Assembly: GCA_015521735.1 (NCBI GenBank)
Contig: WANQ01000010.1
Coordinates: 37,927 to 101,926 of the forward strand
Source: Pyrodictiaceae archaeon
GTDB lineage: Archaea > Thermoproteota > Thermoprotei_A > Sulfolobales > WANQ01
Reading direction: 5' to 3'
DNA: 64,000 nt
In this document: positions 1 to 64,000 of the stretch, piece after piece
Layout: each line of letters begins with the position of its first letter
Numbering within the stretch: position 1 is the first letter of the stretch
Notes under the pieces: model-generated
The model's database searches: none
Seen by the model: the letters and a program-made list of their open reading frames with translations, nothing else
Told to the model about the DNA's origin: nothing
Translations under genes and position numbers: made by a program

Positions 1-77
1 ACTCCTAGTGATATTATTAGGCCTAATACTATTGAGGTTAATGTTATTGATGTTATGACTAAGTTTTTCTTACTCAT
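1..77 (-). CDS. Partial membrane protein, probable next subunit of Mrp/Mbh-type antiporter module
   Basis: Reverse-strand frame MSKKNLVITSITLTSIVLGLIISLG, hydrophobic, directly downstream of MnhF/G/MbhD-like genes; runs off window. Confidence 0.6.
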   Translation of the reverse strand, partial: MSKKNLVITSITLTSIVLGLIISLG

Positions 78-95
78 TAGCTTTCTACCTCCATT

Positions 96-353
96 CTATG
101 GTTTCTCATATCTTTCAGTTTTCTTTACAGCAATTATCATGACTGCTGAATAGACTCCTACGCCTACTGCAGCGTAAGCTAATACTATGTCTGGAGCCAT
201 TAACAAGTAGAAAGCTATTACGTACATTGCTGCTTGTCCTGCTGAGTAGACTATTGCTTTAAGTAGATCTCTTTCGCTTATAGCTAGGTATGCAAACACC
301 ATTCCAAGAGTTAATACTATTGATATTAGTGAGAGGTGGAGTATGGGTATCAT
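96..353 (-). CDS. DUF4040/MbhD-like hydrogenase or antiporter membrane subunit
   Basis: 85 aa hydrophobic protein with LLKAIVYSAGQAAMYVIAFYLLMAPDIVLAYAAVGVG; gene order after MnhF and MnhG. Confidence 0.75.
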   Translation of the reverse strand: MIPILHLSLISIVLTLGMVFAYLAISERDLLKAIVYSAGQAAMYVIAFYLLMAPDIVLAYAAVGVGVYSAVMIIAVKKTERYEKP

Positions 354-730
354 TTACCGTCCTCCTCTAAGTGATCTACTACCTTAGGATAAACCTCTAC
401 GACCTTAGCCCTATGAGCTGCTCTTGCAAGTGCGTGTGACCCTGTAGGAGCTGCCATGGCTATAAATAATGCTGTTACTAGTGATGCCCCCATTAGATAC
501 CATCTATAGGTTCCAAGACTTGTTAGTGATGGAGACATTAGTGCAACACCTATTAACGGGTAGACCGCTCCACCTATGGCTCCAATGGTTGCTGCATGTA
601 AGCGTACGTAGAAGTTAGGGAAACGTAGCATACCAAGTGCTCCTATTAGATCACTTATGGCTCCTATTACTACTAGAGCTAATCCTATATAGAATGCTAT
701 TGCTAGGATTACTTCCAACAATTCATTCAC
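350..730 (-). CDS. MnhG/MbhC-like monovalent cation/H+ antiporter subunit G
   Basis: GALGMLRFPNFYVRLHAATIGAIGG motif of MnhG family. Confidence 0.85.
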   Translation of the reverse strand: MNELLEVILAIAFYIGLALVVIGAISDLIGALGMLRFPNFYVRLHAATIGAIGGAVYPLIGVALMSPSLTSLGTYRWYLMGASLVTALFIAMAAPTGSHALARAAHRAKVVEVYPKVVDHLEEDGK

Positions 731-1010
731 CTATTTCTTTCTTTTCATAGTATTTTGCAACGAATATATCAAGGGCGTATGCCCATACAGCTAGTACTAT
801 TGCTCCTGGAATAAGGAATGGTGATGAAAAGTATATTGCCAAGATAATCATGAAGGCTGCTACATCAAATGAAAGAGCATCAATGGCTAAGACTATATCT
901 GGTATAGTAGGACCTCTTATGGCTCTTATAGCGTAGAGTACAAATGCTACTATGAATATGGGCATAATAATCATTATGACTGATCTCGCTATTTCTTCAA
1001 GCGTCATCAA
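723..1010 (-). CDS. MnhF/MbhB-like antiporter subunit F
   Basis: RAIRGPTIPDIVLAIDALSFDVAAFMIILAIYFSSPFL resembles MnhF family. Confidence 0.8.
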   Translation of the reverse strand: MMTLEEIARSVIMIIMPIFIVAFVLYAIRAIRGPTIPDIVLAIDALSFDVAAFMIILAIYFSSPFLIPGAIVLAVWAYALDIFVAKYYEKKEIGE

Positions 1011-1176
1011 TGTTACCTCTGTCTTCTAGCGAAGCTAAAAATATTATTTAAGTTTTTGTTCTGTCAAAACTTCAGTTACACTTTATATATCCATAACTGA
1101 TGGGACACTCACTTACACAAAGTTGTAATAGGCTTAATATAAGGGGTCAGCTAAGCATTGTACGAGGAATACAACC

Positions 1177-2223
1177 ATGAGTAATGGTGAACTTAAGCAA
1201 TACCTAGTTGAAAAGTATCAAGGAGACATCATAATATCTTCAATAGATACACCTGTAAGAGTTGGTGGTTTAAGAAATCCTAGATTTAGGAAAGTAACAT
1301 TAACAGCACCACCCGTAAAAGTTGAAACAGTAGATAAAGTCCTATTGGACTTAACAATAACAACAAACTTTAATCCAGTAAATATTAAATGGAAGCTCCT
1401 ATTCAACGACTTCACTCTAACTAGAGAATTTAAGCCTCAAGTATTAGTTGAAGATAATGGAACCTACTATTCAAAACTACTATTCGATTTAACACCAGTG
1501 TATAAGCACCAGAGTAGACATATACTTGGAGTACAATTCGATGGAGCTGAACCTATAACCATAGAACATGTTAATATGATCGTATTCTATCCCGTAGAAG
1601 GTGCTAGTAGCTCTATAACCTACTTATCAGGCGCATTACTACTTAAGCCTGGAGAAGAAGCTTTAGTTAAAGTCCCTGTAAAAACCATAAGCGGTGAAGG
1701 TTTTATTAAAATAGTTGGCATGGTGCCTTCAAGGCAAGCTAAGATAAAGTTATACTTCAATAATGCATTAATAGGCGATATAGAAGGAGTTCTAGGAGTA
1801 GAGGAAATAACAAGTAATGTTGAAGTTAATGAAGAAAACATAGTTAAAATACATCACTTACCATCGACAACAAAATACTATCCTAACTCGTTCATGGTCT
1901 CAAGCATAATAGTAGGCAAAACCTCTATACCTTTACCTAAGATAGTAATTGAGGAAACAAAAGTTGTAGATAATAAATTGCATGCCAGGATAGCTAATAG
2001 AGGTTTAGTGGAACCTGATAGATTGGTAGTATTAGTAACCCACTTAGGGAACATAGTATATAGGGAGAAGCTTAAACCTTTAAGACCTAATGAAATATAT
2101 GATTTAGAAGTACCCCTGAGGAATGTACGACACGGTGAAATCCTGGTAGTACGAATTATATGGGGACGTTTAAGTAAAACTGAGTACATCGAGGAAAGAG
2201 TGAAGATACCCAGTTCTCAATGA
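1177..2223 (+). CDS. Hypothetical protein, beta-rich, no recognised domain
   Basis: 348 aa ORF, overlaps next gene by ATGA; first gene of the SWIM/NurA/HerA cluster. Confidence 0.8.
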   Translation: MSNGELKQYLVEKYQGDIIISSIDTPVRVGGLRNPRFRKVTLTAPPVKVETVDKVLLDLTITTNFNPVNIKWKLLFNDFTLTREFKPQVLVEDNGTYYSKLLFDLTPVYKHQSRHILGVQFDGAEPITIEHVNMIVFYPVEGASSSITYLSGALLLKPGEEALVKVPVKTISGEGFIKIVGMVPSRQAKIKLYFNNALIGDIEGVLGVEEITSNVEVNEENIVKIHHLPSTTKYYPNSFMVSSIIVGKTSIPLPKIVIEETKVVDNKLHARIANRGLVEPDRLVVLVTHLGNIVYREKLKPLRPNEIYDLEVPLRNVRHGEILVVRIIWGRLSKTEYIEERVKIPSSQ

Positions 2224-2606
2224 CTCTTTTAAAACCCTCCTATTGTAAAAGGGAGAAAGTGAATTCTAATACTAATGTTATTGTTGTAAGTAAAAGTATA
2301 TGGAAGAACGCTTATAGGGTTAAGAATACATCTAGAATACTGTATATTAGATTTGATGGAAAATACTATGTAGCAGCTGTAAGAAGTATGAGTAAATGGA
2401 AGGATGTCTACATAGTACGTATTTCAGTTGATGGCACGAAATATTATTGCACGTGTGCTTACAACATGATGACAGGGAAACCATGTAAGCATATTATTAG
2501 TGTAGTAATTGAGTTGAATAAAAAGAGGCTACTGAGAATTAGTATAAGGTACGTGAAAGATAGTGGTCAGCCGAAACCTCCTTCAGCACCTAGTAGCTCA
2601 GTGTGA
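2220..2606 (+). CDS. SWIM zinc-finger domain protein
   Basis: CTCAYNMMTGKPCKH matches CxCx(n)CxH SWIM signature. Confidence 0.85.
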   Translation: MTLLKPSYCKREKVNSNTNVIVVSKSIWKNAYRVKNTSRILYIRFDGKYYVAAVRSMSKWKDVYIVRISVDGTKYYCTCAYNMMTGKPCKHIISVVIELNKKRLLRISIRYVKDSGQPKPPSAPSSSV

Positions 2607-2626
2607 GTCGTGGTCTTCATCCCACT
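2562..2626 (-). ncRNA. Candidate C/D box sRNA, antisense to the 3' end of the SWIM gene
   Basis: Minus strand: AGTGG|GATGA - 15 nt - CTGA - 7 nt - GTGCTGA - 12 nt - CTGA|CCACT; 5-bp terminal stem AGTGG/CCACT. Confidence 0.6.
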
Positions 2627-2783
2627 AATCTTGTTACTGTAGTAGGCGTTATTAACTTAACAGTTAATACTGTTCTATATTCTTCATATATTAACCCTTA
2701 TAAGCATGTAACTCTAGAATAAGGATCAGTATGGGGTGATAGCAATACCTACAGAACATATGTTGTGATAATGGTGTTATATT

Positions 2784-4052
2784 ATGGATTTGTTTCTAGA
2801 TATACTCGTTAATCTCGTAGATAAGGTGGATTATGCTGTAAGAAGTTATAATCAACGATTCATAATACCAGCTAATGTATTGGATATCGATGACTGGTGG
2901 ATTAAACATCTCCCACAACCACCTAGTACCTTGCACACAATAGTAGCCGCCATAGATGGTGGTGGAAGATTTACTGACCTAGCTGGAGGTGGTGCATTGT
3001 ATATTGCTAGAGCAATTAGTGTATTCAGCGATGGCAGAAACCCTATAAGGATGTTGGAAGTAGAAGTAGCTGAAACTAGATCAAGGAAATACATGGATGT
3101 ACTTAGAAGCCTCATAGAGTTCAAGACAGCTTTAAAAACAGTAGAGAACATGCCTAAGAAATCAATACTACTCATCGATGGTAGCTATTATGTCAATATA
3201 CTGAAATGTCTCATAAGAATAGCTAAACTGTTACGTAAAGCTAGTAGGCTTAAAGCAAGTGAGGAAAGACTACTACTTAAGACCATAGAGTTATTGAACA
3301 CAATAGCGAAACTTAATAAAGAAGCTTATAGTAAGGATATAATCATAGGATACGTAAGTAAGGATTCTAATCTAAACGTCTTAAAAGAATACATCTTAGC
3401 GACAAGTATATGTAAACTGGATTCCAAGCTCTGTAGCCTCATAACTAAGACAAGGCTAGATAAAGTAGTTTATGATAGAATCCTTTCACTAACTGGGAAA
3501 CAAGATAATGATTTAAAAATGAAGTTACTCAAAATATTACTCGATAAAGACATACATGACGTAAACATCATATCTGCAATAACGGACTCCCTTATAGGAT
3601 TCTCCAAGCCAATAATACCCACTATAAATAGCAAATTGATTAGCTTACTACCACTACTTATTAAGGATCAAGTAAATATGATGAATGAAGCTGAGGATCA
3701 AGTAAACATACTTAACCTTACACTACCAATGCTATCATACGTTAAACTCAACCCAACAGATCAGCCAATAATGGTTGAAGCACTTCACAAAGACCTACAT
3801 TTCAATTTAACGAATACTAGTAGCAACATGTTAGTTGAAGCCGATGAAGCATTCATAGACTTACTAAGAGTTATTGTTAAAGGCTATGTTAACTATAAAT
3901 ATTATAATATATGGCTTGTTAAAGCCCACGAATACTCACATATGTCTAGACGTACTTTTAGGTATTACCTCAACTACTTAGATTCAATGCTAAGAACAAG
4001 GAATTTAAGAATACCTGTTACAAGGAGATATAGCTTAGGGGGTATACACTGA
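2784..4052 (+). CDS. nurA: NurA-domain nuclease
   Basis: VAAIDGGGRFTDLAGGGALYIARAIS NurA-like active-site region; overlaps downstream HerA. Confidence 0.75.
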   Translation: MDLFLDILVNLVDKVDYAVRSYNQRFIIPANVLDIDDWWIKHLPQPPSTLHTIVAAIDGGGRFTDLAGGGALYIARAISVFSDGRNPIRMLEVEVAETRSRKYMDVLRSLIEFKTALKTVENMPKKSILLIDGSYYVNILKCLIRIAKLLRKASRLKASEERLLLKTIELLNTIAKLNKEAYSKDIIIGYVSKDSNLNVLKEYILATSICKLDSKLCSLITKTRLDKVVYDRILSLTGKQDNDLKMKLLKILLDKDIHDVNIISAITDSLIGFSKPIIPTINSKLISLLPLLIKDQVNMMNEAEDQVNILNLTLPMLSYVKLNPTDQPIMVEALHKDLHFNLTNTSSNMLVEADEAFIDLLRVIVKGYVNYKYYNIWLVKAHEYSHMSRRTFRYYLNYLDSMLRTRNLRIPVTRRYSLGGIH

Positions 4053-6151
4053 GTGAGTACACTGGAGAACCAGTAGGTAGAATAATAGGTGAGTCAACAC
4101 CTTCACAGTTCACGATAATAGTTAACCCAGAAAACATTCCACCTCTTTACGAGTACGTATACGTAGAATTACTTGAAGTACCTCCATCTACTAACATGTT
4201 AACTAAGGTTAAAGTATTAGCTCAGATTAGAAAGATAGCGCATAGAGATATTACAACAATGAGTGAAGCGCCATGGAGTGTTGTGAAAGAAATCAATAAC
4301 GATATCCAAGGCCAAATAATAGCTATTGCAAAGGTGCTTGGATATAAGTGGAATGGAAAAATATACATGCCTAGACACGCTCCACCAATAAATACTTGGG
4401 TCTACCTCGCACCAGATGAACTAGTTAAAGAATTCTATAGCGTACCAGAAAAACAAGGCATACATGTTGGCTACCTAATATCTAGGCCCAGAGTACCAGT
4501 GTACCTCAATATAAAAGGTATTAATAGACATATAGCCATTATAGCTACAACTGGCTCAGGTAAAACATGGACAAGCATAGTCCTCATAGAAGAACTCTTA
4601 CGTAAAGGCGCCACAATACTAGTTTTAGACCCTCATGGAGAGTATGTTAAAATAAAGGATAGTATACATAGACTTGGAACAGAATACCTTAACTCAGTTA
4701 CAATAGTAAAAGGCCATAAGGATCAGGAAGGCGACATATTATACAGGGTTAGCATAAAAAATCTCTCACACGAGGAATTAGCTGCTGTCGCAGGAATACC
4801 ATCAAATGCTAGTAGGATAAGAACAGTACTACACGGAGTAAAGAGCCTTGCAACTATCTTAGCAGAAGCATTCAATAAACCCAAGATGCTATCACTTAAA
4901 TCACTAAGAATACTCACGGAGTCAGCTATAACAGCTATGGAGCATAAGTCATCTCTAAGAACATTTTATACGAGATTATCTCATGAGTTAAGGTTAAGGT
5001 TAAACTTAGATTTAGCTAACTTAGAGAAGAATCCAGGTTATGCTGAAAGAATAATGAATGCTGTTAGAAGAATATGGCTTGGACTTAAACGTGACGCAGA
5101 CATAGGCTTCGACTTAATAAGATACCTTGAAAATTTAGCAAGAATAGGTGTTTATGGGTCAAAAACCATATCCCTAGAGGAAATACTAAAGCCACGACAC
5201 ATAACAATATTTAATCTAAGTGGATTAAGAAAAGAGGTACAAGATCATTTAGCATACAATATATTATCAAGGATATTTAAGGCACGTGTAAACTTTAAGC
5301 GAGGATTAAAGGGAGAAAAGTACCCCTACCCCATTGTAGTAATTGTCGAAGAGGCCCATAGATTCGCGCCCCCCAAGTCTATAGAAGATACTTGGAGCCG
5401 TGAAATATTAGCTAAGATCGCTGCTGAAGGTAGGAAGTTTGGTGTATTCCTTGTAGTAATTACTCAAAGACCTAGTAAGATAGATCCAGACATATTAAGC
5501 CAATGCCAGTCACAGATAATTTCTAAAATAGTGAACCCACGCGACCAAGATGCTATAAGAGATGCAAGTGAACAATTAAGCCAAGATCTCTTAGAAAACT
5601 TACCTGGACTCAATCCAGGTGAAATAGTTGTTGTCGGCCCATTAACACCAGCTCCAGTAATGCTGAGAGTTAGAGATAGAGTCTTAGACTACGCTGGACG
5701 CGACATAGACGTAGTTAAAGAATGGTCTCACTACCCAGAAGAACTACATAACCTAGACAGCATTATAACACGTCTAAGAACAGTACTTGAATTATCTCTG
5801 GGAGTAAAAGCATTAAACCATGTAGAACTAGCTAAAGCTACAACACAGGTTATTTCAATGAACAATGACGCAGACTATAGGGCTTTTAAGAAAGCAGTAG
5901 AACTAGTTGCTAACAATAGTATAGGTAAAGTAAGATATGATGAAGATGTAGGATTAATTTCTGGCGAAGTCAATGGGGAAACTGTTGAGATAAGGTTAAG
6001 TGATGGTACATGGAAGTGTAGTTGCGGTAAACTAGATAAACCCTGCCTACACGTATATTCTGTATTCATTAAAGCAGTAACAAGTAAGGTTATAGATGTA
6101 GATCAATTAAAGAAATGGATAAAGCTTAGAACATTAAACATGCTACTATAA
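4049..6151 (+). CDS. herA: HerA-type DNA translocase/helicase with C-terminal SWIM zinc finger
   Basis: Walker A ATTGSGKTWTS, DPHGEY, VVIVEEAHRFAPP, TQRPSKID; C-terminal CSCGKLDKPCLH. Frame is open upstream of the track's ATG (4196), encoding HAS-barrel-like VGRIIGESTPSQFTIIVNPENIPPLYEYVYVEL; start uncertain (CTG 4049 or recoding from GTG 4053). Confidence 0.85.
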   Translation: MSEYTGEPVGRIIGESTPSQFTIIVNPENIPPLYEYVYVELLEVPPSTNMLTKVKVLAQIRKIAHRDITTMSEAPWSVVKEINNDIQGQIIAIAKVLGYKWNGKIYMPRHAPPINTWVYLAPDELVKEFYSVPEKQGIHVGYLISRPRVPVYLNIKGINRHIAIIATTGSGKTWTSIVLIEELLRKGATILVLDPHGEYVKIKDSIHRLGTEYLNSVTIVKGHKDQEGDILYRVSIKNLSHEELAAVAGIPSNASRIRTVLHGVKSLATILAEAFNKPKMLSLKSLRILTESAITAMEHKSSLRTFYTRLSHELRLRLNLDLANLEKNPGYAERIMNAVRRIWLGLKRDADIGFDLIRYLENLARIGVYGSKTISLEEILKPRHITIFNLSGLRKEVQDHLAYNILSRIFKARVNFKRGLKGEKYPYPIVVIVEEAHRFAPPKSIEDTWSREILAKIAAEGRKFGVFLVVITQRPSKIDPDILSQCQSQIISKIVNPRDQDAIRDASEQLSQDLLENLPGLNPGEIVVVGPLTPAPVMLRVRDRVLDYAGRDIDVVKEWSHYPEELHNLDSIITRLRTVLELSLGVKALNHVELAKATTQVISMNNDADYRAFKKAVELVANNSIGKVRYDEDVGLISGEVNGETVEIRLSDGTWKCSCGKLDKPCLHVYSVFIKAVTSKVIDVDQLKKWIKLRTLNMLL

Positions 6152-6167
6152 GCTAAGCGTGACTATA

Positions 6168-6446
6168 TCATCTGGTTTTACTCCAAAGTATTTCACGATA
6201 CTTTCTAGCTAAGTTGTAACAGCCTTCACCTCTCTCAATATAACCCTTATCTATTAGTTTTACAATCACACTTAACGGATCCTCTATCCCATATCTAAGC
6301 TTAAGTTCACGTAAGGCTATTATTTCGCCTACAGAGATGTGTTGTAGAAAGTAGTCGAACACCTTCCTTTCCTCAGCATTGAGTACGCGTCTAACTTTTT
6401 CTATTTCTTCGGGATACTTCCTACGAGCATACATTACCTTCTCCAT
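6168..6446 (-). CDS. Small winged-helix-like protein
   Basis: 92 aa, [52 protein letters not shown] pattern. Confidence 0.65.
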
Positions 6447-6517
6447 AAAAGTAGTAGTGTAGGCGTAAATAGAAAAGCATATATGACATACCCGGTAGCC
6501 TCTTGGCTTAAGATAGC

Positions 6518-6682
6518 TTACTCATACCTAACTTTACCCCTATAGCTAGTCAACAACATACTTAACGCATACCTTAAGACTTCACTTCTACTAGAAAACA
6601 ATCCTGCCTCAACTAGCTTATCAGCTTCCTCAATAAGTTCTCGTGGCGCCTTAAACGTTACCAATAATACTCTTGAAGCCAT
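6518..6682 (-). CDS. Ribbon-helix-helix (CopG-like) protein, 54 aa
   Basis: Not in ORF track; translates [54 protein letters not shown]. Confidence 0.75.
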
Positions 6683-6794
6683 AGCCTACACCATAACCAT
6701 ATCTGTTAGTTTAAGCGCAGAAATCTAGCTAACCTAAATGTAGGATTTAAAAACACTTTGGTCTATTGAATTAGTGTACAAGCACTCATCGATA

Positions 6795-7805
6795 TTAATA
6801 ATACCATGTGTTAAGGTATGTGTGCTCGAAATATTTCTCTAATAAGCCCTGGCCAGCAAGACATGCATTCCTAAGTACGCATCCACTACTATTACACCAT
6901 CCATACTTTTTGCAACTACTAGTACAGGTATTGCATACTGGTTTTTCTCTAGTACAACATTTCCTACCAAACATCCATAAGAAATCATCTAGAATTGTAG
7001 GATCTATTCCTGCAAGTTCAGCTAACTTCTTATACGCTTTTCTCACTGCTATTCTGAGTAACACGTCTTCTTCCCAACTAACTTCTATGTGATTAATTAT
7101 CTTCTCCTTAAGTAAACCGTTAACTCTAACTATTCCTAGCCTTAACGCTATTCTAGTTAAATGATTGTCTATGGGCAATTCTAGATTATATTTATCTATT
7201 GGATTAAATAATCCTCTACGTGTTATGAATTTAACAAATAAGTATGGCTTCTTTTCAACTGGATCCTCATATGCCCTAAAGACTTTTAACCTATCTATTA
7301 GTCCTCCATGCAGTCCCTTTAAGTATCCCTTAGCACTCTCTATGAGGAGGCTTACACTAGAGGAATATAGTTTAACTAGCTTATAGCCTAGATCTCTTAG
7401 TAACATAACCCTAACTTCAATGTCTGGTGGCTCAGATCTCTTAGGGTTATTAACTGTAAGCCAGCTTCTAAACTCATCTAACCTTATACTGGCCATGTGC
7501 TCTGGGCTAAACCATTTAGGGTCCTCAAGGTATTTTTTAGCGCCAAGTCTATATAATAGATCTGCACCATGATAGAATTCTCCATCTACTATTCCTTCAT
7601 AAGGTTTACCTGGTCTACTAACCCTATGATCCAATGCTACCATGAATATAAAATACCTTAAGACATTCTCTGGATCATCATTTTTAGGTGGATAATACTT
7701 AGGATTAGAGAAATCATCTATAGGGATCTTTACCTTACGTATAGTCTTAGCGACTTTTGCTATTTGATCATAGTCTATGGTAATTATTGTCTCATTAACC
7801 TTCAT
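6795..7805 (-). CDS. Probable HhH-GPD-like protein with C-terminal Cys cluster (iron-sulfur-type)
   Basis: 336 aa; CCTREKPVCNTCTSSCKKYGWC at C-terminus and helical body; family assignment tentative. Confidence 0.5.
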   Translation of the reverse strand: MKVNETIITIDYDQIAKVAKTIRKVKIPIDDFSNPKYYPPKNDDPENVLRYFIFMVALDHRVSRPGKPYEGIVDGEFYHGADLLYRLGAKKYLEDPKWFSPEHMASIRLDEFRSWLTVNNPKRSEPPDIEVRVMLLRDLGYKLVKLYSSSVSLLIESAKGYLKGLHGGLIDRLKVFRAYEDPVEKKPYLFVKFITRRGLFNPIDKYNLELPIDNHLTRIALRLGIVRVNGLLKEKIINHIEVSWEEDVLLRIAVRKAYKKLAELAGIDPTILDDFLWMFGRKCCTREKPVCNTCTSSCKKYGWCNSSGCVLRNACLAGQGLLEKYFEHTYLNTWYY

Positions 7806-7959
7806 GCCTATAACCGAACACTATATTTCCTAGCAATATCTAATATAACTACAACACCTACTAAACATAATCACATATATTACCTAGTTGCAATGAAAAA
7901 TCATAATAAGAAGGTGATACACCGTTAAGACGATTACTGGCTGGACTAGTACTCGCAAG

Positions 7960-8547
7960 TTGTCGGGAGATAAAATAGTAGTGAAAGGATACGTTAAAAG
8001 CGATGTAGTAGAAGCAAGACATATTGATGTTGTAGGCGTGATTTTATCTACTCAAATAATTGCTGAAGACCTTAATATTATGGGATTTATAAAGTCAAGC
8101 GAGGTTAAGGCTAAGAATATTGTTATTAAGGGTTTTATAGATGCTAACAGCATTGACTCCCTACAACTCATTGTACATGGACGTATTCTTGGGGATAGAA
8201 TTAGAGCTACGGAAACAATACTAGAACTTACAGGTATATCTAAGTTGAAGCGCATTGAATCTTCTAAAACAATTATTAAGAGTATTGTACAAGACAAGTC
8301 TAGGGGTAGGCTACAAGTAGATGAAGTATATTCTAGGGATCTTAGCATAGAGTTTACTAATGCAAGAATAGTGGCATGTTGTAAATGTAGGGTTGGCGAA
8401 GGCAATAGAATTGAACGATTCTTTTATGGCGATATAATAGATGTTGATCCCTCAACTATATTTATGTTAAAACCTATAATACTTAAAACCTTATGTAATG
8501 AAAGAGAAGCTTTTGAGTACATTCTACCTACAAGTCTTAGCAGCTAG
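7960..8547 (+). CDS. Polymer-forming (bactofilin-like) beta-helix protein
   Basis: Repetitive short beta turns: VVKGYVKSDVVEARHIDVVGVILSTQIIAEDLNIMGFIKSSEVKAKNIVIKGFIDA; TTG start. Confidence 0.6.
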   Translation: MSGDKIVVKGYVKSDVVEARHIDVVGVILSTQIIAEDLNIMGFIKSSEVKAKNIVIKGFIDANSIDSLQLIVHGRILGDRIRATETILELTGISKLKRIESSKTIIKSIVQDKSRGRLQVDEVYSRDLSIEFTNARIVACCKCRVGEGNRIERFFYGDIIDVDPSTIFMLKPIILKTLCNEREAFEYILPTSLSS

Positions 8548-8712
8548 TATTCTTGCAGCAGATAGTCTTTCCCTTAAATCAACGAGTAGCTGATATATTT
8601 CAAACTTCTTGCCATTGCTTATATCGCGTGAAGAGTACACTTCAATGTAATCTTTATCTAGTTTTTCAAGTATTTCTATGGCTTCATCTATTAGTTTAAC
8701 TACGTTTGTCAC
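8524..8712 (-). CDS. Small hypothetical helical protein
   Basis: 62 aa, overlaps downstream end of nucleoside phosphorylase gene, same strand. Confidence 0.55.
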   Translation of the reverse strand: MTNVVKLIDEAIEILEKLDKDYIEVYSSRDISNGKKFEIYQLLVDLRERLSAARILAAKTCR

Positions 8713-9529
8713 GTACTCTCTCCTCTACTTCTCTCTGATACCTGTATTCTTCACGTATCCTAACTAGTATTTCAGCTGCAAGTCTAGCTGCAGCTAGTAG
8801 TCTTTCAGATATCCTTCTACTATAACTTGATCGTTCAAGACTACGTTCAATATCACCTGGCATTACTCCATGAGGAATACTACTATCGACTACCAGTATT
8901 GATAGTGCTTTCAGCCTCTTAATACCTGCTAGTGTATACAATGTAGCTGTTTCCATGTCAGCTACGAGAACATCTGTTTTAGCCCATGTACGCATAGCTT
9001 CCTCTAGGCCTACAAGGACATCTAATGAGAGCGTAAGACCTATGTGATACCTCATTTCATGGTCATAGATTCTGGTATATGTCTTAAATATCTCTTTAGC
9101 ATACCATAATAGCTCATATGAGGCGTGTGCAGGATACTCTATTGGTGCGTAGTAACGGCTAGTTCCATCAGCTCTTACAGCAGACATGGCCAAAACTACA
9201 TCCCCTAATGTAACTCTCGACTGCATACCCGTAGCAAAACCTACCTTAATGAAAACTCTACCACCCAGCCTAACATATTCTTCTAATGCTAATGCTAGGC
9301 TTGGAGCACCTATACCAGTAGAAGCTATTGTTAAGTCTATCACCTTATACTTACCAGTTAACGTGAAGAAAGGTTCACGTCCTTCAACTCTAGTACGTAC
9401 TTCAAATTCTCCTAAACTTGAAACCAGGTCCTCTACATGATCCTTTGAGGGTAAGAGTAGAACAAATGACGCAACATCACCACTTCTACAACGAGTATAG
9501 GGCTGAATCACACCTAGAGTTGACGACAT
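8696..9529 (-). CDS. Nucleoside phosphorylase (uridine phosphorylase-like)
   Basis: ASTGIGAPSLALALEEYVRLGG, DMETATLYTLAGIKRLKALSILVV PNP_UDP family motifs. Confidence 0.85.
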   Translation of the reverse strand: MSSTLGVIQPYTRCRSGDVASFVLLLPSKDHVEDLVSSLGEFEVRTRVEGREPFFTLTGKYKVIDLTIASTGIGAPSLALALEEYVRLGGRVFIKVGFATGMQSRVTLGDVVLAMSAVRADGTSRYYAPIEYPAHASYELLWYAKEIFKTYTRIYDHEMRYHIGLTLSLDVLVGLEEAMRTWAKTDVLVADMETATLYTLAGIKRLKALSILVVDSSIPHGVMPGDIERSLERSSYSRRISERLLAAARLAAEILVRIREEYRYQREVEERVRDKRS

Positions 9530-9632
9530 TACTCAGTACCCTTCTGTTAATGGAGTGAATACCTAGTATGATAGGGGAGGGGGGTAAATTTAAAAGGTTA
9601 GGGGGTTCATAGCCCTTTGAGGGGTAGGGGGT

Positions 9633-10031
9633 ATGGTGGAGGTAGTAAGCCCAGTAATGCTGAAGAGTATAGAGAAAGTTGTAGGGAAACACGTATATGG
9701 CAACCTCTATGGATGCGACCCCCAAATACTAACCGATGAAGAAAAGCTTAAAGAAATAGTAGCACGTGCTGCTGAAATAGGCAATATGCACCTACTAGAG
9801 GTAAAGTCGTGGAAAATAGGGTTAGGTGTAAGCGTTGTTGCAATAATACTTGAAAGCCATATAACGATTCACACATGGCCTGAGTTTAGCTTTGCAACAG
9901 TAGACGTTTACTCTTGCGGTGAACACACTGACCCGATAAGCGCTTTCAACTACATAGTTACTGCACTAAAGGCGAGGAAAGTGGTTAAAGGCTACGCTGA
10001 TAGGTCATTGGAGGAGGATTACCGGGAATAG
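9633..10031 (+). CDS. Pyruvoyl-dependent AdoMet/arginine decarboxylase family (SpeD-like)
   Basis: [25 protein letters not shown] self-cleavage site; crenarchaeal ArgDC versus AdoMetDC not resolvable by eye. Confidence 0.85.
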
Positions 10032-10037
10032 TATTTG

Positions 10038-10077
10038 GCCCCCAGGGGGACTTTACGGCACCTGGGGGCATGGTGCC
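10038..10077. other. GC-rich element with two mutually exclusive hairpins
   Basis: GCCCCCAGG(10038-10046)/CCTGGGGGC(10061-10069), 9 bp; alternative GGCACC(10057-10062)/GGTGCC(10072-10077), 6 bp. Confidence 0.6.
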
Positions 10078-10134
10078 AGCGGAATACGGGAACGCTTCTA
10101 TCATGGTATTGTTAGCTTAGGTTATAGTTGAGTC

Positions 10135-11241
10135 ATGTCTAAAATAGCTGTTATAGGTGGTGGATTCTCCGGCTTATACCTCTCAAGTCTTATAGGTGAT
10201 CCCTTAATAGTATTTGAAGAACATAAGCATATAGGTTTACCCGAACACTGTACTGGGTTAATCAGTTATTCTACTTTTAAGTCTCTTAAACTACCCTTAA
10301 ATCTTATTGAAGGGAAATACTATGTTATAAGAGTATATTTCAATGATTTTATGAGAAATGAAGTTGAAATACATGTAAGTGAACCCATTCTACGTGTCAA
10401 TAGGGTTGGTGTTGAAGAATATTTGTACTATAGAGCAATTGATAAGGGAGCCAGGGTTGTTTTGGGTCAAAGGGTTAGGAAACTTAATCCTAAAAAGCTA
10501 ATCGTTAACGATAAACGGTATGACCTAGTAGTGTTGTCTGAGGGTATTATAAGGTATTTTTCAAGAAGACTAGGCCTTATAGGTAAAGTAAAACCTGTGT
10601 ATTCACTCCAATTAAGACTGAAAGGTGAATTCTACGATAAGGATAATGTACTTGAAGTATATGTTACTAGTCCTACTCCAGACTTTTTCTCATGGATTGT
10701 ACCACTAGGAGATACAGGAGACATAATAATAGGTGTTGCAGCAACAGAAAAGAATTCATTGAATAAAAGACTACGTTTATTTAAGAAGATTTTGGAGAAG
10801 AAGGGTAAAGTGAAGGTTTATAAGGAGTTAAAGTATTTTGGAGGAGTAATCAGTGTTGGTCCTTTAGGGAAATTAGGTTATGGTAAAATACTGGGTATAG
10901 GAGATGCAGTAGGCTTAAATAAACCCTTAAGTGGTGGTGGTATCTATCCAATAACTTATGCAGGTAAAGTATTATCAAAGATAATATTAGGATATGTCAA
11001 TGGAGTAATTAGTGATCCGTTAAAGGAGTATGTACAAGCATTAAAGCCGTTAATATTGGAACTAAAATACTCGCATAAACTAGCATTAGCTATAAGGTAT
11101 CGCTACTATACGTTACCGAAGACTATATCACGTCTACTATCACTCATGAACGTTAAACTAGTTATCAGGAACTTTGAATATGATAGACACAGCAGTTTAG
11201 TTACACATGTATTCGGTAAATTAGGCTTTGTTAAAACATAG
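10135..11241 (+). CDS. Geranylgeranyl reductase-family FAD oxidoreductase
   Basis: N-terminal GGGFSGLYLSSLIGDPLIVFEEHKHIGLPEHCTGL; GIGDAVGLNKPLSGGGIYPITYAGK. Confidence 0.75.
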   Translation: MSKIAVIGGGFSGLYLSSLIGDPLIVFEEHKHIGLPEHCTGLISYSTFKSLKLPLNLIEGKYYVIRVYFNDFMRNEVEIHVSEPILRVNRVGVEEYLYYRAIDKGARVVLGQRVRKLNPKKLIVNDKRYDLVVLSEGIIRYFSRRLGLIGKVKPVYSLQLRLKGEFYDKDNVLEVYVTSPTPDFFSWIVPLGDTGDIIIGVAATEKNSLNKRLRLFKKILEKKGKVKVYKELKYFGGVISVGPLGKLGYGKILGIGDAVGLNKPLSGGGIYPITYAGKVLSKIILGYVNGVISDPLKEYVQALKPLILELKYSHKLALAIRYRYYTLPKTISRLLSLMNVKLVIRNFEYDRHSSLVTHVFGKLGFVKT

Positions 11242-11278
11242 CCTGAGTATTATAGGTTAAGGTATTGAGGGTAAACAG

Positions 11279-11548
11279 CTATATCTCTGGTGGTTTTATG
11301 CCCCTATTCTCATACCATTTGATTTTCTTTAAGAATTCAACTAGTTGTTTTACATTCCATTCATGCTTGGTCTTCCTACGTTCATCAACGTATAATCCTA
11401 GATTTCTTGCCTCCTTTACAGTTAGTCCTGCAGCCTTAAGTTCTTCAACACTAAAGCCTCTACCAGGTCTTAAACCAGGATCTAAGCCACCATACTTTAT
11501 TAATTTAGGCTTCTTTACATAAGCCTTAGGTATTGGAACCTCCTCCAA
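11279..11548 (-). CDS. Ribosomal protein L13e (eL13)
   Basis: LRPGRGFSVEELKAAGLTVKEARNLGLYVDERRKTKHEWNVKQL. Confidence 0.85.
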   Translation of the reverse strand: MEEVPIPKAYVKKPKLIKYGGLDPGLRPGRGFSVEELKAAGLTVKEARNLGLYVDERRKTKHEWNVKQLVEFLKKIKWYENRGIKPPEI

Positions 11549-11699
11549 CTCTCTTACCCCTCTTTCCTAACTCAAGGGTTTTCTAGAAGGCAGTTACAGT
11601 AGAAGTTTATTAAGCTTCACCCCTATTCAATCTTATATGGTTAAACACATAAAATCTAGTATTAGCTTGTAGAAGGCTGGAGGAGTGTGATCCGGGTAT

Positions 11700-11996
11700 A
11701 TGAGGATTAAGCGTTTGGTACTTGATGTACTTAAACCATTAAAAGAGCCTAGTATAGTTGATCTAGCAATAGAGATATCTAGGATTAAGGGTGTAGAGGG
11801 AGTAAATGTTACGGTAATGGAAGTTGACGTTGAGACAATGACCCTTACAGTTACAATAGAAGGTGATGATATAAGCTTTGAAGAGGTAAAAAAGGTAATT
11901 GAGGATTCTGGAGCAGTAATCCACAGTATTGACCAAGTAGTTGCTGGAGAAAGATTCGTAGAGATACCACCATCTAGAAGGGGTATGGTAGGTTAG
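11700..11996 (+). CDS. DUF211 family protein
   Basis: MRIKRLVLDVLKPLKEPSIVDLAIEISRIKGVEGVNVTVMEVDVET. Confidence 0.8.
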   Translation: MRIKRLVLDVLKPLKEPSIVDLAIEISRIKGVEGVNVTVMEVDVETMTLTVTIEGDDISFEEVKKVIEDSGAVIHSIDQVVAGERFVEIPPSRRGMVG

Positions 11997-11997
11997 A

Positions 11998-12942
11998 GTG
12001 CTTACATGTCAGCGCTGTGGAATTAGACCAGCAACTATAATGCATAAGCCTAGCGGGCTTAGACTGTGTAGTCAATGCTTCTTAGACTACATTGTTGAGA
12101 GAGTAGAGAAGGAAGTAAAACGATGGAATATGCTTAAACCTAGTGAAACTGTACTCTTAGCTGTATCTGGTGGAAAGGATAGCTTTGTATTGTTAGACGT
12201 AATGGCTCAAATACATGATCCATCAAAGCAGATAGCATTATCAATAGTTGAAGGTATTAGCGGATATAATAGAGAAGAAGATATAGAGAAGATGAAAAAA
12301 TACGCTAAAGAACGAGGCATAGACTTCATTAGAACTAGTTTTAAGGAGTTCATAGGTGCTAGCCTAGATGAGCTAGTTAAAAGATCTTGGGAAAAGGGCG
12401 TAAATATATCACCCTGTACATATTGTGGTACTTTAAGGAGAAGAATAATGAACTATTATGCTAGAATACTTGGGGTTGACAAACTAGCTACGGCACATAA
12501 TCTTGACGATGAAGTACAAACGCTATTCCTTAACATACTTAGAGCTGATAGGATGAGGTTAATACAGTCTCATCCCAAGGCACCAGTACTAAGTGAGAAA
12601 ATTGTTAGAAAGATTAAGCCACTGAGGAAAATATATGAGTGGGAAACAGCTCTATACTCGTATCTTAAAGGATTCCGTTTTCAGGAAACAGAGTGCCAGT
12701 ATATTTATCTAAGGCCTACGTTAAGGGCTAAGATAAGGGAGCACCTATATAGGATAGAGGATGCTGAACCAGGTACTTTGTTAAGAATACTTGAGACAAT
12801 GGACTCACTATTAGAAAAAGTAGTAGACCTACACAGCAATTTACCTAAACTACCAACATGTAAAAAATGTGGTGAACCAACAAGTTATAATAGACAGTTA
12901 TGTAAGGTTTGTGAACTATTAGAGAAGATAGGCTTCTACTAA
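11998..12942 (+). CDS. tRNA 2-thiolation protein, TtuA/NcsA family
   Basis: CxxC pairs at both ends, SGGKDS PP-loop, C-T-Y-C-G-T-L-R-R-R. Confidence 0.85.
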   Translation: MLTCQRCGIRPATIMHKPSGLRLCSQCFLDYIVERVEKEVKRWNMLKPSETVLLAVSGGKDSFVLLDVMAQIHDPSKQIALSIVEGISGYNREEDIEKMKKYAKERGIDFIRTSFKEFIGASLDELVKRSWEKGVNISPCTYCGTLRRRIMNYYARILGVDKLATAHNLDDEVQTLFLNILRADRMRLIQSHPKAPVLSEKIVRKIKPLRKIYEWETALYSYLKGFRFQETECQYIYLRPTLRAKIREHLYRIEDAEPGTLLRILETMDSLLEKVVDLHSNLPKLPTCKKCGEPTSYNRQLCKVCELLEKIGFY

Positions 12943-12948
12943 TGCTGT

Positions 12949-13305
12949 TTAGCAGACCTTAGTGCCTGGAGGTACTTCTTCTTCAACTGTAAGTATTACT
13001 GGTCTTCTAACATTACCTTTTTCAACATCTTCCTTGCATCCAGCAGCTAATAGCATGCCTTGGCTTAATATCCCTCTAATTCTCTTTGGCTCAAGATTTG
13101 CTACAACTATTATTCTCTTTCCTATGAATTCTTCAGGTTTATACCAGGATCCTAGTCCTGCTACTATTTGCCGTGTTCCAAGTGGGCCCAAATCTACTAT
13201 TAGCTTTATTAAGCGTGTACCTGGTATGGGTTCAGCTTCCTTTACTACTCCTACTCTTAGATCTATTTTTGCGAAATCATTTATTGATATTGTGTTCTCT
13301 ACCAC
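12949..13305 (-). CDS. tRNA-binding domain protein (MetRS C-terminal/beta-like)
   Basis: FAKIDLRVGVVKEAEPIPGTRLIKLIVDLG...RQIVAGL OB-fold tRNA-binding motif. Confidence 0.85.
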   Translation of the reverse strand: MVENTISINDFAKIDLRVGVVKEAEPIPGTRLIKLIVDLGPLGTRQIVAGLGSWYKPEEFIGKRIIVVANLEPKRIRGILSQGMLLAAGCKEDVEKGNVRRPVILTVEEEVPPGTKVC

Positions 13306-13382
13306 ATTAACACCTTTAGAGTTCTGGTATGCTTACGAGGTCATAGAGTTAATTAGAGTTCTGCTCTATTCTGCTCTAACAT

Positions 13383-13446
13383 TAGGGTCCGATGGGTAAG
13401 TTTTCTTCACCCTAGAATCTGTCCGGGAGTAATTCTTCATCCCCTA
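13383..13446 (-). ncRNA. Candidate C/D box sRNA with CGGA D-like boxes
   Basis: Minus strand TAGGG|GATGA-11 nt-CGGA-spacer-GTGAAGA-12 nt-CGGA|CCCTA; perfect 5-bp terminal stem. Confidence 0.5.
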
Positions 13447-13542
13447 TAATATCACTATTAATGCACGTGCTTATTAGCTCTCAATGCACATGATTATACT
13501 TGACTAGAGAACAGATAACAATACATTAACGCGTGATCATCC

Positions 13543-14721
13543 TTGGCTTGGACCGGTATAGCAGAACTACCATTACATGATGGACACGTGCCTAGATGGC
13601 TAGCAGAGCTTATGAAAAAGCTAGCTCGTAGTATAGTTGAAGTAATAGTGTTAGAGTATGGGCCTAGTGAACTTGTAAAAAGACTTAGCGATCCCCTATG
13701 GTTTCAGGCATTCAATAACATTATAGGTATGGACTGGGATAGTAGTGGTTCAACAACAGTTACTCTAGGTATACTAAGACACGTACTCTCAGATGGCGAT
13801 CTAGGAGTAATAGTATTGGGAGGTAAAGGTAAACGTATGCTTGCTATACCTATGGAGGCTGAACTCGAACTTAATAAAATCGATGCAAAAATAGATTCCA
13901 ACGAGCTAGTTAATATAAGTAGACTTGCTGCTAAGGTTGATACAAGCTTAGTGCAAGATGGCTACCAACTATATCATCACTCTATAGTAGTTTCAGAAAA
14001 CGGTGATTGGAGTATAATTCAGCAAGGAATGAATACTAGCTTAAGTATGGCTAGAAGATATCACTGGTATTCTAGAAGGCTTCGCTCGTTTACAGTAGAG
14101 CCTCATGAAGGTATTGCTGGTGTAAAAAGGCATGCGTTAAACCTAATTAATAAGAATGTTGAAGGAGTACGTAGACTAATAGTTGATTTAAGTAATGAGA
14201 AGCCAGAGAAAAATATGAGGCTTATAGCTAGTGCTTTAAGAGTTCTCCGAGGCGATAAGAGTATAGTAGAGTGGATTAAACCTGAAACATCTACAGGCAT
14301 TACAGTATATGATAGACAAGTAAAGCTACTATACTATAGGCCTATTAAGCTTACTAATAGACTTGTTAAAGCATTAGTTAAAGCCTATGAATCTAAACCT
14401 AGAAGTATGGAGGAACTTCTACTTGTAAGAGGAGTTGGACCCGACACTATACGAGCATTAACACTGGTAGCAGACCTAATATACCGTGAAGAACCATCAT
14501 GGGAGGACCCAGTATCACATCCATTGGATCCATTTAAATACGCGTTTGCATTTGGAGGTAAGGATGGAGTACCGTATCCAATTAGGAGGAAAACTATGAT
14601 TGAAGCAATAGAGTTCCTTAGGAAAGCTATTGAAGAAGCAAGAATAGGAGAAAAAGAAAAGCTACTAGCACTACGTAGACTTAAGAACCTGTATGCTAAG
14701 ATAAACTATGAGGGTAGATGA
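13543..14721 (+). CDS. DUF763 family protein
   Basis: GIAELPLHDGHVPRWL N-terminus, TTG start. Confidence 0.8.
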   Translation: MAWTGIAELPLHDGHVPRWLAELMKKLARSIVEVIVLEYGPSELVKRLSDPLWFQAFNNIIGMDWDSSGSTTVTLGILRHVLSDGDLGVIVLGGKGKRMLAIPMEAELELNKIDAKIDSNELVNISRLAAKVDTSLVQDGYQLYHHSIVVSENGDWSIIQQGMNTSLSMARRYHWYSRRLRSFTVEPHEGIAGVKRHALNLINKNVEGVRRLIVDLSNEKPEKNMRLIASALRVLRGDKSIVEWIKPETSTGITVYDRQVKLLYYRPIKLTNRLVKALVKAYESKPRSMEELLLVRGVGPDTIRALTLVADLIYREEPSWEDPVSHPLDPFKYAFAFGGKDGVPYPIRRKTMIEAIEFLRKAIEEARIGEKEKLLALRRLKNLYAKINYEGR

Positions 14722-14760
14722 AGACGAGTCCGACCCCTGATAAAGTATGATGAATCTCCT

Positions 14761-15927
14761 TTAACCTAATACCCTCACTACAATCTTGTTGTCTACTATA
14801 TCCATTTCGGGAGTTACATGAGTTAAGTGTTCTCTACTTCTAAGTATCCTTAATAGTTTTTTCTCATGGTTTCTAAAAGGCTTACGTATACGTTTAGGGT
14901 ATTCATCCATGTTATTAGAGCATAAATACCCGCTACTACATAATTTGTCCATTATTTCTCCTATTTTGTCAACATCTATAGGGTTCTTAAGGGCTTCTTT
15001 ATAAAACTCGTACAATGTTATTCTTAACGCATAGTTTTTGAGCAAATACATTCCACAGCAATCACTACTTGTATGAAGGCTAAAAAGACCTTCCTTACAT
15101 GTAGCAAAACTTATGTTATGCTTAGCTAGTTCTCTCGAAAGCATGCTATACTCTCCATATAGAGCTAGCCTACTAGGCTTATATAATGGTCTACCACCCT
15201 CAATAACTCTCAAACTATAGCTTTCGAGCTCCAAGCCTCTTACACCTACAGTATTTAGAATGTAGTCTAGTTCGGGTCTCGTAAACCTTATACCTTCAAC
15301 TATTACATGCTTCACACCTAGATCTTTGAAGAACCCTGCTACATCCTCATAGTCTAAGTTACCTATACTCACTCTTGGTATGTATGGCGAAAGTCTTAGT
15401 ACAACTGGTATACCTTCACTTGACAGCTCTTTAGCTACCTTGAGTCTATGAGTACTACTTGGGGCTAAGGGTTCAAGTTTACGTGCAATATTATCGTCTA
15501 ATGACGTTATTGATATTTGTACTAACGCTAAGTTCTCATCCGCTAGCTTTACCAATATCTTTCTCCAAGGATCCTTAGTTATTAGTGTAGACTTTGTATT
15601 AATTATTAAAGGATAATTGTATTTCAAGGCTATCTTCATTATCCTAAGTGAAGCTCTCTTGTACTCTTCTACTGGCTGGTAAGGGTCTACTAGTGTTGAA
15701 AGCCTAGCTGGTATTGGTTTTAAACTCTTAGTATAAATCTTTTTAGCAATAGAGAGGAACTCCTTAATCGCTCTTATCCTTACACTAGGTCTACTTGATC
15801 TATCCCAATACCATTGAGTATAACAGTATATGCAGTTAAAGCTACAGGAGGTGTATGGTTCTAACCGTATTAGTGAATAGCATAGTGGTGAAATAATGTT
15901 GCTAACATTTATTACTAATTCAACCAA
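14761..15927 (-). CDS. Radical SAM protein, SplB-like
   Basis: SCSFNCIYCY CxxxCxxC near N-terminus; ALKYNYPLIINTKSTLITKD. Confidence 0.8.
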   Translation of the reverse strand: MVELVINVSNIISPLCYSLIRLEPYTSCSFNCIYCYTQWYWDRSSRPSVRIRAIKEFLSIAKKIYTKSLKPIPARLSTLVDPYQPVEEYKRASLRIMKIALKYNYPLIINTKSTLITKDPWRKILVKLADENLALVQISITSLDDNIARKLEPLAPSSTHRLKVAKELSSEGIPVVLRLSPYIPRVSIGNLDYEDVAGFFKDLGVKHVIVEGIRFTRPELDYILNTVGVRGLELESYSLRVIEGGRPLYKPSRLALYGEYSMLSRELAKHNISFATCKEGLFSLHTSSDCCGMYLLKNYALRITLYEFYKEALKNPIDVDKIGEIMDKLCSSGYLCSNNMDEYPKRIRKPFRNHEKKLLRILRSREHLTHVTPEMDIVDNKIVVRVLG

Positions 15928-16113
15928 TGTTATCCTCCATAAACTCCATGCCTACCCACAGCACATATAAGTCTATGGGAAGGCTAAGTATTTTTGGTCA
16001 ACTATACCGATAACTATACGTAATCTGGGACTTTTTAACTGGTTTGCGAAAAGTTTCATATATAAGAAAATTTTAAAGGGTTTAAACAAATACGTAGCGT
16101 AGACAAGGCATAG

Positions 16114-16626
16114 GTGTCTTTAGTGGGGCTTATCAGTGTTATTCGCTGGGGTGTTAAGAGAAGTCCATGGCTACTACACTTTAACACTGGCGCCTGTAAT
16201 GGATGTGATATAGAGGTCTTAGCTGCTATAACACCTTTATACGATCCTGAAAGGTATGGAGTTAAACTAGCACCTAGTCCACGTCACGCTGATATCATAG
16301 TTGTAACCGGGCTTGTCACTAAGAAAGCTGCTGAGAGGCTAAAGAGAATATACGATCAGATACCAGAACCCAAGGTTGTTGTAGCTGTGGGCGCATGCGC
16401 TATAAGTGGAGGTGTATTTCAGGGAAGTTACTCACACTATAGCGGTGTTGATAGAGTGATTCCAGTAGATGTGTATATACCCGGGTGCCCGCCAAGACCT
16501 GATGCTATATTGAAGGGTATAATTAGAGCTGTTGAAATATTAGAGGAGAAAGCTAAGAAGATGGAGGAATTAGGGGTTTCTAGTCCCAGTAGAGTAGGTG
16601 AATCTGCAACTACTCAAACTAGTTGA
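16114..16626 (+). CDS. NuoB/MbhJ-like hydrogenase small subunit
   Basis: NTGACNGCDIEVLAAITPLYDPERYGVKL; GACAISGGVFQGSY; PGCPPRPDAI. Confidence 0.9.
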   Translation: MSLVGLISVIRWGVKRSPWLLHFNTGACNGCDIEVLAAITPLYDPERYGVKLAPSPRHADIIVVTGLVTKKAAERLKRIYDQIPEPKVVVAVGACAISGGVFQGSYSHYSGVDRVIPVDVYIPGCPPRPDAILKGIIRAVEILEEKAKKMEELGVSSPSRVGESATTQTS

Positions 16627-17090
16627 TAAGAGGAGGAATAGCCTTGAATAGAAGTTTTCCTAATTTAAACGATGTACTTAGAGAATATGGAGAAGTTAAG
16701 CCGTATAGACGTAGCAATAGATACCATATAGAAGTTGATCCTAAGAGTATTCGTAGCATTGTTAAGAAGCTATTGGAGGTCTACGGTGATGTATATATCT
16801 CAACGATAACTCCTGTAGATTACTTAAAGGATGGTGTTATTGAAGTCAACTATGAACTAGAGATACTACCATTAAATGTATTCTTGGTCGTTAAAACAAA
16901 GATTCCTAGAAATAAGGCTGAAATAGATAGCTTAGTTGATATCCTACCTGGTGCTAAGGTTTTAGAACAAGAAGCATATGATCTCATGGGAGTAGTGTTT
17001 AAAGGAAACCCCTATCTACGTAAACCATTCCTCTTACCAGAGGAAATGGCTAATGAAACTCCGTTAAGAAAAGACTGGAAACCTAAGTAA
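16623..17090 (+). CDS. NuoC/MbhK-like subunit
   Basis: 30-kDa subunit motif EQEAYDLMGVVFKGNPYLRKPFLLPEE; start could be the later TTG (LNRSFPN). Confidence 0.85.
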   Translation: MIRGGIALNRSFPNLNDVLREYGEVKPYRRSNRYHIEVDPKSIRSIVKKLLEVYGDVYISTITPVDYLKDGVIEVNYELEILPLNVFLVVKTKIPRNKAEIDSLVDILPGAKVLEQEAYDLMGVVFKGNPYLRKPFLLPEEMANETPLRKDWKPK

Positions 17091-17095
17091 TAGAG

Positions 17096-18316
17096 GTGGA
17101 AGTAATGGTTACTGCTAATAGTGATGAAAAATATGTTGTAGAAATCCCTGTTGGACCTCAACACCCAGCACTACACGAGCCTATTTCACTAAGGCTTAAG
17201 GTTGAAGGAGAACAAGTAGTAGATGCTCATGTAGTATCAGGGTATAATCATAGAGGTATTGAATGGCTTGCTGAAAGAAAGACATTTTATCAAGACATTT
17301 TCCTAGTCGCAAGAACTTGTGGTATATGTAATGCTGTTCATGGCGCAGCATATGTTCAAGCTGTAGAGGATTTAATGGGTATTGAGGTTCCACCTAGAGC
17401 TAAGTATCTTAGAGTCCTAGTTATGGAGCTTGAAAGAATACACAGCCACATGCTAGTTCTAGCAGTATTAGCTGAAGTATTAGGTTTTGACACTCTATTC
17501 ATGTTGATGATGAGGGATAGAGAGCGAGTAATGTATCTTAAGGAGCTCGTAACAGGTAATAGAGTACACGCTGACTTTATGTTCATCGGAGGTGTTAGAA
17601 GAGATTTACCAAGTGATAAGAAGGACAAGATATTAAAACACATCAACTATATTGAAGAGCGCATGAAACATTATGAGAAAATCTGGGCTGAGGACCCAAT
17701 AATACTAAAGCGTACACAAGGTGTTGGAGTAGCTTCACGAAGCCAAGCATTACTTCACAGCCTTGTAGGCCCAGTAGTCAGGGGGTCAGGAGTTAGAAGT
17801 GATATAAGGTTGATAGATCCTTATGATGCCTACGATGAAATACCATTCAATGTTGTAACTAGGGATGAAGGAGATACTTGGGCTAGAATGATGGTTAGGA
17901 TAGGAGAAATATATGAGTCGATAAACATGGTGAAGTACGTTCTAGAACACCTGCCTTCAGGACCCATAATACCATGGAAAACAATTAAAGCCGCACCTAG
18001 GAGATTCCCTATAGGAGAGGGTATCGGTAGAGTTGAAGCACCTAGAGGCGAGCTACTATATCATGTAGTAAGTGACGGTAAACCCAAACCTTATAGAGTT
18101 AAGATTAGAACTCCTAGCCTATTAAACATACATAACGGTGTGTTCATGATGCTTGACCAGTACATAGCTGATATACCAGCAATTTTCGCAAGCTTCGACC
18201 CATGCATATCTTGTATGGAGAGAGTAATAGTAGTTGACAACAAGAATAATAGAGTACTAAGGATTCCTTGGAGAAAGCTAGCTGATAGAGAATACGTTGA
18301 GAAGATATTTAGGTAG
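17096..18316 (+). CDS. [NiFe]-hydrogenase-type large subunit (MbhL/EchE/NuoD-like)
   Basis: GPQHPALHEP; both Ni-ligand CxxC motifs present: RTCGICNAVH and DPCISCMERV. Confidence 0.9.
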   Translation: MEVMVTANSDEKYVVEIPVGPQHPALHEPISLRLKVEGEQVVDAHVVSGYNHRGIEWLAERKTFYQDIFLVARTCGICNAVHGAAYVQAVEDLMGIEVPPRAKYLRVLVMELERIHSHMLVLAVLAEVLGFDTLFMLMMRDRERVMYLKELVTGNRVHADFMFIGGVRRDLPSDKKDKILKHINYIEERMKHYEKIWAEDPIILKRTQGVGVASRSQALLHSLVGPVVRGSGVRSDIRLIDPYDAYDEIPFNVVTRDEGDTWARMMVRIGEIYESINMVKYVLEHLPSGPIIPWKTIKAAPRRFPIGEGIGRVEAPRGELLYHVVSDGKPKPYRVKIRTPSLLNIHNGVFMMLDQYIADIPAIFASFDPCISCMERVIVVDNKNNRVLRIPWRKLADREYVEKIFR

Positions 18317-18326
18317 GTGGTCCGTC

Positions 18327-18722
18327 ATGAGTCTTCCAAAAATACTTGGAGATACATTAAAGAACTTGTTCAAGAAGCCTATAACATTAATGGAGCCTCC
18401 AGAAAAGATAGAGCCTGTAGAAGATTATAGGGGAATACATAGAGTAGACTATGATAAGTGTATTAGTTGTAGCTTATGTGCTATAGAGTGCCCAGCACTA
18501 GCTATAACAATGGTGCCTATACAAGTAGGTGATAAAAAGAAGCGCTACCCTAAGATAGATTACGGGAAATGCGTTTTCTGCTATAGATGTGTTGAAGTAT
18601 GTCCCGTAGACGCATACATAGTTAGTAACAAGAAGCCTCAGGAAGACACTAAGCGTGTAATGATACTCTACAGTCCAGAGGAATGGTTTAAGAAGAAGAC
18701 TTCAAAATCTACTTCTTCTTAA
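18327..18722 (+). CDS. NuoI/MbhN-like polyferredoxin subunit
   Basis: Two 4Fe-4S motifs: CISCSLCAIECP and CVFCYRCVEVCP; start adjusted to ATG 18327. Confidence 0.85.
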   Translation: MSLPKILGDTLKNLFKKPITLMEPPEKIEPVEDYRGIHRVDYDKCISCSLCAIECPALAITMVPIQVGDKKKRYPKIDYGKCVFCYRCVEVCPVDAYIVSNKKPQEDTKRVMILYSPEEWFKKKTSKSTSS

Positions 18723-20058
18723 ACTCCTCTACTTCGCTTAAAGTAGCTTTTCTAACAATTAATACTCTACCTTTCTTTCCCACTACGACAACGTATTCAT
18801 TAGGCTTAATTTCCTCACTACTTTCGGCTAACCAATACTCGCCTTCAACTATGACGAAGCCTTGTCTACCTGGACCTATAGGATCTAGTGCTCTACCAAT
18901 CTTTCCTTCAAGAACCCATACTTGAGGTTTCTTTCTCTTCACTTTTACCACCTTGTAGATTATTACTGCTGTAATACCGCCAAGGAATAATCCTATGGAT
19001 ATAGCTGTTGTTAGAACCATTTGGTAATATTCTTCGGGATTTGCTATTATCCATCCTGGAGCACCTAGGGGTAGTAATACGAAGCCTAGAGCAAGCATTA
19101 TTATACCAGTTATTCCGAGTACACCGAATCCAGGTGTTACTAATTCTATTGCTAATAGTAGAGCTCCAACAAACAGTATAAATAGTGCAGCTAGATTTAC
19201 GTTAAACCCTGAGCCTACTAAACCTAGTATGAGTAGCAATAGACCTATAGGTAGCGAATAGTAGTGTCCACTAATTATACTAAACAATATTATCATGAAA
19301 CCTAAGCTCATGAGCAAACCATTAATGAGAGGATCACTTAGAGAGTCAAGAACCATACACCTTATACTTGGCTGTAACTCTATCACATTAGCGTCTGCGG
19401 TGTTAAGCCTTACTACTTCACCGTTATATAATGTTACATTCCATCCATTAACTTTACCTAACAAATCCCTTATGTCTGAAGCTACAACTTCTATTACATG
19501 GTATTTCAAGGCTTCCTCAGCATTAAGGTTAAGGTTTTTCTTGACAAACGCTTCTATTGCCGTAATGTTTCTCTTACGAGCTTCAGCGTAAACTCTTAGC
19601 TTAGTAATGATGGGATTGATTATCTTGCTTTCATTAACTGGTTTGTATTCACCAGTAGCTGGATTATATTCCACTGGTTGCATTGATCCTATAGTTGTTC
19701 CTGGTTGCATAGCTGCAATATGAGTGGACATTAGTATTAGTGTACCAGCACTAAGAGCCCATCTATCTACTACGTACCCTATAACCGGGACATCAGCTCT
19801 ATAGAATGCTTCAGCTATTTTGAATCCATCTTCAAGATACCCTCCTGGAGTATTCAATTCGACTACTAGTACTGCGTTTCTCTGCTTAGCTATGTTTAAG
19901 GCTTCCTCTACGTAACACGACTTACCTGGCCCTATCATACCATCAATTCTTATAATTATTACAGTAGGTGAAGTTGTTTGTGCTATACTATAATCTGTTA
20001 ATGGTAGCACAAGTAGTGTTAATGCTAGAATACCTACTACTAGATGCTTCCTATTCAT
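18709..20058 (-). CDS. NfeD/ClpP-class membrane serine protease
   Basis: LNTPGGYLEDGFKIAEAF; SAGTLILMSTHIAAMQPGTTIGSMQPV; C-terminal NfeD OB-like domain. Confidence 0.85.
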   Translation of the reverse strand: MNRKHLVVGILALTLLVLPLTDYSIAQTTSPTVIIIRIDGMIGPGKSCYVEEALNIAKQRNAVLVVELNTPGGYLEDGFKIAEAFYRADVPVIGYVVDRWALSAGTLILMSTHIAAMQPGTTIGSMQPVEYNPATGEYKPVNESKIINPIITKLRVYAEARKRNITAIEAFVKKNLNLNAEEALKYHVIEVVASDIRDLLGKVNGWNVTLYNGEVVRLNTADANVIELQPSIRCMVLDSLSDPLINGLLMSLGFMIILFSIISGHYYSLPIGLLLLILGLVGSGFNVNLAALFILFVGALLLAIELVTPGFGVLGITGIIMLALGFVLLPLGAPGWIIANPEEYYQMVLTTAISIGLFLGGITAVIIYKVVKVKRKKPQVWVLEGKIGRALDPIGPGRQGFVIVEGEYWLAESSEEIKPNEYVVVVGKKGRVLIVRKATLSEVEEFKKK

Positions 20059-20171
20059 AACTACTTTTCCTCTGAGCTACCTAGATGTCTAATCTGTTTT
20101 TAGGCTAAAAATATTCTATAGTTACGTTTACGTTGGTTAGGAAAAATAATTAAATAATTACCTAAGGCTTA

Positions 20172-20948
20172 TCAAGTCTTCTCTTTTATAGCCTTAACCA
20201 ATGCTGCTGTTGAACCTAGGTCACCAGTAGCCATAGATGATACTACTATTAAGTTCTTCTCACGTGCTATCTCAATTAGCGTTTGCAGTTCTCTTAGCCT
20301 TAGCGCTACCGGGTGTTTCTCATAGAATTCTGCTGCTTCAGCCATTATCTTAGCTGCTTGTTTTTCACCTTCAGCTTCTATTACACGAGCTCTTCTCCAT
20401 CTTTCAGCTTCAGCTTGCTTAGCCATAGCTCTTAGCATTGATTCAGGTAATCTAACCTCCTTTATTGTTACGGCTGTAACCTTTATGCCCCATGGATCAG
20501 TTAGTTCATCCAATATTCTTTGTAGCTTCTTGTTAAGCTCTTCACGTCTAGTTAATAGATCGTCTAATTCAACTTGGCCGACGATGTCTCTTAACGTTGT
20601 TTGAGCAAGCATCAGTACTGCATAGTGATAGTTCTCTACGTTTATTACAGCTTTAATCGGATCCTGTACTCTATAGTATACTACTGCATCTACCTCAACT
20701 GTTACGTTGTCACGAGTTATTATTCTCTGGACAGGTACATCTACAGCTACTACACGTAGATCCACTCTAACGAGGTTATCTATACCAGGTATTATGAAGA
20801 ATATACCTGGACCCTTAGCACCTAATAGTCTCCCTAATCTGAAGATAACAGCTCTTTCATATTCTCTGACAATCTTTATAGACATTGCAGCAAATATTAA
20901 TGCTATCATTGCAATAATTATTGTAGGTACAAGGAATGCGCCATCCAT
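20172..20948 (-). CDS. Stomatin/SPFH-domain protein
   Basis: REYERAVIFRLGRLLGAKGPGIFFIIPGIDNLVRVDLRV; start adjusted to ATG 20948. Confidence 0.85.
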   Translation of the reverse strand: MDGAFLVPTIIIAMIALIFAAMSIKIVREYERAVIFRLGRLLGAKGPGIFFIIPGIDNLVRVDLRVVAVDVPVQRIITRDNVTVEVDAVVYYRVQDPIKAVINVENYHYAVLMLAQTTLRDIVGQVELDDLLTRREELNKKLQRILDELTDPWGIKVTAVTIKEVRLPESMLRAMAKQAEAERWRRARVIEAEGEKQAAKIMAEAAEFYEKHPVALRLRELQTLIEIAREKNLIVVSSMATGDLGSTAALVKAIKEKT

Positions 20949-21058
20949 ATCTCTTAACCCATACCTTTTTCTCTGAACTAGTATAGCTATAAGAACCCTA
21001 ATATACGATTCGTACTGAAAACTTAAACCTAGATGAATGTGTAGAGGAGCTATTAAAC

Positions 21059-21514
21059 ATGGATAGAAGTGATACAGTAAAGCGTAGGAGAAGAGCGTTT
21101 CAAAGAGAGCGCGAACTAGTAAAGTTGTTGTGGAAGAAAGGCTTTGCTTGTATGCGTGCACCAGCTAGTGGTAGTAAGGCTAAGAGAACAGTATATCCCG
21201 ACATAGTAGCTATTTGGAAGGGTAAAGTATTCGTTTTTGAAGTAAAGACGTCTGAGAGAAAGCGTACAATATATGTACCTAAACATCAAGTAGACAAGTT
21301 AAAGGAATTCGCTACTAGAGCTGGAGGACGTGCTTTCATAGCTGTTAAAATCATAGGCGTAAACATGTCTTGGAGATTCATACCCATAGAGAAATTATTG
21401 CATACTAGTAGTGGAAACTATAAGATTACTGAAGAACTACTTGAGCAGGGATTAGAGTTAAGTGACTTACTAAGAGAGGCAGGCATGGTTAAGGATATAA
21501 CAAGTTATTGGTGA
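21059..21514 (+). CDS. hjc: Holliday junction resolvase Hjc
   Basis: RERELVKLLWKKGFACMRAPASGSKAKRTVYPDIVAIWKGKVFVFEVKTSE. Confidence 0.9.
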   Translation: MDRSDTVKRRRRAFQRERELVKLLWKKGFACMRAPASGSKAKRTVYPDIVAIWKGKVFVFEVKTSERKRTIYVPKHQVDKLKEFATRAGGRAFIAVKIIGVNMSWRFIPIEKLLHTSSGNYKITEELLEQGLELSDLLREAGMVKDITSYW

Positions 21515-21519
21515 AATAG

Positions 21520-21672
21520 TTGAAGTATTGTAGTAGGTGTGGTTTAGTATACTTAGATGAAAGCTATGTATACTGTATTTGGTGTGGTCTTAAGCTTACT
21601 GTAAAAGAACGTAAACGGGATACAAGCAATGAAACACTATTACTCAACTCTAAATCTAATGTTTACCCCTAG
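21520..21672 (+). CDS. 50-aa zinc-ribbon-like protein
   Basis: Not in ORF track; TTG start, MKYCSRCGLVYLDESYVYCIWCGLKLTVKERKRDTSNETLLLNSKSNVYP; two CxxC. Confidence 0.5.
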   Translation: MKYCSRCGLVYLDESYVYCIWCGLKLTVKERKRDTSNETLLLNSKSNVYP

Positions 21673-23217
21673 CTTTCTTTCAAGCTTCTTTAACTTCTTA
21701 ACCCTCCTCATAGCAACCTTTGCAGCATCCCTAGGTACAGTAACTATGACTGTATTACCCGTTAATTCTACTTGAGCTTCTGGTATTAGTCGTTCTATCT
21801 CCTTTACAATCTTTGACTCTATAGCTGACCTCTTAACTCTACCAACAGGTACAACCATTGTTTGTTCTCCAAACGTGTATATCTCGTATTCTAGTTGGCC
21901 TGTAAGGAAGTCTCTTACCTCTACTACTGGTCTAGCAAGCTCTGCTTCCCTTAAACCAGTAGGTAGCTTTACTGTCATTTGTAGTTCATAGACTTTGCTT
22001 ACTCTACCTTTTTCTATGAATATTACTGTATCTATGATACTCGGTATCATTCCAAGTTCTACTCTCCTAATGAACCTCTGAATTGCATCTATTGGTGTAG
22101 TAGCATGCACTACTCCTATCATACCTATACCTGCAAGTCTTAGATCAACGTATAAGTTGAAGTCCTCGTCATTCCTCATTTCATCAAACACGGTGTAGTC
22201 TGGTCTACTAAGTAGCAGTATATCGTGTAATTCCTCACTTGTACCATAGGTTTTAGAGTACTGTGTTATTTCGGGTGGTAGTCTCATGTCTCTTGGCGAC
22301 TCAATTGTTTTAACTATCTTACCCTTCCTCATATAGTATTCTGCTAGTGCTTGAGCAAAAGTAGTTTTACCCATACCAGGTGCTCCTGCTATAAGAATTC
22401 CTTCAGCTCTTTCCTCAAGTCTAGCAATAAGCTTAGAGGGTAGGTTGTAGTCTTCTAGTCTAAGCTTAACTAATGGTCTAACAGCTGTTATTTCCCAACC
22501 CTCACTTAGAGGAGGCCTAGTAACTACTATTCTATACTCTCCTAACTGTATAATTGTTGATCCAGGCCTATCTATTTCTATAAAGCCGTCAGGCCTCCTC
22601 TTCGCTGCTTCTATTACTTCCCGCGTTATTTCTTCTAGTTCTTCTCTACTCATAGGCCTTGAGCCTAGCTCAACGAATTTCCATTCACCTGGTCTACCTT
22701 TCTTTGCTTTAGGTGGTGTTCCTTCCTTTAGATGTATACTCATTGTTTCTTCGTCAAAGAATTCTTCTAGTTTTAGTCTTTCCCTATGCATTGGAGGTAT
22801 ATAGAGGACTCTCATACCCATGGCACGTGCTACTTCTGCTTGAACTTTATCTCCCGTAACCAGTATTGCATTGTTTTCATAAGCATAGTCTCTTATTAAC
22901 GCGTCTATTGCCCCCGCATGAGCCATTCTTATATCACTAGCCCTAGGTTTTTCGCCACCAATGTCTATGGATACTAGTCCTTGTGATGCTAGTTCTCTAA
23001 GCCTAATTATTTCTTCTAATCCAGCAAAACCTGTCATACGTCCTTGATTTGCCTGGTGCTCTAGTTCTGCTAATACTGCTCTATGGATTATTATTCTTCC
23101 CTTAATCTTACCTTGCCTTACAAGTTTACTAACTACACCTTCTATCAATACGCTAGTATCAGGTACGTATACTTCCTCCTTTACACCTGCTACTGGTAAA
23201 GTATACATTGACTTCAA
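21640..23217 (-). CDS. PIN-domain ATPase, PINA-like (PIN + VirB11/PilT-like ATPase + KH-like)
   Basis: VPDTSVLIEGVVSKLV PIN start; GAPGMGKTTFAQALAEYY Walker A. Confidence 0.85.
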   Translation of the reverse strand: MKSMYTLPVAGVKEEVYVPDTSVLIEGVVSKLVRQGKIKGRIIIHRAVLAELEHQANQGRMTGFAGLEEIIRLRELASQGLVSIDIGGEKPRASDIRMAHAGAIDALIRDYAYENNAILVTGDKVQAEVARAMGMRVLYIPPMHRERLKLEEFFDEETMSIHLKEGTPPKAKKGRPGEWKFVELGSRPMSREELEEITREVIEAAKRRPDGFIEIDRPGSTIIQLGEYRIVVTRPPLSEGWEITAVRPLVKLRLEDYNLPSKLIARLEERAEGILIAGAPGMGKTTFAQALAEYYMRKGKIVKTIESPRDMRLPPEITQYSKTYGTSEELHDILLLSRPDYTVFDEMRNDEDFNLYVDLRLAGIGMIGVVHATTPIDAIQRFIRRVELGMIPSIIDTVIFIEKGRVSKVYELQMTVKLPTGLREAELARPVVEVRDFLTGQLEYEIYTFGEQTMVVPVGRVKRSAIESKIVKEIERLIPEAQVELTGNTVIVTVPRDAAKVAMRRVKKLKKLERKLGVNIRFRVE

Positions 23218-23375
23218 TCTACACTAGTACCCCACATTATTCTATTTTCTAGTGGTAGGGGTCTGGAGTAGAGGGTAATAAACTAAGATTGCTCTTAAAC
23301 ACCAAATTGATTTATCTAAAAAGCTTTTAAGCCTTAGAAGCTTAGGTGAGGTCATACTGTCAAGTAAGATAGAGG

Positions 23376-23684
23376 TTGGTGTACGTATTGGGTAAACGCA
23401 AGCAAACTAGTAGTAAGGAAACATATGTGAGTAAGAGTGATAGAAGTATAACTAAGCAAGCACTATATGATTCACATGCCACAGAGGAATTAGTTGACCG
23501 TGTTAGAAGAGATGTTAGGAGAGGCCAGTATAGCTACTTAACACCATACCTGGTTTCCGAGAAGTACTCAATATCATTGAGTACTGCAAAGAAGATTCTA
23601 AGAGAACTCGTTAACGATGGCATGATAGAACTGTTCTCGCCAGGTAGGCGTTCACCAGTGTATGTACCGATTAGACGACGTTAA
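23376..23684 (+). CDS. Ribosomal protein S25e family
   Basis: LTPYLVSEKYSISLSTAKKILRELVNDGMIELFSPGRRSPVYVP. Confidence 0.75.
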   Translation: MVYVLGKRKQTSSKETYVSKSDRSITKQALYDSHATEELVDRVRRDVRRGQYSYLTPYLVSEKYSISLSTAKKILRELVNDGMIELFSPGRRSPVYVPIRRR

Positions 23685-23709
23685 GGAATATTGTTGCCGG
23701 ATTAGAGCG

Positions 23710-26028
23710 TCAACTATTTTTAAGTAGTAGTGCTTTAGCTACGGCTATTTGTCCAGTACTAATTCCTCCATCACCTCTAGGAAGCTTCTCGTTAACTAAT
23801 AGTATAGCACTACTATCTCTTACAGCATCCTCTATACCAGTCATTATATACTCATTGACTGCTACACCTCCAGATACAATTATCTTTCTTCTCCTACGAT
23901 TAGTGTGTCTTACAGCTATTTTGCCTAGGGTATAGCCTAGCCAGTACTGTACCCCGTAAGCTATACTTTTTGTGCTAACACCTCTACTCATTAAGTCGAT
24001 TATATCAAATATCACGTCAGATACAGCTATAATTTCTACACCGTTATTACTGTAGACTGGGAACTCTATAGTTATATTGCTTGGTTCTGCATGTTCTTCT
24101 AATTTTATAGCTGGCTCGCCTTCATAAGTTCTATGCCACGATATACCTAGTAATGTTGATATTGCATCCAAGAATCTACCAGTACTTGATGTTAAAGGCC
24201 TACCTTGCATAGCTTGTTTTAATGCTATCTTAGCTTCTAGTTCTCCTCCAGGTATTTTCTCTATTAGTCCTAGTTTTCTAGCAGTTGCCAATGCTTCTTC
24301 ATATCCTAGTTTAGAGTAAAGTATACTTAACGCGTATCTTGCTGGATATATTGTTGATCTATCTCCACCAGGTAGTACATGGTATTCTAGGTGTCCTATT
24401 CTACGATAACTAGTATATGTCGCTATGAATACTTCGCCTCCCCAAATAGCACCGTCATCTCCATACCCTACTCCATCCATGGCTATACCTACTACTTCTT
24501 CATCTAATGGAACATCATGTTCTGCCATAACCGAAGCTATGTGTGCATGATGGTGTTGAACCGTTATGTGGATCGCATTGTTTGCTTCAGCTATTTCCTT
24601 AGCTAAGATTGTTGTAGGATATGAAGGATGCTTGTCTGAGACTATTACTGCTTCATTGTATTTAATACCATATGATTTTAATAGGAATTCTATTGCTTGT
24701 TTTAGATAATCAATTGTTTCCTTGTTTTCGCAGTCGCCTATGTATTGTGTTGGAATAATGTATTCTTCTACTCCGATACCTCCAGTATTCTGTAATAGTG
24801 CTCCAAAAGCTATTATTGGCTGTGGTGTCTTCACGCTCGTCTTAATCCATAAAGGTGCATATCCTCTACTTCTCCTTAGAAATGCTATTTTACTTCTTGT
24901 TATCCTTAGAACACTATCATCAACTCTATTCACTATTCTCCTATTATGTAATAGAAAGTAGTCGACAAAGTCCCTAAGCTTTGATAGCGCGCATTCATTA
25001 GTTGTACACATTGGTTCTCCTGGAGGATTACCGCTAGTCATTATGAGGAACTTATCTCGTGTATCCATTAGTAGTAGGTAATGTAATGGCGAGTAAGCTA
25101 TCATTACACCTAGCTTACGTAGACCTGGAGCTACATATTTTGAAATAGGTGCATCTTTTCTCATAGGAGCTATTACTATTGGAGCATGTATACTATCTAG
25201 TACTCTGACTACACGTTCATCTAATTCTATTAGCTTACTAGCAATCTCTACATTAAGTGCCATAACCGCGAATGGTTTTTGAGGTCTTCTTTTACGTTTC
25301 CTTAACTTTAATACTACTTCGTCGGTACTTGCGAGAGCAGCTATATGGAATCCTCCTATACCTTTTACGCCGACAATATAGCCTTCGTCTATTAGTTTAG
25401 CTGCTGTCGATATAGGGTCTTCTACTTCTATTTTATTTCCATGTTTATCTGAAAGCCATACTCTTGGACCACATTTAGGACATGATATTCCTTGTGCATG
25501 GTATCTTCTTATATTTAATACATCATTGTATTCGCTTAAGCAATCACTACAGAGGGGGAAGTCTCTCATACTAGTGTTTTCTCTATCATATGGTATTTTC
25601 TCGATGATGCTGAATCTAGGTCCACACCAAGCACAGGAATTGAATGGGTACCTATATCTCCTATCATTAGGATTAAGTATTTCCTCTAAACAATACTTGC
25701 ACATTGCAAAATCGGGTGGAATTTGTGACAATAATGTCCTAATACGCCCGCTTTTCTCTATTCTAAAACTGGTATAGCCTTTAGGTTTATCCTCTACTAT
25801 TTCAATATAATCTATTATTGCGGGTGGAGGTTTTTTAGAAAACAATAATCTAAGGAATAAGTTTATTGAGTTAGTGTCTCCTTCTACGTGTATTTCGACT
25901 TCGCTACCTCCTAGGTTTCTACAATAACCTGTAATTTTGGATTCTAGTGCTATCCTATGTATGAATGGTCTAAAGCCTACACCTTGTACTAGTCCTGATA
26001 CTTTTACCTTGAACGCCTTAGCCTTCAC
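23710..26028 (-). CDS. hypF: Carbamoyltransferase HypF
   Basis: Acylphosphatase VSGLVQGVGFRPFIHR; zinc fingers; YrdC-like and HHHAHIASVMAEH. Confidence 0.95.
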   Translation of the reverse strand: MKAKAFKVKVSGLVQGVGFRPFIHRIALESKITGYCRNLGGSEVEIHVEGDTNSINLFLRLLFSKKPPPAIIDYIEIVEDKPKGYTSFRIEKSGRIRTLLSQIPPDFAMCKYCLEEILNPNDRRYRYPFNSCAWCGPRFSIIEKIPYDRENTSMRDFPLCSDCLSEYNDVLNIRRYHAQGISCPKCGPRVWLSDKHGNKIEVEDPISTAAKLIDEGYIVGVKGIGGFHIAALASTDEVVLKLRKRKRRPQKPFAVMALNVEIASKLIELDERVVRVLDSIHAPIVIAPMRKDAPISKYVAPGLRKLGVMIAYSPLHYLLLMDTRDKFLIMTSGNPPGEPMCTTNECALSKLRDFVDYFLLHNRRIVNRVDDSVLRITRSKIAFLRRSRGYAPLWIKTSVKTPQPIIAFGALLQNTGGIGVEEYIIPTQYIGDCENKETIDYLKQAIEFLLKSYGIKYNEAVIVSDKHPSYPTTILAKEIAEANNAIHITVQHHHAHIASVMAEHDVPLDEEVVGIAMDGVGYGDDGAIWGGEVFIATYTSYRRIGHLEYHVLPGGDRSTIYPARYALSILYSKLGYEEALATARKLGLIEKIPGGELEAKIALKQAMQGRPLTSSTGRFLDAISTLLGISWHRTYEGEPAIKLEEHAEPSNITIEFPVYSNNGVEIIAVSDVIFDIIDLMSRGVSTKSIAYGVQYWLGYTLGKIAVRHTNRRRRKIIVSGGVAVNEYIMTGIEDAVRDSSAILLVNEKLPRGDGGISTGQIAVAKALLLKNS

Positions 26029-26135
26029 TATGACCTATGCCTCCCTACTTTAACGCCGTTATATACTCTTATATTTTTTAGCCACCTACACTGACTAGTG
26101 TACTGCTAGACTAGGTCTATAAGGCTGGATTCAAG

Positions 26136-26390
26136 ATGTGTTTGGGTGTTCCAGGAGTAGTAGTGAAGATAAAGGATCATGAAGCTGTAGTAGACTTTGG
26201 TGGAGTTAGAAAAACTGTTGATGCATTCCTAGTTGAGGATCTTAAACCTGGTGACTACGTTATAGTGCATGCTGGAGCCATAATAGCGAAGATTAGTGAA
26301 GAAGAATTCAAGTTAATTAAAGAAGCATTTGACGAGTTATTAAAGGCTTACGAGGAAATGCTTGCAAAACCTAGATCTAATCAAAGGTGA
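26136..26390 (+). CDS. hypC: Hydrogenase maturation protein HypC
   Basis: MCLGVPGVVVKI N-terminus. Confidence 0.95.
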   Translation: MCLGVPGVVVKIKDHEAVVDFGGVRKTVDAFLVEDLKPGDYVIVHAGAIIAKISEEEFKLIKEAFDELLKAYEEMLAKPRSNQR

Positions 26391-26396
26391 TGTCGT

Positions 26397-27422
26397 ATGT
26401 ATGTTGATAAAATAACTTTAGCGCATGGAGCAGGAGGCTATGAAACTAGTTTGCTTATACACGAATTATTTGTGAAAGTGTTTAAGCTAAAGAATATAGG
26501 AGACGGTATAGGATTAAACGAATTAGATGATTCAGCAACCATACCTATAGGTAATGGTAAAAGCTTGGCCATTACAGTCGATTCTTATACGGTTAAACCA
26601 GTATTCTTTCCCGGAGGAGACATAGGAAAACTTGCTGCTAGTGGAACAATAAATGATTTAGCAGTTATTGGTGCTGAACCCATAGCTTTCATGGACTCCA
26701 TAGTTGTTGAAGAAGGATTTCCATTAAAGGATTTGAAGAAAATAATTAACTCATACAAAAGCATATTAGACGAATACCATATAGCCTTACTTGGCGGCGA
26801 CTTTAAAGTAATGCCCAAGGATTCTCTTGACCAAGTAATATTTACAAGTATTGGCATAGGCTTAGTAGATGGTAGGCCCTTAGTAGATAGTAATGTTGAG
26901 CCAGGAGATGTAATAGTTGTTACAGGCCCCATAGGTAGCCATGGTGCTGCAATACTTGCATCACAGCTAGGCTTAGAAGATGTTGAAGTTAGAAGTGATT
27001 GTAGACCTATTCTACCAGCTATAAGGATAGCAAAGAAGCTTAACGCGATTAAGGCTGCTAAAGACCCTACGCGTGGAGGAATCGCAATGGCTTTAAACGA
27101 GTTTGCACAGAAATCCCATGTCGACATAATTGTTTATGAGGAGAAAATACCGGTAAAAGAGGAGGTTAAGGCTCTAGCTGAAATGACAGGTGTAGACGTG
27201 TATGCTCTAGCCTCTGAAGGACAAGCACTAATAGTTACCAGTAGTGATAGAGCTAATGAACTAGTAGAAGCTCTTAGACGAAACGGTTTCAGGGAAGCAG
27301 AAATAATAGGTGAAGCACGTAGGCCTATAGGACATAAACCACGTGTTTACCTCAAGACACTTATTGGTGGTACAAGAGTACTTGAGGTACCTAGAGGTGA
27401 GCTCGTCCCAAGGATATGTTAA
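26397..27422 (+). CDS. hypE: Hydrogenase maturation protein HypE
   Basis: LAHGAGGYETSLLI; C-terminal PRIC (HypE-type PRxC). Confidence 0.95.
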   Translation: MYVDKITLAHGAGGYETSLLIHELFVKVFKLKNIGDGIGLNELDDSATIPIGNGKSLAITVDSYTVKPVFFPGGDIGKLAASGTINDLAVIGAEPIAFMDSIVVEEGFPLKDLKKIINSYKSILDEYHIALLGGDFKVMPKDSLDQVIFTSIGIGLVDGRPLVDSNVEPGDVIVVTGPIGSHGAAILASQLGLEDVEVRSDCRPILPAIRIAKKLNAIKAAKDPTRGGIAMALNEFAQKSHVDIIVYEEKIPVKEEVKALAEMTGVDVYALASEGQALIVTSSDRANELVEALRRNGFREAEIIGEARRPIGHKPRVYLKTLIGGTRVLEVPRGELVPRIC

Positions 27423-28533
27423 ACGTGCACTAAGCCTACAAAAGATATTGTTAAAGTACCGTGATCCCTTACTAGCCCGTAAACTAGTTGACCGTATCCA
27501 TGACTTATCTAGACGAGTTGACGATAAAGTAGTGATAATGAATTTCTGTGGAACACATGAACACACTATAACATACTATGGCATAAGAAGCTTAATGCCT
27601 GCAAACATAGAACTAGTTGCTGGACCTGGATGCCCTGTATGTGTCACACCTTCTAGGATAATAGACTATGCTATAAAACTTGCCTTAGATGAAGGCGTAA
27701 TAGTATATACTTATGGCGATATGTATAAGGTACCAGGCACAAAATATAGTCTAGCTCAAGCTAAAAGCCTTGGAGCTAACGTAAGAGTAGTATATGGGTT
27801 CAATGATGCTGTTAAACAAGCACGAAGCGATAGAAGAGAATCCGTATTTGTAGGAGTAGGGTTCGAGACAACGATGCCTACTGTTGCATCACAAATATAT
27901 ATTGGGAATGTACCAGAGAACTTAGCCATAATACCAGCCTATAAGCTTACACCACCTATATTGAAGTATATGCTAGGTAGAGGGGATATAAGAATTGATG
28001 GAATAATCCTGCCAGGCCACGTATCAACAATAATAGGTGTTGAATCATGGCTTTTCCTTGAAGGAATAGTACCATCAGTTATCTCTGGGTTTGAGCCAAT
28101 AGATATCTTAATATCCATATACATAATTCTTAAACAACTCGTAAACCATGAACGTAGAGTCATAAACCAATATAGACGAGTCGTCCAGTTTAAAGGCAAC
28201 GTTAAGGCCAGAAAGATAATGAGCGAGGTCTTCAATATAGTTGATGCTGATTGGAGAGGAATAGGCCTTGTCCCCAAAAGCGGTGCTACATTAGCAGACA
28301 GGTATAGTAATCTTAATGCTGAGATGCGGTACCATGTAAGAATAGATAAAAGCATTGATGTAAAACCTGGATGCAAATGCGCTGACATAGTATTAGGTAA
28401 AGCCAAGCCCACTGACTGCCCCTTGTTCCTAAAAGCATGTACACCTGAAAGACCCTATGGACCATGCATGGTTTCTAGTGAAGGAACATGCCATATATGG
28501 GCTAAGTACGGTGGCTACAACGAGGTTAAATAA
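27397..28533 (+). CDS. hypD: Hydrogenase maturation protein HypD
   Basis: NFCGTHEHTI; GPGCPVCVTP; start placed at GTG 27397 (track starts 27343). Confidence 0.9.
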   Translation: MSSSQGYVKRALSLQKILLKYRDPLLARKLVDRIHDLSRRVDDKVVIMNFCGTHEHTITYYGIRSLMPANIELVAGPGCPVCVTPSRIIDYAIKLALDEGVIVYTYGDMYKVPGTKYSLAQAKSLGANVRVVYGFNDAVKQARSDRRESVFVGVGFETTMPTVASQIYIGNVPENLAIIPAYKLTPPILKYMLGRGDIRIDGIILPGHVSTIIGVESWLFLEGIVPSVISGFEPIDILISIYIILKQLVNHERRVINQYRRVVQFKGNVKARKIMSEVFNIVDADWRGIGLVPKSGATLADRYSNLNAEMRYHVRIDKSIDVKPGCKCADIVLGKAKPTDCPLFLKACTPERPYGPCMVSSEGTCHIWAKYGGYNEVK

Positions 28534-28536
28534 CTA

Positions 28537-29877
28537 ATGCATAGGTCTGACAAGGCAATCATACTGTATGCTATGAAGGATAATAGGTATAGTATTAATG
28601 CTCTAGTAGCTGCCTTAGAAAAGGATGATAACGTAGATGTAGACGTCTACATAATTGATGAAAGAAGACATACACTGCTCATAGACTTCTTGTTAAGAGC
28701 CAAGAATATATACAAGAAAATAGTGTTAGGAATAAGCTTTCTAACAACACAGATACCCTACATAGAGAAGCTCGTAGACCTAATAAGAAAGTATACGCCA
28801 GGCATAACACTTATTGCTGGAGGCCCACATCCAACAGGAGATCCCTATGGTACAATAGTAAAACTAGGCTTTGACTATGCCGCTGTAGGAGAAGGCGAAG
28901 AAACCATAAGATCCATTAGCAAAGCTCTAAGTGAGGACATGGATTTAGAAGAAGTATGCGGTATAGCTTACTTTGACGAGTCTCTAGGTAAGGTAGTAGT
29001 AAACAAGCGTTCTTGGCTAGTAAACCTAGACTCATATCCACCCTTTCCTTACTGGCGAGGTAGATTCAATCCTATAGAGATTATGCGTGGATGCCCATGG
29101 GCGTGCAAGTACTGTCAAGTATCTTTCACATTTAAGGCTAATCCTAGGTATAGAAGCATTGATTCAGTAGTATATTATTCAAGAATAATGCTACGTGAAG
29201 GATTAAAAGACCTTAGATTCATAGCACCCGATTCCTTTGCTTACATGAGCCCTAATGGTAGAAGCGTCAATTATTCAGCTCTCGAAGAACTACTTAGCAA
29301 ACTCTACGATCTTACATTAAGGTATGGTGGAAGAATATTCTATGGTACATTTCCAAGTGAAGTAAGACCCGATAATGTCGACTACGATGTAGCACGTATG
29401 GTTAAACGATACGTCTCAAATAAGTCCATTATAGTTGGAGCTCAAACTGGTAGCAATAGGTTGTTAAAGTATATTAATCGAGGACATAGCGTTGAGGACA
29501 TAATAAATGCTGTTGAAGTATTGAGTAAAGTTGGCTTTAGAGTAGACGTTGACTTCATATTCGGTCTCCCAGGAGAAACACGTGAAGACTTAGAGGAAAC
29601 ATTGAAAGTCATAGAAATACTCGTTAAAATGGGTGCACGCATACACGCACATACATTCCTACCATTACCTGGAACACCCTTCGCTGATGCACCACCAGGT
29701 AAAATCCCTAAATGGGTTAGAAAGAGATTATACCAATTACTTGGTAGAGGATTCCTTTATGGAGACTGGCTTGAACAAGAACGTGAAGCTGAACTCATAG
29801 ACTGGTATCGTAGACAGAAGATCATATTTACTGGAAGAGATCTATCAATAAATACAAAGCTAAAGTACTGTAAATAA
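28537..29877 (+). CDS. B12-binding domain radical SAM protein
   Basis: N-terminal B12-binding-like fold; MRGCPWACKYCQVSF CxxxCxxC. Confidence 0.85.
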   Translation: MHRSDKAIILYAMKDNRYSINALVAALEKDDNVDVDVYIIDERRHTLLIDFLLRAKNIYKKIVLGISFLTTQIPYIEKLVDLIRKYTPGITLIAGGPHPTGDPYGTIVKLGFDYAAVGEGEETIRSISKALSEDMDLEEVCGIAYFDESLGKVVVNKRSWLVNLDSYPPFPYWRGRFNPIEIMRGCPWACKYCQVSFTFKANPRYRSIDSVVYYSRIMLREGLKDLRFIAPDSFAYMSPNGRSVNYSALEELLSKLYDLTLRYGGRIFYGTFPSEVRPDNVDYDVARMVKRYVSNKSIIVGAQTGSNRLLKYINRGHSVEDIINAVEVLSKVGFRVDVDFIFGLPGETREDLEETLKVIEILVKMGARIHAHTFLPLPGTPFADAPPGKIPKWVRKRLYQLLGRGFLYGDWLEQEREAELIDWYRRQKIIFTGRDLSINTKLKYCK

Positions 29878-30002
29878 TACGACCTCAATACTAGGGTATC
29901 AATGGTTTTGGGAAACGAAGAGTATACCTATATTAGGTTATATTACTACTAGGTTACATTAGGGAAAACAGTACCTATAGTAAAGTAGTAAGGAGTTGAC
30001 TC

Positions 30003-31514
30003 TTGAGCAGTGTAAACCAGTTCTCAGAGTTGCCAGTACTTAGGAGTCTTTCATGGGATGTTGTAAGAGACCCCATATACGATTACATAGACTACAATAG
30101 AGAGCTAGAAGCTAGAATTATAGACACACCAGTATTTCAGAGGTTAAGGAGAATTAAACAATTACAGCTATCATATCTTGTCTATCCAGGAGCTGAACAC
30201 TCAAGATTTCAGCATAGTTTAGGGGTAATGTATCTTGCCGGATTATTCTCTCTTAGAATAACAGTACACTTACTAAAAGAGGAGGGCAAGGAGATAGACG
30301 GGTATAAGCCAGATGTTCTTATTGAAGCTACTAGGATTGCTGGATTACTTCACGATGTAGGACATGGACCATTTAGCCATGCCTTTGAAGATGTTATATT
30401 ATCAAGTAATCCTAGTCTTAGTTCAAAGGGCTTAAGTGATCATGAGAAGATAGGTTTACATTTAATAGAGTATACCGAGGTCTCTAAAATAATACGTAGT
30501 GGAGAGAAATTAGGATTAGACAATATTTATGATGTTGTCAAGGAGCTTCTAAGTGATAGAGAGCCCTCAAACCCCATACTTAGACTTTACCGTAAGATAG
30601 TTAAGGCATGGGTGTATCCAGCTGATATCATGGACTTTCTTATGCGTGATAGCTATTATGCAGGAACTAGAGAGTATGGCTCAATAGATTACCAAAGACT
30701 TATACGTGGAAGTTATCCAGTTAAAACAGGTGAATCATATGAGCATATAGCATTGGATTCTAAGTCGCTAGGAGCTCTTAGAAGCTATCTAAACAATAGA
30801 GTTCAAATGTACGAGAACGTATACTTCCATCCGGTTACAAGAGCATTTAATAGATTGTTAACTGATGTTTTAAGAGAAGTAGATGAACATTTAGGGTTAA
30901 CTGAAGCAGTTGAAGCATTAGCTGAAGGGCGCGTAGACAAGTATATAACATTAACAGATGAATATGTTTACGCTAAACTAATAGAAATGATGAATAACAG
31001 TGAGCTTAGAGAAGAGCTAAGAAGCAAGATAAAGATGTTAGTGTATAGGAAGAATCCTTGGAAAAGAATTGGCATAGACCATAAAATACCACTAATAGCT
31101 TTAAGCGGTAGACTTGATCCAGCAATACTAGCGTTTCGCTACATGGATAAATGGGTTAGAGACTTAGAAGAACATGTCAGAGATACTCTAAGAGCGAAAA
31201 TACCGAATATACCAGTAGACGATATATGGGTTGATAGCAATACATTACATCCAGCACCATTGTCAAGTCTTGTGGAACCCCATGTATTTTACGTAGCTTA
31301 TGTCCGTAGTGGAGAACTCGTTGATTATAAGCCTCATAGTATTCTATCATTCATGGTTAATGAAGGCATAATACCAAAGATAATAGTTAGAGCATACGCG
31401 CCTAGAAGTATAGTTAAGAATAAGGAATTGTATAGAGATGTTAGTAGAATAGTTGATAAGGCAATAGATGAGTTCTTTAATATATCAGCTATTGCTGGAG
31501 GAATTACCCTTTAA
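30003..31514 (+). CDS. HD-domain phosphohydrolase (SAMHD1/dGTPase-like)
   Basis: VFQRLRRIKQLQLSYLVYPGAEHSRFQHSLGVMYLA; HDVGHGPFSH. Confidence 0.9.
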   Translation: MSSVNQFSELPVLRSLSWDVVRDPIYDYIDYNRELEARIIDTPVFQRLRRIKQLQLSYLVYPGAEHSRFQHSLGVMYLAGLFSLRITVHLLKEEGKEIDGYKPDVLIEATRIAGLLHDVGHGPFSHAFEDVILSSNPSLSSKGLSDHEKIGLHLIEYTEVSKIIRSGEKLGLDNIYDVVKELLSDREPSNPILRLYRKIVKAWVYPADIMDFLMRDSYYAGTREYGSIDYQRLIRGSYPVKTGESYEHIALDSKSLGALRSYLNNRVQMYENVYFHPVTRAFNRLLTDVLREVDEHLGLTEAVEALAEGRVDKYITLTDEYVYAKLIEMMNNSELREELRSKIKMLVYRKNPWKRIGIDHKIPLIALSGRLDPAILAFRYMDKWVRDLEEHVRDTLRAKIPNIPVDDIWVDSNTLHPAPLSSLVEPHVFYVAYVRSGELVDYKPHSILSFMVNEGIIPKIIVRAYAPRSIVKNKELYRDVSRIVDKAIDEFFNISAIAGGITL

Positions 31515-31907
31515 CGCTACAATACTAGTTCTACTATACCTTAAGGCAAGGTTTCTTAAGAACTCTTTACTACCTTTAAGTCTAACTATTACTCGCTTTA
31601 TATTATCCCTTATACTGTCTTCACAGTCTCTACAGTTATCAGCTATTGCTGAGATTACTCCATTGTCAACCCTAATTAAGCCTCTGTACGCGAGTCTTGC
31701 AATATCAACCTCTAGTATAGGACTTATAACGCCTAATCCATTAACATGTATCCAATCACTGTATCCTAGTTTTAGTATACCTTCTTTTTCAAGAATAAAT
31801 ATGAGGTTTGACAAGTCTATGAGTTCTATTGGACTAGCTAGCTTAATTATAGAGTAGAGTGCCCTTAGTCTCTTAGATGCTCTGTTATCATGCATGGTTA
31901 TAGCCAC
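31485..31907 (-). CDS. Hypothetical protein, wHTH-like
   Basis: 140 aa, convergent overlap with HD gene; helix-rich N-terminus. Confidence 0.55.
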   Translation of the reverse strand: MAITMHDNRASKRLRALYSIIKLASPIELIDLSNLIFILEKEGILKLGYSDWIHVNGLGVISPILEVDIARLAYRGLIRVDNGVISAIADNCRDCEDSIRDNIKRVIVRLKGSKEFLRNLALRYSRTSIVALKGNSSSNS

Positions 31908-31963
31908 ATAAATTATTTAGTTACGGAGTCCGTTAATCTTCTCGCACACAAGGTAATACTCGC

Positions 31964-32026
31964 GCCGATGAAGAATACACTAGAGGCCGAGGACTACTAT
32001 GAGGTATGAGTCCGGCGCCCTGAGGC
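31964..32026 (+). ncRNA. Candidate C/D box-like sRNA
   Basis: GCC|GATGA-15 nt-CCGA-5 nt-ACTATGA-17 nt-CTGA|GGC in a GC-rich intergenic island. Confidence 0.35.
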
Positions 32027-32056
32027 TCTCAATGAAGTAGTTGAGGTGAACATACT

Positions 32057-32380
32057 ACGAGTTTAGACGAAACCGCAAGAGAGAAGATAATAAGAATACT
32101 GATGAACTCGAAAACTCCTTTATCTGCACAAGAGATAGCTCTTGAACTAGGCCTTGATCCTAGGCATGGCGAAAAACTTGTCTACGAACATTTAAGGCAT
32201 ATAGCTAAGACAATTAGAAGGCAAAGTAAAGGGAAATTATCACTATACATGATTCCACCCAGGTGTAGAAACTGTGGATACGTATTCAAAGATTTAGATA
32301 AGCCTAGGAAACCTAGTAAGTGTCCTAGATGTAAAAGCCAAAGAATAGACCCACCACTCTTTAAGATAATGTCTAGCTAG
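32057..32380 (+). CDS. wHTH plus zinc-ribbon transcriptional regulator (COG3357-like)
   Basis: CRNCGYVFKDLDKPRKPSKCPRC; frame upstream of track ATG 32102 encodes T-S-L-D-E-T-A-R-E-K-I-I-R-I-L completing HTH helix 1; SD GAGGTG at 32043; putative ACG start. Confidence 0.75.
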   Translation, partial: TSLDETAREKIIRILMNSKTPLSAQEIALELGLDPRHGEKLVYEHLRHIAKTIRRQSKGKLSLYMIPPRCRNCGYVFKDLDKPRKPSKCPRCKSQRIDPPLFKIMSS

Positions 32381-32388
32381 ACTTAAGT

Positions 32389-33681
32389 TTACAGGACTTT
32401 AATCTTAGCTATAAAGAAGCCCTCAGCTCTATGTATGTGGGGAAAGAAACGTACAACCTTTCCACTAATATCATAGGACTTGTACCCGCTACTCCCCGGT
32501 ATACCTGGTCTCTCTAATACTACATTGTTTTCACTTCCAACTATTTTCTCTACAACTTCCTCTCCTTCCCACGGTAATAGCGAGCACACAGCATATACTA
32601 CCTCATAGCCAAGCCTTAATGCTGATTTAAGAAGACTTAACTGTAGTTTAGGGAACTTCTTAACCCATTCAATGTCATCTAAATGTATTCTGATACTTGG
32701 ATCTCTAGGTAGCGTACCACTTGAAGTACAAGGTGCGTCAAGCAATACCTTATTTGCACGATAACTTATTGGAGGCTTCGTTGAATCAGCTATGACTATC
32801 TGTACTCTATTTATATCTACACCGTATTTCCTTAACAACTTAACCATATTGTATACTCTATCCCTAGAAATATCCATCAAGACCATATTAGCCTTATTCT
32901 CGGTTAACTGCATTATTAAGGAGGCCTTTATACCTGGAGCAGCACACATATCAATTATTACATCATTTTCCTCTGGTTCAAGTGCTTCAACAACCATTGC
33001 ACTAGCCTTATCCTGTGTTATGATATATCCTTCTTTGAGTAATTCTAATTGATATAAGGGCTTAGAGTAGTCTATTACTTTTAACATATACCATAGGTCC
33101 TTATCTTGTTCTACACTAACATTCTCTGCTTCAAGTAGTCTTATTGCTTTATCAACATCGATTTTCAAGGTGTTTACTCTAATCCAGTAAAACTCATTAT
33201 TCATTGACTCTAAGAGTCTTGTAACTTCACTATCACTCATATACTTTAATAGTAGTTCAACAAACCATTTGGGGTATGATAGTTCTACTGCTATTCTAGA
33301 GACGCTATCTAGTTTAGATAGTTCTTCGTCTAGGTCTATATTCTTAGGCATGCTCTTTGACAGTTTTCGTATAAACCTATTGTATCCTTTAATTTCTTTA
33401 AGCGTATCATTACCTAAATAGTACATCCATAACGTGACAAGTCTTTTATAACCCTTGGTTGCACCATATACTTTCTCCTCGATAAATCTAAGCTTATAGT
33501 AGTTTAACACGACATTCCATGATACATTATAGAATCTCTTAAGACTATAACCTCTAAGTCTTTTCCTGTAATCGGATAGAGTGTACTGGAATGCTTTATC
33601 AAATGAAAGCTTATACTTGTCTATGTAGTAGAGCATCCTTGCTACAAAGTCTACAAGTGTTTCCAGGTACTTACCCACCAT
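32389..33681 (-). CDS. NOL1/NOP2/Sun-type RNA m5C methyltransferase
   Basis: DMCAAPGIKASLIMQLT; DAPCTSSGTLPRDPSIR; AVCSLLPWEGE. Confidence 0.9.
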   Translation of the reverse strand: MVGKYLETLVDFVARMLYYIDKYKLSFDKAFQYTLSDYRKRLRGYSLKRFYNVSWNVVLNYYKLRFIEEKVYGATKGYKRLVTLWMYYLGNDTLKEIKGYNRFIRKLSKSMPKNIDLDEELSKLDSVSRIAVELSYPKWFVELLLKYMSDSEVTRLLESMNNEFYWIRVNTLKIDVDKAIRLLEAENVSVEQDKDLWYMLKVIDYSKPLYQLELLKEGYIITQDKASAMVVEALEPEENDVIIDMCAAPGIKASLIMQLTENKANMVLMDISRDRVYNMVKLLRKYGVDINRVQIVIADSTKPPISYRANKVLLDAPCTSSGTLPRDPSIRIHLDDIEWVKKFPKLQLSLLKSALRLGYEVVYAVCSLLPWEGEEVVEKIVGSENNVVLERPGIPGSSGYKSYDISGKVVRFFPHIHRAEGFFIAKIKVL

Positions 33682-33874
33682 ACTACAACCCTTTACACGA
33701 ACACTAACCTATTATTCCTCTAGGTAGACTGTATCTCGGCTATTACTTTTAGCCTCGCAAGGGGGCTACAAAACTATATCATAGTTTGGCCTTAAGGCTT
33801 CATCAACACATACTATGCATAATATTGACCCATACACTAAGGTATACGTTATAGCCGATATACGGTGGTCCTAC

Positions 33875-34909
33875 ATGGTTCCAGGAGATATATTCGTAGT
33901 ATTGGGTCTAATAGCAGCTATGTATATAGCATGGAATCTTGGAGCAAATGATGCTGCAAATCCTACTAACTTTGCTGTAGGTTCAGGGGCTATTAGTTTA
34001 CGTAACGCTATCATAATGTTCTCGCTTTTTGCAGCAATAGGAGCTATACTCCAAGGATACATGGTTATGAAAACTATTGGTAAAGGCGTTGTAAGAGATA
34101 TTGAGCCTATAGGAGCTTTAGCGGCCTCAATAGCAGCTGGTTTATGGGTTACACTTGCAACTTGGAAGGGCTTACCTGTTTCAACAACTCATAGTACTGT
34201 TGGCTCCGTACTTGGTATAGGCTTAGCCTACATTCTACTTGAGTCAAGACCTACCCCTATTAATTGGGGTATTGTTGCAACCGTAGTACTTAGCTGGGTA
34301 ACATCGCCCTTGTCCACAATTGCCTTAAGCGTATTATTGTATTCAGTGTTTAGTAGGCTTGAAAAGATATTGGTTAGCAAGATTAAGGAGTATTACAAAA
34401 TCTTCAAGTATATGCTATTATTTAATTTAGCATTTTCAGCATATGCTTTTGGAGCCAACGATGTTGGTAATGCTACTGGCGTATATGTTAGTGTTATATC
34501 TAAACTATATGGTATACCCGATAGAACTACAATGTTGTATTTAGCTGCTTTAGGCTCAGTAGGTATAGCATTAGGCGCGTTTACATGGGGTTATAGAGTT
34601 ATTAGAACAGTAGGATTCAATATAACGAGATTAGACTACGTCATGGCTACAGCTGCTGGATTATCTAATGCACTAGTGGTATGGTTGTTTAGTACTATAC
34701 CAAAAATATACCTAGGTTATGGTATGCCTATTTCAACTACACATGCAAGTGTTTCCTCAGTTATAGGAGTTGGAATAGCTAGGTCACGAAGCTTAAAATC
34801 ATTGAATATTAGAACTGTTAGTTTAATCATTGCTTCATGGATACTAACTGTTCCTATTGCAGCTTCTCTTAGCTTTGCAATATATTATGTAGTACGCTTA
34901 TTTATATAA
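33875..34909 (+). CDS. Pit-family inorganic phosphate transporter
   Basis: NLGANDAANPTNFAVGSGAISLRNA; GANDVGNATG; start likely ATG 33875. Confidence 0.9.
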   Translation: MVPGDIFVVLGLIAAMYIAWNLGANDAANPTNFAVGSGAISLRNAIIMFSLFAAIGAILQGYMVMKTIGKGVVRDIEPIGALAASIAAGLWVTLATWKGLPVSTTHSTVGSVLGIGLAYILLESRPTPINWGIVATVVLSWVTSPLSTIALSVLLYSVFSRLEKILVSKIKEYYKIFKYMLLFNLAFSAYAFGANDVGNATGVYVSVISKLYGIPDRTTMLYLAALGSVGIALGAFTWGYRVIRTVGFNITRLDYVMATAAGLSNALVVWLFSTIPKIYLGYGMPISTTHASVSSVIGVGIARSRSLKSLNIRTVSLIIASWILTVPIAASLSFAIYYVVRLFI

Positions 34910-34945
34910 GTCTACTCAAAACAATAACTTGGAGGTAGATAAGAC

Positions 34946-35611
34946 TTGGCGTCAACATGGTCATGGCTTTCACGTAGAAGGCAAGCTGAGATAATACAAA
35001 AGTATTCAAAACACATAGTGAAAGTAATCGAAGTAGTAGAACATACATATAATATGATTAAGGCATATAGTAAAGGCGAGCTAGATAGCGCGAGAAAAGA
35101 GTATGATAAAGTATTTAATGCTGAAAGAGAAGCAGATGAAATTAAAAGGAAAATAATAGAAGAGCTTTCTACAGAATTATTTCACCCAATTGACCGAGAA
35201 GAATTGATAAGGTTAATACTGACTACTGATGATGTAGCAGCATATGCTAAAGCTGCTTCACGTCGTCTACTACTGGTATTAGATAGTAGACTTGACCAAG
35301 AAATAGTAGATAAGTTATTGGAAATGGTGGGTAAGCTTTACGAAGCAGTAAAGCTACTTAAAGAAGCTGCAAACCAGTTACTACGTAATCCTAGAGAAGC
35401 TTTGGAGACTGCTGATAAAGTAGAAAGGTTAGAGGAGGAGATAGATGATATAAGAATGGAGGCGTTGAGTAGAGTACTAGGCTTCTGCGATAAAACTAGG
35501 CCCTCGCTATGCCTTATATCTAAGGAGCTCGTGGATTCGTTAGAAAATGCTAGCGATAGATGCGAGGATACTGCAGACGTTATTAGGAGTATAGCATTAT
35601 TGTCTATATAG
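34946..35611 (+). CDS. PhoU-like DUF47 protein
   Basis: Adjacent to Pit; EREADEIKRKIIEELSTELFHPIDREELIRLILTTDDVA. Confidence 0.85.
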   Translation: MASTWSWLSRRRQAEIIQKYSKHIVKVIEVVEHTYNMIKAYSKGELDSARKEYDKVFNAEREADEIKRKIIEELSTELFHPIDREELIRLILTTDDVAAYAKAASRRLLLVLDSRLDQEIVDKLLEMVGKLYEAVKLLKEAANQLLRNPREALETADKVERLEEEIDDIRMEALSRVLGFCDKTRPSLCLISKELVDSLENASDRCEDTADVIRSIALLSI

Positions 35612-35757
35612 TCAGCTTAGAACCGTGTCTTCATCGCTGAAAGTATTTTAAGATTATTTCTCTGTGCCCCTGGGTTTCATCACCCAGTATTTGTTTCTTA
35701 ATACCGTATCCCTTATATTCCCTTTACAAACCATAGATTAGGTTTTGGTGTATACTC

Positions 35758-36537
35758 ATGCGCTTACTAGCCTTGTATAGAGGTAGTAGTGGATACTTTG
35801 AAGTAGACCTTGAATACAGTAATGGAGAGGTTAAGGTCTCTAGAATTGTAAAGTCAGGGCATAAGCCAGACAATGTGCTTAGCCTAGATGACTGGTCTTG
35901 GGAAATTGCATGGCGTAGCCCCTTATACTGGGAATATGTTGTAAATATGCTACAATACCATATTGCTCCAGTTAAAGGCTGGAGAATCAATGAGGAATTC
36001 TATATATGGATTCCACACTATGTAGCAATTATTGGAGCAAGAGCTGTTAAGGATGCTGTTCTCAACTTGTATGAATACAATAAGCTTATTGAGGAGAAGA
36101 AGTTAGATGAGGCTAGAAGTAGGTGGAGGAATGCTATCCTATTCCTGGGTATCGCTGAACAAGTTTACTGGAGGCTTACATTAGAGCTAATCCCCTCTCT
36201 TTCAGGTTTCCTTAGAAAGTTTAGGGAATATCTACAAGATATGATGGCTACTGAGAAGGTTTCAGAAAACATTCTAAGAAACCTAGTAGTATTTGCGGAA
36301 GAGTTCCCATCAACTGATGGAGGAGATGCTCCAATTACAAGAGTTGGATGGAGTAATAAGTGGCTTGACCTTGTCGAGCAAGCATATAATGAGCTTGGAT
36401 TAAAACATGTTTACTCGCATATCGAGTATGAAGAGTACGAGGATTTAGCAAAGATTATTGCTAAAAAGAAGCCTTACATTGAAGTTAATGGAGACCTGGC
36501 ATTCTTTGAAATGCTTTCACCGTTAATTCTAGGCTAA
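35758..36537 (+). CDS. Hypothetical protein
   Basis: 259 aa intact ORF, convergent with pyk. Confidence 0.7.
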   Translation: MRLLALYRGSSGYFEVDLEYSNGEVKVSRIVKSGHKPDNVLSLDDWSWEIAWRSPLYWEYVVNMLQYHIAPVKGWRINEEFYIWIPHYVAIIGARAVKDAVLNLYEYNKLIEEKKLDEARSRWRNAILFLGIAEQVYWRLTLELIPSLSGFLRKFREYLQDMMATEKVSENILRNLVVFAEEFPSTDGGDAPITRVGWSNKWLDLVEQAYNELGLKHVYSHIEYEEYEDLAKIIAKKKPYIEVNGDLAFFEMLSPLILG

Positions 36538-37928
36538 AATATCTTTTCTACTCTAACAATTTTTATAGTATGTTCTGCTTCCCTTATACCATAGGTTAGA
36601 ACTAGTAAATCCCCGTAACCTACCTCCTCTTTCTCGATCAAGACCTTGTATGTCTCCTCAATTCCTTTACTATACTCACCTGCTTCAACCTTGACTGGTT
36701 CAACACCCCATATAATTGATAATTTCCTTAAAACTCTTGGATTATTTGATGAGGCATATACTATTGTTCTTGGATGATACCTAGTTATTCTTAATGCAGT
36801 TTTACCTTCTTTAGTATAAACAGCTATTTTTGCGCCTAGCTCTTCAGCTAAGACTACTATGCTGTAAGCAAATCTTTGTTTAACACCTGCAGTTTTACCT
36901 GGTTCTTCTCTAGGATAGCTTATCCTATCTTCATATTTCTCTATGATCTTTCTAAGCCACTTTACAGTCTCTAATGGGTATTTTCCTACAGCTGTTTCAC
37001 CTGTAAGCATTAGTGCATCTGCTCCCTCACTCATAGCTGTTACTACGTCTACTACTTCTGCTCGTGTAGGCGTAGAGTACTCGACCATCGAAGCTAGGAT
37101 TTGTGTTGCAACTATAACTGGTTTTCCTTTCTCAATGCTTTTCCGTATTATAGTTCTTTGAAGCCAGGGTATCTCCTCTAACGAGAAATGCATACCAAGG
37201 TCTCCACGTGCAACCAGTACCACATCTGTCTCATCTAGTATTTCATTAAGATTTCTTACTCCGCTAACTGTCTCTATTTTAGCTATAACTCCTATTTCAC
37301 GAGCATTTCTCTCATAAAGTATTCTCCTCAGCATTCTTACATCTTCAGCTGATTTAACGTAGCTTAAGGCTATGTAGTCGAATCCTCTCTTTATAGCATA
37401 TTCTATGTCGTTGAGATCCTTTGATGTAATAGCTGGTAAGGGTACCTCCTTACCTTTAATGACAAGTGCTTTTCTAGAGGTGATTACTCCTTCAGTAAGA
37501 GCTCTAGCAAGTACACGGTTAGAGTATACTTCTTCTACAACGAATGATATCTTACCGTCATCCATTAGTAAGCGGTCTCCTTCCTCTACAACATCAAAGA
37601 ACTTTTGTACTGGTACGGGTATCTTATCGCCACCTGATTCTCTAGAATAGATTATCTCTACTTGCTTACCCTTCTTCAACTTTAATGGCTCTTTAAGTAA
37701 TCCTACTCTAACCGATGGTCCCTGCAGGTCACCTATTAGGGCCAGAGGTTTACCTATCTTTTCTTCAGCCTTTCTTACAGCTTCTACTATTCTATCCCAG
37801 AGATCCCTATCTCCATGGCTAAAGTTAACCCTAAAGCCGTTAACACCTTCATAGGCCATAGAGTATATTATTTCTTCATCCATTGATGAAGGACCTATTG
37901 TTGCTATTATCTTAACCTTACTAGGCAT
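36534..37928 (-). CDS. pyk: Pyruvate kinase
   Basis: KIIATIGPSSMDEE; VARGDLGMHFSLEEIPWLQ; MLTGETAVGKYP. Confidence 0.95.
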   Translation of the reverse strand: MPSKVKIIATIGPSSMDEEIIYSMAYEGVNGFRVNFSHGDRDLWDRIVEAVRKAEEKIGKPLALIGDLQGPSVRVGLLKEPLKLKKGKQVEIIYSRESGGDKIPVPVQKFFDVVEEGDRLLMDDGKISFVVEEVYSNRVLARALTEGVITSRKALVIKGKEVPLPAITSKDLNDIEYAIKRGFDYIALSYVKSAEDVRMLRRILYERNAREIGVIAKIETVSGVRNLNEILDETDVVLVARGDLGMHFSLEEIPWLQRTIIRKSIEKGKPVIVATQILASMVEYSTPTRAEVVDVVTAMSEGADALMLTGETAVGKYPLETVKWLRKIIEKYEDRISYPREEPGKTAGVKQRFAYSIVVLAEELGAKIAVYTKEGKTALRITRYHPRTIVYASSNNPRVLRKLSIIWGVEPVKVEAGEYSKGIEETYKVLIEKEEVGYGDLLVLTYGIREAEHTIKIVRVEKIF

Positions 37929-37957
37929 GATACATTATTCCCCACTAAACCATTGTT

Positions 37958-38749
37958 TTACTTAGTTATCATCCCTTGTAGCTCTGATAAAGCTTGCCTA
38001 ATATTACTCATTATTTTCTTAACATCTACTAATGATATCTTGCCATCCCTTAAAATAGTGTAAGGTATCCATTCAAGACTATGGCTAGTTGCTTTAACCT
38101 TGACTATCCTTAACCTCCTTAACGGAATACCTAGTTGCTCTAAGCTAGGGTCAAAACCTAACTCGATAACACCATCGGATAAGTACTCTATAGCATGATA
38201 TAATTGTTCAAGACCTGGAATACCAGTATGCAGGCTAACAAGACCTAATGCCTTATATCTCTTACAAATCCCTCTTAAACCCTTAACAAAGTCTAGCACT
38301 AGCCCGGCTTCATTCCTTAAGACTATTTCATTTAAGCTATCAACAACTATAAGTAACTTACCTACTTCAACACTCGACTCCCTAATTATGTTATGTATTG
38401 TTGTTAACGAGTCTAAGGGATTTGTAGGAGACACTTTAACCCAACTAGAACCACTGAGACCACTTATAGGAACAGTAAAGCCGTCAATAAGTACAAGCCT
38501 ATTACTACTTACATGGACTAAAACATCCTTGCTAAACGACTCTAGTACAGATAATATGTCTTCAGGTTCATCATCAAATGTGATATAGATTACCCTCCAA
38601 TCCTTATTCAACGCACCAATCACAGCATGTACTATAAAAACACTTTTACCTATACCAGGAGGCCCAGCAAACACTACTAAACTTCCTAAAGGAAACCCCT
38701 CATCAACAAACTCGTCCACAATAGGTATACCCAGCTTAACCCTATCCAA
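37958..38749 (-). CDS. KaiC/RecA-like ATPase
   Basis: GFPLGSLVVFAGPPGIGKSVF; VIYITFDDEPEDIL. Confidence 0.85.
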   Translation of the reverse strand: MDRVKLGIPIVDEFVDEGFPLGSLVVFAGPPGIGKSVFIVHAVIGALNKDWRVIYITFDDEPEDILSVLESFSKDVLVHVSSNRLVLIDGFTVPISGLSGSSWVKVSPTNPLDSLTTIHNIIRESSVEVGKLLIVVDSLNEIVLRNEAGLVLDFVKGLRGICKRYKALGLVSLHTGIPGLEQLYHAIEYLSDGVIELGFDPSLEQLGIPLRRLRIVKVKATSHSLEWIPYTILRDGKISLVDVKKIMSNIRQALSELQGMITK

Positions 38750-38863
38750 ACACTACACCCAAGAGAAAATATGAGGGTAAAGTATAAAAATAAGGCGAAA
38801 GAGGACTAGACAATAGAGTTAATAAACCCTGCCAGCTAACAACCATAAACACAGACACAAAAC

Positions 38864-38940
38864 GCCGCCGTAGCTCAGCCCGGTAGAGCGCCGGCCTTGT
38901 AAGCCGGTGGTCGCGGGTTCGAATCCCGCCGGCGGCTCCA
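38864..38940 (+). tRNA. tRNA-Thr(TGT), CCA encoded
   Basis: GCCGCCG acceptor/CGGCGGC; anticodon loop CTTGTAA; GGTTCGAATCC T-loop. Confidence 0.95.
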
Positions 38941-39079
38941 ACACCTAATCCTACTATCAATTATAGAAGAGTTACCATCTTAGGCTAGAATTCTTTGGGA
39001 TAACCAATAATAACTACTTAATACATTAGTAGATTCCACATTGTATTCTTCTTCATAAGACCTTATGAGAAATAAAAAT

Positions 39080-39390
39080 AAGACTATGACGTTTATATTG
39101 ATATTTGCATTCTTGGTTGACTCGTAAACTTCCATTTCAGCCATTCAGCTAAGTCTCTTATAGCTACTGGCTGTGAGTCATTACCAGATACTATATAGAT
39201 GAAAGCATCCATTCAGCAATAATGATACACTAAACATAGTTATAAGATCAGCGCCAATATTATAGTAAGAAATAAGTCTACCCTCAGTCCACGCATCTAT
39301 TACATCTTCATGGCTGAAAGGAGATTTAATAAGAAAAGCTCTAGATTTGATGTGCTCTTCTCAAACTTAAACATTCAACGCTTTAACGCT
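39080..39390 (-). pseudogene. Frameshifted coding remnant
   Basis: Minus strand EEHIKSRAFLIKSPFSHEDVIDAWTEGRLISYYNIGADLITMFSVSLLLNG, then in another frame AFIYIVSGNDSQPVAIRDLAEWLKWKFTSQPRMQIS; no canonical start. Confidence 0.55.
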
Positions 39391-39545
39391 CTAAAACGTA
39401 AAGCTTCATATCCGTTTTGTAAAGTTTTTGAAACTAACTATAATTCCCAGAACACTAAAAACAAGTCTATTATACCTTGATCTAGTATCTTAAAAACTAT
39501 TTTAGTTGAAAACGTGCTATACGAGACTCTATTAATTCGCAAGGT

Positions 39546-39917
39546 TTACCTGGGTCTTGAGAATGCAGTATATCTTAGCTCATTATATCTTCTTAGTTTT
39601 TCGTCGGCTAATACTATGCTTAGTATTTTGTATGGGTTTTTTAGAGCTACTAGGAAGTCTTTAGTACTACCTGTTGATTGGAAGCTTGCTCTTACACCTT
39701 CCTTTACTTCTACATAATCTAGTTTTTCTAATGCTTTCACAGCGTTTACTACTTCATCAAATTTTGGTTCTTCTTCACCTAAACTTCTATTCATGCCTAT
39801 GATTTCAGAATATATTTCGCTTAGCCATAGCCTTCTGTAAAGTGCAAGTACTCTGAGAACATCGCCCATGACTTTGTTTAAGCCCTGTTTTGCTGAGAGA
39901 ATACTTGTTAACTCCAC
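39546..39917 (-). CDS. Hypothetical wHTH-like protein
   Basis: VLRVLALYRRLWLSEIYSEIIG...ALEKLDYVEVKEG. Confidence 0.65.
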   Translation of the reverse strand: MELTSILSAKQGLNKVMGDVLRVLALYRRLWLSEIYSEIIGMNRSLGEEEPKFDEVVNAVKALEKLDYVEVKEGVRASFQSTGSTKDFLVALKNPYKILSIVLADEKLRRYNELRYTAFSRPR

Positions 39918-39971
39918 TCTATACCACCTACGCTTAATACTTGTCTTAATGTAGGGTAATAGATTTACCTA

Positions 39972-40574
39972 TCATCTACCATAAACGCCCATTGTCTCTC
40001 CATAAGCTAATATGTGTCCTCTTAACGCTTCTTCGAGCTCCTTAATACTTACTCCTGGTTTTAGATCTAGTACTGTGTCTAGGGCAAATAGTCTTATGAA
40101 ATACCTATGACTGCTACCTTTGGGTGGGCATGGTCCTCCATAACCTATTCTGCCAAAATCATTAATTCCTTGTAAGCCTATACCTTTAACTAAGGGTTTT
40201 CCTGGTATGTTTTCAGGTATTTCTGTTATATTTAATGGTATATTGTAGAGAATCCAGTGTATGAATACTCCTCGTGGAGCATCTGGATCAAACATTACGA
40301 GTACTAAGCTTCTAGTATCCTTGGGCAAGGTGTTTGGATCCCACTTTACTGGAATAGAAATGTCTAATCCATCACAAGTGTATTTCACTGGAATACGTGA
40401 ACCATAGCTAAATGCTGGGCTATAGACAGCTATGTTCATAGGCTTATCAAGCTTCTCTGAAAGTATACTTACTGTCTTGGTAGCTGTATAGTACATGAAC
40501 AACGATATTGCTAAAACTGCTAAAACCACTACTATTACAATGTATAATAGCTTGTTAAGCCTCAAACCCAGCAC
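39972..40574 (-). CDS. PEBP/YbhB family protein with N-terminal TM
   Basis: YTCDGLDISIPVKW; LVMFDPDAPRGVFIHWILYNIP. Confidence 0.9.
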   Translation of the reverse strand: MLGLRLNKLLYIVIVVVLAVLAISLFMYYTATKTVSILSEKLDKPMNIAVYSPAFSYGSRIPVKYTCDGLDISIPVKWDPNTLPKDTRSLVLVMFDPDAPRGVFIHWILYNIPLNITEIPENIPGKPLVKGIGLQGINDFGRIGYGGPCPPKGSSHRYFIRLFALDTVLDLKPGVSIKELEEALRGHILAYGETMGVYGR

Positions 40575-40584
40575 CCAGTTACAT

Positions 40585-41079
40585 TCACTTGTTGTACGGT
40601 AAGAAATAGTATTCTGTTCTTACACTATAACCATATTTTGGCGAGAAGTACTTCCTTGTACCTGTGTATACTATTTTATAAACTAGTTTCTTGTCTAGAT
40701 TATCTAGGTAGAACTCTATTTTAGGTGGATTAAGCCTATAAGAGCCCCAAGCAATTATTACTGCATCCTCACGATAAACCCAACCATTACTACGAGGATG
40801 AAGTGTACCATTAGGTAGCCTAGCAGCAAACATTATCTTCTTAGGCCATAGATCGTAGCTACGAACCCTAACTTTCCTATTCTCTAAGAAGGCTTTTAAG
40901 TCAAAGACAAATAAGCTAAGACAATAAGGTGTATCGCCGTATTCTAGCTTTAAATGTGCCTTGTCTTTGCCTTCAGATAAATGTACATGAACAGCTACTT
41001 CACCTTCTAGACTGGGTAAGAGGTCTAATCTAATGGGTTTAGAAGGTTTCCATCCCAGGGATATAGGTAGTTCAACCAA
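40585..41079 (-). CDS. Hypothetical protein
   Basis: 164 aa intact ORF. Confidence 0.65.
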   Translation of the reverse strand: MVELPISLGWKPSKPIRLDLLPSLEGEVAVHVHLSEGKDKAHLKLEYGDTPYCLSLFVFDLKAFLENRKVRVRSYDLWPKKIMFAARLPNGTLHPRSNGWVYREDAVIIAWGSYRLNPPKIEFYLDNLDKKLVYKIVYTGTRKYFSPKYGYSVRTEYYFLPYNK

Positions 41080-41114
41080 TTCACTAAACCAATATCTAGA
41101 ATATTTCTAGCTTA

Positions 41115-41195
41115 GTGGGCCGGGAGTGACCCGCCCCACGCCCATTTAATTCCCCGGGACTCGGGGTAGGGTCGCGTGGGACCGGGGTTCGCCGG
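41115..41195. ncRNA. GC-rich structured intergenic element, orphan ncRNA candidate
   Basis: Hairpin GTGGG.CGGG-AGTGA-CCCG.CCCAC; nested CCCACG/CGTGGG enclosing CCCCG-GGACT-CGGGG; CCGG-GGTTCG-CCGG; strand unknown. Confidence 0.5.
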
Positions 41196-41241
41196 ATTAC
41201 CTTCTGGTTTAAGCTAACTTATTAGGTTTACCGTTACGTAG

Positions 41242-41625
41242 CTATTGATTGTATTCTGCTACTTTATGTCTAATCGTGTTTGGAGTTACTATTTCTGGTT
41301 CAATGCCTTCCTCACTTATACCTTCAATTTCCTCTATTCTTCTTGTAACATGCTTTACTACTTCGTTTAACTGGTATATTCTACCCTCAATGTATGCGAA
41401 GCGTGCTTCAATATCATTTCTTAACTGCTCAATTAGTTTTAGTACTTGATCTATCTTAGTGTTACTGTACTGTTCTTCTTCCCTAATTTCATTACGCTTA
41501 ATATTATCTAGGCCTTGCTTTATGAACATCTTCACTAGGTCTGTTACCTGTATTCCTAGTTTTTCTGCCTCCTTCTTTAATTCACGATACATTCTTTCTG
41601 GTACAGATAAGTGTATGGTTGGCAA
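41242..41625 (-). CDS. Ribbon-helix-helix protein with coiled-coil tail
   Basis: IHLSVPERMYRELKKEAEKLGIQVTDLVKMFIKQGL then long helical region. Confidence 0.75.
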   Translation of the reverse strand: MPTIHLSVPERMYRELKKEAEKLGIQVTDLVKMFIKQGLDNIKRNEIREEEQYSNTKIDQVLKLIEQLRNDIEARFAYIEGRIYQLNEVVKHVTRRIEEIEGISEEGIEPEIVTPNTIRHKVAEYNQ

Positions 41626-41647
41626 GTGTACTCTCCTTCTAAGAATC

Positions 41648-41716
41648 CTCTTGTAGTACTAGTATTTAAACACGCGGATTTCAAGAGAAGTCCTACAAGA
41701 ACTCTCTTGTAGTACT
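41648..41716. promoter_or_regulatory. Operator-like repeats between divergent RHH genes
   Basis: CTCTTGTAGTACT at 41648-41660 and 41704-41716 (13/13); inverted CTACAAGA(41693-41700)/TCTTGTAG(41705-41712). Confidence 0.65.
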
Positions 41717-41790
41717 TGGCTTGAGTGAGTATAAGTATATCCATACATCCTAGGTATTTCTTGGGAATAATACGAAGCGAGGTAAACAGT

Positions 41791-41964
41791 ATGACTATGA
41801 GAGTAGTAACCTTCAAAATAGATGAAGACATACTTGAAAAACTCGACCGCTATGCACGGAGAACTGGTAGGAGCCGTAGCGAGGTTATACGTCAAGCACT
41901 TGAAAGACTCCTATCGTCTGAGGAACCATTAATTGCGAGAACTTATAGGATAAGAATATACTAA
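41791..41964 (+). CDS. Ribbon-helix-helix (CopG-like) regulator
   Basis: [41 protein letters not shown]; start set to ATG 41791. Confidence 0.8.
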
Positions 41965-42041
41965 GCTTAAACTAGCTTAAACGAATGGAGAAAAAGACGT
42001 GTTTTTAGGCAATATATTTTGTTTTTATTCTATGCTTTTTG

Positions 42042-43124
42042 CTACTCAAGTATTACTATTGCTTTAGGATACCTTATTCTTAATGCTATGGTTTCATATG
42101 CTCTGAATACGTGGTTACCGTTTTCGGGGCCCATGTATTCTATTTCTGTGTCTACACCTACAACTATATCTACTAGATGCTTCAACGGAGCTATAAGTAA
42201 TGCCTTGTTTTCTGGTATATGTGGGAGCTTTACTACTTCGTTTACTAGTGCTTTAATTCTAGCTAGTTCTGTAACACCTGTTCTCTCATGTACTTGTACT
42301 AGTTCAGCATATCTGGCTGGGTTAATGAATAATATGAATGGTCCTAATATCCCCTTCTTGTTTAGTTCTGCTATAGCTTTTGATATATCGTTTACTGCTT
42401 GTCCTGGTTTAGTCCAGTCACCCAATCTTATTCTTATAACAGCTTTTTCTGAAAGCAATTTCTTTAATAATAGTTCATCTTCCATCCATCCAATTTTCTG
42501 GGCTGCATGAAGTAGGGGTGGTATATTTAGGTCTTTGTATCTTCTCGCGTAATCTATTAATTTTTGAGGTATGCTAAACTTTACTGCTACTTCCTCTAGC
42601 TTAACTACGTCTACTAGCTTCTCTTTTTCATCGACTATTTTTTCTATAAGAATTGCGTCTACTCCTCTACCTACTCTATGTAATGGTATGTAGTGTCTTA
42701 GTATTCTTGATTCATCTAGTGTTTTTCTAAAAGCTTCTAATAATCTAGACCACTCCTCCTCTGTGAATGGTTCAGGAGTTTCTTTGGATTGGTTTAGTGT
42801 ATTTACTTTGTTTTCTCCTGGGTTATTTTTTGGTATTTCTAGGCCTGTTAACTCCTTTACTTCTTCTTCTCCAGCTTTTAGTTCCAATACTTGTTCTTTA
42901 TCTATTGTTTTAAGGAGAGCTAGAAATTCTCCTACATGTGTTTTCTCTTCCTTAGCTATGTCTTCGAATACTCTACGTATTTTCTCATCCTTTATAGCAC
43001 TTGCTAGTTGCTCGTATAGGTTTATTGCATCTAGTTCAGCTATAATTGCTAGTCTTAGTGCTTGGGCTACTTCCTTGTCTTCAAAAGTCTTTTTGGGTAA
43101 ATCTAGGGGGTTCTTTGACATCAA
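42042..43124 (-). CDS. Encapsulin with fused N-terminal ferritin-like domain
   Basis: N-term AIIAELDAINLYEQLASAIKDEKIRRVFEDIAKEEKTHVGEFLALL; C-term encapsulin-like RHYIPLHRVGRGVDAILIEKIVDEKEK...LGPFILFINPARYAEL...ALLIAPLKHLVDIVVGVDTEIEYMGPENGNHVFRAYETIALRIRYPKAIVIL. Confidence 0.8.
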   Translation of the reverse strand: MMSKNPLDLPKKTFEDKEVAQALRLAIIAELDAINLYEQLASAIKDEKIRRVFEDIAKEEKTHVGEFLALLKTIDKEQVLELKAGEEEVKELTGLEIPKNNPGENKVNTLNQSKETPEPFTEEEWSRLLEAFRKTLDESRILRHYIPLHRVGRGVDAILIEKIVDEKEKLVDVVKLEEVAVKFSIPQKLIDYARRYKDLNIPPLLHAAQKIGWMEDELLLKKLLSEKAVIRIRLGDWTKPGQAVNDISKAIAELNKKGILGPFILFINPARYAELVQVHERTGVTELARIKALVNEVVKLPHIPENKALLIAPLKHLVDIVVGVDTEIEYMGPENGNHVFRAYETIALRIRYPKAIVILE

Positions 43125-43218
43125 CTAATAATTCACCTATGTACAGAAATGTGTTTTCGTGGGTAGAAAAATATTGTCTAGAGAGTAAAAAGAGTCTTGT
43201 GTTACTGTGAGGCGTTGT

Positions 43219-43872
43219 TTAAGTGTATTTAAGTACTATTACTTTTGGTTCTTCGGGAAGGGTTTCCTTAGAGACTTCTATGCTGTTACTCTCTACTCTA
43301 TCTACTTTGAATTTAACGTATCCTAAGAATTCATCTAGTGTTTTAAGTGGTAGGGTCATTCCTGGTAGCCAGTAGTGCATTGGTATGGTTATTCTGGGCT
43401 CTAGGTTCTTTATCGTCTCCCATGCTTCAAATGGTTCAATAGTGTATACACCACCTATGGGGATGAGTAATACGTCTATGTTCTTTAACTTCTCAGCTAA
43501 TTCTCCTTCAGGTATGTGGCCTATATCTCCTAGATGACCTATTTTTAATCCATCTACTTCTATTATGTAAACTGATATTGTTCCACGAAGTCTACCCTTA
43601 GACTTATCGTGATAGGCTTTAATTCCCGTAATTTTTATGTTCCCTATACTTTCTTCACCAATGAATTCTTTTAGTATCTTTGCTCCTGGTTTTGCTACAA
43701 CGTTTACTGCGTTATGGTCGAAGTGGTCGTGAGTTGCAAGTACTATGTCTGCTTGTACTCGTGGCCTCTTCAATCCTATGCTATGTCCGTCATGTGGGTC
43801 TATAACTATTACTGTACCATCACTTGCTACTATCTCGAAACAAGCGTGTCCATGCCATGTTATTTTAACCAT
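43219..43872 (-). CDS. UPF0173 metallo-beta-lactamase-fold hydrolase
   Basis: WHGHACFEI; ATHDHFDHN; GHLGDIGHIP. Confidence 0.9.
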   Translation of the reverse strand: MVKITWHGHACFEIVASDGTVIVIDPHDGHSIGLKRPRVQADIVLATHDHFDHNAVNVVAKPGAKILKEFIGEESIGNIKITGIKAYHDKSKGRLRGTISVYIIEVDGLKIGHLGDIGHIPEGELAEKLKNIDVLLIPIGGVYTIEPFEAWETIKNLEPRITIPMHYWLPGMTLPLKTLDEFLGYVKFKVDRVESNSIEVSKETLPEEPKVIVLKYT

Positions 43873-43909
43873 ACTAGTCCCCGTAGTAGTATTCTGTTGT
43901 TTTGGTACT

Positions 43910-45259
43910 TTACTTTTTCACTATTACTCTTACTTCGGAGAATCTTATCCATGGAGTCTTTGCTACTCCTACTTGTCTTGAAGTTCTTGTCATGCCATCT
44001 ATCTTTTTAAGTAGTTCGTACATGTTGCCTGCTAGCATTACTCCTCTTACTGGTTTTAACTCCTTATTCTCTATTAGCCATGCTGGTGTCGCTACAACGC
44101 TGAATTCTCCTGTTTCGGGGTTGCTACTATGTGCTCCTTGTAGTGAGTCAACTAGGAGTCCACGACGTGTGTCTGCTATTATTTCTTCTTCACTGTAATT
44201 GCCTGGTACTACTACTAGGTTTGAAGGACCCACACTAGGTGTTGAGGCATAGCCTTGTCTTGTAGCGTTTCCAGTACTCTGAGTACCTGCTCTTTTAGCC
44301 CAATAGGTATCGTATATGAATCCTTTTAGCACGCCTTTATCTATAATTAAGGTTTTCCTACGTGCTACGCCTTCTGCATCGAATATGCTTGTGTATAAGC
44401 CATTCTTTAATGTACCGTCATCTATTACTGTTAGGTCTTCTACAGCTATCTTTTCACCCACTTTGTCTTTGAATGGACTTCTACCTCTTACTACGTTATC
44501 GCCTCTTATTGCTTGGTTTAATGTATACCTAAATATGCTTTCAATAGCGTATTCAGTGAAAATTACTGGGAGCCTTGTGTAGTCTATTTTCACTGGTTTT
44601 AGATTTCTTATAGCTTTTTCTCTTAGTTTAGTAGCTAGTGTTTCTACGTCTGGGAATATAGTTCTAGACGCTTCTACCTCGTATATTCCCGGTGTGACAT
44701 CACCATTCTCTCTTGCCACTACTTCGGCCCAGACTACTGCTACTGTTCCATAGTCTACTTGGTATACTCCATTACTATTAGCTACTGCAATAGCCCAACT
44801 ACTAACACCTAGTGATGATGCTACTACTGTAATCCTCTTGTCCTCAAGTAATGTTTCAAGTAGAATCCCGGCTTTCTCAACCAAATTATCTATTCTTATG
44901 CGCTCAAGCTCAATACTATATACTCCTTCTGGTCTAGGATAGTTTTCTGATGGCTCGGGTAGACCTTTCCAGTATGGGTCTTCCTTAGTAGCTTTAGCTG
45001 ACTTTAATGCTTTTTCAACCATTTCCTCAATGCTTGTTCTATCAAGTCTATTCGTGTACGAGAAACCTGTCTTTTTACCTATAGCTACTCTAACTCCTAT
45101 ACCAACATCGTAGGATGTATAGGCTTGTTTTATATTGTTGTTTTCTATTTCTACGTAGTTATCTTTTCCTCTTACAACGTATGCTTCAGCTTCACTTGCT
45201 CCTTTACTGAGAGCGTATTTTACTGCTATTGAAGCATATTCTGTTAGAGATGCACTCAT
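43910..45259 (-). CDS. tldE: TldE/PmbA-family protease subunit
   Basis: DNYVEIENNNIKQAYTSYDVGIGVRVAIGKKTGFSYTN. Confidence 0.85.
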   Translation of the reverse strand: MSASLTEYASIAVKYALSKGASEAEAYVVRGKDNYVEIENNNIKQAYTSYDVGIGVRVAIGKKTGFSYTNRLDRTSIEEMVEKALKSAKATKEDPYWKGLPEPSENYPRPEGVYSIELERIRIDNLVEKAGILLETLLEDKRITVVASSLGVSSWAIAVANSNGVYQVDYGTVAVVWAEVVARENGDVTPGIYEVEASRTIFPDVETLATKLREKAIRNLKPVKIDYTRLPVIFTEYAIESIFRYTLNQAIRGDNVVRGRSPFKDKVGEKIAVEDLTVIDDGTLKNGLYTSIFDAEGVARRKTLIIDKGVLKGFIYDTYWAKRAGTQSTGNATRQGYASTPSVGPSNLVVVPGNYSEEEIIADTRRGLLVDSLQGAHSSNPETGEFSVVATPAWLIENKELKPVRGVMLAGNMYELLKKIDGMTRTSRQVGVAKTPWIRFSEVRVIVKK

Positions 45260-45261
45260 GT

Positions 45262-46698
45262 CTAAGCTACACCTCCTACAATAATTTTCCTAACACGGAC
45301 ATGAGGGCCTCCATCAGATACAAAAGCTGTTTGACCTTTACCGCATCTACCAAATCCTATTTCAAAGTCTTTGCCTACCGCATCAACCATTTTTAATGTA
45401 TCAAGAGTGTTACCGCTTATACTCATATTGCGTACTGGTTCTCCTATTTCACCTTTAACTATTTCATATGCTTCTTGTACACCTACTTGGAATGTGCCGT
45501 CAAGATTTGCTTGTCCTCCTCTAAAGCTTACGAGGTAGTAGCCGAAGTCAATGCCTTCGAATAACTCGTCTTTAGAATAGTCGCGTGGTTTTAGTATGGT
45601 ATTTCTCATTCTTATTAGTGGGGGTACTTTGTAGCTTTCTGCTCTAGCATTACCTGTAGGTTTTATGTTAAGTATCTTAGCGTAGTATCTATCAACCATT
45701 AACTCCCTGACTACGCCGTTCTCTATTAGTACTGCTGGTCTCGTTTCAACTCCTTCGTCGTCGTATTTAAATGTACCGAAGCCTCCGTGTATTGTTGGGT
45801 CATCTACTATTGTTACTAGTGGGCTTGCTATTTCTTTACCTAGTTTATCGCTTACTGCACTACCGCTCATAGTTAAGTCTGCTTCAGCTAAGTGGCCGAA
45901 TGCTTCGTGGACAAATACTCCTACTATTTCTGGTGCTAGAACTGCTGGATATGCTCCACCTTTGGGTGTCTTTGCTTTTAATTGTTTCCATAGTCTACTA
46001 GTTACTAGTTCAACTATTTCGTTCATATCCCATTTATCCCAGATTACGTAGCCTTCTATTGATCCTCTTTCATCTCGAACAGATGCCGTGACGTCTCCTA
46101 TTCTACCAGTAATCCATGTATACATCCATGTTATGCTTAGCTCTTGTTCTATGTATCTATCCTCGCTACTAGCATAATATTTTACTCCTACTATGTCAGC
46201 GTAGTTGACTGTGCTTGTTTTAACGTAGTCTCTTTTCCTTAACATAGACTCGTATTCTAGGTAATCTCTTAGCTTTTCTTCTATTGAAACACTTCTTGGG
46301 TCTTTTCTAAGTTTTAGTTTAATGTAATCTGTTTTACTTGATAATTCTACTATCTTGATTGGCTTCTTTGTTTTTACTGATAAAGCTCTTGCAGCTATGA
46401 TAGCATTATCTATGGCTTTTACTAGTTCCTGTAGTGTGATCTTGTTTGTTGATGAGAAGCCCCATGCACCTTTATATAAAACTCTTATTGCAGCTCCCTC
46501 CTCATATCCTGTTTTAAGCTCCTTTACTATACCGTCTTGTATTGACAATGTGTTTTTCTCTAACTTCTCTACTCTTACGTCTACGAAGTCTACGCCTTTA
46601 TTCTTAGCGTATTCTATTGCCTTTATGAGAACATCTTGCAAAGATCTTACCCATAATATTTGAAGGAGGGGTACGAGGTAAAATAATGTATTCTTCAT
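45262..46698 (-). CDS. tldD: TldD-family metalloprotease
   Basis: HEAFGHLAEAD HExxxH-type motif; start probably internal GTG. Confidence 0.9.
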   Translation of the reverse strand: MKNTLFYLVPLLQILWVRSLQDVLIKAIEYAKNKGVDFVDVRVEKLEKNTLSIQDGIVKELKTGYEEGAAIRVLYKGAWGFSSTNKITLQELVKAIDNAIIAARALSVKTKKPIKIVELSSKTDYIKLKLRKDPRSVSIEEKLRDYLEYESMLRKRDYVKTSTVNYADIVGVKYYASSEDRYIEQELSITWMYTWITGRIGDVTASVRDERGSIEGYVIWDKWDMNEIVELVTSRLWKQLKAKTPKGGAYPAVLAPEIVGVFVHEAFGHLAEADLTMSGSAVSDKLGKEIASPLVTIVDDPTIHGGFGTFKYDDEGVETRPAVLIENGVVRELMVDRYYAKILNIKPTGNARAESYKVPPLIRMRNTILKPRDYSKDELFEGIDFGYYLVSFRGGQANLDGTFQVGVQEAYEIVKGEIGEPVRNMSISGNTLDTLKMVDAVGKDFEIGFGRCGKGQTAFVSDGGPHVRVRKIIVGGVA

Positions 46699-46790
46699 GC
46701 ACTATTTAGGCGAATACTCTATAAGCTCTGCTTAGGACTTAGACTTGTCTATGAACGTGTAATGGGTTAGAGGTTAGGGAGACTTAGGAT

Positions 46791-49472
46791 ATGAGTGTTG
46801 AGATAGTTACTAGAGAGCCTAGTGATGAAGAAGTATATGCTTTGCTTAAGCCATACGTAGCTGAGTGGTTTCGTAGACGCTATGGTAGCTTTACTCCACC
46901 TCAGCGAATGGCTATACCCGAAATAAAAGCTGGAAGAAACGTGTTGATTTCCAGTCCTACGGGTACAGGTAAGACCCTAGCAGTGTTCTTAGCATTACTC
47001 GATACCTTATATGATTATGGGGAGAGAGGGGAATTATCTGATACAGTGTATGTTGTTTATGTTTCACCTCTTAGAGCATTAAATAATGATATGAGGAGAA
47101 ACTTGTTAGAACCCATTAATGGTATTAGATCTGTTGCTAAGGAGATGGGCTACGATTTACCTGAAATAAGGGTGGCAGTACGTACAAGTGATACTAGTCC
47201 TACTGAAAAACAACGTATGCTTAGGAATCCTCCACATATATTGATTACTACTCCAGAGTCTCTATCCATAATACTTGTAGCCCCTAAGTTTAGGGAAAAA
47301 TTGAGGAGTGTTAAATGGGTTGTAGTTGACGAAATACATGAATTAGCAAGTAATAAGCGAGGTAGTCATTTATCTCTTAGCATTGAGAGACTTGAACATC
47401 TTGTAGGAAGGCCTTTGGTTAGGATAGGTCTTAGTGCTACCATTGCTTCACTAAGAGAAGTAGCATTGTTCCTAGTAGGCTACGATGATACGGGTAAGCC
47501 TAGACCTTGTAGAATAGTTGATGCAAGATTCACGAAACCCGTAGATATTAGGGTTATTTGTCCGGTAAAGGATCTCGTACACTCGTCTGCTGAGGAGGTA
47601 AACGAGGCTATATATCGTGTACTTTTAGACTTGGTAAAGAAGCATAGAACTACACTAGTATTCACTAATACTCGTAGTGCTACTGAACGTGTAGTATACA
47701 AGCTTCGTAAAATACTTGAAAAGGAAGGAGTACTTGATGCTGATTTAGTAGAAGCACATCATAGTAGCTTAAGTAGAGATGTAAGGCTAGAAGTAGAGGA
47801 GAAGCTTAAGAAAGGAGAACTTAAAGTAGTTGTATCTTCAACAAGCCTTGAATTAGGTATAGATATAGGTTGGATAGACCTTGTAGTATTATTGAGTAGT
47901 CCTAAAAGTGTTTCCAGGCTCCTTCAAAGAGTTGGTAGGAGTGGACATCATATTAGAGAAGTTAGTAAGGGAAGAATAATAGTTGTTGATAGAGATGACC
48001 TCGTTGAATGTACTGTTCTAGCTAAGGCAGCATTAGAAAGGAAAATAGACCGTGTTAGGATTCCAAGGAACCCCTTAGATGTTTTAGCCCAGCATATTGT
48101 GGGTATGGCTTTAGAGAAGAAGTGGCGTGTAGAGGAAGCGTACCGTTTAGTTAAGAGGTCTTACACGTTTCATACACTAAGTCTAGAGGACTTCCTTGAA
48201 GTACTTAGATACCTTGCTGGCAAGTATGGAGATGTATTAGAGTCAAGTAACGTGTATGCTAAGATATGGTTTGATGAGGAGGAGGGGGTTTTTGGTAGAC
48301 GTAGAGGAGCTCGAATGATATATTACTTGAATACTGGTACCATACCTGATGAGGCAAAGATACATGTGTTTACAGTTGAAGGCAGGTATGTAGGTGATTT
48401 AGAGGAAGAGTTTGCTCAAATACTTTCACCTGGAGATATCTTTGTTTTAGGTGGTAGAACTTATGAGTATGTTAAGGGGGATATAACTAGGATATATGTT
48501 AGAAGAGTTGAAGGAGTAAGACCTACAGTACCAAGTTGGTTCTCTGAAATGTTGCCCTTAGCATTTGATTCTGCACTTGAGGTTGGTAGATTTCGTAGAA
48601 TAGTATATGAGTTGATTATTGAGAAGGATAAAGAGTATGTGATAAAATGGCTTATAGACAACTATAACTTGGAGCCTCATGCTGCTGAGGCAATATACGA
48701 TTACTTTATGGAGCAAATACTGTACACGAATACTCCATTACCTTCAGATAAGCTATTAGTTGTAGAGCTTTGGGATGAAGGAACTACATTTAACATAATA
48801 TTCCATGCCTTATATGGTAGGAGGACTAATAGTGCATTATCACGAGCTTATGCCTATATGTTGTCAAGGCTAACTGGATCTAATGTTAGAATAACTGTAT
48901 CAGATAACGGGTTTATGCTAACAACAACTAGTCGTATAACAAGTATTGATGCTGTTAGGAAACTAGTATACTCTGTTAACAGCGAAAACATTGAAAGTAT
49001 TTTAAAGAAAGTACTTAGACATACTGAGCTGTTGAAACGAAGATTTAGACATTGTGCTGAAAGAGCCTTCATGATTCTAAGGAGGTACCGTGGAGTTGAG
49101 ACAAGTCTTTACAGGAGACAGGTTAACGCGCAGGCACTATTAAGAATAGTGGAATCTATACCAGACTTTCCTGTACTGAGAGAGGCTTACCGTGAAATCC
49201 TAGAAGACTACATGAATATTGATGCTGCTAAGCTAGTGTTAGAGTGGATTCATAGAGGTGATGTGGAGGTTAGAGTCATAGGACCATACACTGTACCAAG
49301 CCCGTTTGCCCATGGCTTAGTAGCTCAAGGATATAGTGATGTAGTATTAATGGAGGATAGAAAACGTTTACTCCAACTATTACATAAGAAGGTGCTAGAA
49401 CATATAAACTCGCGAACAGAGATAAACACATTGAATAAACAATACGGTAATCTCCTAGAGGAGTCTACTTAA
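46791..49472 (+). CDS. Lhr-like DEAD/DEAH-box helicase
   Basis: SSPTGTGKTLAVFLALL; VVDEIHELASNKRGSHL; SKSVSRLLQRVGRSGH. Confidence 0.9.
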   Translation: MSVEIVTREPSDEEVYALLKPYVAEWFRRRYGSFTPPQRMAIPEIKAGRNVLISSPTGTGKTLAVFLALLDTLYDYGERGELSDTVYVVYVSPLRALNNDMRRNLLEPINGIRSVAKEMGYDLPEIRVAVRTSDTSPTEKQRMLRNPPHILITTPESLSIILVAPKFREKLRSVKWVVVDEIHELASNKRGSHLSLSIERLEHLVGRPLVRIGLSATIASLREVALFLVGYDDTGKPRPCRIVDARFTKPVDIRVICPVKDLVHSSAEEVNEAIYRVLLDLVKKHRTTLVFTNTRSATERVVYKLRKILEKEGVLDADLVEAHHSSLSRDVRLEVEEKLKKGELKVVVSSTSLELGIDIGWIDLVVLLSSPKSVSRLLQRVGRSGHHIREVSKGRIIVVDRDDLVECTVLAKAALERKIDRVRIPRNPLDVLAQHIVGMALEKKWRVEEAYRLVKRSYTFHTLSLEDFLEVLRYLAGKYGDVLESSNVYAKIWFDEEEGVFGRRRGARMIYYLNTGTIPDEAKIHVFTVEGRYVGDLEEEFAQILSPGDIFVLGGRTYEYVKGDITRIYVRRVEGVRPTVPSWFSEMLPLAFDSALEVGRFRRIVYELIIEKDKEYVIKWLIDNYNLEPHAAEAIYDYFMEQILYTNTPLPSDKLLVVELWDEGTTFNIIFHALYGRRTNSALSRAYAYMLSRLTGSNVRITVSDNGFMLTTTSRITSIDAVRKLVYSVNSENIESILKKVLRHTELLKRRFRHCAERAFMILRRYRGVETSLYRRQVNAQALLRIVESIPDFPVLREAYREILEDYMNIDAAKLVLEWIHRGDVEVRVIGPYTVPSPFAHGLVAQGYSDVVLMEDRKRLLQLLHKKVLEHINSRTEINTLNKQYGNLLEEST

Positions 49473-49721
49473 AGCTCTCCTTATCTCAGGAGGTAGTTGT
49501 TTATAGTCTACTTCCTCAGCATCCTTGAAATCTTGCTCCCAATCTTCTTTCTCATTCCTACCTCTCTCATCCTTTCTAACTATTACATTTTTTATTGTCT
49601 TGAAAACTGAAACTATAGGCTTACCATCCTTTGTTCTAGCAACTTCTACGTATAATGTTTTCTCACCTTTCCTAACAATATACTTTTTCTCAACATCTAC
49701 TACTTGTATAGTTTTAGCCAT
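49455..49721 (-). CDS. Hypothetical small charged protein
   Basis: 88 aa ORF, convergent with helicase gene. Confidence 0.65.
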   Translation of the reverse strand: MAKTIQVVDVEKKYIVRKGEKTLYVEVARTKDGKPIVSVFKTIKNVIVRKDERGRNEKEDWEQDFKDAEEVDYKQLPPEIRRALSRLL

Positions 49722-49857
49722 GGCTCCACACCCAGTATGCTATCACTTAGGGTGTGTCCTTGGTAGAGTCTACTAGTAGGGTTAAATAATTATGTGTCAG
49801 CTAAAGGAATTCTCTTCATCTATCAGATTGGGGAGTATTCATCACACTATAGTTTAA

Positions 49858-50757
49858 CTATATTATTTTCTCAAGTCCTGCAATTCTCTTAAGTATATCA
49901 GTTCTTGTTACTATACCTATAGGTTTATCATTATCATCTACTACTAGTAAACGACCTATCTTCTTATCAAGCATAGTCTTGATCGCATCAAGTATGTCTT
50001 GGCCTGCCTTGATTTTCACCACATTTGTTCTCATATATTTTGTTACTGGTGCATCTATATCGTTTTCAACAATAGCTTTTGCTATATCAGCTGTTGTTAT
50101 TAATCCCACCACATTACCGTCGTCATCTACTACTGGTGCACCACGTATACCGTGCTCGTATAATGTCTTAGCTACATCTCTTATCTTAGAGTTCACGGAC
50201 ACTGTTATCAAGTTCTTTGATGCTATGTTCTCTATTGGTTCTCTAGGTATGCTAACTATACGGTTAATGTCTATTACTATTTCTTTTCTAAGCTCATCTA
50301 CAAACAATACTTTACCTTCAATTACTAGCCTATTTGAAGGCGTAGGCCCTAACGTTATATTGTCTCCTTGACTTATTTGGCTTAGGTCGCCAGCAACCTT
50401 TAGAACTGCTCTATTACCCATAGGATTAGTTATGTCTAGTAGCTCTATACCCAATATCCCTATGTCTAGTTCTCTACCATCCTTTGTTACTCTTATAGCC
50501 TCATATGTATGAGAGTACACGGGCATTCTTATATACTCGTAAGCTTTTAGTGTAGGCATATATCCGCCACGCGGACCAGTCTTACTCTCTATGAACCCCA
50601 TTGCCTTTAAGCTTGCAATTATGTTTCTAACCGTGCCTTCATCTTTACCTATCATTTCAGCTATATCTCTACTCTTAATCATCTTACCATACTTGCTGTA
50701 AAGTCTTATTAACGCGAATAATACTTCACGTTGTGTATAGGATAGTCTGTAGAGTAT
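49858..50757 (-). CDS. DUF293-type wHTH plus CBS-domain regulator
   Basis: CBS motifs and GTVRNIIASLKAMGFIESKTGPRGGYMPTLKAYEYI; upstream frame encodes LYRLSYTQREVLFALIRLYSKYGKM; SD GAGGTG at 50765-50770; putative ATA start 50757 (track ATG 50682). Confidence 0.8.
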   Translation of the reverse strand: MLYRLSYTQREVLFALIRLYSKYGKMIKSRDIAEMIGKDEGTVRNIIASLKAMGFIESKTGPRGGYMPTLKAYEYIRMPVYSHTYEAIRVTKDGRELDIGILGIELLDITNPMGNRAVLKVAGDLSQISQGDNITLGPTPSNRLVIEGKVLFVDELRKEIVIDINRIVSIPREPIENIASKNLITVSVNSKIRDVAKTLYEHGIRGAPVVDDDGNVVGLITTADIAKAIVENDIDAPVTKYMRTNVVKIKAGQDILDAIKTMLDKKIGRLLVVDDNDKPIGIVTRTDILKRIAGLEKII

Positions 50758-50832
50758 TGCTTATCACCTCTATTGTTGTTTTACACGATCATATAGTATT
50801 TTTAGTGTGCAGAATTTAGGTGTTTCTCCACC

Positions 50833-51612
50833 TTAATTTTTATCTCGGTTACCTACCGATTGCTTAGGCTTAGTAGTATTCTTGTTACTATTTATTGTTA
50901 GCACATTCTTTAATATCTTATCGGGTACATGGAATACTTCACGTGCAATAGAGTATATGTATTGGTCATCAGGTATTATTTTTGGTAAGCCTATCTTTAA
51001 TGCTAGTGACTGCTTGTATACTTCCTTTGACACACGATTTCTCACGATACCCTTAGATATTGCTTCTGCAACTCTGAATGCAATATAGAACCTAGAATAC
51101 TTTCTAATAGTTTGCTCTTCTTCTGGAAAAACTTCTAGAAACCTATGTAGTAGCCTTATAAGTTCTTCTTCTTCCCTAAACCCGAATACTATTGCTGTAA
51201 ACAGTGTTCTAAGAATTCTTGCTATGGTATTTGAGTCAATTCCACCACCTAGAAGGTTTAGTACAATGCTACGTGTTTTCTCGTTATCTTCGTTGCTTAG
51301 CATTATTTCAATTATTCTCTCATAGAGTTTCTCATTATAGAATACTTCATCAAATATTTCGGGATACTGCTTATCTAGGCCTAATCCGTATTTGCCGACA
51401 ACGTATAAGCTCATAAGCTCTTTATCGTATAGGTCTTCAGGGTTAGCTTTACCTTTAAATGGTGTTATGTTTCTAGACTTATATGCTTCATAGAGAACTT
51501 TCCTTATCTCGTCTCTAGTTATGCCTGCTAGATCACCATAGCTTATTATTTTAGTCCATACGTCAACTAACACACTTATCTTGTTCTTATAGGGATTCCT
51601 ACCTTTTACCAT
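50833..51612 (-). CDS. DUF2192-like hypothetical protein
   Basis: NPYKNKISVLVDVWTKIISYGDLAGITRDEIRKVLYEAY. Confidence 0.6.
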   Translation of the reverse strand: MVKGRNPYKNKISVLVDVWTKIISYGDLAGITRDEIRKVLYEAYKSRNITPFKGKANPEDLYDKELMSLYVVGKYGLGLDKQYPEIFDEVFYNEKLYERIIEIMLSNEDNEKTRSIVLNLLGGGIDSNTIARILRTLFTAIVFGFREEEELIRLLHRFLEVFPEEEQTIRKYSRFYIAFRVAEAISKGIVRNRVSKEVYKQSLALKIGLPKIIPDDQYIYSIAREVFHVPDKILKNVLTINSNKNTTKPKQSVGNRDKN

Positions 51613-51655
51613 GATTATGCACCATGTCTTATTCTATTAATTGTGTATAGATGTT

Positions 51656-51928
51656 TTACTTAACTAATCCTTCTTTCTCAAGTATTCTTTGAACCATGCG
51701 CTTAAGTGCAAGATTTAAGCCTTGTAAGCGTGAAGCAACCCATACTCTACCATCTCTGTAAACTATTAACTTAACTCTTTCTCCACGTATACGCATATAC
51801 ACGTCTACTTTTGACTTATGTATCTTAAATATATCTATCTCCACATCAACCCATCTACGCTTAGCTTCCAAGTATAGTTTCTCTAGCCAAGATTTTTCCT
51901 CATATGACACATTAATACCCTTATTCAC
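51656..51928 (-). CDS. Hypothetical protein
   Basis: 90 aa intact ORF. Confidence 0.6.
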   Translation of the reverse strand: MNKGINVSYEEKSWLEKLYLEAKRRWVDVEIDIFKIHKSKVDVYMRIRGERVKLIVYRDGRVWVASRLQGLNLALKRMVQRILEKEGLVK

Positions 51929-51982
51929 GAACTATACTTGTGGATCACTACGCCACACATATTCAACTACAGGTAAAGGGAT

Positions 51983-52237
51983 ATGAAGTTATATGTTCTT
52001 AAACTATCCAGGTACTGTAATAGTAAGGAGCAGGTAGAAGAAAGCATTATAAATGCTGAAAAGGATATTGAATGCTACGAGGATTTTAGTAAGCTAAGAA
52101 AAAGACTTGAAGAATTAATACATGACTGTAACAACGTAATAGTAGAGGTACCCGTAGAGAAGGACATCATAGAGTATTTATCAAATACCATAAGCTTAAA
52201 TAAATGTGGGAAAATAGTAGGAGTAGTTACTAGGTAG
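51983..52237 (+). CDS. Hypothetical protein
   Basis: 84 aa intact ORF. Confidence 0.55.
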   Translation: MKLYVLKLSRYCNSKEQVEESIINAEKDIECYEDFSKLRKRLEELIHDCNNVIVEVPVEKDIIEYLSNTISLNKCGKIVGVVTR

Positions 52238-52303
52238 AAGTAAGCGTTCACAATAAGCTTAAAAAATGCATACTATACTATTTTCTTCTTGGCGGGGTAG
52301 AAT

Positions 52304-52381
52304 AGCGGGGTAGGGTAGCCAGGTTAGCCCGCGGGGCTCATAACCCCGAGGTCGGTGGTTCAAATCCACCCCCCGCTACCA
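52304..52381 (+). tRNA. Initiator tRNA-Met(CAT), CCA encoded
   Basis: AGCGGGG/CCCCGCT acceptor (A1-U72), GGGGCTCATAACCCC anticodon arm with three G-C pairs, GGTTCAAATCC. Confidence 0.9.
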
Positions 52382-52418
52382 CCCACAAACCCCGCCGCCA
52401 TTCTCAACCTTCAACTAT

Positions 52419-53546
52419 ATGCTCGGTGTGCTAGGCATGTCGTATAGTCCTTCAAAAGACTCCATATTCTCCATATTGTCAAAGCTGTGTAGTGTTGTTG
52501 GTCCCTCAGGATATGAAGATGATGTTAGAGGAATAGTTGTAGATGAACTTAAACCATATGCGGATAGCCTATGGATTGATAGTTTAGGAAATGTTATTGC
52601 GTTAAAGAAGGGACGTGGAGAAGGGAAATTAATGCTTGCTGGTCATATGGATGAAATAGGGCTTATGATAAGCTATATTGATGATAAGGGTTTTCTAAGA
52701 TTTAATCCTATTGGTGGATGGAGTGAACGTATTCTACCAGGTCAGAGGGTATTAATTAAGACTTCAACTGGTAAGCTGATACGTGGTGTTATAGGTTCTA
52801 AGCCTCCTCATATAATGAAGCCTGAGGAAGCTCAGAAAGTTATTCCAATGAAAGAGTTATTTATTGATATAGGTGCTACTAGTAGAGATGAAGCTAAGAA
52901 ACTTGGTGTTGAAGTAGGAGATGTAGCTGTTATTGATAGGGACGTTGTTAGAATAGGTAATGGGGATATCGTTACTGGTAGAGCATTCGATGACCGTATA
53001 GGAGTAGCAGTAATGATCGAGGCGTTCAAAGCCTTAGAGAACACCAATGTGGATATCTATGCTGTTGCAACTGTACAAGAAGAAGTAGGATTAAAGGGTG
53101 CAAGAGTTGCAGCATACTCTATTGAACCCCATGTAGCATTAGCACTAGACGTAACAATTGCCAACGATATACCAGGTGTACCAGAAAACGAGTGGGTTAC
53201 TAGAATAGGTAAAGGACCAGCAATAAAGATAATGGATGGAAGAAGTGGTAGTGGATTAATAGCACATCCTGCCGTAAGAAAACTATTAATAGAAGTTGCT
53301 AAAGAAGAGAATATTCCCTATCAACTAGAGGTTCTACCTGGAGGAACAACAGATGCCTCCATAATACAGTTAAATAAGGAGGGCGTACCAGCTGGAACAG
53401 TTTCAATACCAACTAGATACATACATTCACCAATAGAGCTGTTGAGTCTAGAAGATGCCTTAAACGCTACAAAACTTGTTATAGGATTTGCAAAGAAGAT
53501 AACACGAACATGGATAGAAGCCAACCTAAGAAGAATGATAAAGTAA
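52419..53546 (+). CDS. M42-family aminopeptidase
   Basis: GPSGYEDDVR; AGHMDEIGLMI; GRAFDDRIGVAV; TVQEEVGLKGA. Confidence 0.9.
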   Translation: MLGVLGMSYSPSKDSIFSILSKLCSVVGPSGYEDDVRGIVVDELKPYADSLWIDSLGNVIALKKGRGEGKLMLAGHMDEIGLMISYIDDKGFLRFNPIGGWSERILPGQRVLIKTSTGKLIRGVIGSKPPHIMKPEEAQKVIPMKELFIDIGATSRDEAKKLGVEVGDVAVIDRDVVRIGNGDIVTGRAFDDRIGVAVMIEAFKALENTNVDIYAVATVQEEVGLKGARVAAYSIEPHVALALDVTIANDIPGVPENEWVTRIGKGPAIKIMDGRSGSGLIAHPAVRKLLIEVAKEENIPYQLEVLPGGTTDASIIQLNKEGVPAGTVSIPTRYIHSPIELLSLEDALNATKLVIGFAKKITRTWIEANLRRMIK

Positions 53547-53642
53547 AACAATCCTAGTCATAGGATATGATTATTTTAATACTCATATACTAACATTCAT
53601 TAATAAAGGTACTATGGAATAGGTATTAGCATTAACTAATTG

Positions 53643-53698
53643 GTCGCAGTCGCTCCACCTCATCACTAGTTCAGAGGAGCTCGTTAGCTCATCCCAGA
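53643..53698 (-). ncRNA. Candidate C/D box sRNA
   Basis: Minus strand GGGATGA-14 nt-CTGA-acta-GTGATGA-10 nt-CTGC; D box degenerate. Confidence 0.5.
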
Positions 53699-53744
53699 AA
53701 GACAGTTATTTTAGACTAGGTAAAAAACTTCTTAGGAGACGGGT

Positions 53745-54737
53745 ATGGGTAAGCTATATCGTGTTGGCATTGCATATTTATTGGCCGTAACAATAATTAG
53801 CCTCGCGCACAGCCATATTATAGTAGCCAATGCACAAACACCATTGTATTCTACTAATAATTTAAAACCATTAACTTTTCTCGATAGAGATAGAGTATAT
53901 CTATACGAAAAATTTGCTCCAATATTCTTGTTAAATAATAGCATAATATATGTTATTGACTTTACTGAAATAGATAATAGTAGCTTAAGCAAGCTACTAG
54001 TAAAAACAGCCTATAGTACTGTAACTAGCATTCCTTCAAATCAAGTATATGTTAAGAACGGATGTTTGTATTTAAGTAGTACTAGTCACTTGATAATAAA
54101 TACTACATGGCTTAACATAACCTTACCAAGCAACTATATAATTGAAGCCCACATAGTATTCATTTCAGGAGGAGGACCTAGCTATGGAAGAGGAGGAGTA
54201 GGATTATACGAGAACGTAACATTTGACCCGATAAGCGGTGTTTACCCTGCTGCAAATTATTGGCTTAGTGTACTTGGCTCATTTGCATCTAATGGTCCCT
54301 TATCATATGATTTCGAAGGACACATACCATGGAAGAGTGGACAGTGGTGTTTTAGTGAAACAATAGACTATAACTATTACTTACGTGGAGTAGAATATAT
54401 AGTATGGATTGCTCGCCTAGATAACTATGTTATTGGTGGTATTAAAGGTGGTTTCAAGAACTGGATACTATACATGAATGTATCCATGGCCCTGCCCGAG
54501 ATTGTAGCTTATCAATCTACTGTATGTTTTAAAAAGATAGTATTCAGAAGAGTAGGTATAGGATACCCAATAAACCAAACTGTAATAATACCAATACTAT
54601 ATCTTGATTATAATACATGGGCTAGCCAAGGCTATGTTTTAATAAGAGTTACTAGTCAAGGAATAGTGCTTGATCCAGGCTACATTGTCCATGACAGAGT
54701 ATACTATTATATATCAAAAACCGTATATGTTAAGTAA
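53745..54737 (+). CDS. Secreted protein with signal peptide, possible concanavalin-like fold
   Basis: N-terminal hydrophobic signal MGKLYRVGIAYLLAVTIISLAHSHIIVANAQ; many NxS/T; beta-rich. Confidence 0.6.
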   Translation: MGKLYRVGIAYLLAVTIISLAHSHIIVANAQTPLYSTNNLKPLTFLDRDRVYLYEKFAPIFLLNNSIIYVIDFTEIDNSSLSKLLVKTAYSTVTSIPSNQVYVKNGCLYLSSTSHLIINTTWLNITLPSNYIIEAHIVFISGGGPSYGRGGVGLYENVTFDPISGVYPAANYWLSVLGSFASNGPLSYDFEGHIPWKSGQWCFSETIDYNYYLRGVEYIVWIARLDNYVIGGIKGGFKNWILYMNVSMALPEIVAYQSTVCFKKIVFRRVGIGYPINQTVIIPILYLDYNTWASQGYVLIRVTSQGIVLDPGYIVHDRVYYYISKTVYVK

Positions 54738-54769
54738 ATAAGATGTGGTACTAGAGAGGGCGCTCTTGA

Positions 54770-55102
54770 ATGAGTGAAAACGACGAGGAATTAGACCTAG
54801 ACTATGTCCCAGAGGATGTATTAAGAGAAGTGCTAGAAGAAGAGAAGAAGCTTGCAAAGAGGAGAAAGAAGAGAGTTTATCCTAGCAGTCGTGATATAGT
54901 TGAAGCCATAATTGAGGCTGTGAAAATGGCAAGAGGTATTCATCCTGACGAGTTTCCTGATCTAGTTCTACGGATATTAGAGGATAAAGGTTTTGATACT
55001 AGACATGTCACTATTAAGAGAATATGGTCAACTTACGAAAATCTTGTAAGACGCGGTGTTGTAAGAGATGTCCTCCATGTGGTATCTAATAAGGGTTATT
55101 AA
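54770..55102 (+). CDS. Hypothetical crenarchaeal charged protein
   Basis: 110 aa intact ORF. Confidence 0.65.
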   Translation: MSENDEELDLDYVPEDVLREVLEEEKKLAKRRKKRVYPSSRDIVEAIIEAVKMARGIHPDEFPDLVLRILEDKGFDTRHVTIKRIWSTYENLVRRGVVRDVLHVVSNKGY

Positions 55103-55107
55103 AGACG

Positions 55108-55170
55108 TAGGCTCAAGTGTGCCCGAGCTTCATCACTTTTCAGTGCCTGCATGAATACTTCATCGCCGTA
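55108..55170 (-). ncRNA. Candidate C/D box sRNA
   Basis: Minus strand GGC|GATGA-16 nt-CTGA-aaa-GTGATGA-13 nt-TTGA|GCC. Confidence 0.6.
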
Positions 55171-55250
55171 TTACTAGTTGTTTAGTGATATGTATTTAAC
55201 TTACATCTCATACCTACATTGATGCTGTACTGTGCCTTGAGGTTTACTGT

Positions 55251-55586
55251 ATGTCTCAGCTTTGCGAGATATGTGGTGAAGTAGAGGCAAAGTACACGTG
55301 TAGACTATGTGGACGTAGGGTATGTTCTAAACATTTTAATTCTAATAGAGGTATTTGCACCGTGTGTGAAATGTCATTGTGTGAGATATGTGGTGAATAT
55401 CTTTCTATAAGTTATTGTCCTATTTGTGGTAGATTAGGCTGTAGTGATTGTCTTATTCAGCTAACACCTGTGGTAAGAGTATGTAGGGACTGTCTTAATA
55501 AGTATGGTAGAGATAAGGTGTTAGAATTACTTGGTCTTAAGAGTAGAGTTTCTAGACCTTATACCAGAGTTAAGCTAATCAGATAA
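55251..55586 (+). CDS. Tandem zinc-finger (HIT/B-box-like) protein
   Basis: CEICGEVEAKYTCRLCGRRVCSKH...CEICGEYLSISYCPICGRLGCSDC. Confidence 0.75.
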   Translation: MSQLCEICGEVEAKYTCRLCGRRVCSKHFNSNRGICTVCEMSLCEICGEYLSISYCPICGRLGCSDCLIQLTPVVRVCRDCLNKYGRDKVLELLGLKSRVSRPYTRVKLIR

Positions 55587-55641
55587 CATGTAGAGTAAGG
55601 AATATATTTGCTCAACCATATGTCTGGAGGGGTGCTAAGGT

Positions 55642-56181
55642 ATGTTAAGCTTCAATGATGCAATAATATTTCTTAGATCAGTTGCTGAAAGAACTGTACC
55701 TAAGGAGTTAGCAAAAGCTACTGGTACCATAGCTCAGAAAATGTATAACGTGTACTACAGGTTAAGTACTATGGCATTGGATCTAGCTAGAATGTTTGAA
55801 ATAGCTAAATGTGTAGTTGAAGCCAGAGCTTTATGCTATAGTGGTAGCGGTTCAAGGTCATGTAATATATGTGGTCACTTCTGGGCATTAGAGTCCAACA
55901 CCATTACATCTATAACTAGGATAAAGCAATCAGCAAGCACTAGTTTCAATGGTGAAAAAGCCTTATTTAAAGTAGGTGAAGACTTAAGCATGGAGATTAC
56001 GGGCGATGAGTACAAATTGAAATATAAAGGCGTTAACGTAGTGGTGACTCCTAGAGATCTAGAAGCATTAAGGAAAAACCTAGATCAAGTACTATATGCT
56101 CTAAGAGGCGTTGAAAGAGAAGTAAAAGTAATGAAAAACGCCTTGGAAAGATGTATTAAGTTTAAAGGCATTAGTTGTTGA
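55642..56181 (+). CDS. Hypothetical protein, convergent with CdvB paralog
   Basis: 179 aa intact ORF. Confidence 0.65.
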   Translation: MLSFNDAIIFLRSVAERTVPKELAKATGTIAQKMYNVYYRLSTMALDLARMFEIAKCVVEARALCYSGSGSRSCNICGHFWALESNTITSITRIKQSASTSFNGEKALFKVGEDLSMEITGDEYKLKYKGVNVVVTPRDLEALRKNLDQVLYALRGVEREVKVMKNALERCIKFKGISC

Positions 56182-56204
56182 AAAGACTATTATTTCTACA
56201 TTAC

Positions 56205-56861
56205 TTAACTCTTTGATGGCGCGCTTTCAGCTTCTGCTGTAGCAAGACTTGGTAGATCTGGGAATCTCTCTTTCATTCTCTGCTCTGCAATTACTGCTGC
56301 TTCTTCTAATATCTTCCTTGCTTCACCACTAACTACTCCATGTGCTGCGGGGCTTCCAGTAAACTCTCCTACTTCTATGACTAGGCCTTGCAGTAATTCT
56401 TCTACCTCAGCTAGCTCTAAGCCTAGTTCTGGCATTATTCCTCTTAAGACATTCTTAAGTTCACGGACAACTCCTACTACTGGTATGACATTGCTAGCTA
56501 CATCACCGAATATTTGAATGGTTTCAAGTCTTATTGCTACTTGTTCTAGAGCTATCTGTGTAGCTAGTAGTGTCTTAACCATCTTTCTTATCTCTGCTAC
56601 TTCTGTTGCATACATTGCAGCTCTTGCTTTATCCTTAGCCATTTGTGCTTCAACTACTCTTTCAAATAACATCTTGTCTCTTGCTTCAAGCTTGTTTATG
56701 AATACTTCTAGTCTATTTACAGTTGATCTTAGCTTGTATAGTGCAACAGCTATTCTGTATCTTATTGGCTCCTTACCCTTTATGGCTTCTTTTATTGCTT
56801 CAGTAAAGCTTTGCTTTTGCTCACCAGCCCATATTTTATTGAATGAACCTAACCTACTCAT
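56205..56861 (-). CDS. CdvB/ESCRT-III-like cell division protein paralog
   Basis: IRYRIAVALYKLRSTVNRLEVFINKLEARDKMLFERVVEAQMAKDKARAAMYATEVAEIRKMVK. Confidence 0.85.
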   Translation of the reverse strand: MSRLGSFNKIWAGEQKQSFTEAIKEAIKGKEPIRYRIAVALYKLRSTVNRLEVFINKLEARDKMLFERVVEAQMAKDKARAAMYATEVAEIRKMVKTLLATQIALEQVAIRLETIQIFGDVASNVIPVVGVVRELKNVLRGIMPELGLELAEVEELLQGLVIEVGEFTGSPAAHGVVSGEARKILEEAAVIAEQRMKERFPDLPSLATAEAESAPSKS

Positions 56862-57078
56862 AGGTTACTGCACCGATAACTTTTCTTGCATTGATGCTTA
56901 GTTTTTAAGGTAGGCGCCTCTTACTTTTACAATCCTATTCCATACAATACATGCTAGTAAAACCTTTATCTAGACGCTTAACTTAATTGATAAACATTCG
57001 CTGTATTACAAAGCCCACAAGCTTATATACTTATACTTATCAAGACTTCACCATAAGTTGTTCTTCCAATTTAATCAG

Positions 57079-57765
57079 TCATCTAAAGAACTTGTTCTCG
57101 TTAAATAATAGTTTAGCTAATTCTTTGTTTTGGTCAAATACTGTGTCTCTAAAAACATATCCCGCTACATATATGGTTGAACCTTTACCCAGTTGATCAA
57201 TGTATATAGCAGCATATACCATATCGCCTCCTCTAGGATATGGGACTACTTTATTGGTTTCAGGATCCATAGCTAAAGCTGTATGGTAGCCTATGAGTAA
57301 TGGTTTAGCTTTGATAACTCTAACATGATAAGCGTGTTCTACCACCACTTCTATGGAGGCCTCATTTTTGTCTAAGGTAAGCCTGGCTTTGGGATTAAGT
57401 GCTACACCATTATTGTTTACTGGATCATATGCTTTAATCCATGTAACTTCTATTCCGTAGCTTCCTATAAGTTTATTAATATTATGGACTTCCTTCCGTG
57501 AACTTGGCACTATTTCTACTATTAGCTTTGCACCTCTTCTTACAAGTGCTTTCATTAATCTTCTATCTTCGTCTTCTAAGTTTTTCAAGCTGTTAACATA
57601 TATTGTTATTTCGCTGGCTTTAACATTTTCATTGAGTATATATGATAGTTGCTCAATTATTTCGTAATGTTTCTCCATTAGATATTTATGCAGCTTTTTA
57701 AAGGATTTCCAAGTATAAGATCCAGTTGTAGCAATTATCATTATAGGAGAATACCTCATTACCAT
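57079..57765 (-). CDS. Hypothetical protein
   Basis: 228 aa intact ORF. Confidence 0.65.
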   Translation of the reverse strand: MVMRYSPIMIIATTGSYTWKSFKKLHKYLMEKHYEIIEQLSYILNENVKASEITIYVNSLKNLEDEDRRLMKALVRRGAKLIVEIVPSSRKEVHNINKLIGSYGIEVTWIKAYDPVNNNGVALNPKARLTLDKNEASIEVVVEHAYHVRVIKAKPLLIGYHTALAMDPETNKVVPYPRGGDMVYAAIYIDQLGKGSTIYVAGYVFRDTVFDQNKELAKLLFNENKFFR

Positions 57766-57786
57766 ACTCTTACGCCGTTACTACGG

Positions 57787-57842
57787 GGTCAGCAACCGGT
57801 GCATAGGTCATCTTATTCCTAGACGGGGTTTCTCTTCATCCC
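57787..57842 (-). ncRNA. Candidate C/D box sRNA overlapping the stop codon of the Lys-rich gene
   Basis: Minus strand GGGATGA-13 nt-CTAG-5 nt-AAGATGA-15 nt-CTGA. Confidence 0.45.
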
Positions 57843-58579
57843 TTCTTTTTCTTACGCTTACGCTTCTTTTTAGTCTTCTTGGCTTTCTTTCTCTTCTTTC
57901 TTTGCTTCTGTTTTCTCTTCTCCGACTCAACGCCTATATCTAGTTTTCTTGTCTCAAAATCCCCTGGTAGAAGTACGCGTGTACCCGAGTCTGTTATGAA
58001 TACTATTGCTTTCCAGGGCTTTTTCGTTATAACGAAGCCTTCATAGATGTATATGTCATTAGTGATGTTATGCCATGATAGTTTACTTAGGTCTATGGCT
58101 TCTTCAGACGAAAATTCTCCTACTTTATTCTCAGTATTACTTGATTCCTCGGCTTGCCCTGATTCTTCGCTTACAACTACCTGCATAGTACTAGTTTTCT
58201 CCTCTTGGAGCTCTATCTTGCTGCTTATCTTAGGAGGTTCACCTAATAGTACACCTACCTTGAGTAGTTTAGCTGGTTTAGGGCTTAACATTATGATTCT
58301 TCCCGTATAGTCTCCCTCTCCTTTTCTTAGTGTTAAACCTGGTATGCTTGCTTCAACTTCTACGAATTCTTCCTTTGAATTAGCATTTTTCAATAATATT
58401 TCATCAATTAGTGACTCTATTTTAGCTTCAACGTTATTATCTTCTAGTCCTAATACTTTTTTCTCCCATCGTTCATCAACTAATTCTAATCCTAGAATAT
58501 TTACTTCATCTAATATTATTTCCTTAGGCCTAAACTTTCTAATTCTGATTAGTACCTCCAGTGAGCTATTGTTGCTCAT
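57836..58579 (-). CDS. Hypothetical protein with Lys/Arg-rich C-terminal tail
   Basis: Tail KRKQKQRKKRKKAKKTKKKRKRKKKKG. Confidence 0.7.
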   Translation of the reverse strand: MSNNSSLEVLIRIRKFRPKEIILDEVNILGLELVDERWEKKVLGLEDNNVEAKIESLIDEILLKNANSKEEFVEVEASIPGLTLRKGEGDYTGRIIMLSPKPAKLLKVGVLLGEPPKISSKIELQEEKTSTMQVVVSEESGQAEESSNTENKVGEFSSEEAIDLSKLSWHNITNDIYIYEGFVITKKPWKAIVFITDSGTRVLLPGDFETRKLDIGVESEKRKQKQRKKRKKAKKTKKKRKRKKKKG

Positions 58580-58599
58580 TCGTCATCCCGTCTCTAGGC

Positions 58600-58645
58600 T
58601 CTAGTGGTCGTAGCTTGTAGTACTATATCTTATAGTACCACTAGA
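58600..58645. repeat. Nested inverted repeat between divergent genes
   Basis: GTACTATA(58620-58627)-TCT-TATAGTAC(58631-58638), extended by TCTAGTGGT(58600-58608)/ACCACTAGA(58637-58645). Confidence 0.7.
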
Positions 58646-58743
58646 TATTGTACACATGTCTTATTAACGTTTACTAGTATAACATGTAATCTTACTTGTT
58701 AAGCCCGGTAATAATAGATTTAAACTAGTCCACCATATTTATC

Positions 58744-59976
58744 GTGGTGACTCAAATATTGTCGCGTCCTCCAACACTTAATGTACCCCAATACTTATAC
58801 GATATTACTGGAGAAGGAGCATTTGCTTATCTTGCTCGAGCCAAAGAGTTAGCCCGTAAGGGTATGAAAATAGTAAGTTTTGGTATAGGTCAACCAGATT
58901 TCCCTACACCTACACATATAAGAGATGAAGCTAAGAAAGCCTTGGATGAGGGTTTTACAGGTTATACTGAAACAGCTGGCATACTCGAATTGAGGGAGGC
59001 TATTGCAGAGTACTTAAACAATAGGTATGGTGCTGATGTTAAACCTGAAGAAATAGTAGTAACTACTGGTGCTAAAACAGCAATACTTTTAGCAATAGCT
59101 CTCTACGTGCAGGAGGGTGACGAAGTAATAGTTCCTGAACCAAGTTATCCAGCATATGCTCAAGTAGTAAAACTCTTCAAGGGCAAGCCAGTATATGTCC
59201 CGCTTAAATGGGGTGGAGGAGATAAAGGGTTTAGTTTAGACATTGAAGCAATAGAGAATAGCATTACAAGTAAAACTAAAGCAATAATATTTAATAATCC
59301 ACATAACCCTACTGGAGCAGTTTTTACACCAAATCAAGTAGACGAACTAGTAGAGCTCGTCCGTAGAAAGAAGGTAATAATAATAGCTGATGAAATATAT
59401 GATAACTTTGTATATGATGGATCATTCAGAAGCGTACTAACTCATAGTGATTGGCGTGACTACATAGTATATGTTAACGGGTTCTCGAAAACATTTGCCA
59501 TGACAGGATGGAGGCTAGGATACATAGTTGTGAGAAAAGAAGTCATAGACCGTGTCCTAGATTTAGCAGTAAATGTGTATAGCTGTGCTGTAAGCTTTGC
59601 ACAAAAAGCAGGTATTAAGGCTTTAAAAGGAGATTGGAAACCTGTCTACGAAATGATTGAAATATTTAAGAAACGTAGAGACTTACTATACGATCTACTG
59701 AGCAAGGTACCGGGATTCGATGTATGGAAGAGTCCTGGAACATTCTACATGTTCCCTAACATAGAGAAAGTATTAGAGCTAACAGGCTTGAAGAACTCTA
59801 AAGAATTGGCTGACACTCTACTAGAAAAATATGGAGTAGTAGTTCTACCTGGTACGGCTTTCCCAGATAAAGCAGGCGAAGGCTTCATAAGATTCAGCTT
59901 TGCTACAAGTTTCGAAGATATAAGGGAGGGTGTAGAACGCATTAAGAAAGCTGTTGAGGAGTTATCGAAGAAGTAA
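58744..59976 (+). CDS. Class I aminotransferase (aspartate aminotransferase-like)
   Basis: NNPHNPTGAVFTP; NGFSKTFAMTGWRLGY; GTG start. Confidence 0.95.
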   Translation: MVTQILSRPPTLNVPQYLYDITGEGAFAYLARAKELARKGMKIVSFGIGQPDFPTPTHIRDEAKKALDEGFTGYTETAGILELREAIAEYLNNRYGADVKPEEIVVTTGAKTAILLAIALYVQEGDEVIVPEPSYPAYAQVVKLFKGKPVYVPLKWGGGDKGFSLDIEAIENSITSKTKAIIFNNPHNPTGAVFTPNQVDELVELVRRKKVIIIADEIYDNFVYDGSFRSVLTHSDWRDYIVYVNGFSKTFAMTGWRLGYIVVRKEVIDRVLDLAVNVYSCAVSFAQKAGIKALKGDWKPVYEMIEIFKKRRDLLYDLLSKVPGFDVWKSPGTFYMFPNIEKVLELTGLKNSKELADTLLEKYGVVVLPGTAFPDKAGEGFIRFSFATSFEDIREGVERIKKAVEELSKK

Positions 59977-60102
59977 TCCTTCAATTAAATACAATACAAC
60001 ATAATTTTTAAAGGTTATTTACTTCCATACCCTAACCCTATTTCTGGAGAGATAGTAAATGTGAAAGAGTAAAAGCATAGACCATGCAGTGAGGTGTAAG
60101 CA

Positions 60103-60672
60103 ACGAATAGAAGAACACTATACTATTGGAGAACTTCAACATACCTGACACATGGACTAGGCTTTCTATACGTAGCATTACCGAGTCAACCCTATGTTCC
60201 CTGGGTTCCTACACGTGATAAAGTAATAGATAGAATATTTAAGCTAGTCGAGTTAACCGATAAGGATGTTTTCTACGACCTAGGCTGCGGAGATGGAAGA
60301 GTAGCTATTGAGGCTGCCAAGAGATATGGAGCTAAATCTGTTTGTATAGAGATAAGACAAGATCTTGTAGCAAAAGCTATTGAAAAAGTAAGGAGAGAAG
60401 GATTAGAGGATAGAGTAAGGGTAATCCACGGTAATTTCTTTGAAATACCTTTAACTAATGCTACAGTAGTTTACATGTATTTACTAACAAGCGTTAATAG
60501 ATTGTTGAAGCCTAAGCTTAAGAAAGAACTTAGAATAGGCACCAGAATAGTCACCCTAGACTTCGAGATACCTGGATGGAGGCCAGTACATGTTGAAGAT
60601 AGTGGTGGATGGCAAGGAACAATATACTTATATGTTAAAGGCGTTTCAGACATATACGATGAAGAACAATGA
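60103..60672 (+). CDS. Class I SAM-dependent methyltransferase
   Basis: VFYDLGCGDGRVAIEAAKRYGAKSVCIEI; frame open from in-frame TAA 60097; first ATG/GTG/TTG is 60475, beyond motif I; SD GAGGTG 60091-60096, putative ACG start 60103. Confidence 0.85.
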   Translation, partial: TNRRTLYYWRTSTYLTHGLGFLYVALPSQPYVPWVPTRDKVIDRIFKLVELTDKDVFYDLGCGDGRVAIEAAKRYGAKSVCIEIRQDLVAKAIEKVRREGLEDRVRVIHGNFFEIPLTNATVVYMYLLTSVNRLLKPKLKKELRIGTRIVTLDFEIPGWRPVHVEDSGGWQGTIYLYVKGVSDIYDEEQ

Positions 60673-61682
60673 AACATTTAGGCATATTCAATGAGGAGTA
60701 TAAGAATTTTCTTCTAATAGGTATCGGTGGTGGAGGAGATATAGTAGGTACTATCCCATTATACTTGGCGTTAACGAGAAGTAATTTAACAGCAATTATA
60801 TCTGGTATTCCATGGGAACGATTTGTAGTAGATCCTAAGCCAGGTCCTATAAGTCTCGATGAACTAAGAGGCTCGGTAGTACGTAGAAGTAATTATAGCG
60901 TAATTGTAGGTCCTGTATACGCTGTTCGTGGCAATGGAGTAGTAGTTCCACAAGCAAGTATGGTCTCAAGGATACTTAAGACAGATGTAATATTGTTTGA
61001 CGCTTCTGGAGGCTTTCGTAGCCTCTATGAGGGGGTAAAGGAAGTAGTCCACGACTATAGCATTGATGTTGTAGTAGGTGTTGATGTAGGCGGAGATGTG
61101 CTTGCAGTAGGTGTTGAAGAAGAATTATGGAGTCCTCTACTCGACCACTTAGCATTAGCAGTACTATATGAATTAGAGAAGAACTTAGGAGTGGAAACAT
61201 ACATTGCTGTATGGGGGCTTGGATGTGATGGCGAATTATCCTTGAAGACTCTTAAGGAGTATATTGCTAGGTTAGCCTTAAACGGATACTTTGTTGGAGG
61301 ACTTGCATTAACTAGAGAAGATGTTGAAGTACTTGAAGAGGTACTTAACCATGTTGTAACTGAGGCAAGTAGATGTCCCGTAAAAGTATTTTATGGATAT
61401 AGGGGTGTAGAGCCCATAAGGCTTGGTACAAGAGTAATAGAGTATGATTTAACTGCTCTACTACTCTTATTATTTAGAACTCAAGGTGTATACATGAATT
61501 CCGTACTTGCAAGACACTTGGTGGGAACTAGTAGTATCTATGAAGCCAACGAGGTTTTACATAAATATGGTGTATACAGTGAATTGGACTTGGAAATAGA
61601 TATTGCAAGCGGAAAACTAAGCGAATACTTAGATCCCGTAGTCCTTAGGAAAATTAGACGTCACACCTCTATCTTAAAGTAA
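60669..61682 (+). CDS. DUF1152 family protein
   Basis: GIGGGGDIVGTIPLYLALTRSN; ATGA overlap with methyltransferase. Confidence 0.75.
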   Translation: MKHLGIFNEEYKNFLLIGIGGGGDIVGTIPLYLALTRSNLTAIISGIPWERFVVDPKPGPISLDELRGSVVRRSNYSVIVGPVYAVRGNGVVVPQASMVSRILKTDVILFDASGGFRSLYEGVKEVVHDYSIDVVVGVDVGGDVLAVGVEEELWSPLLDHLALAVLYELEKNLGVETYIAVWGLGCDGELSLKTLKEYIARLALNGYFVGGLALTREDVEVLEEVLNHVVTEASRCPVKVFYGYRGVEPIRLGTRVIEYDLTALLLLLFRTQGVYMNSVLARHLVGTSSIYEANEVLHKYGVYSELDLEIDIASGKLSEYLDPVVLRKIRRHTSILK

Positions 61683-61885
61683 AGTATGTCTTCACCATCT
61701 ACTCTTGCCTCAAATCTCCCCTTACCATAAGTAGACTCCCATTCACCCTTTACTACTACTGCTCCTTCCCTACTTACATCTAATTCTAATATCTTAACTG
61801 ATTCAACTTCTACATCATAGGCTGCCGCTATAGCTTTAGATACAATTGACTTTATCTTAACTATGTAATCAACATCAACCATCAC
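61661..61885 (-). CDS. Hypothetical small protein
   Basis: 74 aa, convergent overlap. Confidence 0.55.
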   Translation of the reverse strand: MMVDVDYIVKIKSIVSKAIAAAYDVEVESVKILELDVSREGAVVVKGEWESTYGKGRFEARVDGEDILYFKIEV

Positions 61886-61979
61886 ATTACACCAGAATAA
61901 CCCTAATTCTACAACCTACATACTACTACACGTAGAACTAAAATTTGACGCCTTCTAACCAAGAATTCTGGGTTAAAAC

Positions 61980-63818
61980 TTGTATCTTGACAAGATAGCT
62001 AGAGAGTTAGTAAGGTATAGATCAATTACACGAGTAGCAAAATGGATTAAGCAGCTTACCACCTACCATAGAATACAGGGTTCTAATGGATTAATTGAAG
62101 CATCTGAATTCATCGAAAAAGAGTTGAAGAATTGGTGTGATAGTGTTGATAAGATGTTGATAAGGAAAGAACATGATATAGGATTATTAAAAATGCCTCC
62201 AAAATGGAATGTCAAAGACGCTGAACTATGGTTAAAGAAGCCTAAGGAGAAGTTATTGTTAAAGTTAAGCGATCACCCAACAATGGTTGTAGCCCATAGT
62301 CCTCCTACTAATGACTGGATTGAAGGCGAAGTAGTAAACGTCGATAGAGGTGTTAGTGACGAAGACTACCCCCGCAGCCTTGAGGGGAAATTTGTATTAG
62401 CGTATGGTTCTGCAAGAATAGTATATCGTAAAGCTAGTGAACGTGGTGCCCTAGGAGTACTACTCTATAGTAAACGTAACATACCGTCTAGTGCTGTCCC
62501 ATACTTTGGATTATTCCTTAGTTACGATGAACTTAAGAACAAGAGGACTATAGCACTATCTATTTCACGGAAAATAGCTGATGAACTACTAAGTATGCTT
62601 AACAAGGGAGAAAAAGTCGTAGTAAGAGCTTATGTTCATGCTGAGTTAAGCGATAACCCGGTACTACCAGTAATAGTAGCATCTATTCAAGGTACACGTA
62701 GTGAAGGATTTGGTGTAGTAGCACACTATTGCCATCCCATGCCTGGAGCAAATGATAACGCTAGCGGTGTAGTGGGAGCACTAGAAACTGCTGCTATACT
62801 AAGCACTGCTATAAGAAACGGGTTCCCTAAGCCAGATAAAACCATGTACTTTATATTTGTGCCAGAATATTATGGTACACAAGGATTACTCTTTAATAAC
62901 AGAGAGCTAGCTAAACAACTATTGGGTATAATTAATCTAGACATGATAGGAGAGAAACAGGAAGATGCAGGGTCAATTCTATCCCACATACTATCCTCAA
63001 TAGCCTTACCAACATATGTTGATGCAGTCCTAGACTATGCTCTAAGGAAACTACTACCAGCTACTCATGCTTACTCTGAAGTCCATAGACCCTTAATGAT
63101 ACGGTATACTGTATCACCATATAATGATGGCAGCGACCATGATGTATTCATATCTGAGGGAATACCAGCCATAATGCTAAATCAATGGCCCGACAAATAC
63201 TATCATACAGATCTAGACGACGTAGACCACGTAGACCTAGAATTAATTACAAGAATATCTGCTTCAACTGCCACTACACTTTACTATCTATCAACCTTAA
63301 AGGAACCTTATCTAGAAGAACTAGTAGACCTTACATACGATTTCTATAACTATGTAATCTATGAATGGAAATTTACTAGGAAAATCAATAGCCGCCTAGC
63401 AAGTATTCTAGCGAAGCATTATTCGAGAGGAATAGAGCTCATATACAAACACTATGGCGTAGTGATAGCTCTTAAACTAGCTGAAAAATTAAGAAGGGAA
63501 TTCAAGGAGGAGTTACATACGCATACACATAGTGATACTAGAAAACCTAAGAAGGTGTTTAAGGGTATTCTAAGCTTAGAGTACATTAGAGACTTAGATA
63601 AAGAAGTTTATGATGAACTTGTTAAAATGATTGAAGATAACCCTAAGCTTAGAGTAATACTATTAAGAGAAGCATTATTCCTAGCTAATGGTGAGTACAC
63701 GTTAAATGACATATATCTTGCACTAATAGCAGAATATGGTGAAGGAGCCATCAACTTTAATGATCTAGTGAAATTCTTTGATCTATTAGAAAGAGTTAAA
63801 CTAATAAAATACCAGTAA
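61980..63818 (+). CDS. M28-family aminopeptidase with PA-like domain
   Basis: AHYCHPMPGANDNASGVVGALETA; INLDMIGEK; TTG start. Confidence 0.85.
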   Translation: MYLDKIARELVRYRSITRVAKWIKQLTTYHRIQGSNGLIEASEFIEKELKNWCDSVDKMLIRKEHDIGLLKMPPKWNVKDAELWLKKPKEKLLLKLSDHPTMVVAHSPPTNDWIEGEVVNVDRGVSDEDYPRSLEGKFVLAYGSARIVYRKASERGALGVLLYSKRNIPSSAVPYFGLFLSYDELKNKRTIALSISRKIADELLSMLNKGEKVVVRAYVHAELSDNPVLPVIVASIQGTRSEGFGVVAHYCHPMPGANDNASGVVGALETAAILSTAIRNGFPKPDKTMYFIFVPEYYGTQGLLFNNRELAKQLLGIINLDMIGEKQEDAGSILSHILSSIALPTYVDAVLDYALRKLLPATHAYSEVHRPLMIRYTVSPYNDGSDHDVFISEGIPAIMLNQWPDKYYHTDLDDVDHVDLELITRISASTATTLYYLSTLKEPYLEELVDLTYDFYNYVIYEWKFTRKINSRLASILAKHYSRGIELIYKHYGVVIALKLAEKLRREFKEELHTHTHSDTRKPKKVFKGILSLEYIRDLDKEVYDELVKMIEDNPKLRVILLREALFLANGEYTLNDIYLALIAEYGEGAINFNDLVKFFDLLERVKLIKYQ

Positions 63819-63824
63819 AATGAT

Positions 63825-64000
63825 TAAATCAATAATTTTTCTGAATAATTCTTTGCACACTCCTTGTACTCATTATAAATCCTCATCAACAATTCCCTTA
63901 CCTTATCAATCAACTCGTTTTTATCAACAATAAATCCCGTGTATTCAGCATTTATCTTATCGCAACAAGAGCTCTTGAACTCCAACCTTCTATCCTTATC
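63825..64000 (-). CDS. Partial CDS, possible glycosyltransferase C-terminus
   Basis: Minus strand DKDRRLEFKSSCCDKINAEYTGFIVDKNELIDKVRELLMRIYNEYKECAKNYSEKLLI*. Confidence 0.4.

Follow-up and report, generated by a model that had tools for sequence, protein, structure and literature searches.

In the archaeal genome studied here, translation of about 1% of genes probably begins at AUA, AUU, ACG or CUG, nearly always about 7 nt after a near-perfect Shine–Dalgarno (SD) sequence. The habit is probably shared across the lineage, with AUC in the sister genus. In the window, by which we mean the whole stretch of 64,000 nucleotides that was analysed, a methyltransferase gene fits this pattern. We consider it likely that the gene is translated from a near-cognate codon, with the ACG at 60103 as the most likely start. 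Other candidates exist, but this ACG is the best of them, and we infer its use from its position relative to the SD and from the recurrence of the same arrangement in other genes (Table 1).

The methyltransferase frame is open from 60100 to 60672 (190 codons); it contains no stop, and the other two frames contain 18 and 13 stops over the same stretch. The first-pass annotation had reported that this frame runs without ATG, GTG or TTG from an in-frame TAA to the ATG at 60475, and this was reproduced exactly; that ATG is codon 125 counted from 60100, or 124 codons from the ACG. Its description of a strong SD 6 nt before the ACG also held, as did its remark that the GTG within the SD cannot be used, given the TAA that directly follows. 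The spacer (TAAGCA) compares with a genome-wide spacing mode of 7 nt (5–9). All duplex energies given here assume an anti-SD sequence taken from crenarchaeal 16S, and 16S rRNA was not found in the readable contigs of this genome (C2, C32 and C40 are all N). Residues 2–15 of a protein started at the ACG would be NRRTLYYWRTSTY.

Table 1 Features of the window that bear on start-codon use.
Feature	Positions	Strand	Evidence or remark
HerA-like ATPase, probable CTG start (4049–4051)	4049–6151	+	Weak SD AGGGGGT; weakest case
COG3357-like HTH regulator, ACG start (32057–32059)	32057–32380	+	SD TGAGGTGA 8 nt upstream
HrcA-DNA-binding/CBS regulator, ATA start (50757–50755)	49858–50757	-	SD GAGGTGA 7 nt upstream
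Initiator tRNA-Met	52304–52381	+	Normal CAU anticodon, A1-U72
SD GAGGTG (within TGAGGTG, 60090–60096)	60091–60096	+	6 nt before ACG; anti-SD duplex −10.5 kcal/mol
In-frame TAA	60097–60099	+	Closes methyltransferase frame on its upstream side
ACG, most likely start codon	60103–60105	+	Position relative to SD; no earlier in-frame canonical codon; pattern recurs in other genes
Class I SAM methyltransferase, relative of archaeal protein-lysine methyltransferase (aKMT)	60103–60672	+	Profile and structure matches; dN/dS
CTG, alternative start	60145–60147	+	No SD (duplex −3.5 kcal/mol); overlaps TGA 60146–60148 of 19-codon upstream ORF from GTG 60089
ATG, first canonical codon in frame, beyond SAM motif; rejected as start	60475–60477	+	

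Judging by purifying selection, translation of the methyltransferase gene begins before 60475. Scanning genomes with the protein as query gave as close relatives only two sister-genus metagenome-assembled genomes (MAGs) and one partial sister copy, all from Desulfurococcales MAGs, and no second copy of the window species. The comparison used the orthologues in the two sister MAGs (G001 and G003). Over the 107 codons that precede ATG 60475, protein identity is 77–79%, dN is 0.17–0.19 and dS is 1.53–1.55 (dN/dS ~0.11), with nucleotide differences mostly at third positions (22/13/51 by codon position). The alignment is ungapped from the motif GLGF (codon index 18) across 168 compared codons. This selection rules out ATG 60475 as the start, and aligning the residues before it to homologues, a check put forward in the first-pass annotation, thus came out in favour of its reading.

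Where upstream translation begins is less sharply defined by the relatives. Both sister MAGs have two ATGs, at the columns of window codons 11 and 13 from 60100 (here AGA and TCA). These ordinary starts lie 9–11 codons downstream of the window ACG, and the start-column agreement that supports other genes is absent from the methyltransferase. Neither of these ATGs is present in the window gene, and a start at ACG would add about 10 residues; residues 2–12 are unconserved, and the coding signal becomes clear no earlier than codon 16–18. The main rival to the ACG is the CTG at 60145, which shares nucleotides with the stop codon of a short ORF that begins upstream: ribosomes that had translated the 19 codons from GTG 60089, which is one base out of the methyltransferase frame, could reinitiate there through the overlap CTGA. 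This CTG sits 3–5 codons downstream of the sister-genus ATG columns, near the onset of the coding signal. However, neither the CTG nor the upstream ORF has an SD of its own, and a start at the CTG leaves the strong SD before the ACG unexplained, so that we regard reinitiation as unlikely. In methyltransferase orthologues of genus g25 (L050, L051 and L055), conservation seems to extend to residues (EELGWIA-like) ahead of the only canonical codon nearby, so that a non-canonical start is possible in these genes too; an ACG is common to L050 and L055.

The genome-wide analysis covered 1.81 Mb of the 2.03-Mb genome, on which a dicodon gene model was trained (1,662 genes). Of the strong SDs at ORF starts, 174 precede a canonical start, with a spacing mode of 7 nt, and 22 have no in-frame canonical start after them. 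The codon nearest to 7 nt from these 22 orphan SDs was ATA in six, ACG and CTG in three each, ATT and GTT in two each, and TTA, AAG, CCT, GCC, ACT and AGT once each. Codons of the set ATA, ATT, ATC, ACG and CTG occupied the modal position in 14 of 22 cases, compared with 8 of 88 neighbouring in-frame codons (Fisher P = 2.8 × 10−7; binomial P = 2.7 × 10−9). The scan that the first-pass annotation had suggested, for SDs 5–9 nt before ACG, ATA, CTG or ATT, therefore bears out its pattern over 1.81 Mb and under a positional control. From the gene model, 7 of the 1,662 genes lack a canonical start in at least 60 coding codons (contig edges excluded), and 6 of them carry a near-cognate codon 4–7 nt after a GGTG-type SD. 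The remaining one (G000:C44:4493-7864, minus strand) is a long ATPase-like ORF with 114 codons without a canonical start and no visible SD, possibly a pseudogene or a leaderless case. With weaker cases included, the window genome has about 20 genes (roughly 1%) whose sequences fit a near-cognate start.

In a 346-kb sample of the sister genus, 35 SDs led to a canonical start and 6 were orphans; the latter include ATA in the gene for ribosomal protein L12 and ATC in that for the CBS regulator. For other families, the comparison covers orthologue loci and 64 short control loci. Pooled, the control loci had 13 canonical and 2 orphan SDs, with a near-cognate codon at 7 nt in 0 of 2, too small a sample for a comparison of rates. 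TTA occurs 6–7 nt from orphan SDs at G000:C5:18572, C23:72067 and G001:C26:745, and GTT does so at G000:C10:45844 and C16:3908, which suggests that these two codons, differing from TTG and GTG in the third position, may start translation too. An archaeal release factor aRF1-like protein of the sister genus (G001:C218:51790-52893, minus strand) has 29 codons without a canonical start (GAGGGATGA then GTA TTT AGC).

Orthologues place the start at, or close to, the near-cognate codon in several genes. Agreement of start columns was found for L12, the CBS regulator, the COG3357-like regulator, C30:23118 and C23:67541. At C30:23118 (GHMP-kinase-like by inspection) the ACG shares its column with the ATG of three sister MAGs, and at C23:67541 the ACG shares its column with a sister-genus ATG. 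Codons within one codon of the orthologue start (window/orthologue) are found at C15:9746 (CTG/ATG), C3:31420 (ATT/ATG), C43:19973 (ATA/ATG), C26:15304 (ATA/ATG) and C41:118684 (CTG/TTG). Three further genes in the window had been named in the first-pass annotation as showing the same picture as the methyltransferase. Two of them stand: the ACG of the COG3357-like gene lies in the column of the TTG of three sister-genus MAGs, and the ATA of the CBS regulator lies in the column of an ATC in the sister genus (G001, G002 and G003). That ATC also occurs in a 91% identical copy from a MAG filed in another family (G139), and 25 orthologues of other families carry ATG, GTG or TTG near the same place. 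The third, the HerA-like ATPase, is plausible, with a CTG where the sister genus has a TTG in the same region, but its SD is weak. Together, purifying selection upstream of 60475, the positional control and the orthologue columns support near-cognate initiation, as had been proposed.

Alignments place the start of L12 at ATA or ATC in at least four related families. The gene has ATA and no canonical start in the window genome (G000:C9:2704-3027) and in two sister-genus MAGs (G001 and G002), that is, in both genera. Most families of the order have ATG in this column (MEYIYA); it is ATA in G012 (family f10) and in G010, G039, G047 and G056 (f8), and ATC in G021 (f9). The genes from f8, f9 and f10 have no canonical start upstream and have SDs such as GGAGGTGA; G010 and G021 are single-contig genomes. 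Orthologue loci with ATA or ATC are L256-L258, L260, L262-L264, L268 and L284. The genome paper of Staphylothermus marinus (PMC2678158) likewise describes an L12ae gene that has no valid start codon and whose apparent first codon is ATC. The occurrence of these codons in independent assemblies, together with that report, excludes assembly error as a general explanation.

For the methyltransferase itself, only one assembly of the window species is available, and a local error in this gene alone is possible: a base lost or substituted near 60100 could conceal a canonical start, and GTG 60089 is out of frame by just one base. Against this, some 20 genes in the genome are arranged alike, with equal SD spacing, L12 and the CBS regulator lack canonical starts in independent assemblies, and random error would not put near-cognate codons at the position that the SD defines; we therefore judge such an error to be quite improbable. 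Editing of C to U in the RNA, which converts ACG to AUG in plant chloroplasts, would account for the three orphan SDs with ACG at the modal spacing, but ATA is the commonest near-cognate codon and neither it nor ATT, CTG or ATC would become AUG in this way, which leaves editing very improbable. Least probable of all is a pseudogene that has lost its start codon: the sister genus does have a canonical start, but the window gene retains 190 codons without a stop, a low dN/dS against that genus and its strong SD.

We propose that initiation at the ACG would be led by the SD. The strong helix (UGAGGUG) would hold the 30S subunit so that the ACG occupies the P site and pairs there, with one mismatch, with the ordinary CAU initiator tRNA; the product should start with methionine. 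We infer that SD strength makes up for the mismatched codon, because aIF1 is present and the initiator tRNA gene is ordinary. An unusual initiator tRNA was rejected at the gene level, as the anticodon, the A1-U72 pair and the G-C pairs of the anticodon stem are all normal. Loss of the fidelity factor aIF1 was rejected as well; a SUI1 protein was found in the window genome and in its three relatives.

Archaeal start rules are treated as ATG, GTG and TTG, and gene callers built on them truncate or miss proteins such as these, including the essential L12; to our knowledge, ACG is absent from the start list of NCBI table 11. The SD-led pattern gives a simple rule for re-annotation, and a lineage with about 1% near-cognate starts is a natural system for studying how SD strength, aIF1 and initiator tRNA set start-codon fidelity. 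We found no description of a genome-wide near-cognate pattern in the open-licence literature, which is not proof of absence. A broader reading, which we offer tentatively, is that this archaeal family relaxes start-codon stringency as a rule: a near-perfect SD might replace codon identity, AUA, AUU, AUC, ACG and CUG might be regular starts, UUA and GUU possibly among them, and AUA or AUC in L12 of four families might be a conserved regulatory feature comparable to that of infC.

The methyltransferase belongs to class I SAM methyltransferases by its Rossmann motif I (DLGCGDG) and a match to Pfam Methyltransf_25 (1.6 × 10−10). Its nearest solved structure is 5fa8 (2.3 × 10−44, aligned from residue 30), deposited as a putative L11 methyltransferase and a close match to 5jwj (protein-lysine N-methyltransferase). 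It resembles aKMT (PDB 5fa8, NCBIfam NF041081) in sequence over residues 30–181; it differs in about 25 extra N-terminal residues and in an NF041081 score of 145.1 bits, which is below the curated cut-off of 200 for archaeal protein-lysine methyltransferases. Other members of the aKMT family are present in the same genome (L005 and L010).

The closest precedent for the starts is L12ae of S. marinus (Smar_1096), a crenarchaeal gene without a canonical start, and the same L12 gene as here, in which ATC was inferred by alignment (PMC2678158). It was noted there as a lone gene, whereas about 20 genes in one genome are concerned here, including ACG and CTG starts. Bacterial infC starts at AUU and is autoregulated by IF3. 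The likeness to L12 lies in a near-cognate start behind an SD in a gene of the translation apparatus; the differences are that autoregulation is a feature of infC and that archaeal initiation uses aIF1, aIF1A and aIF2.
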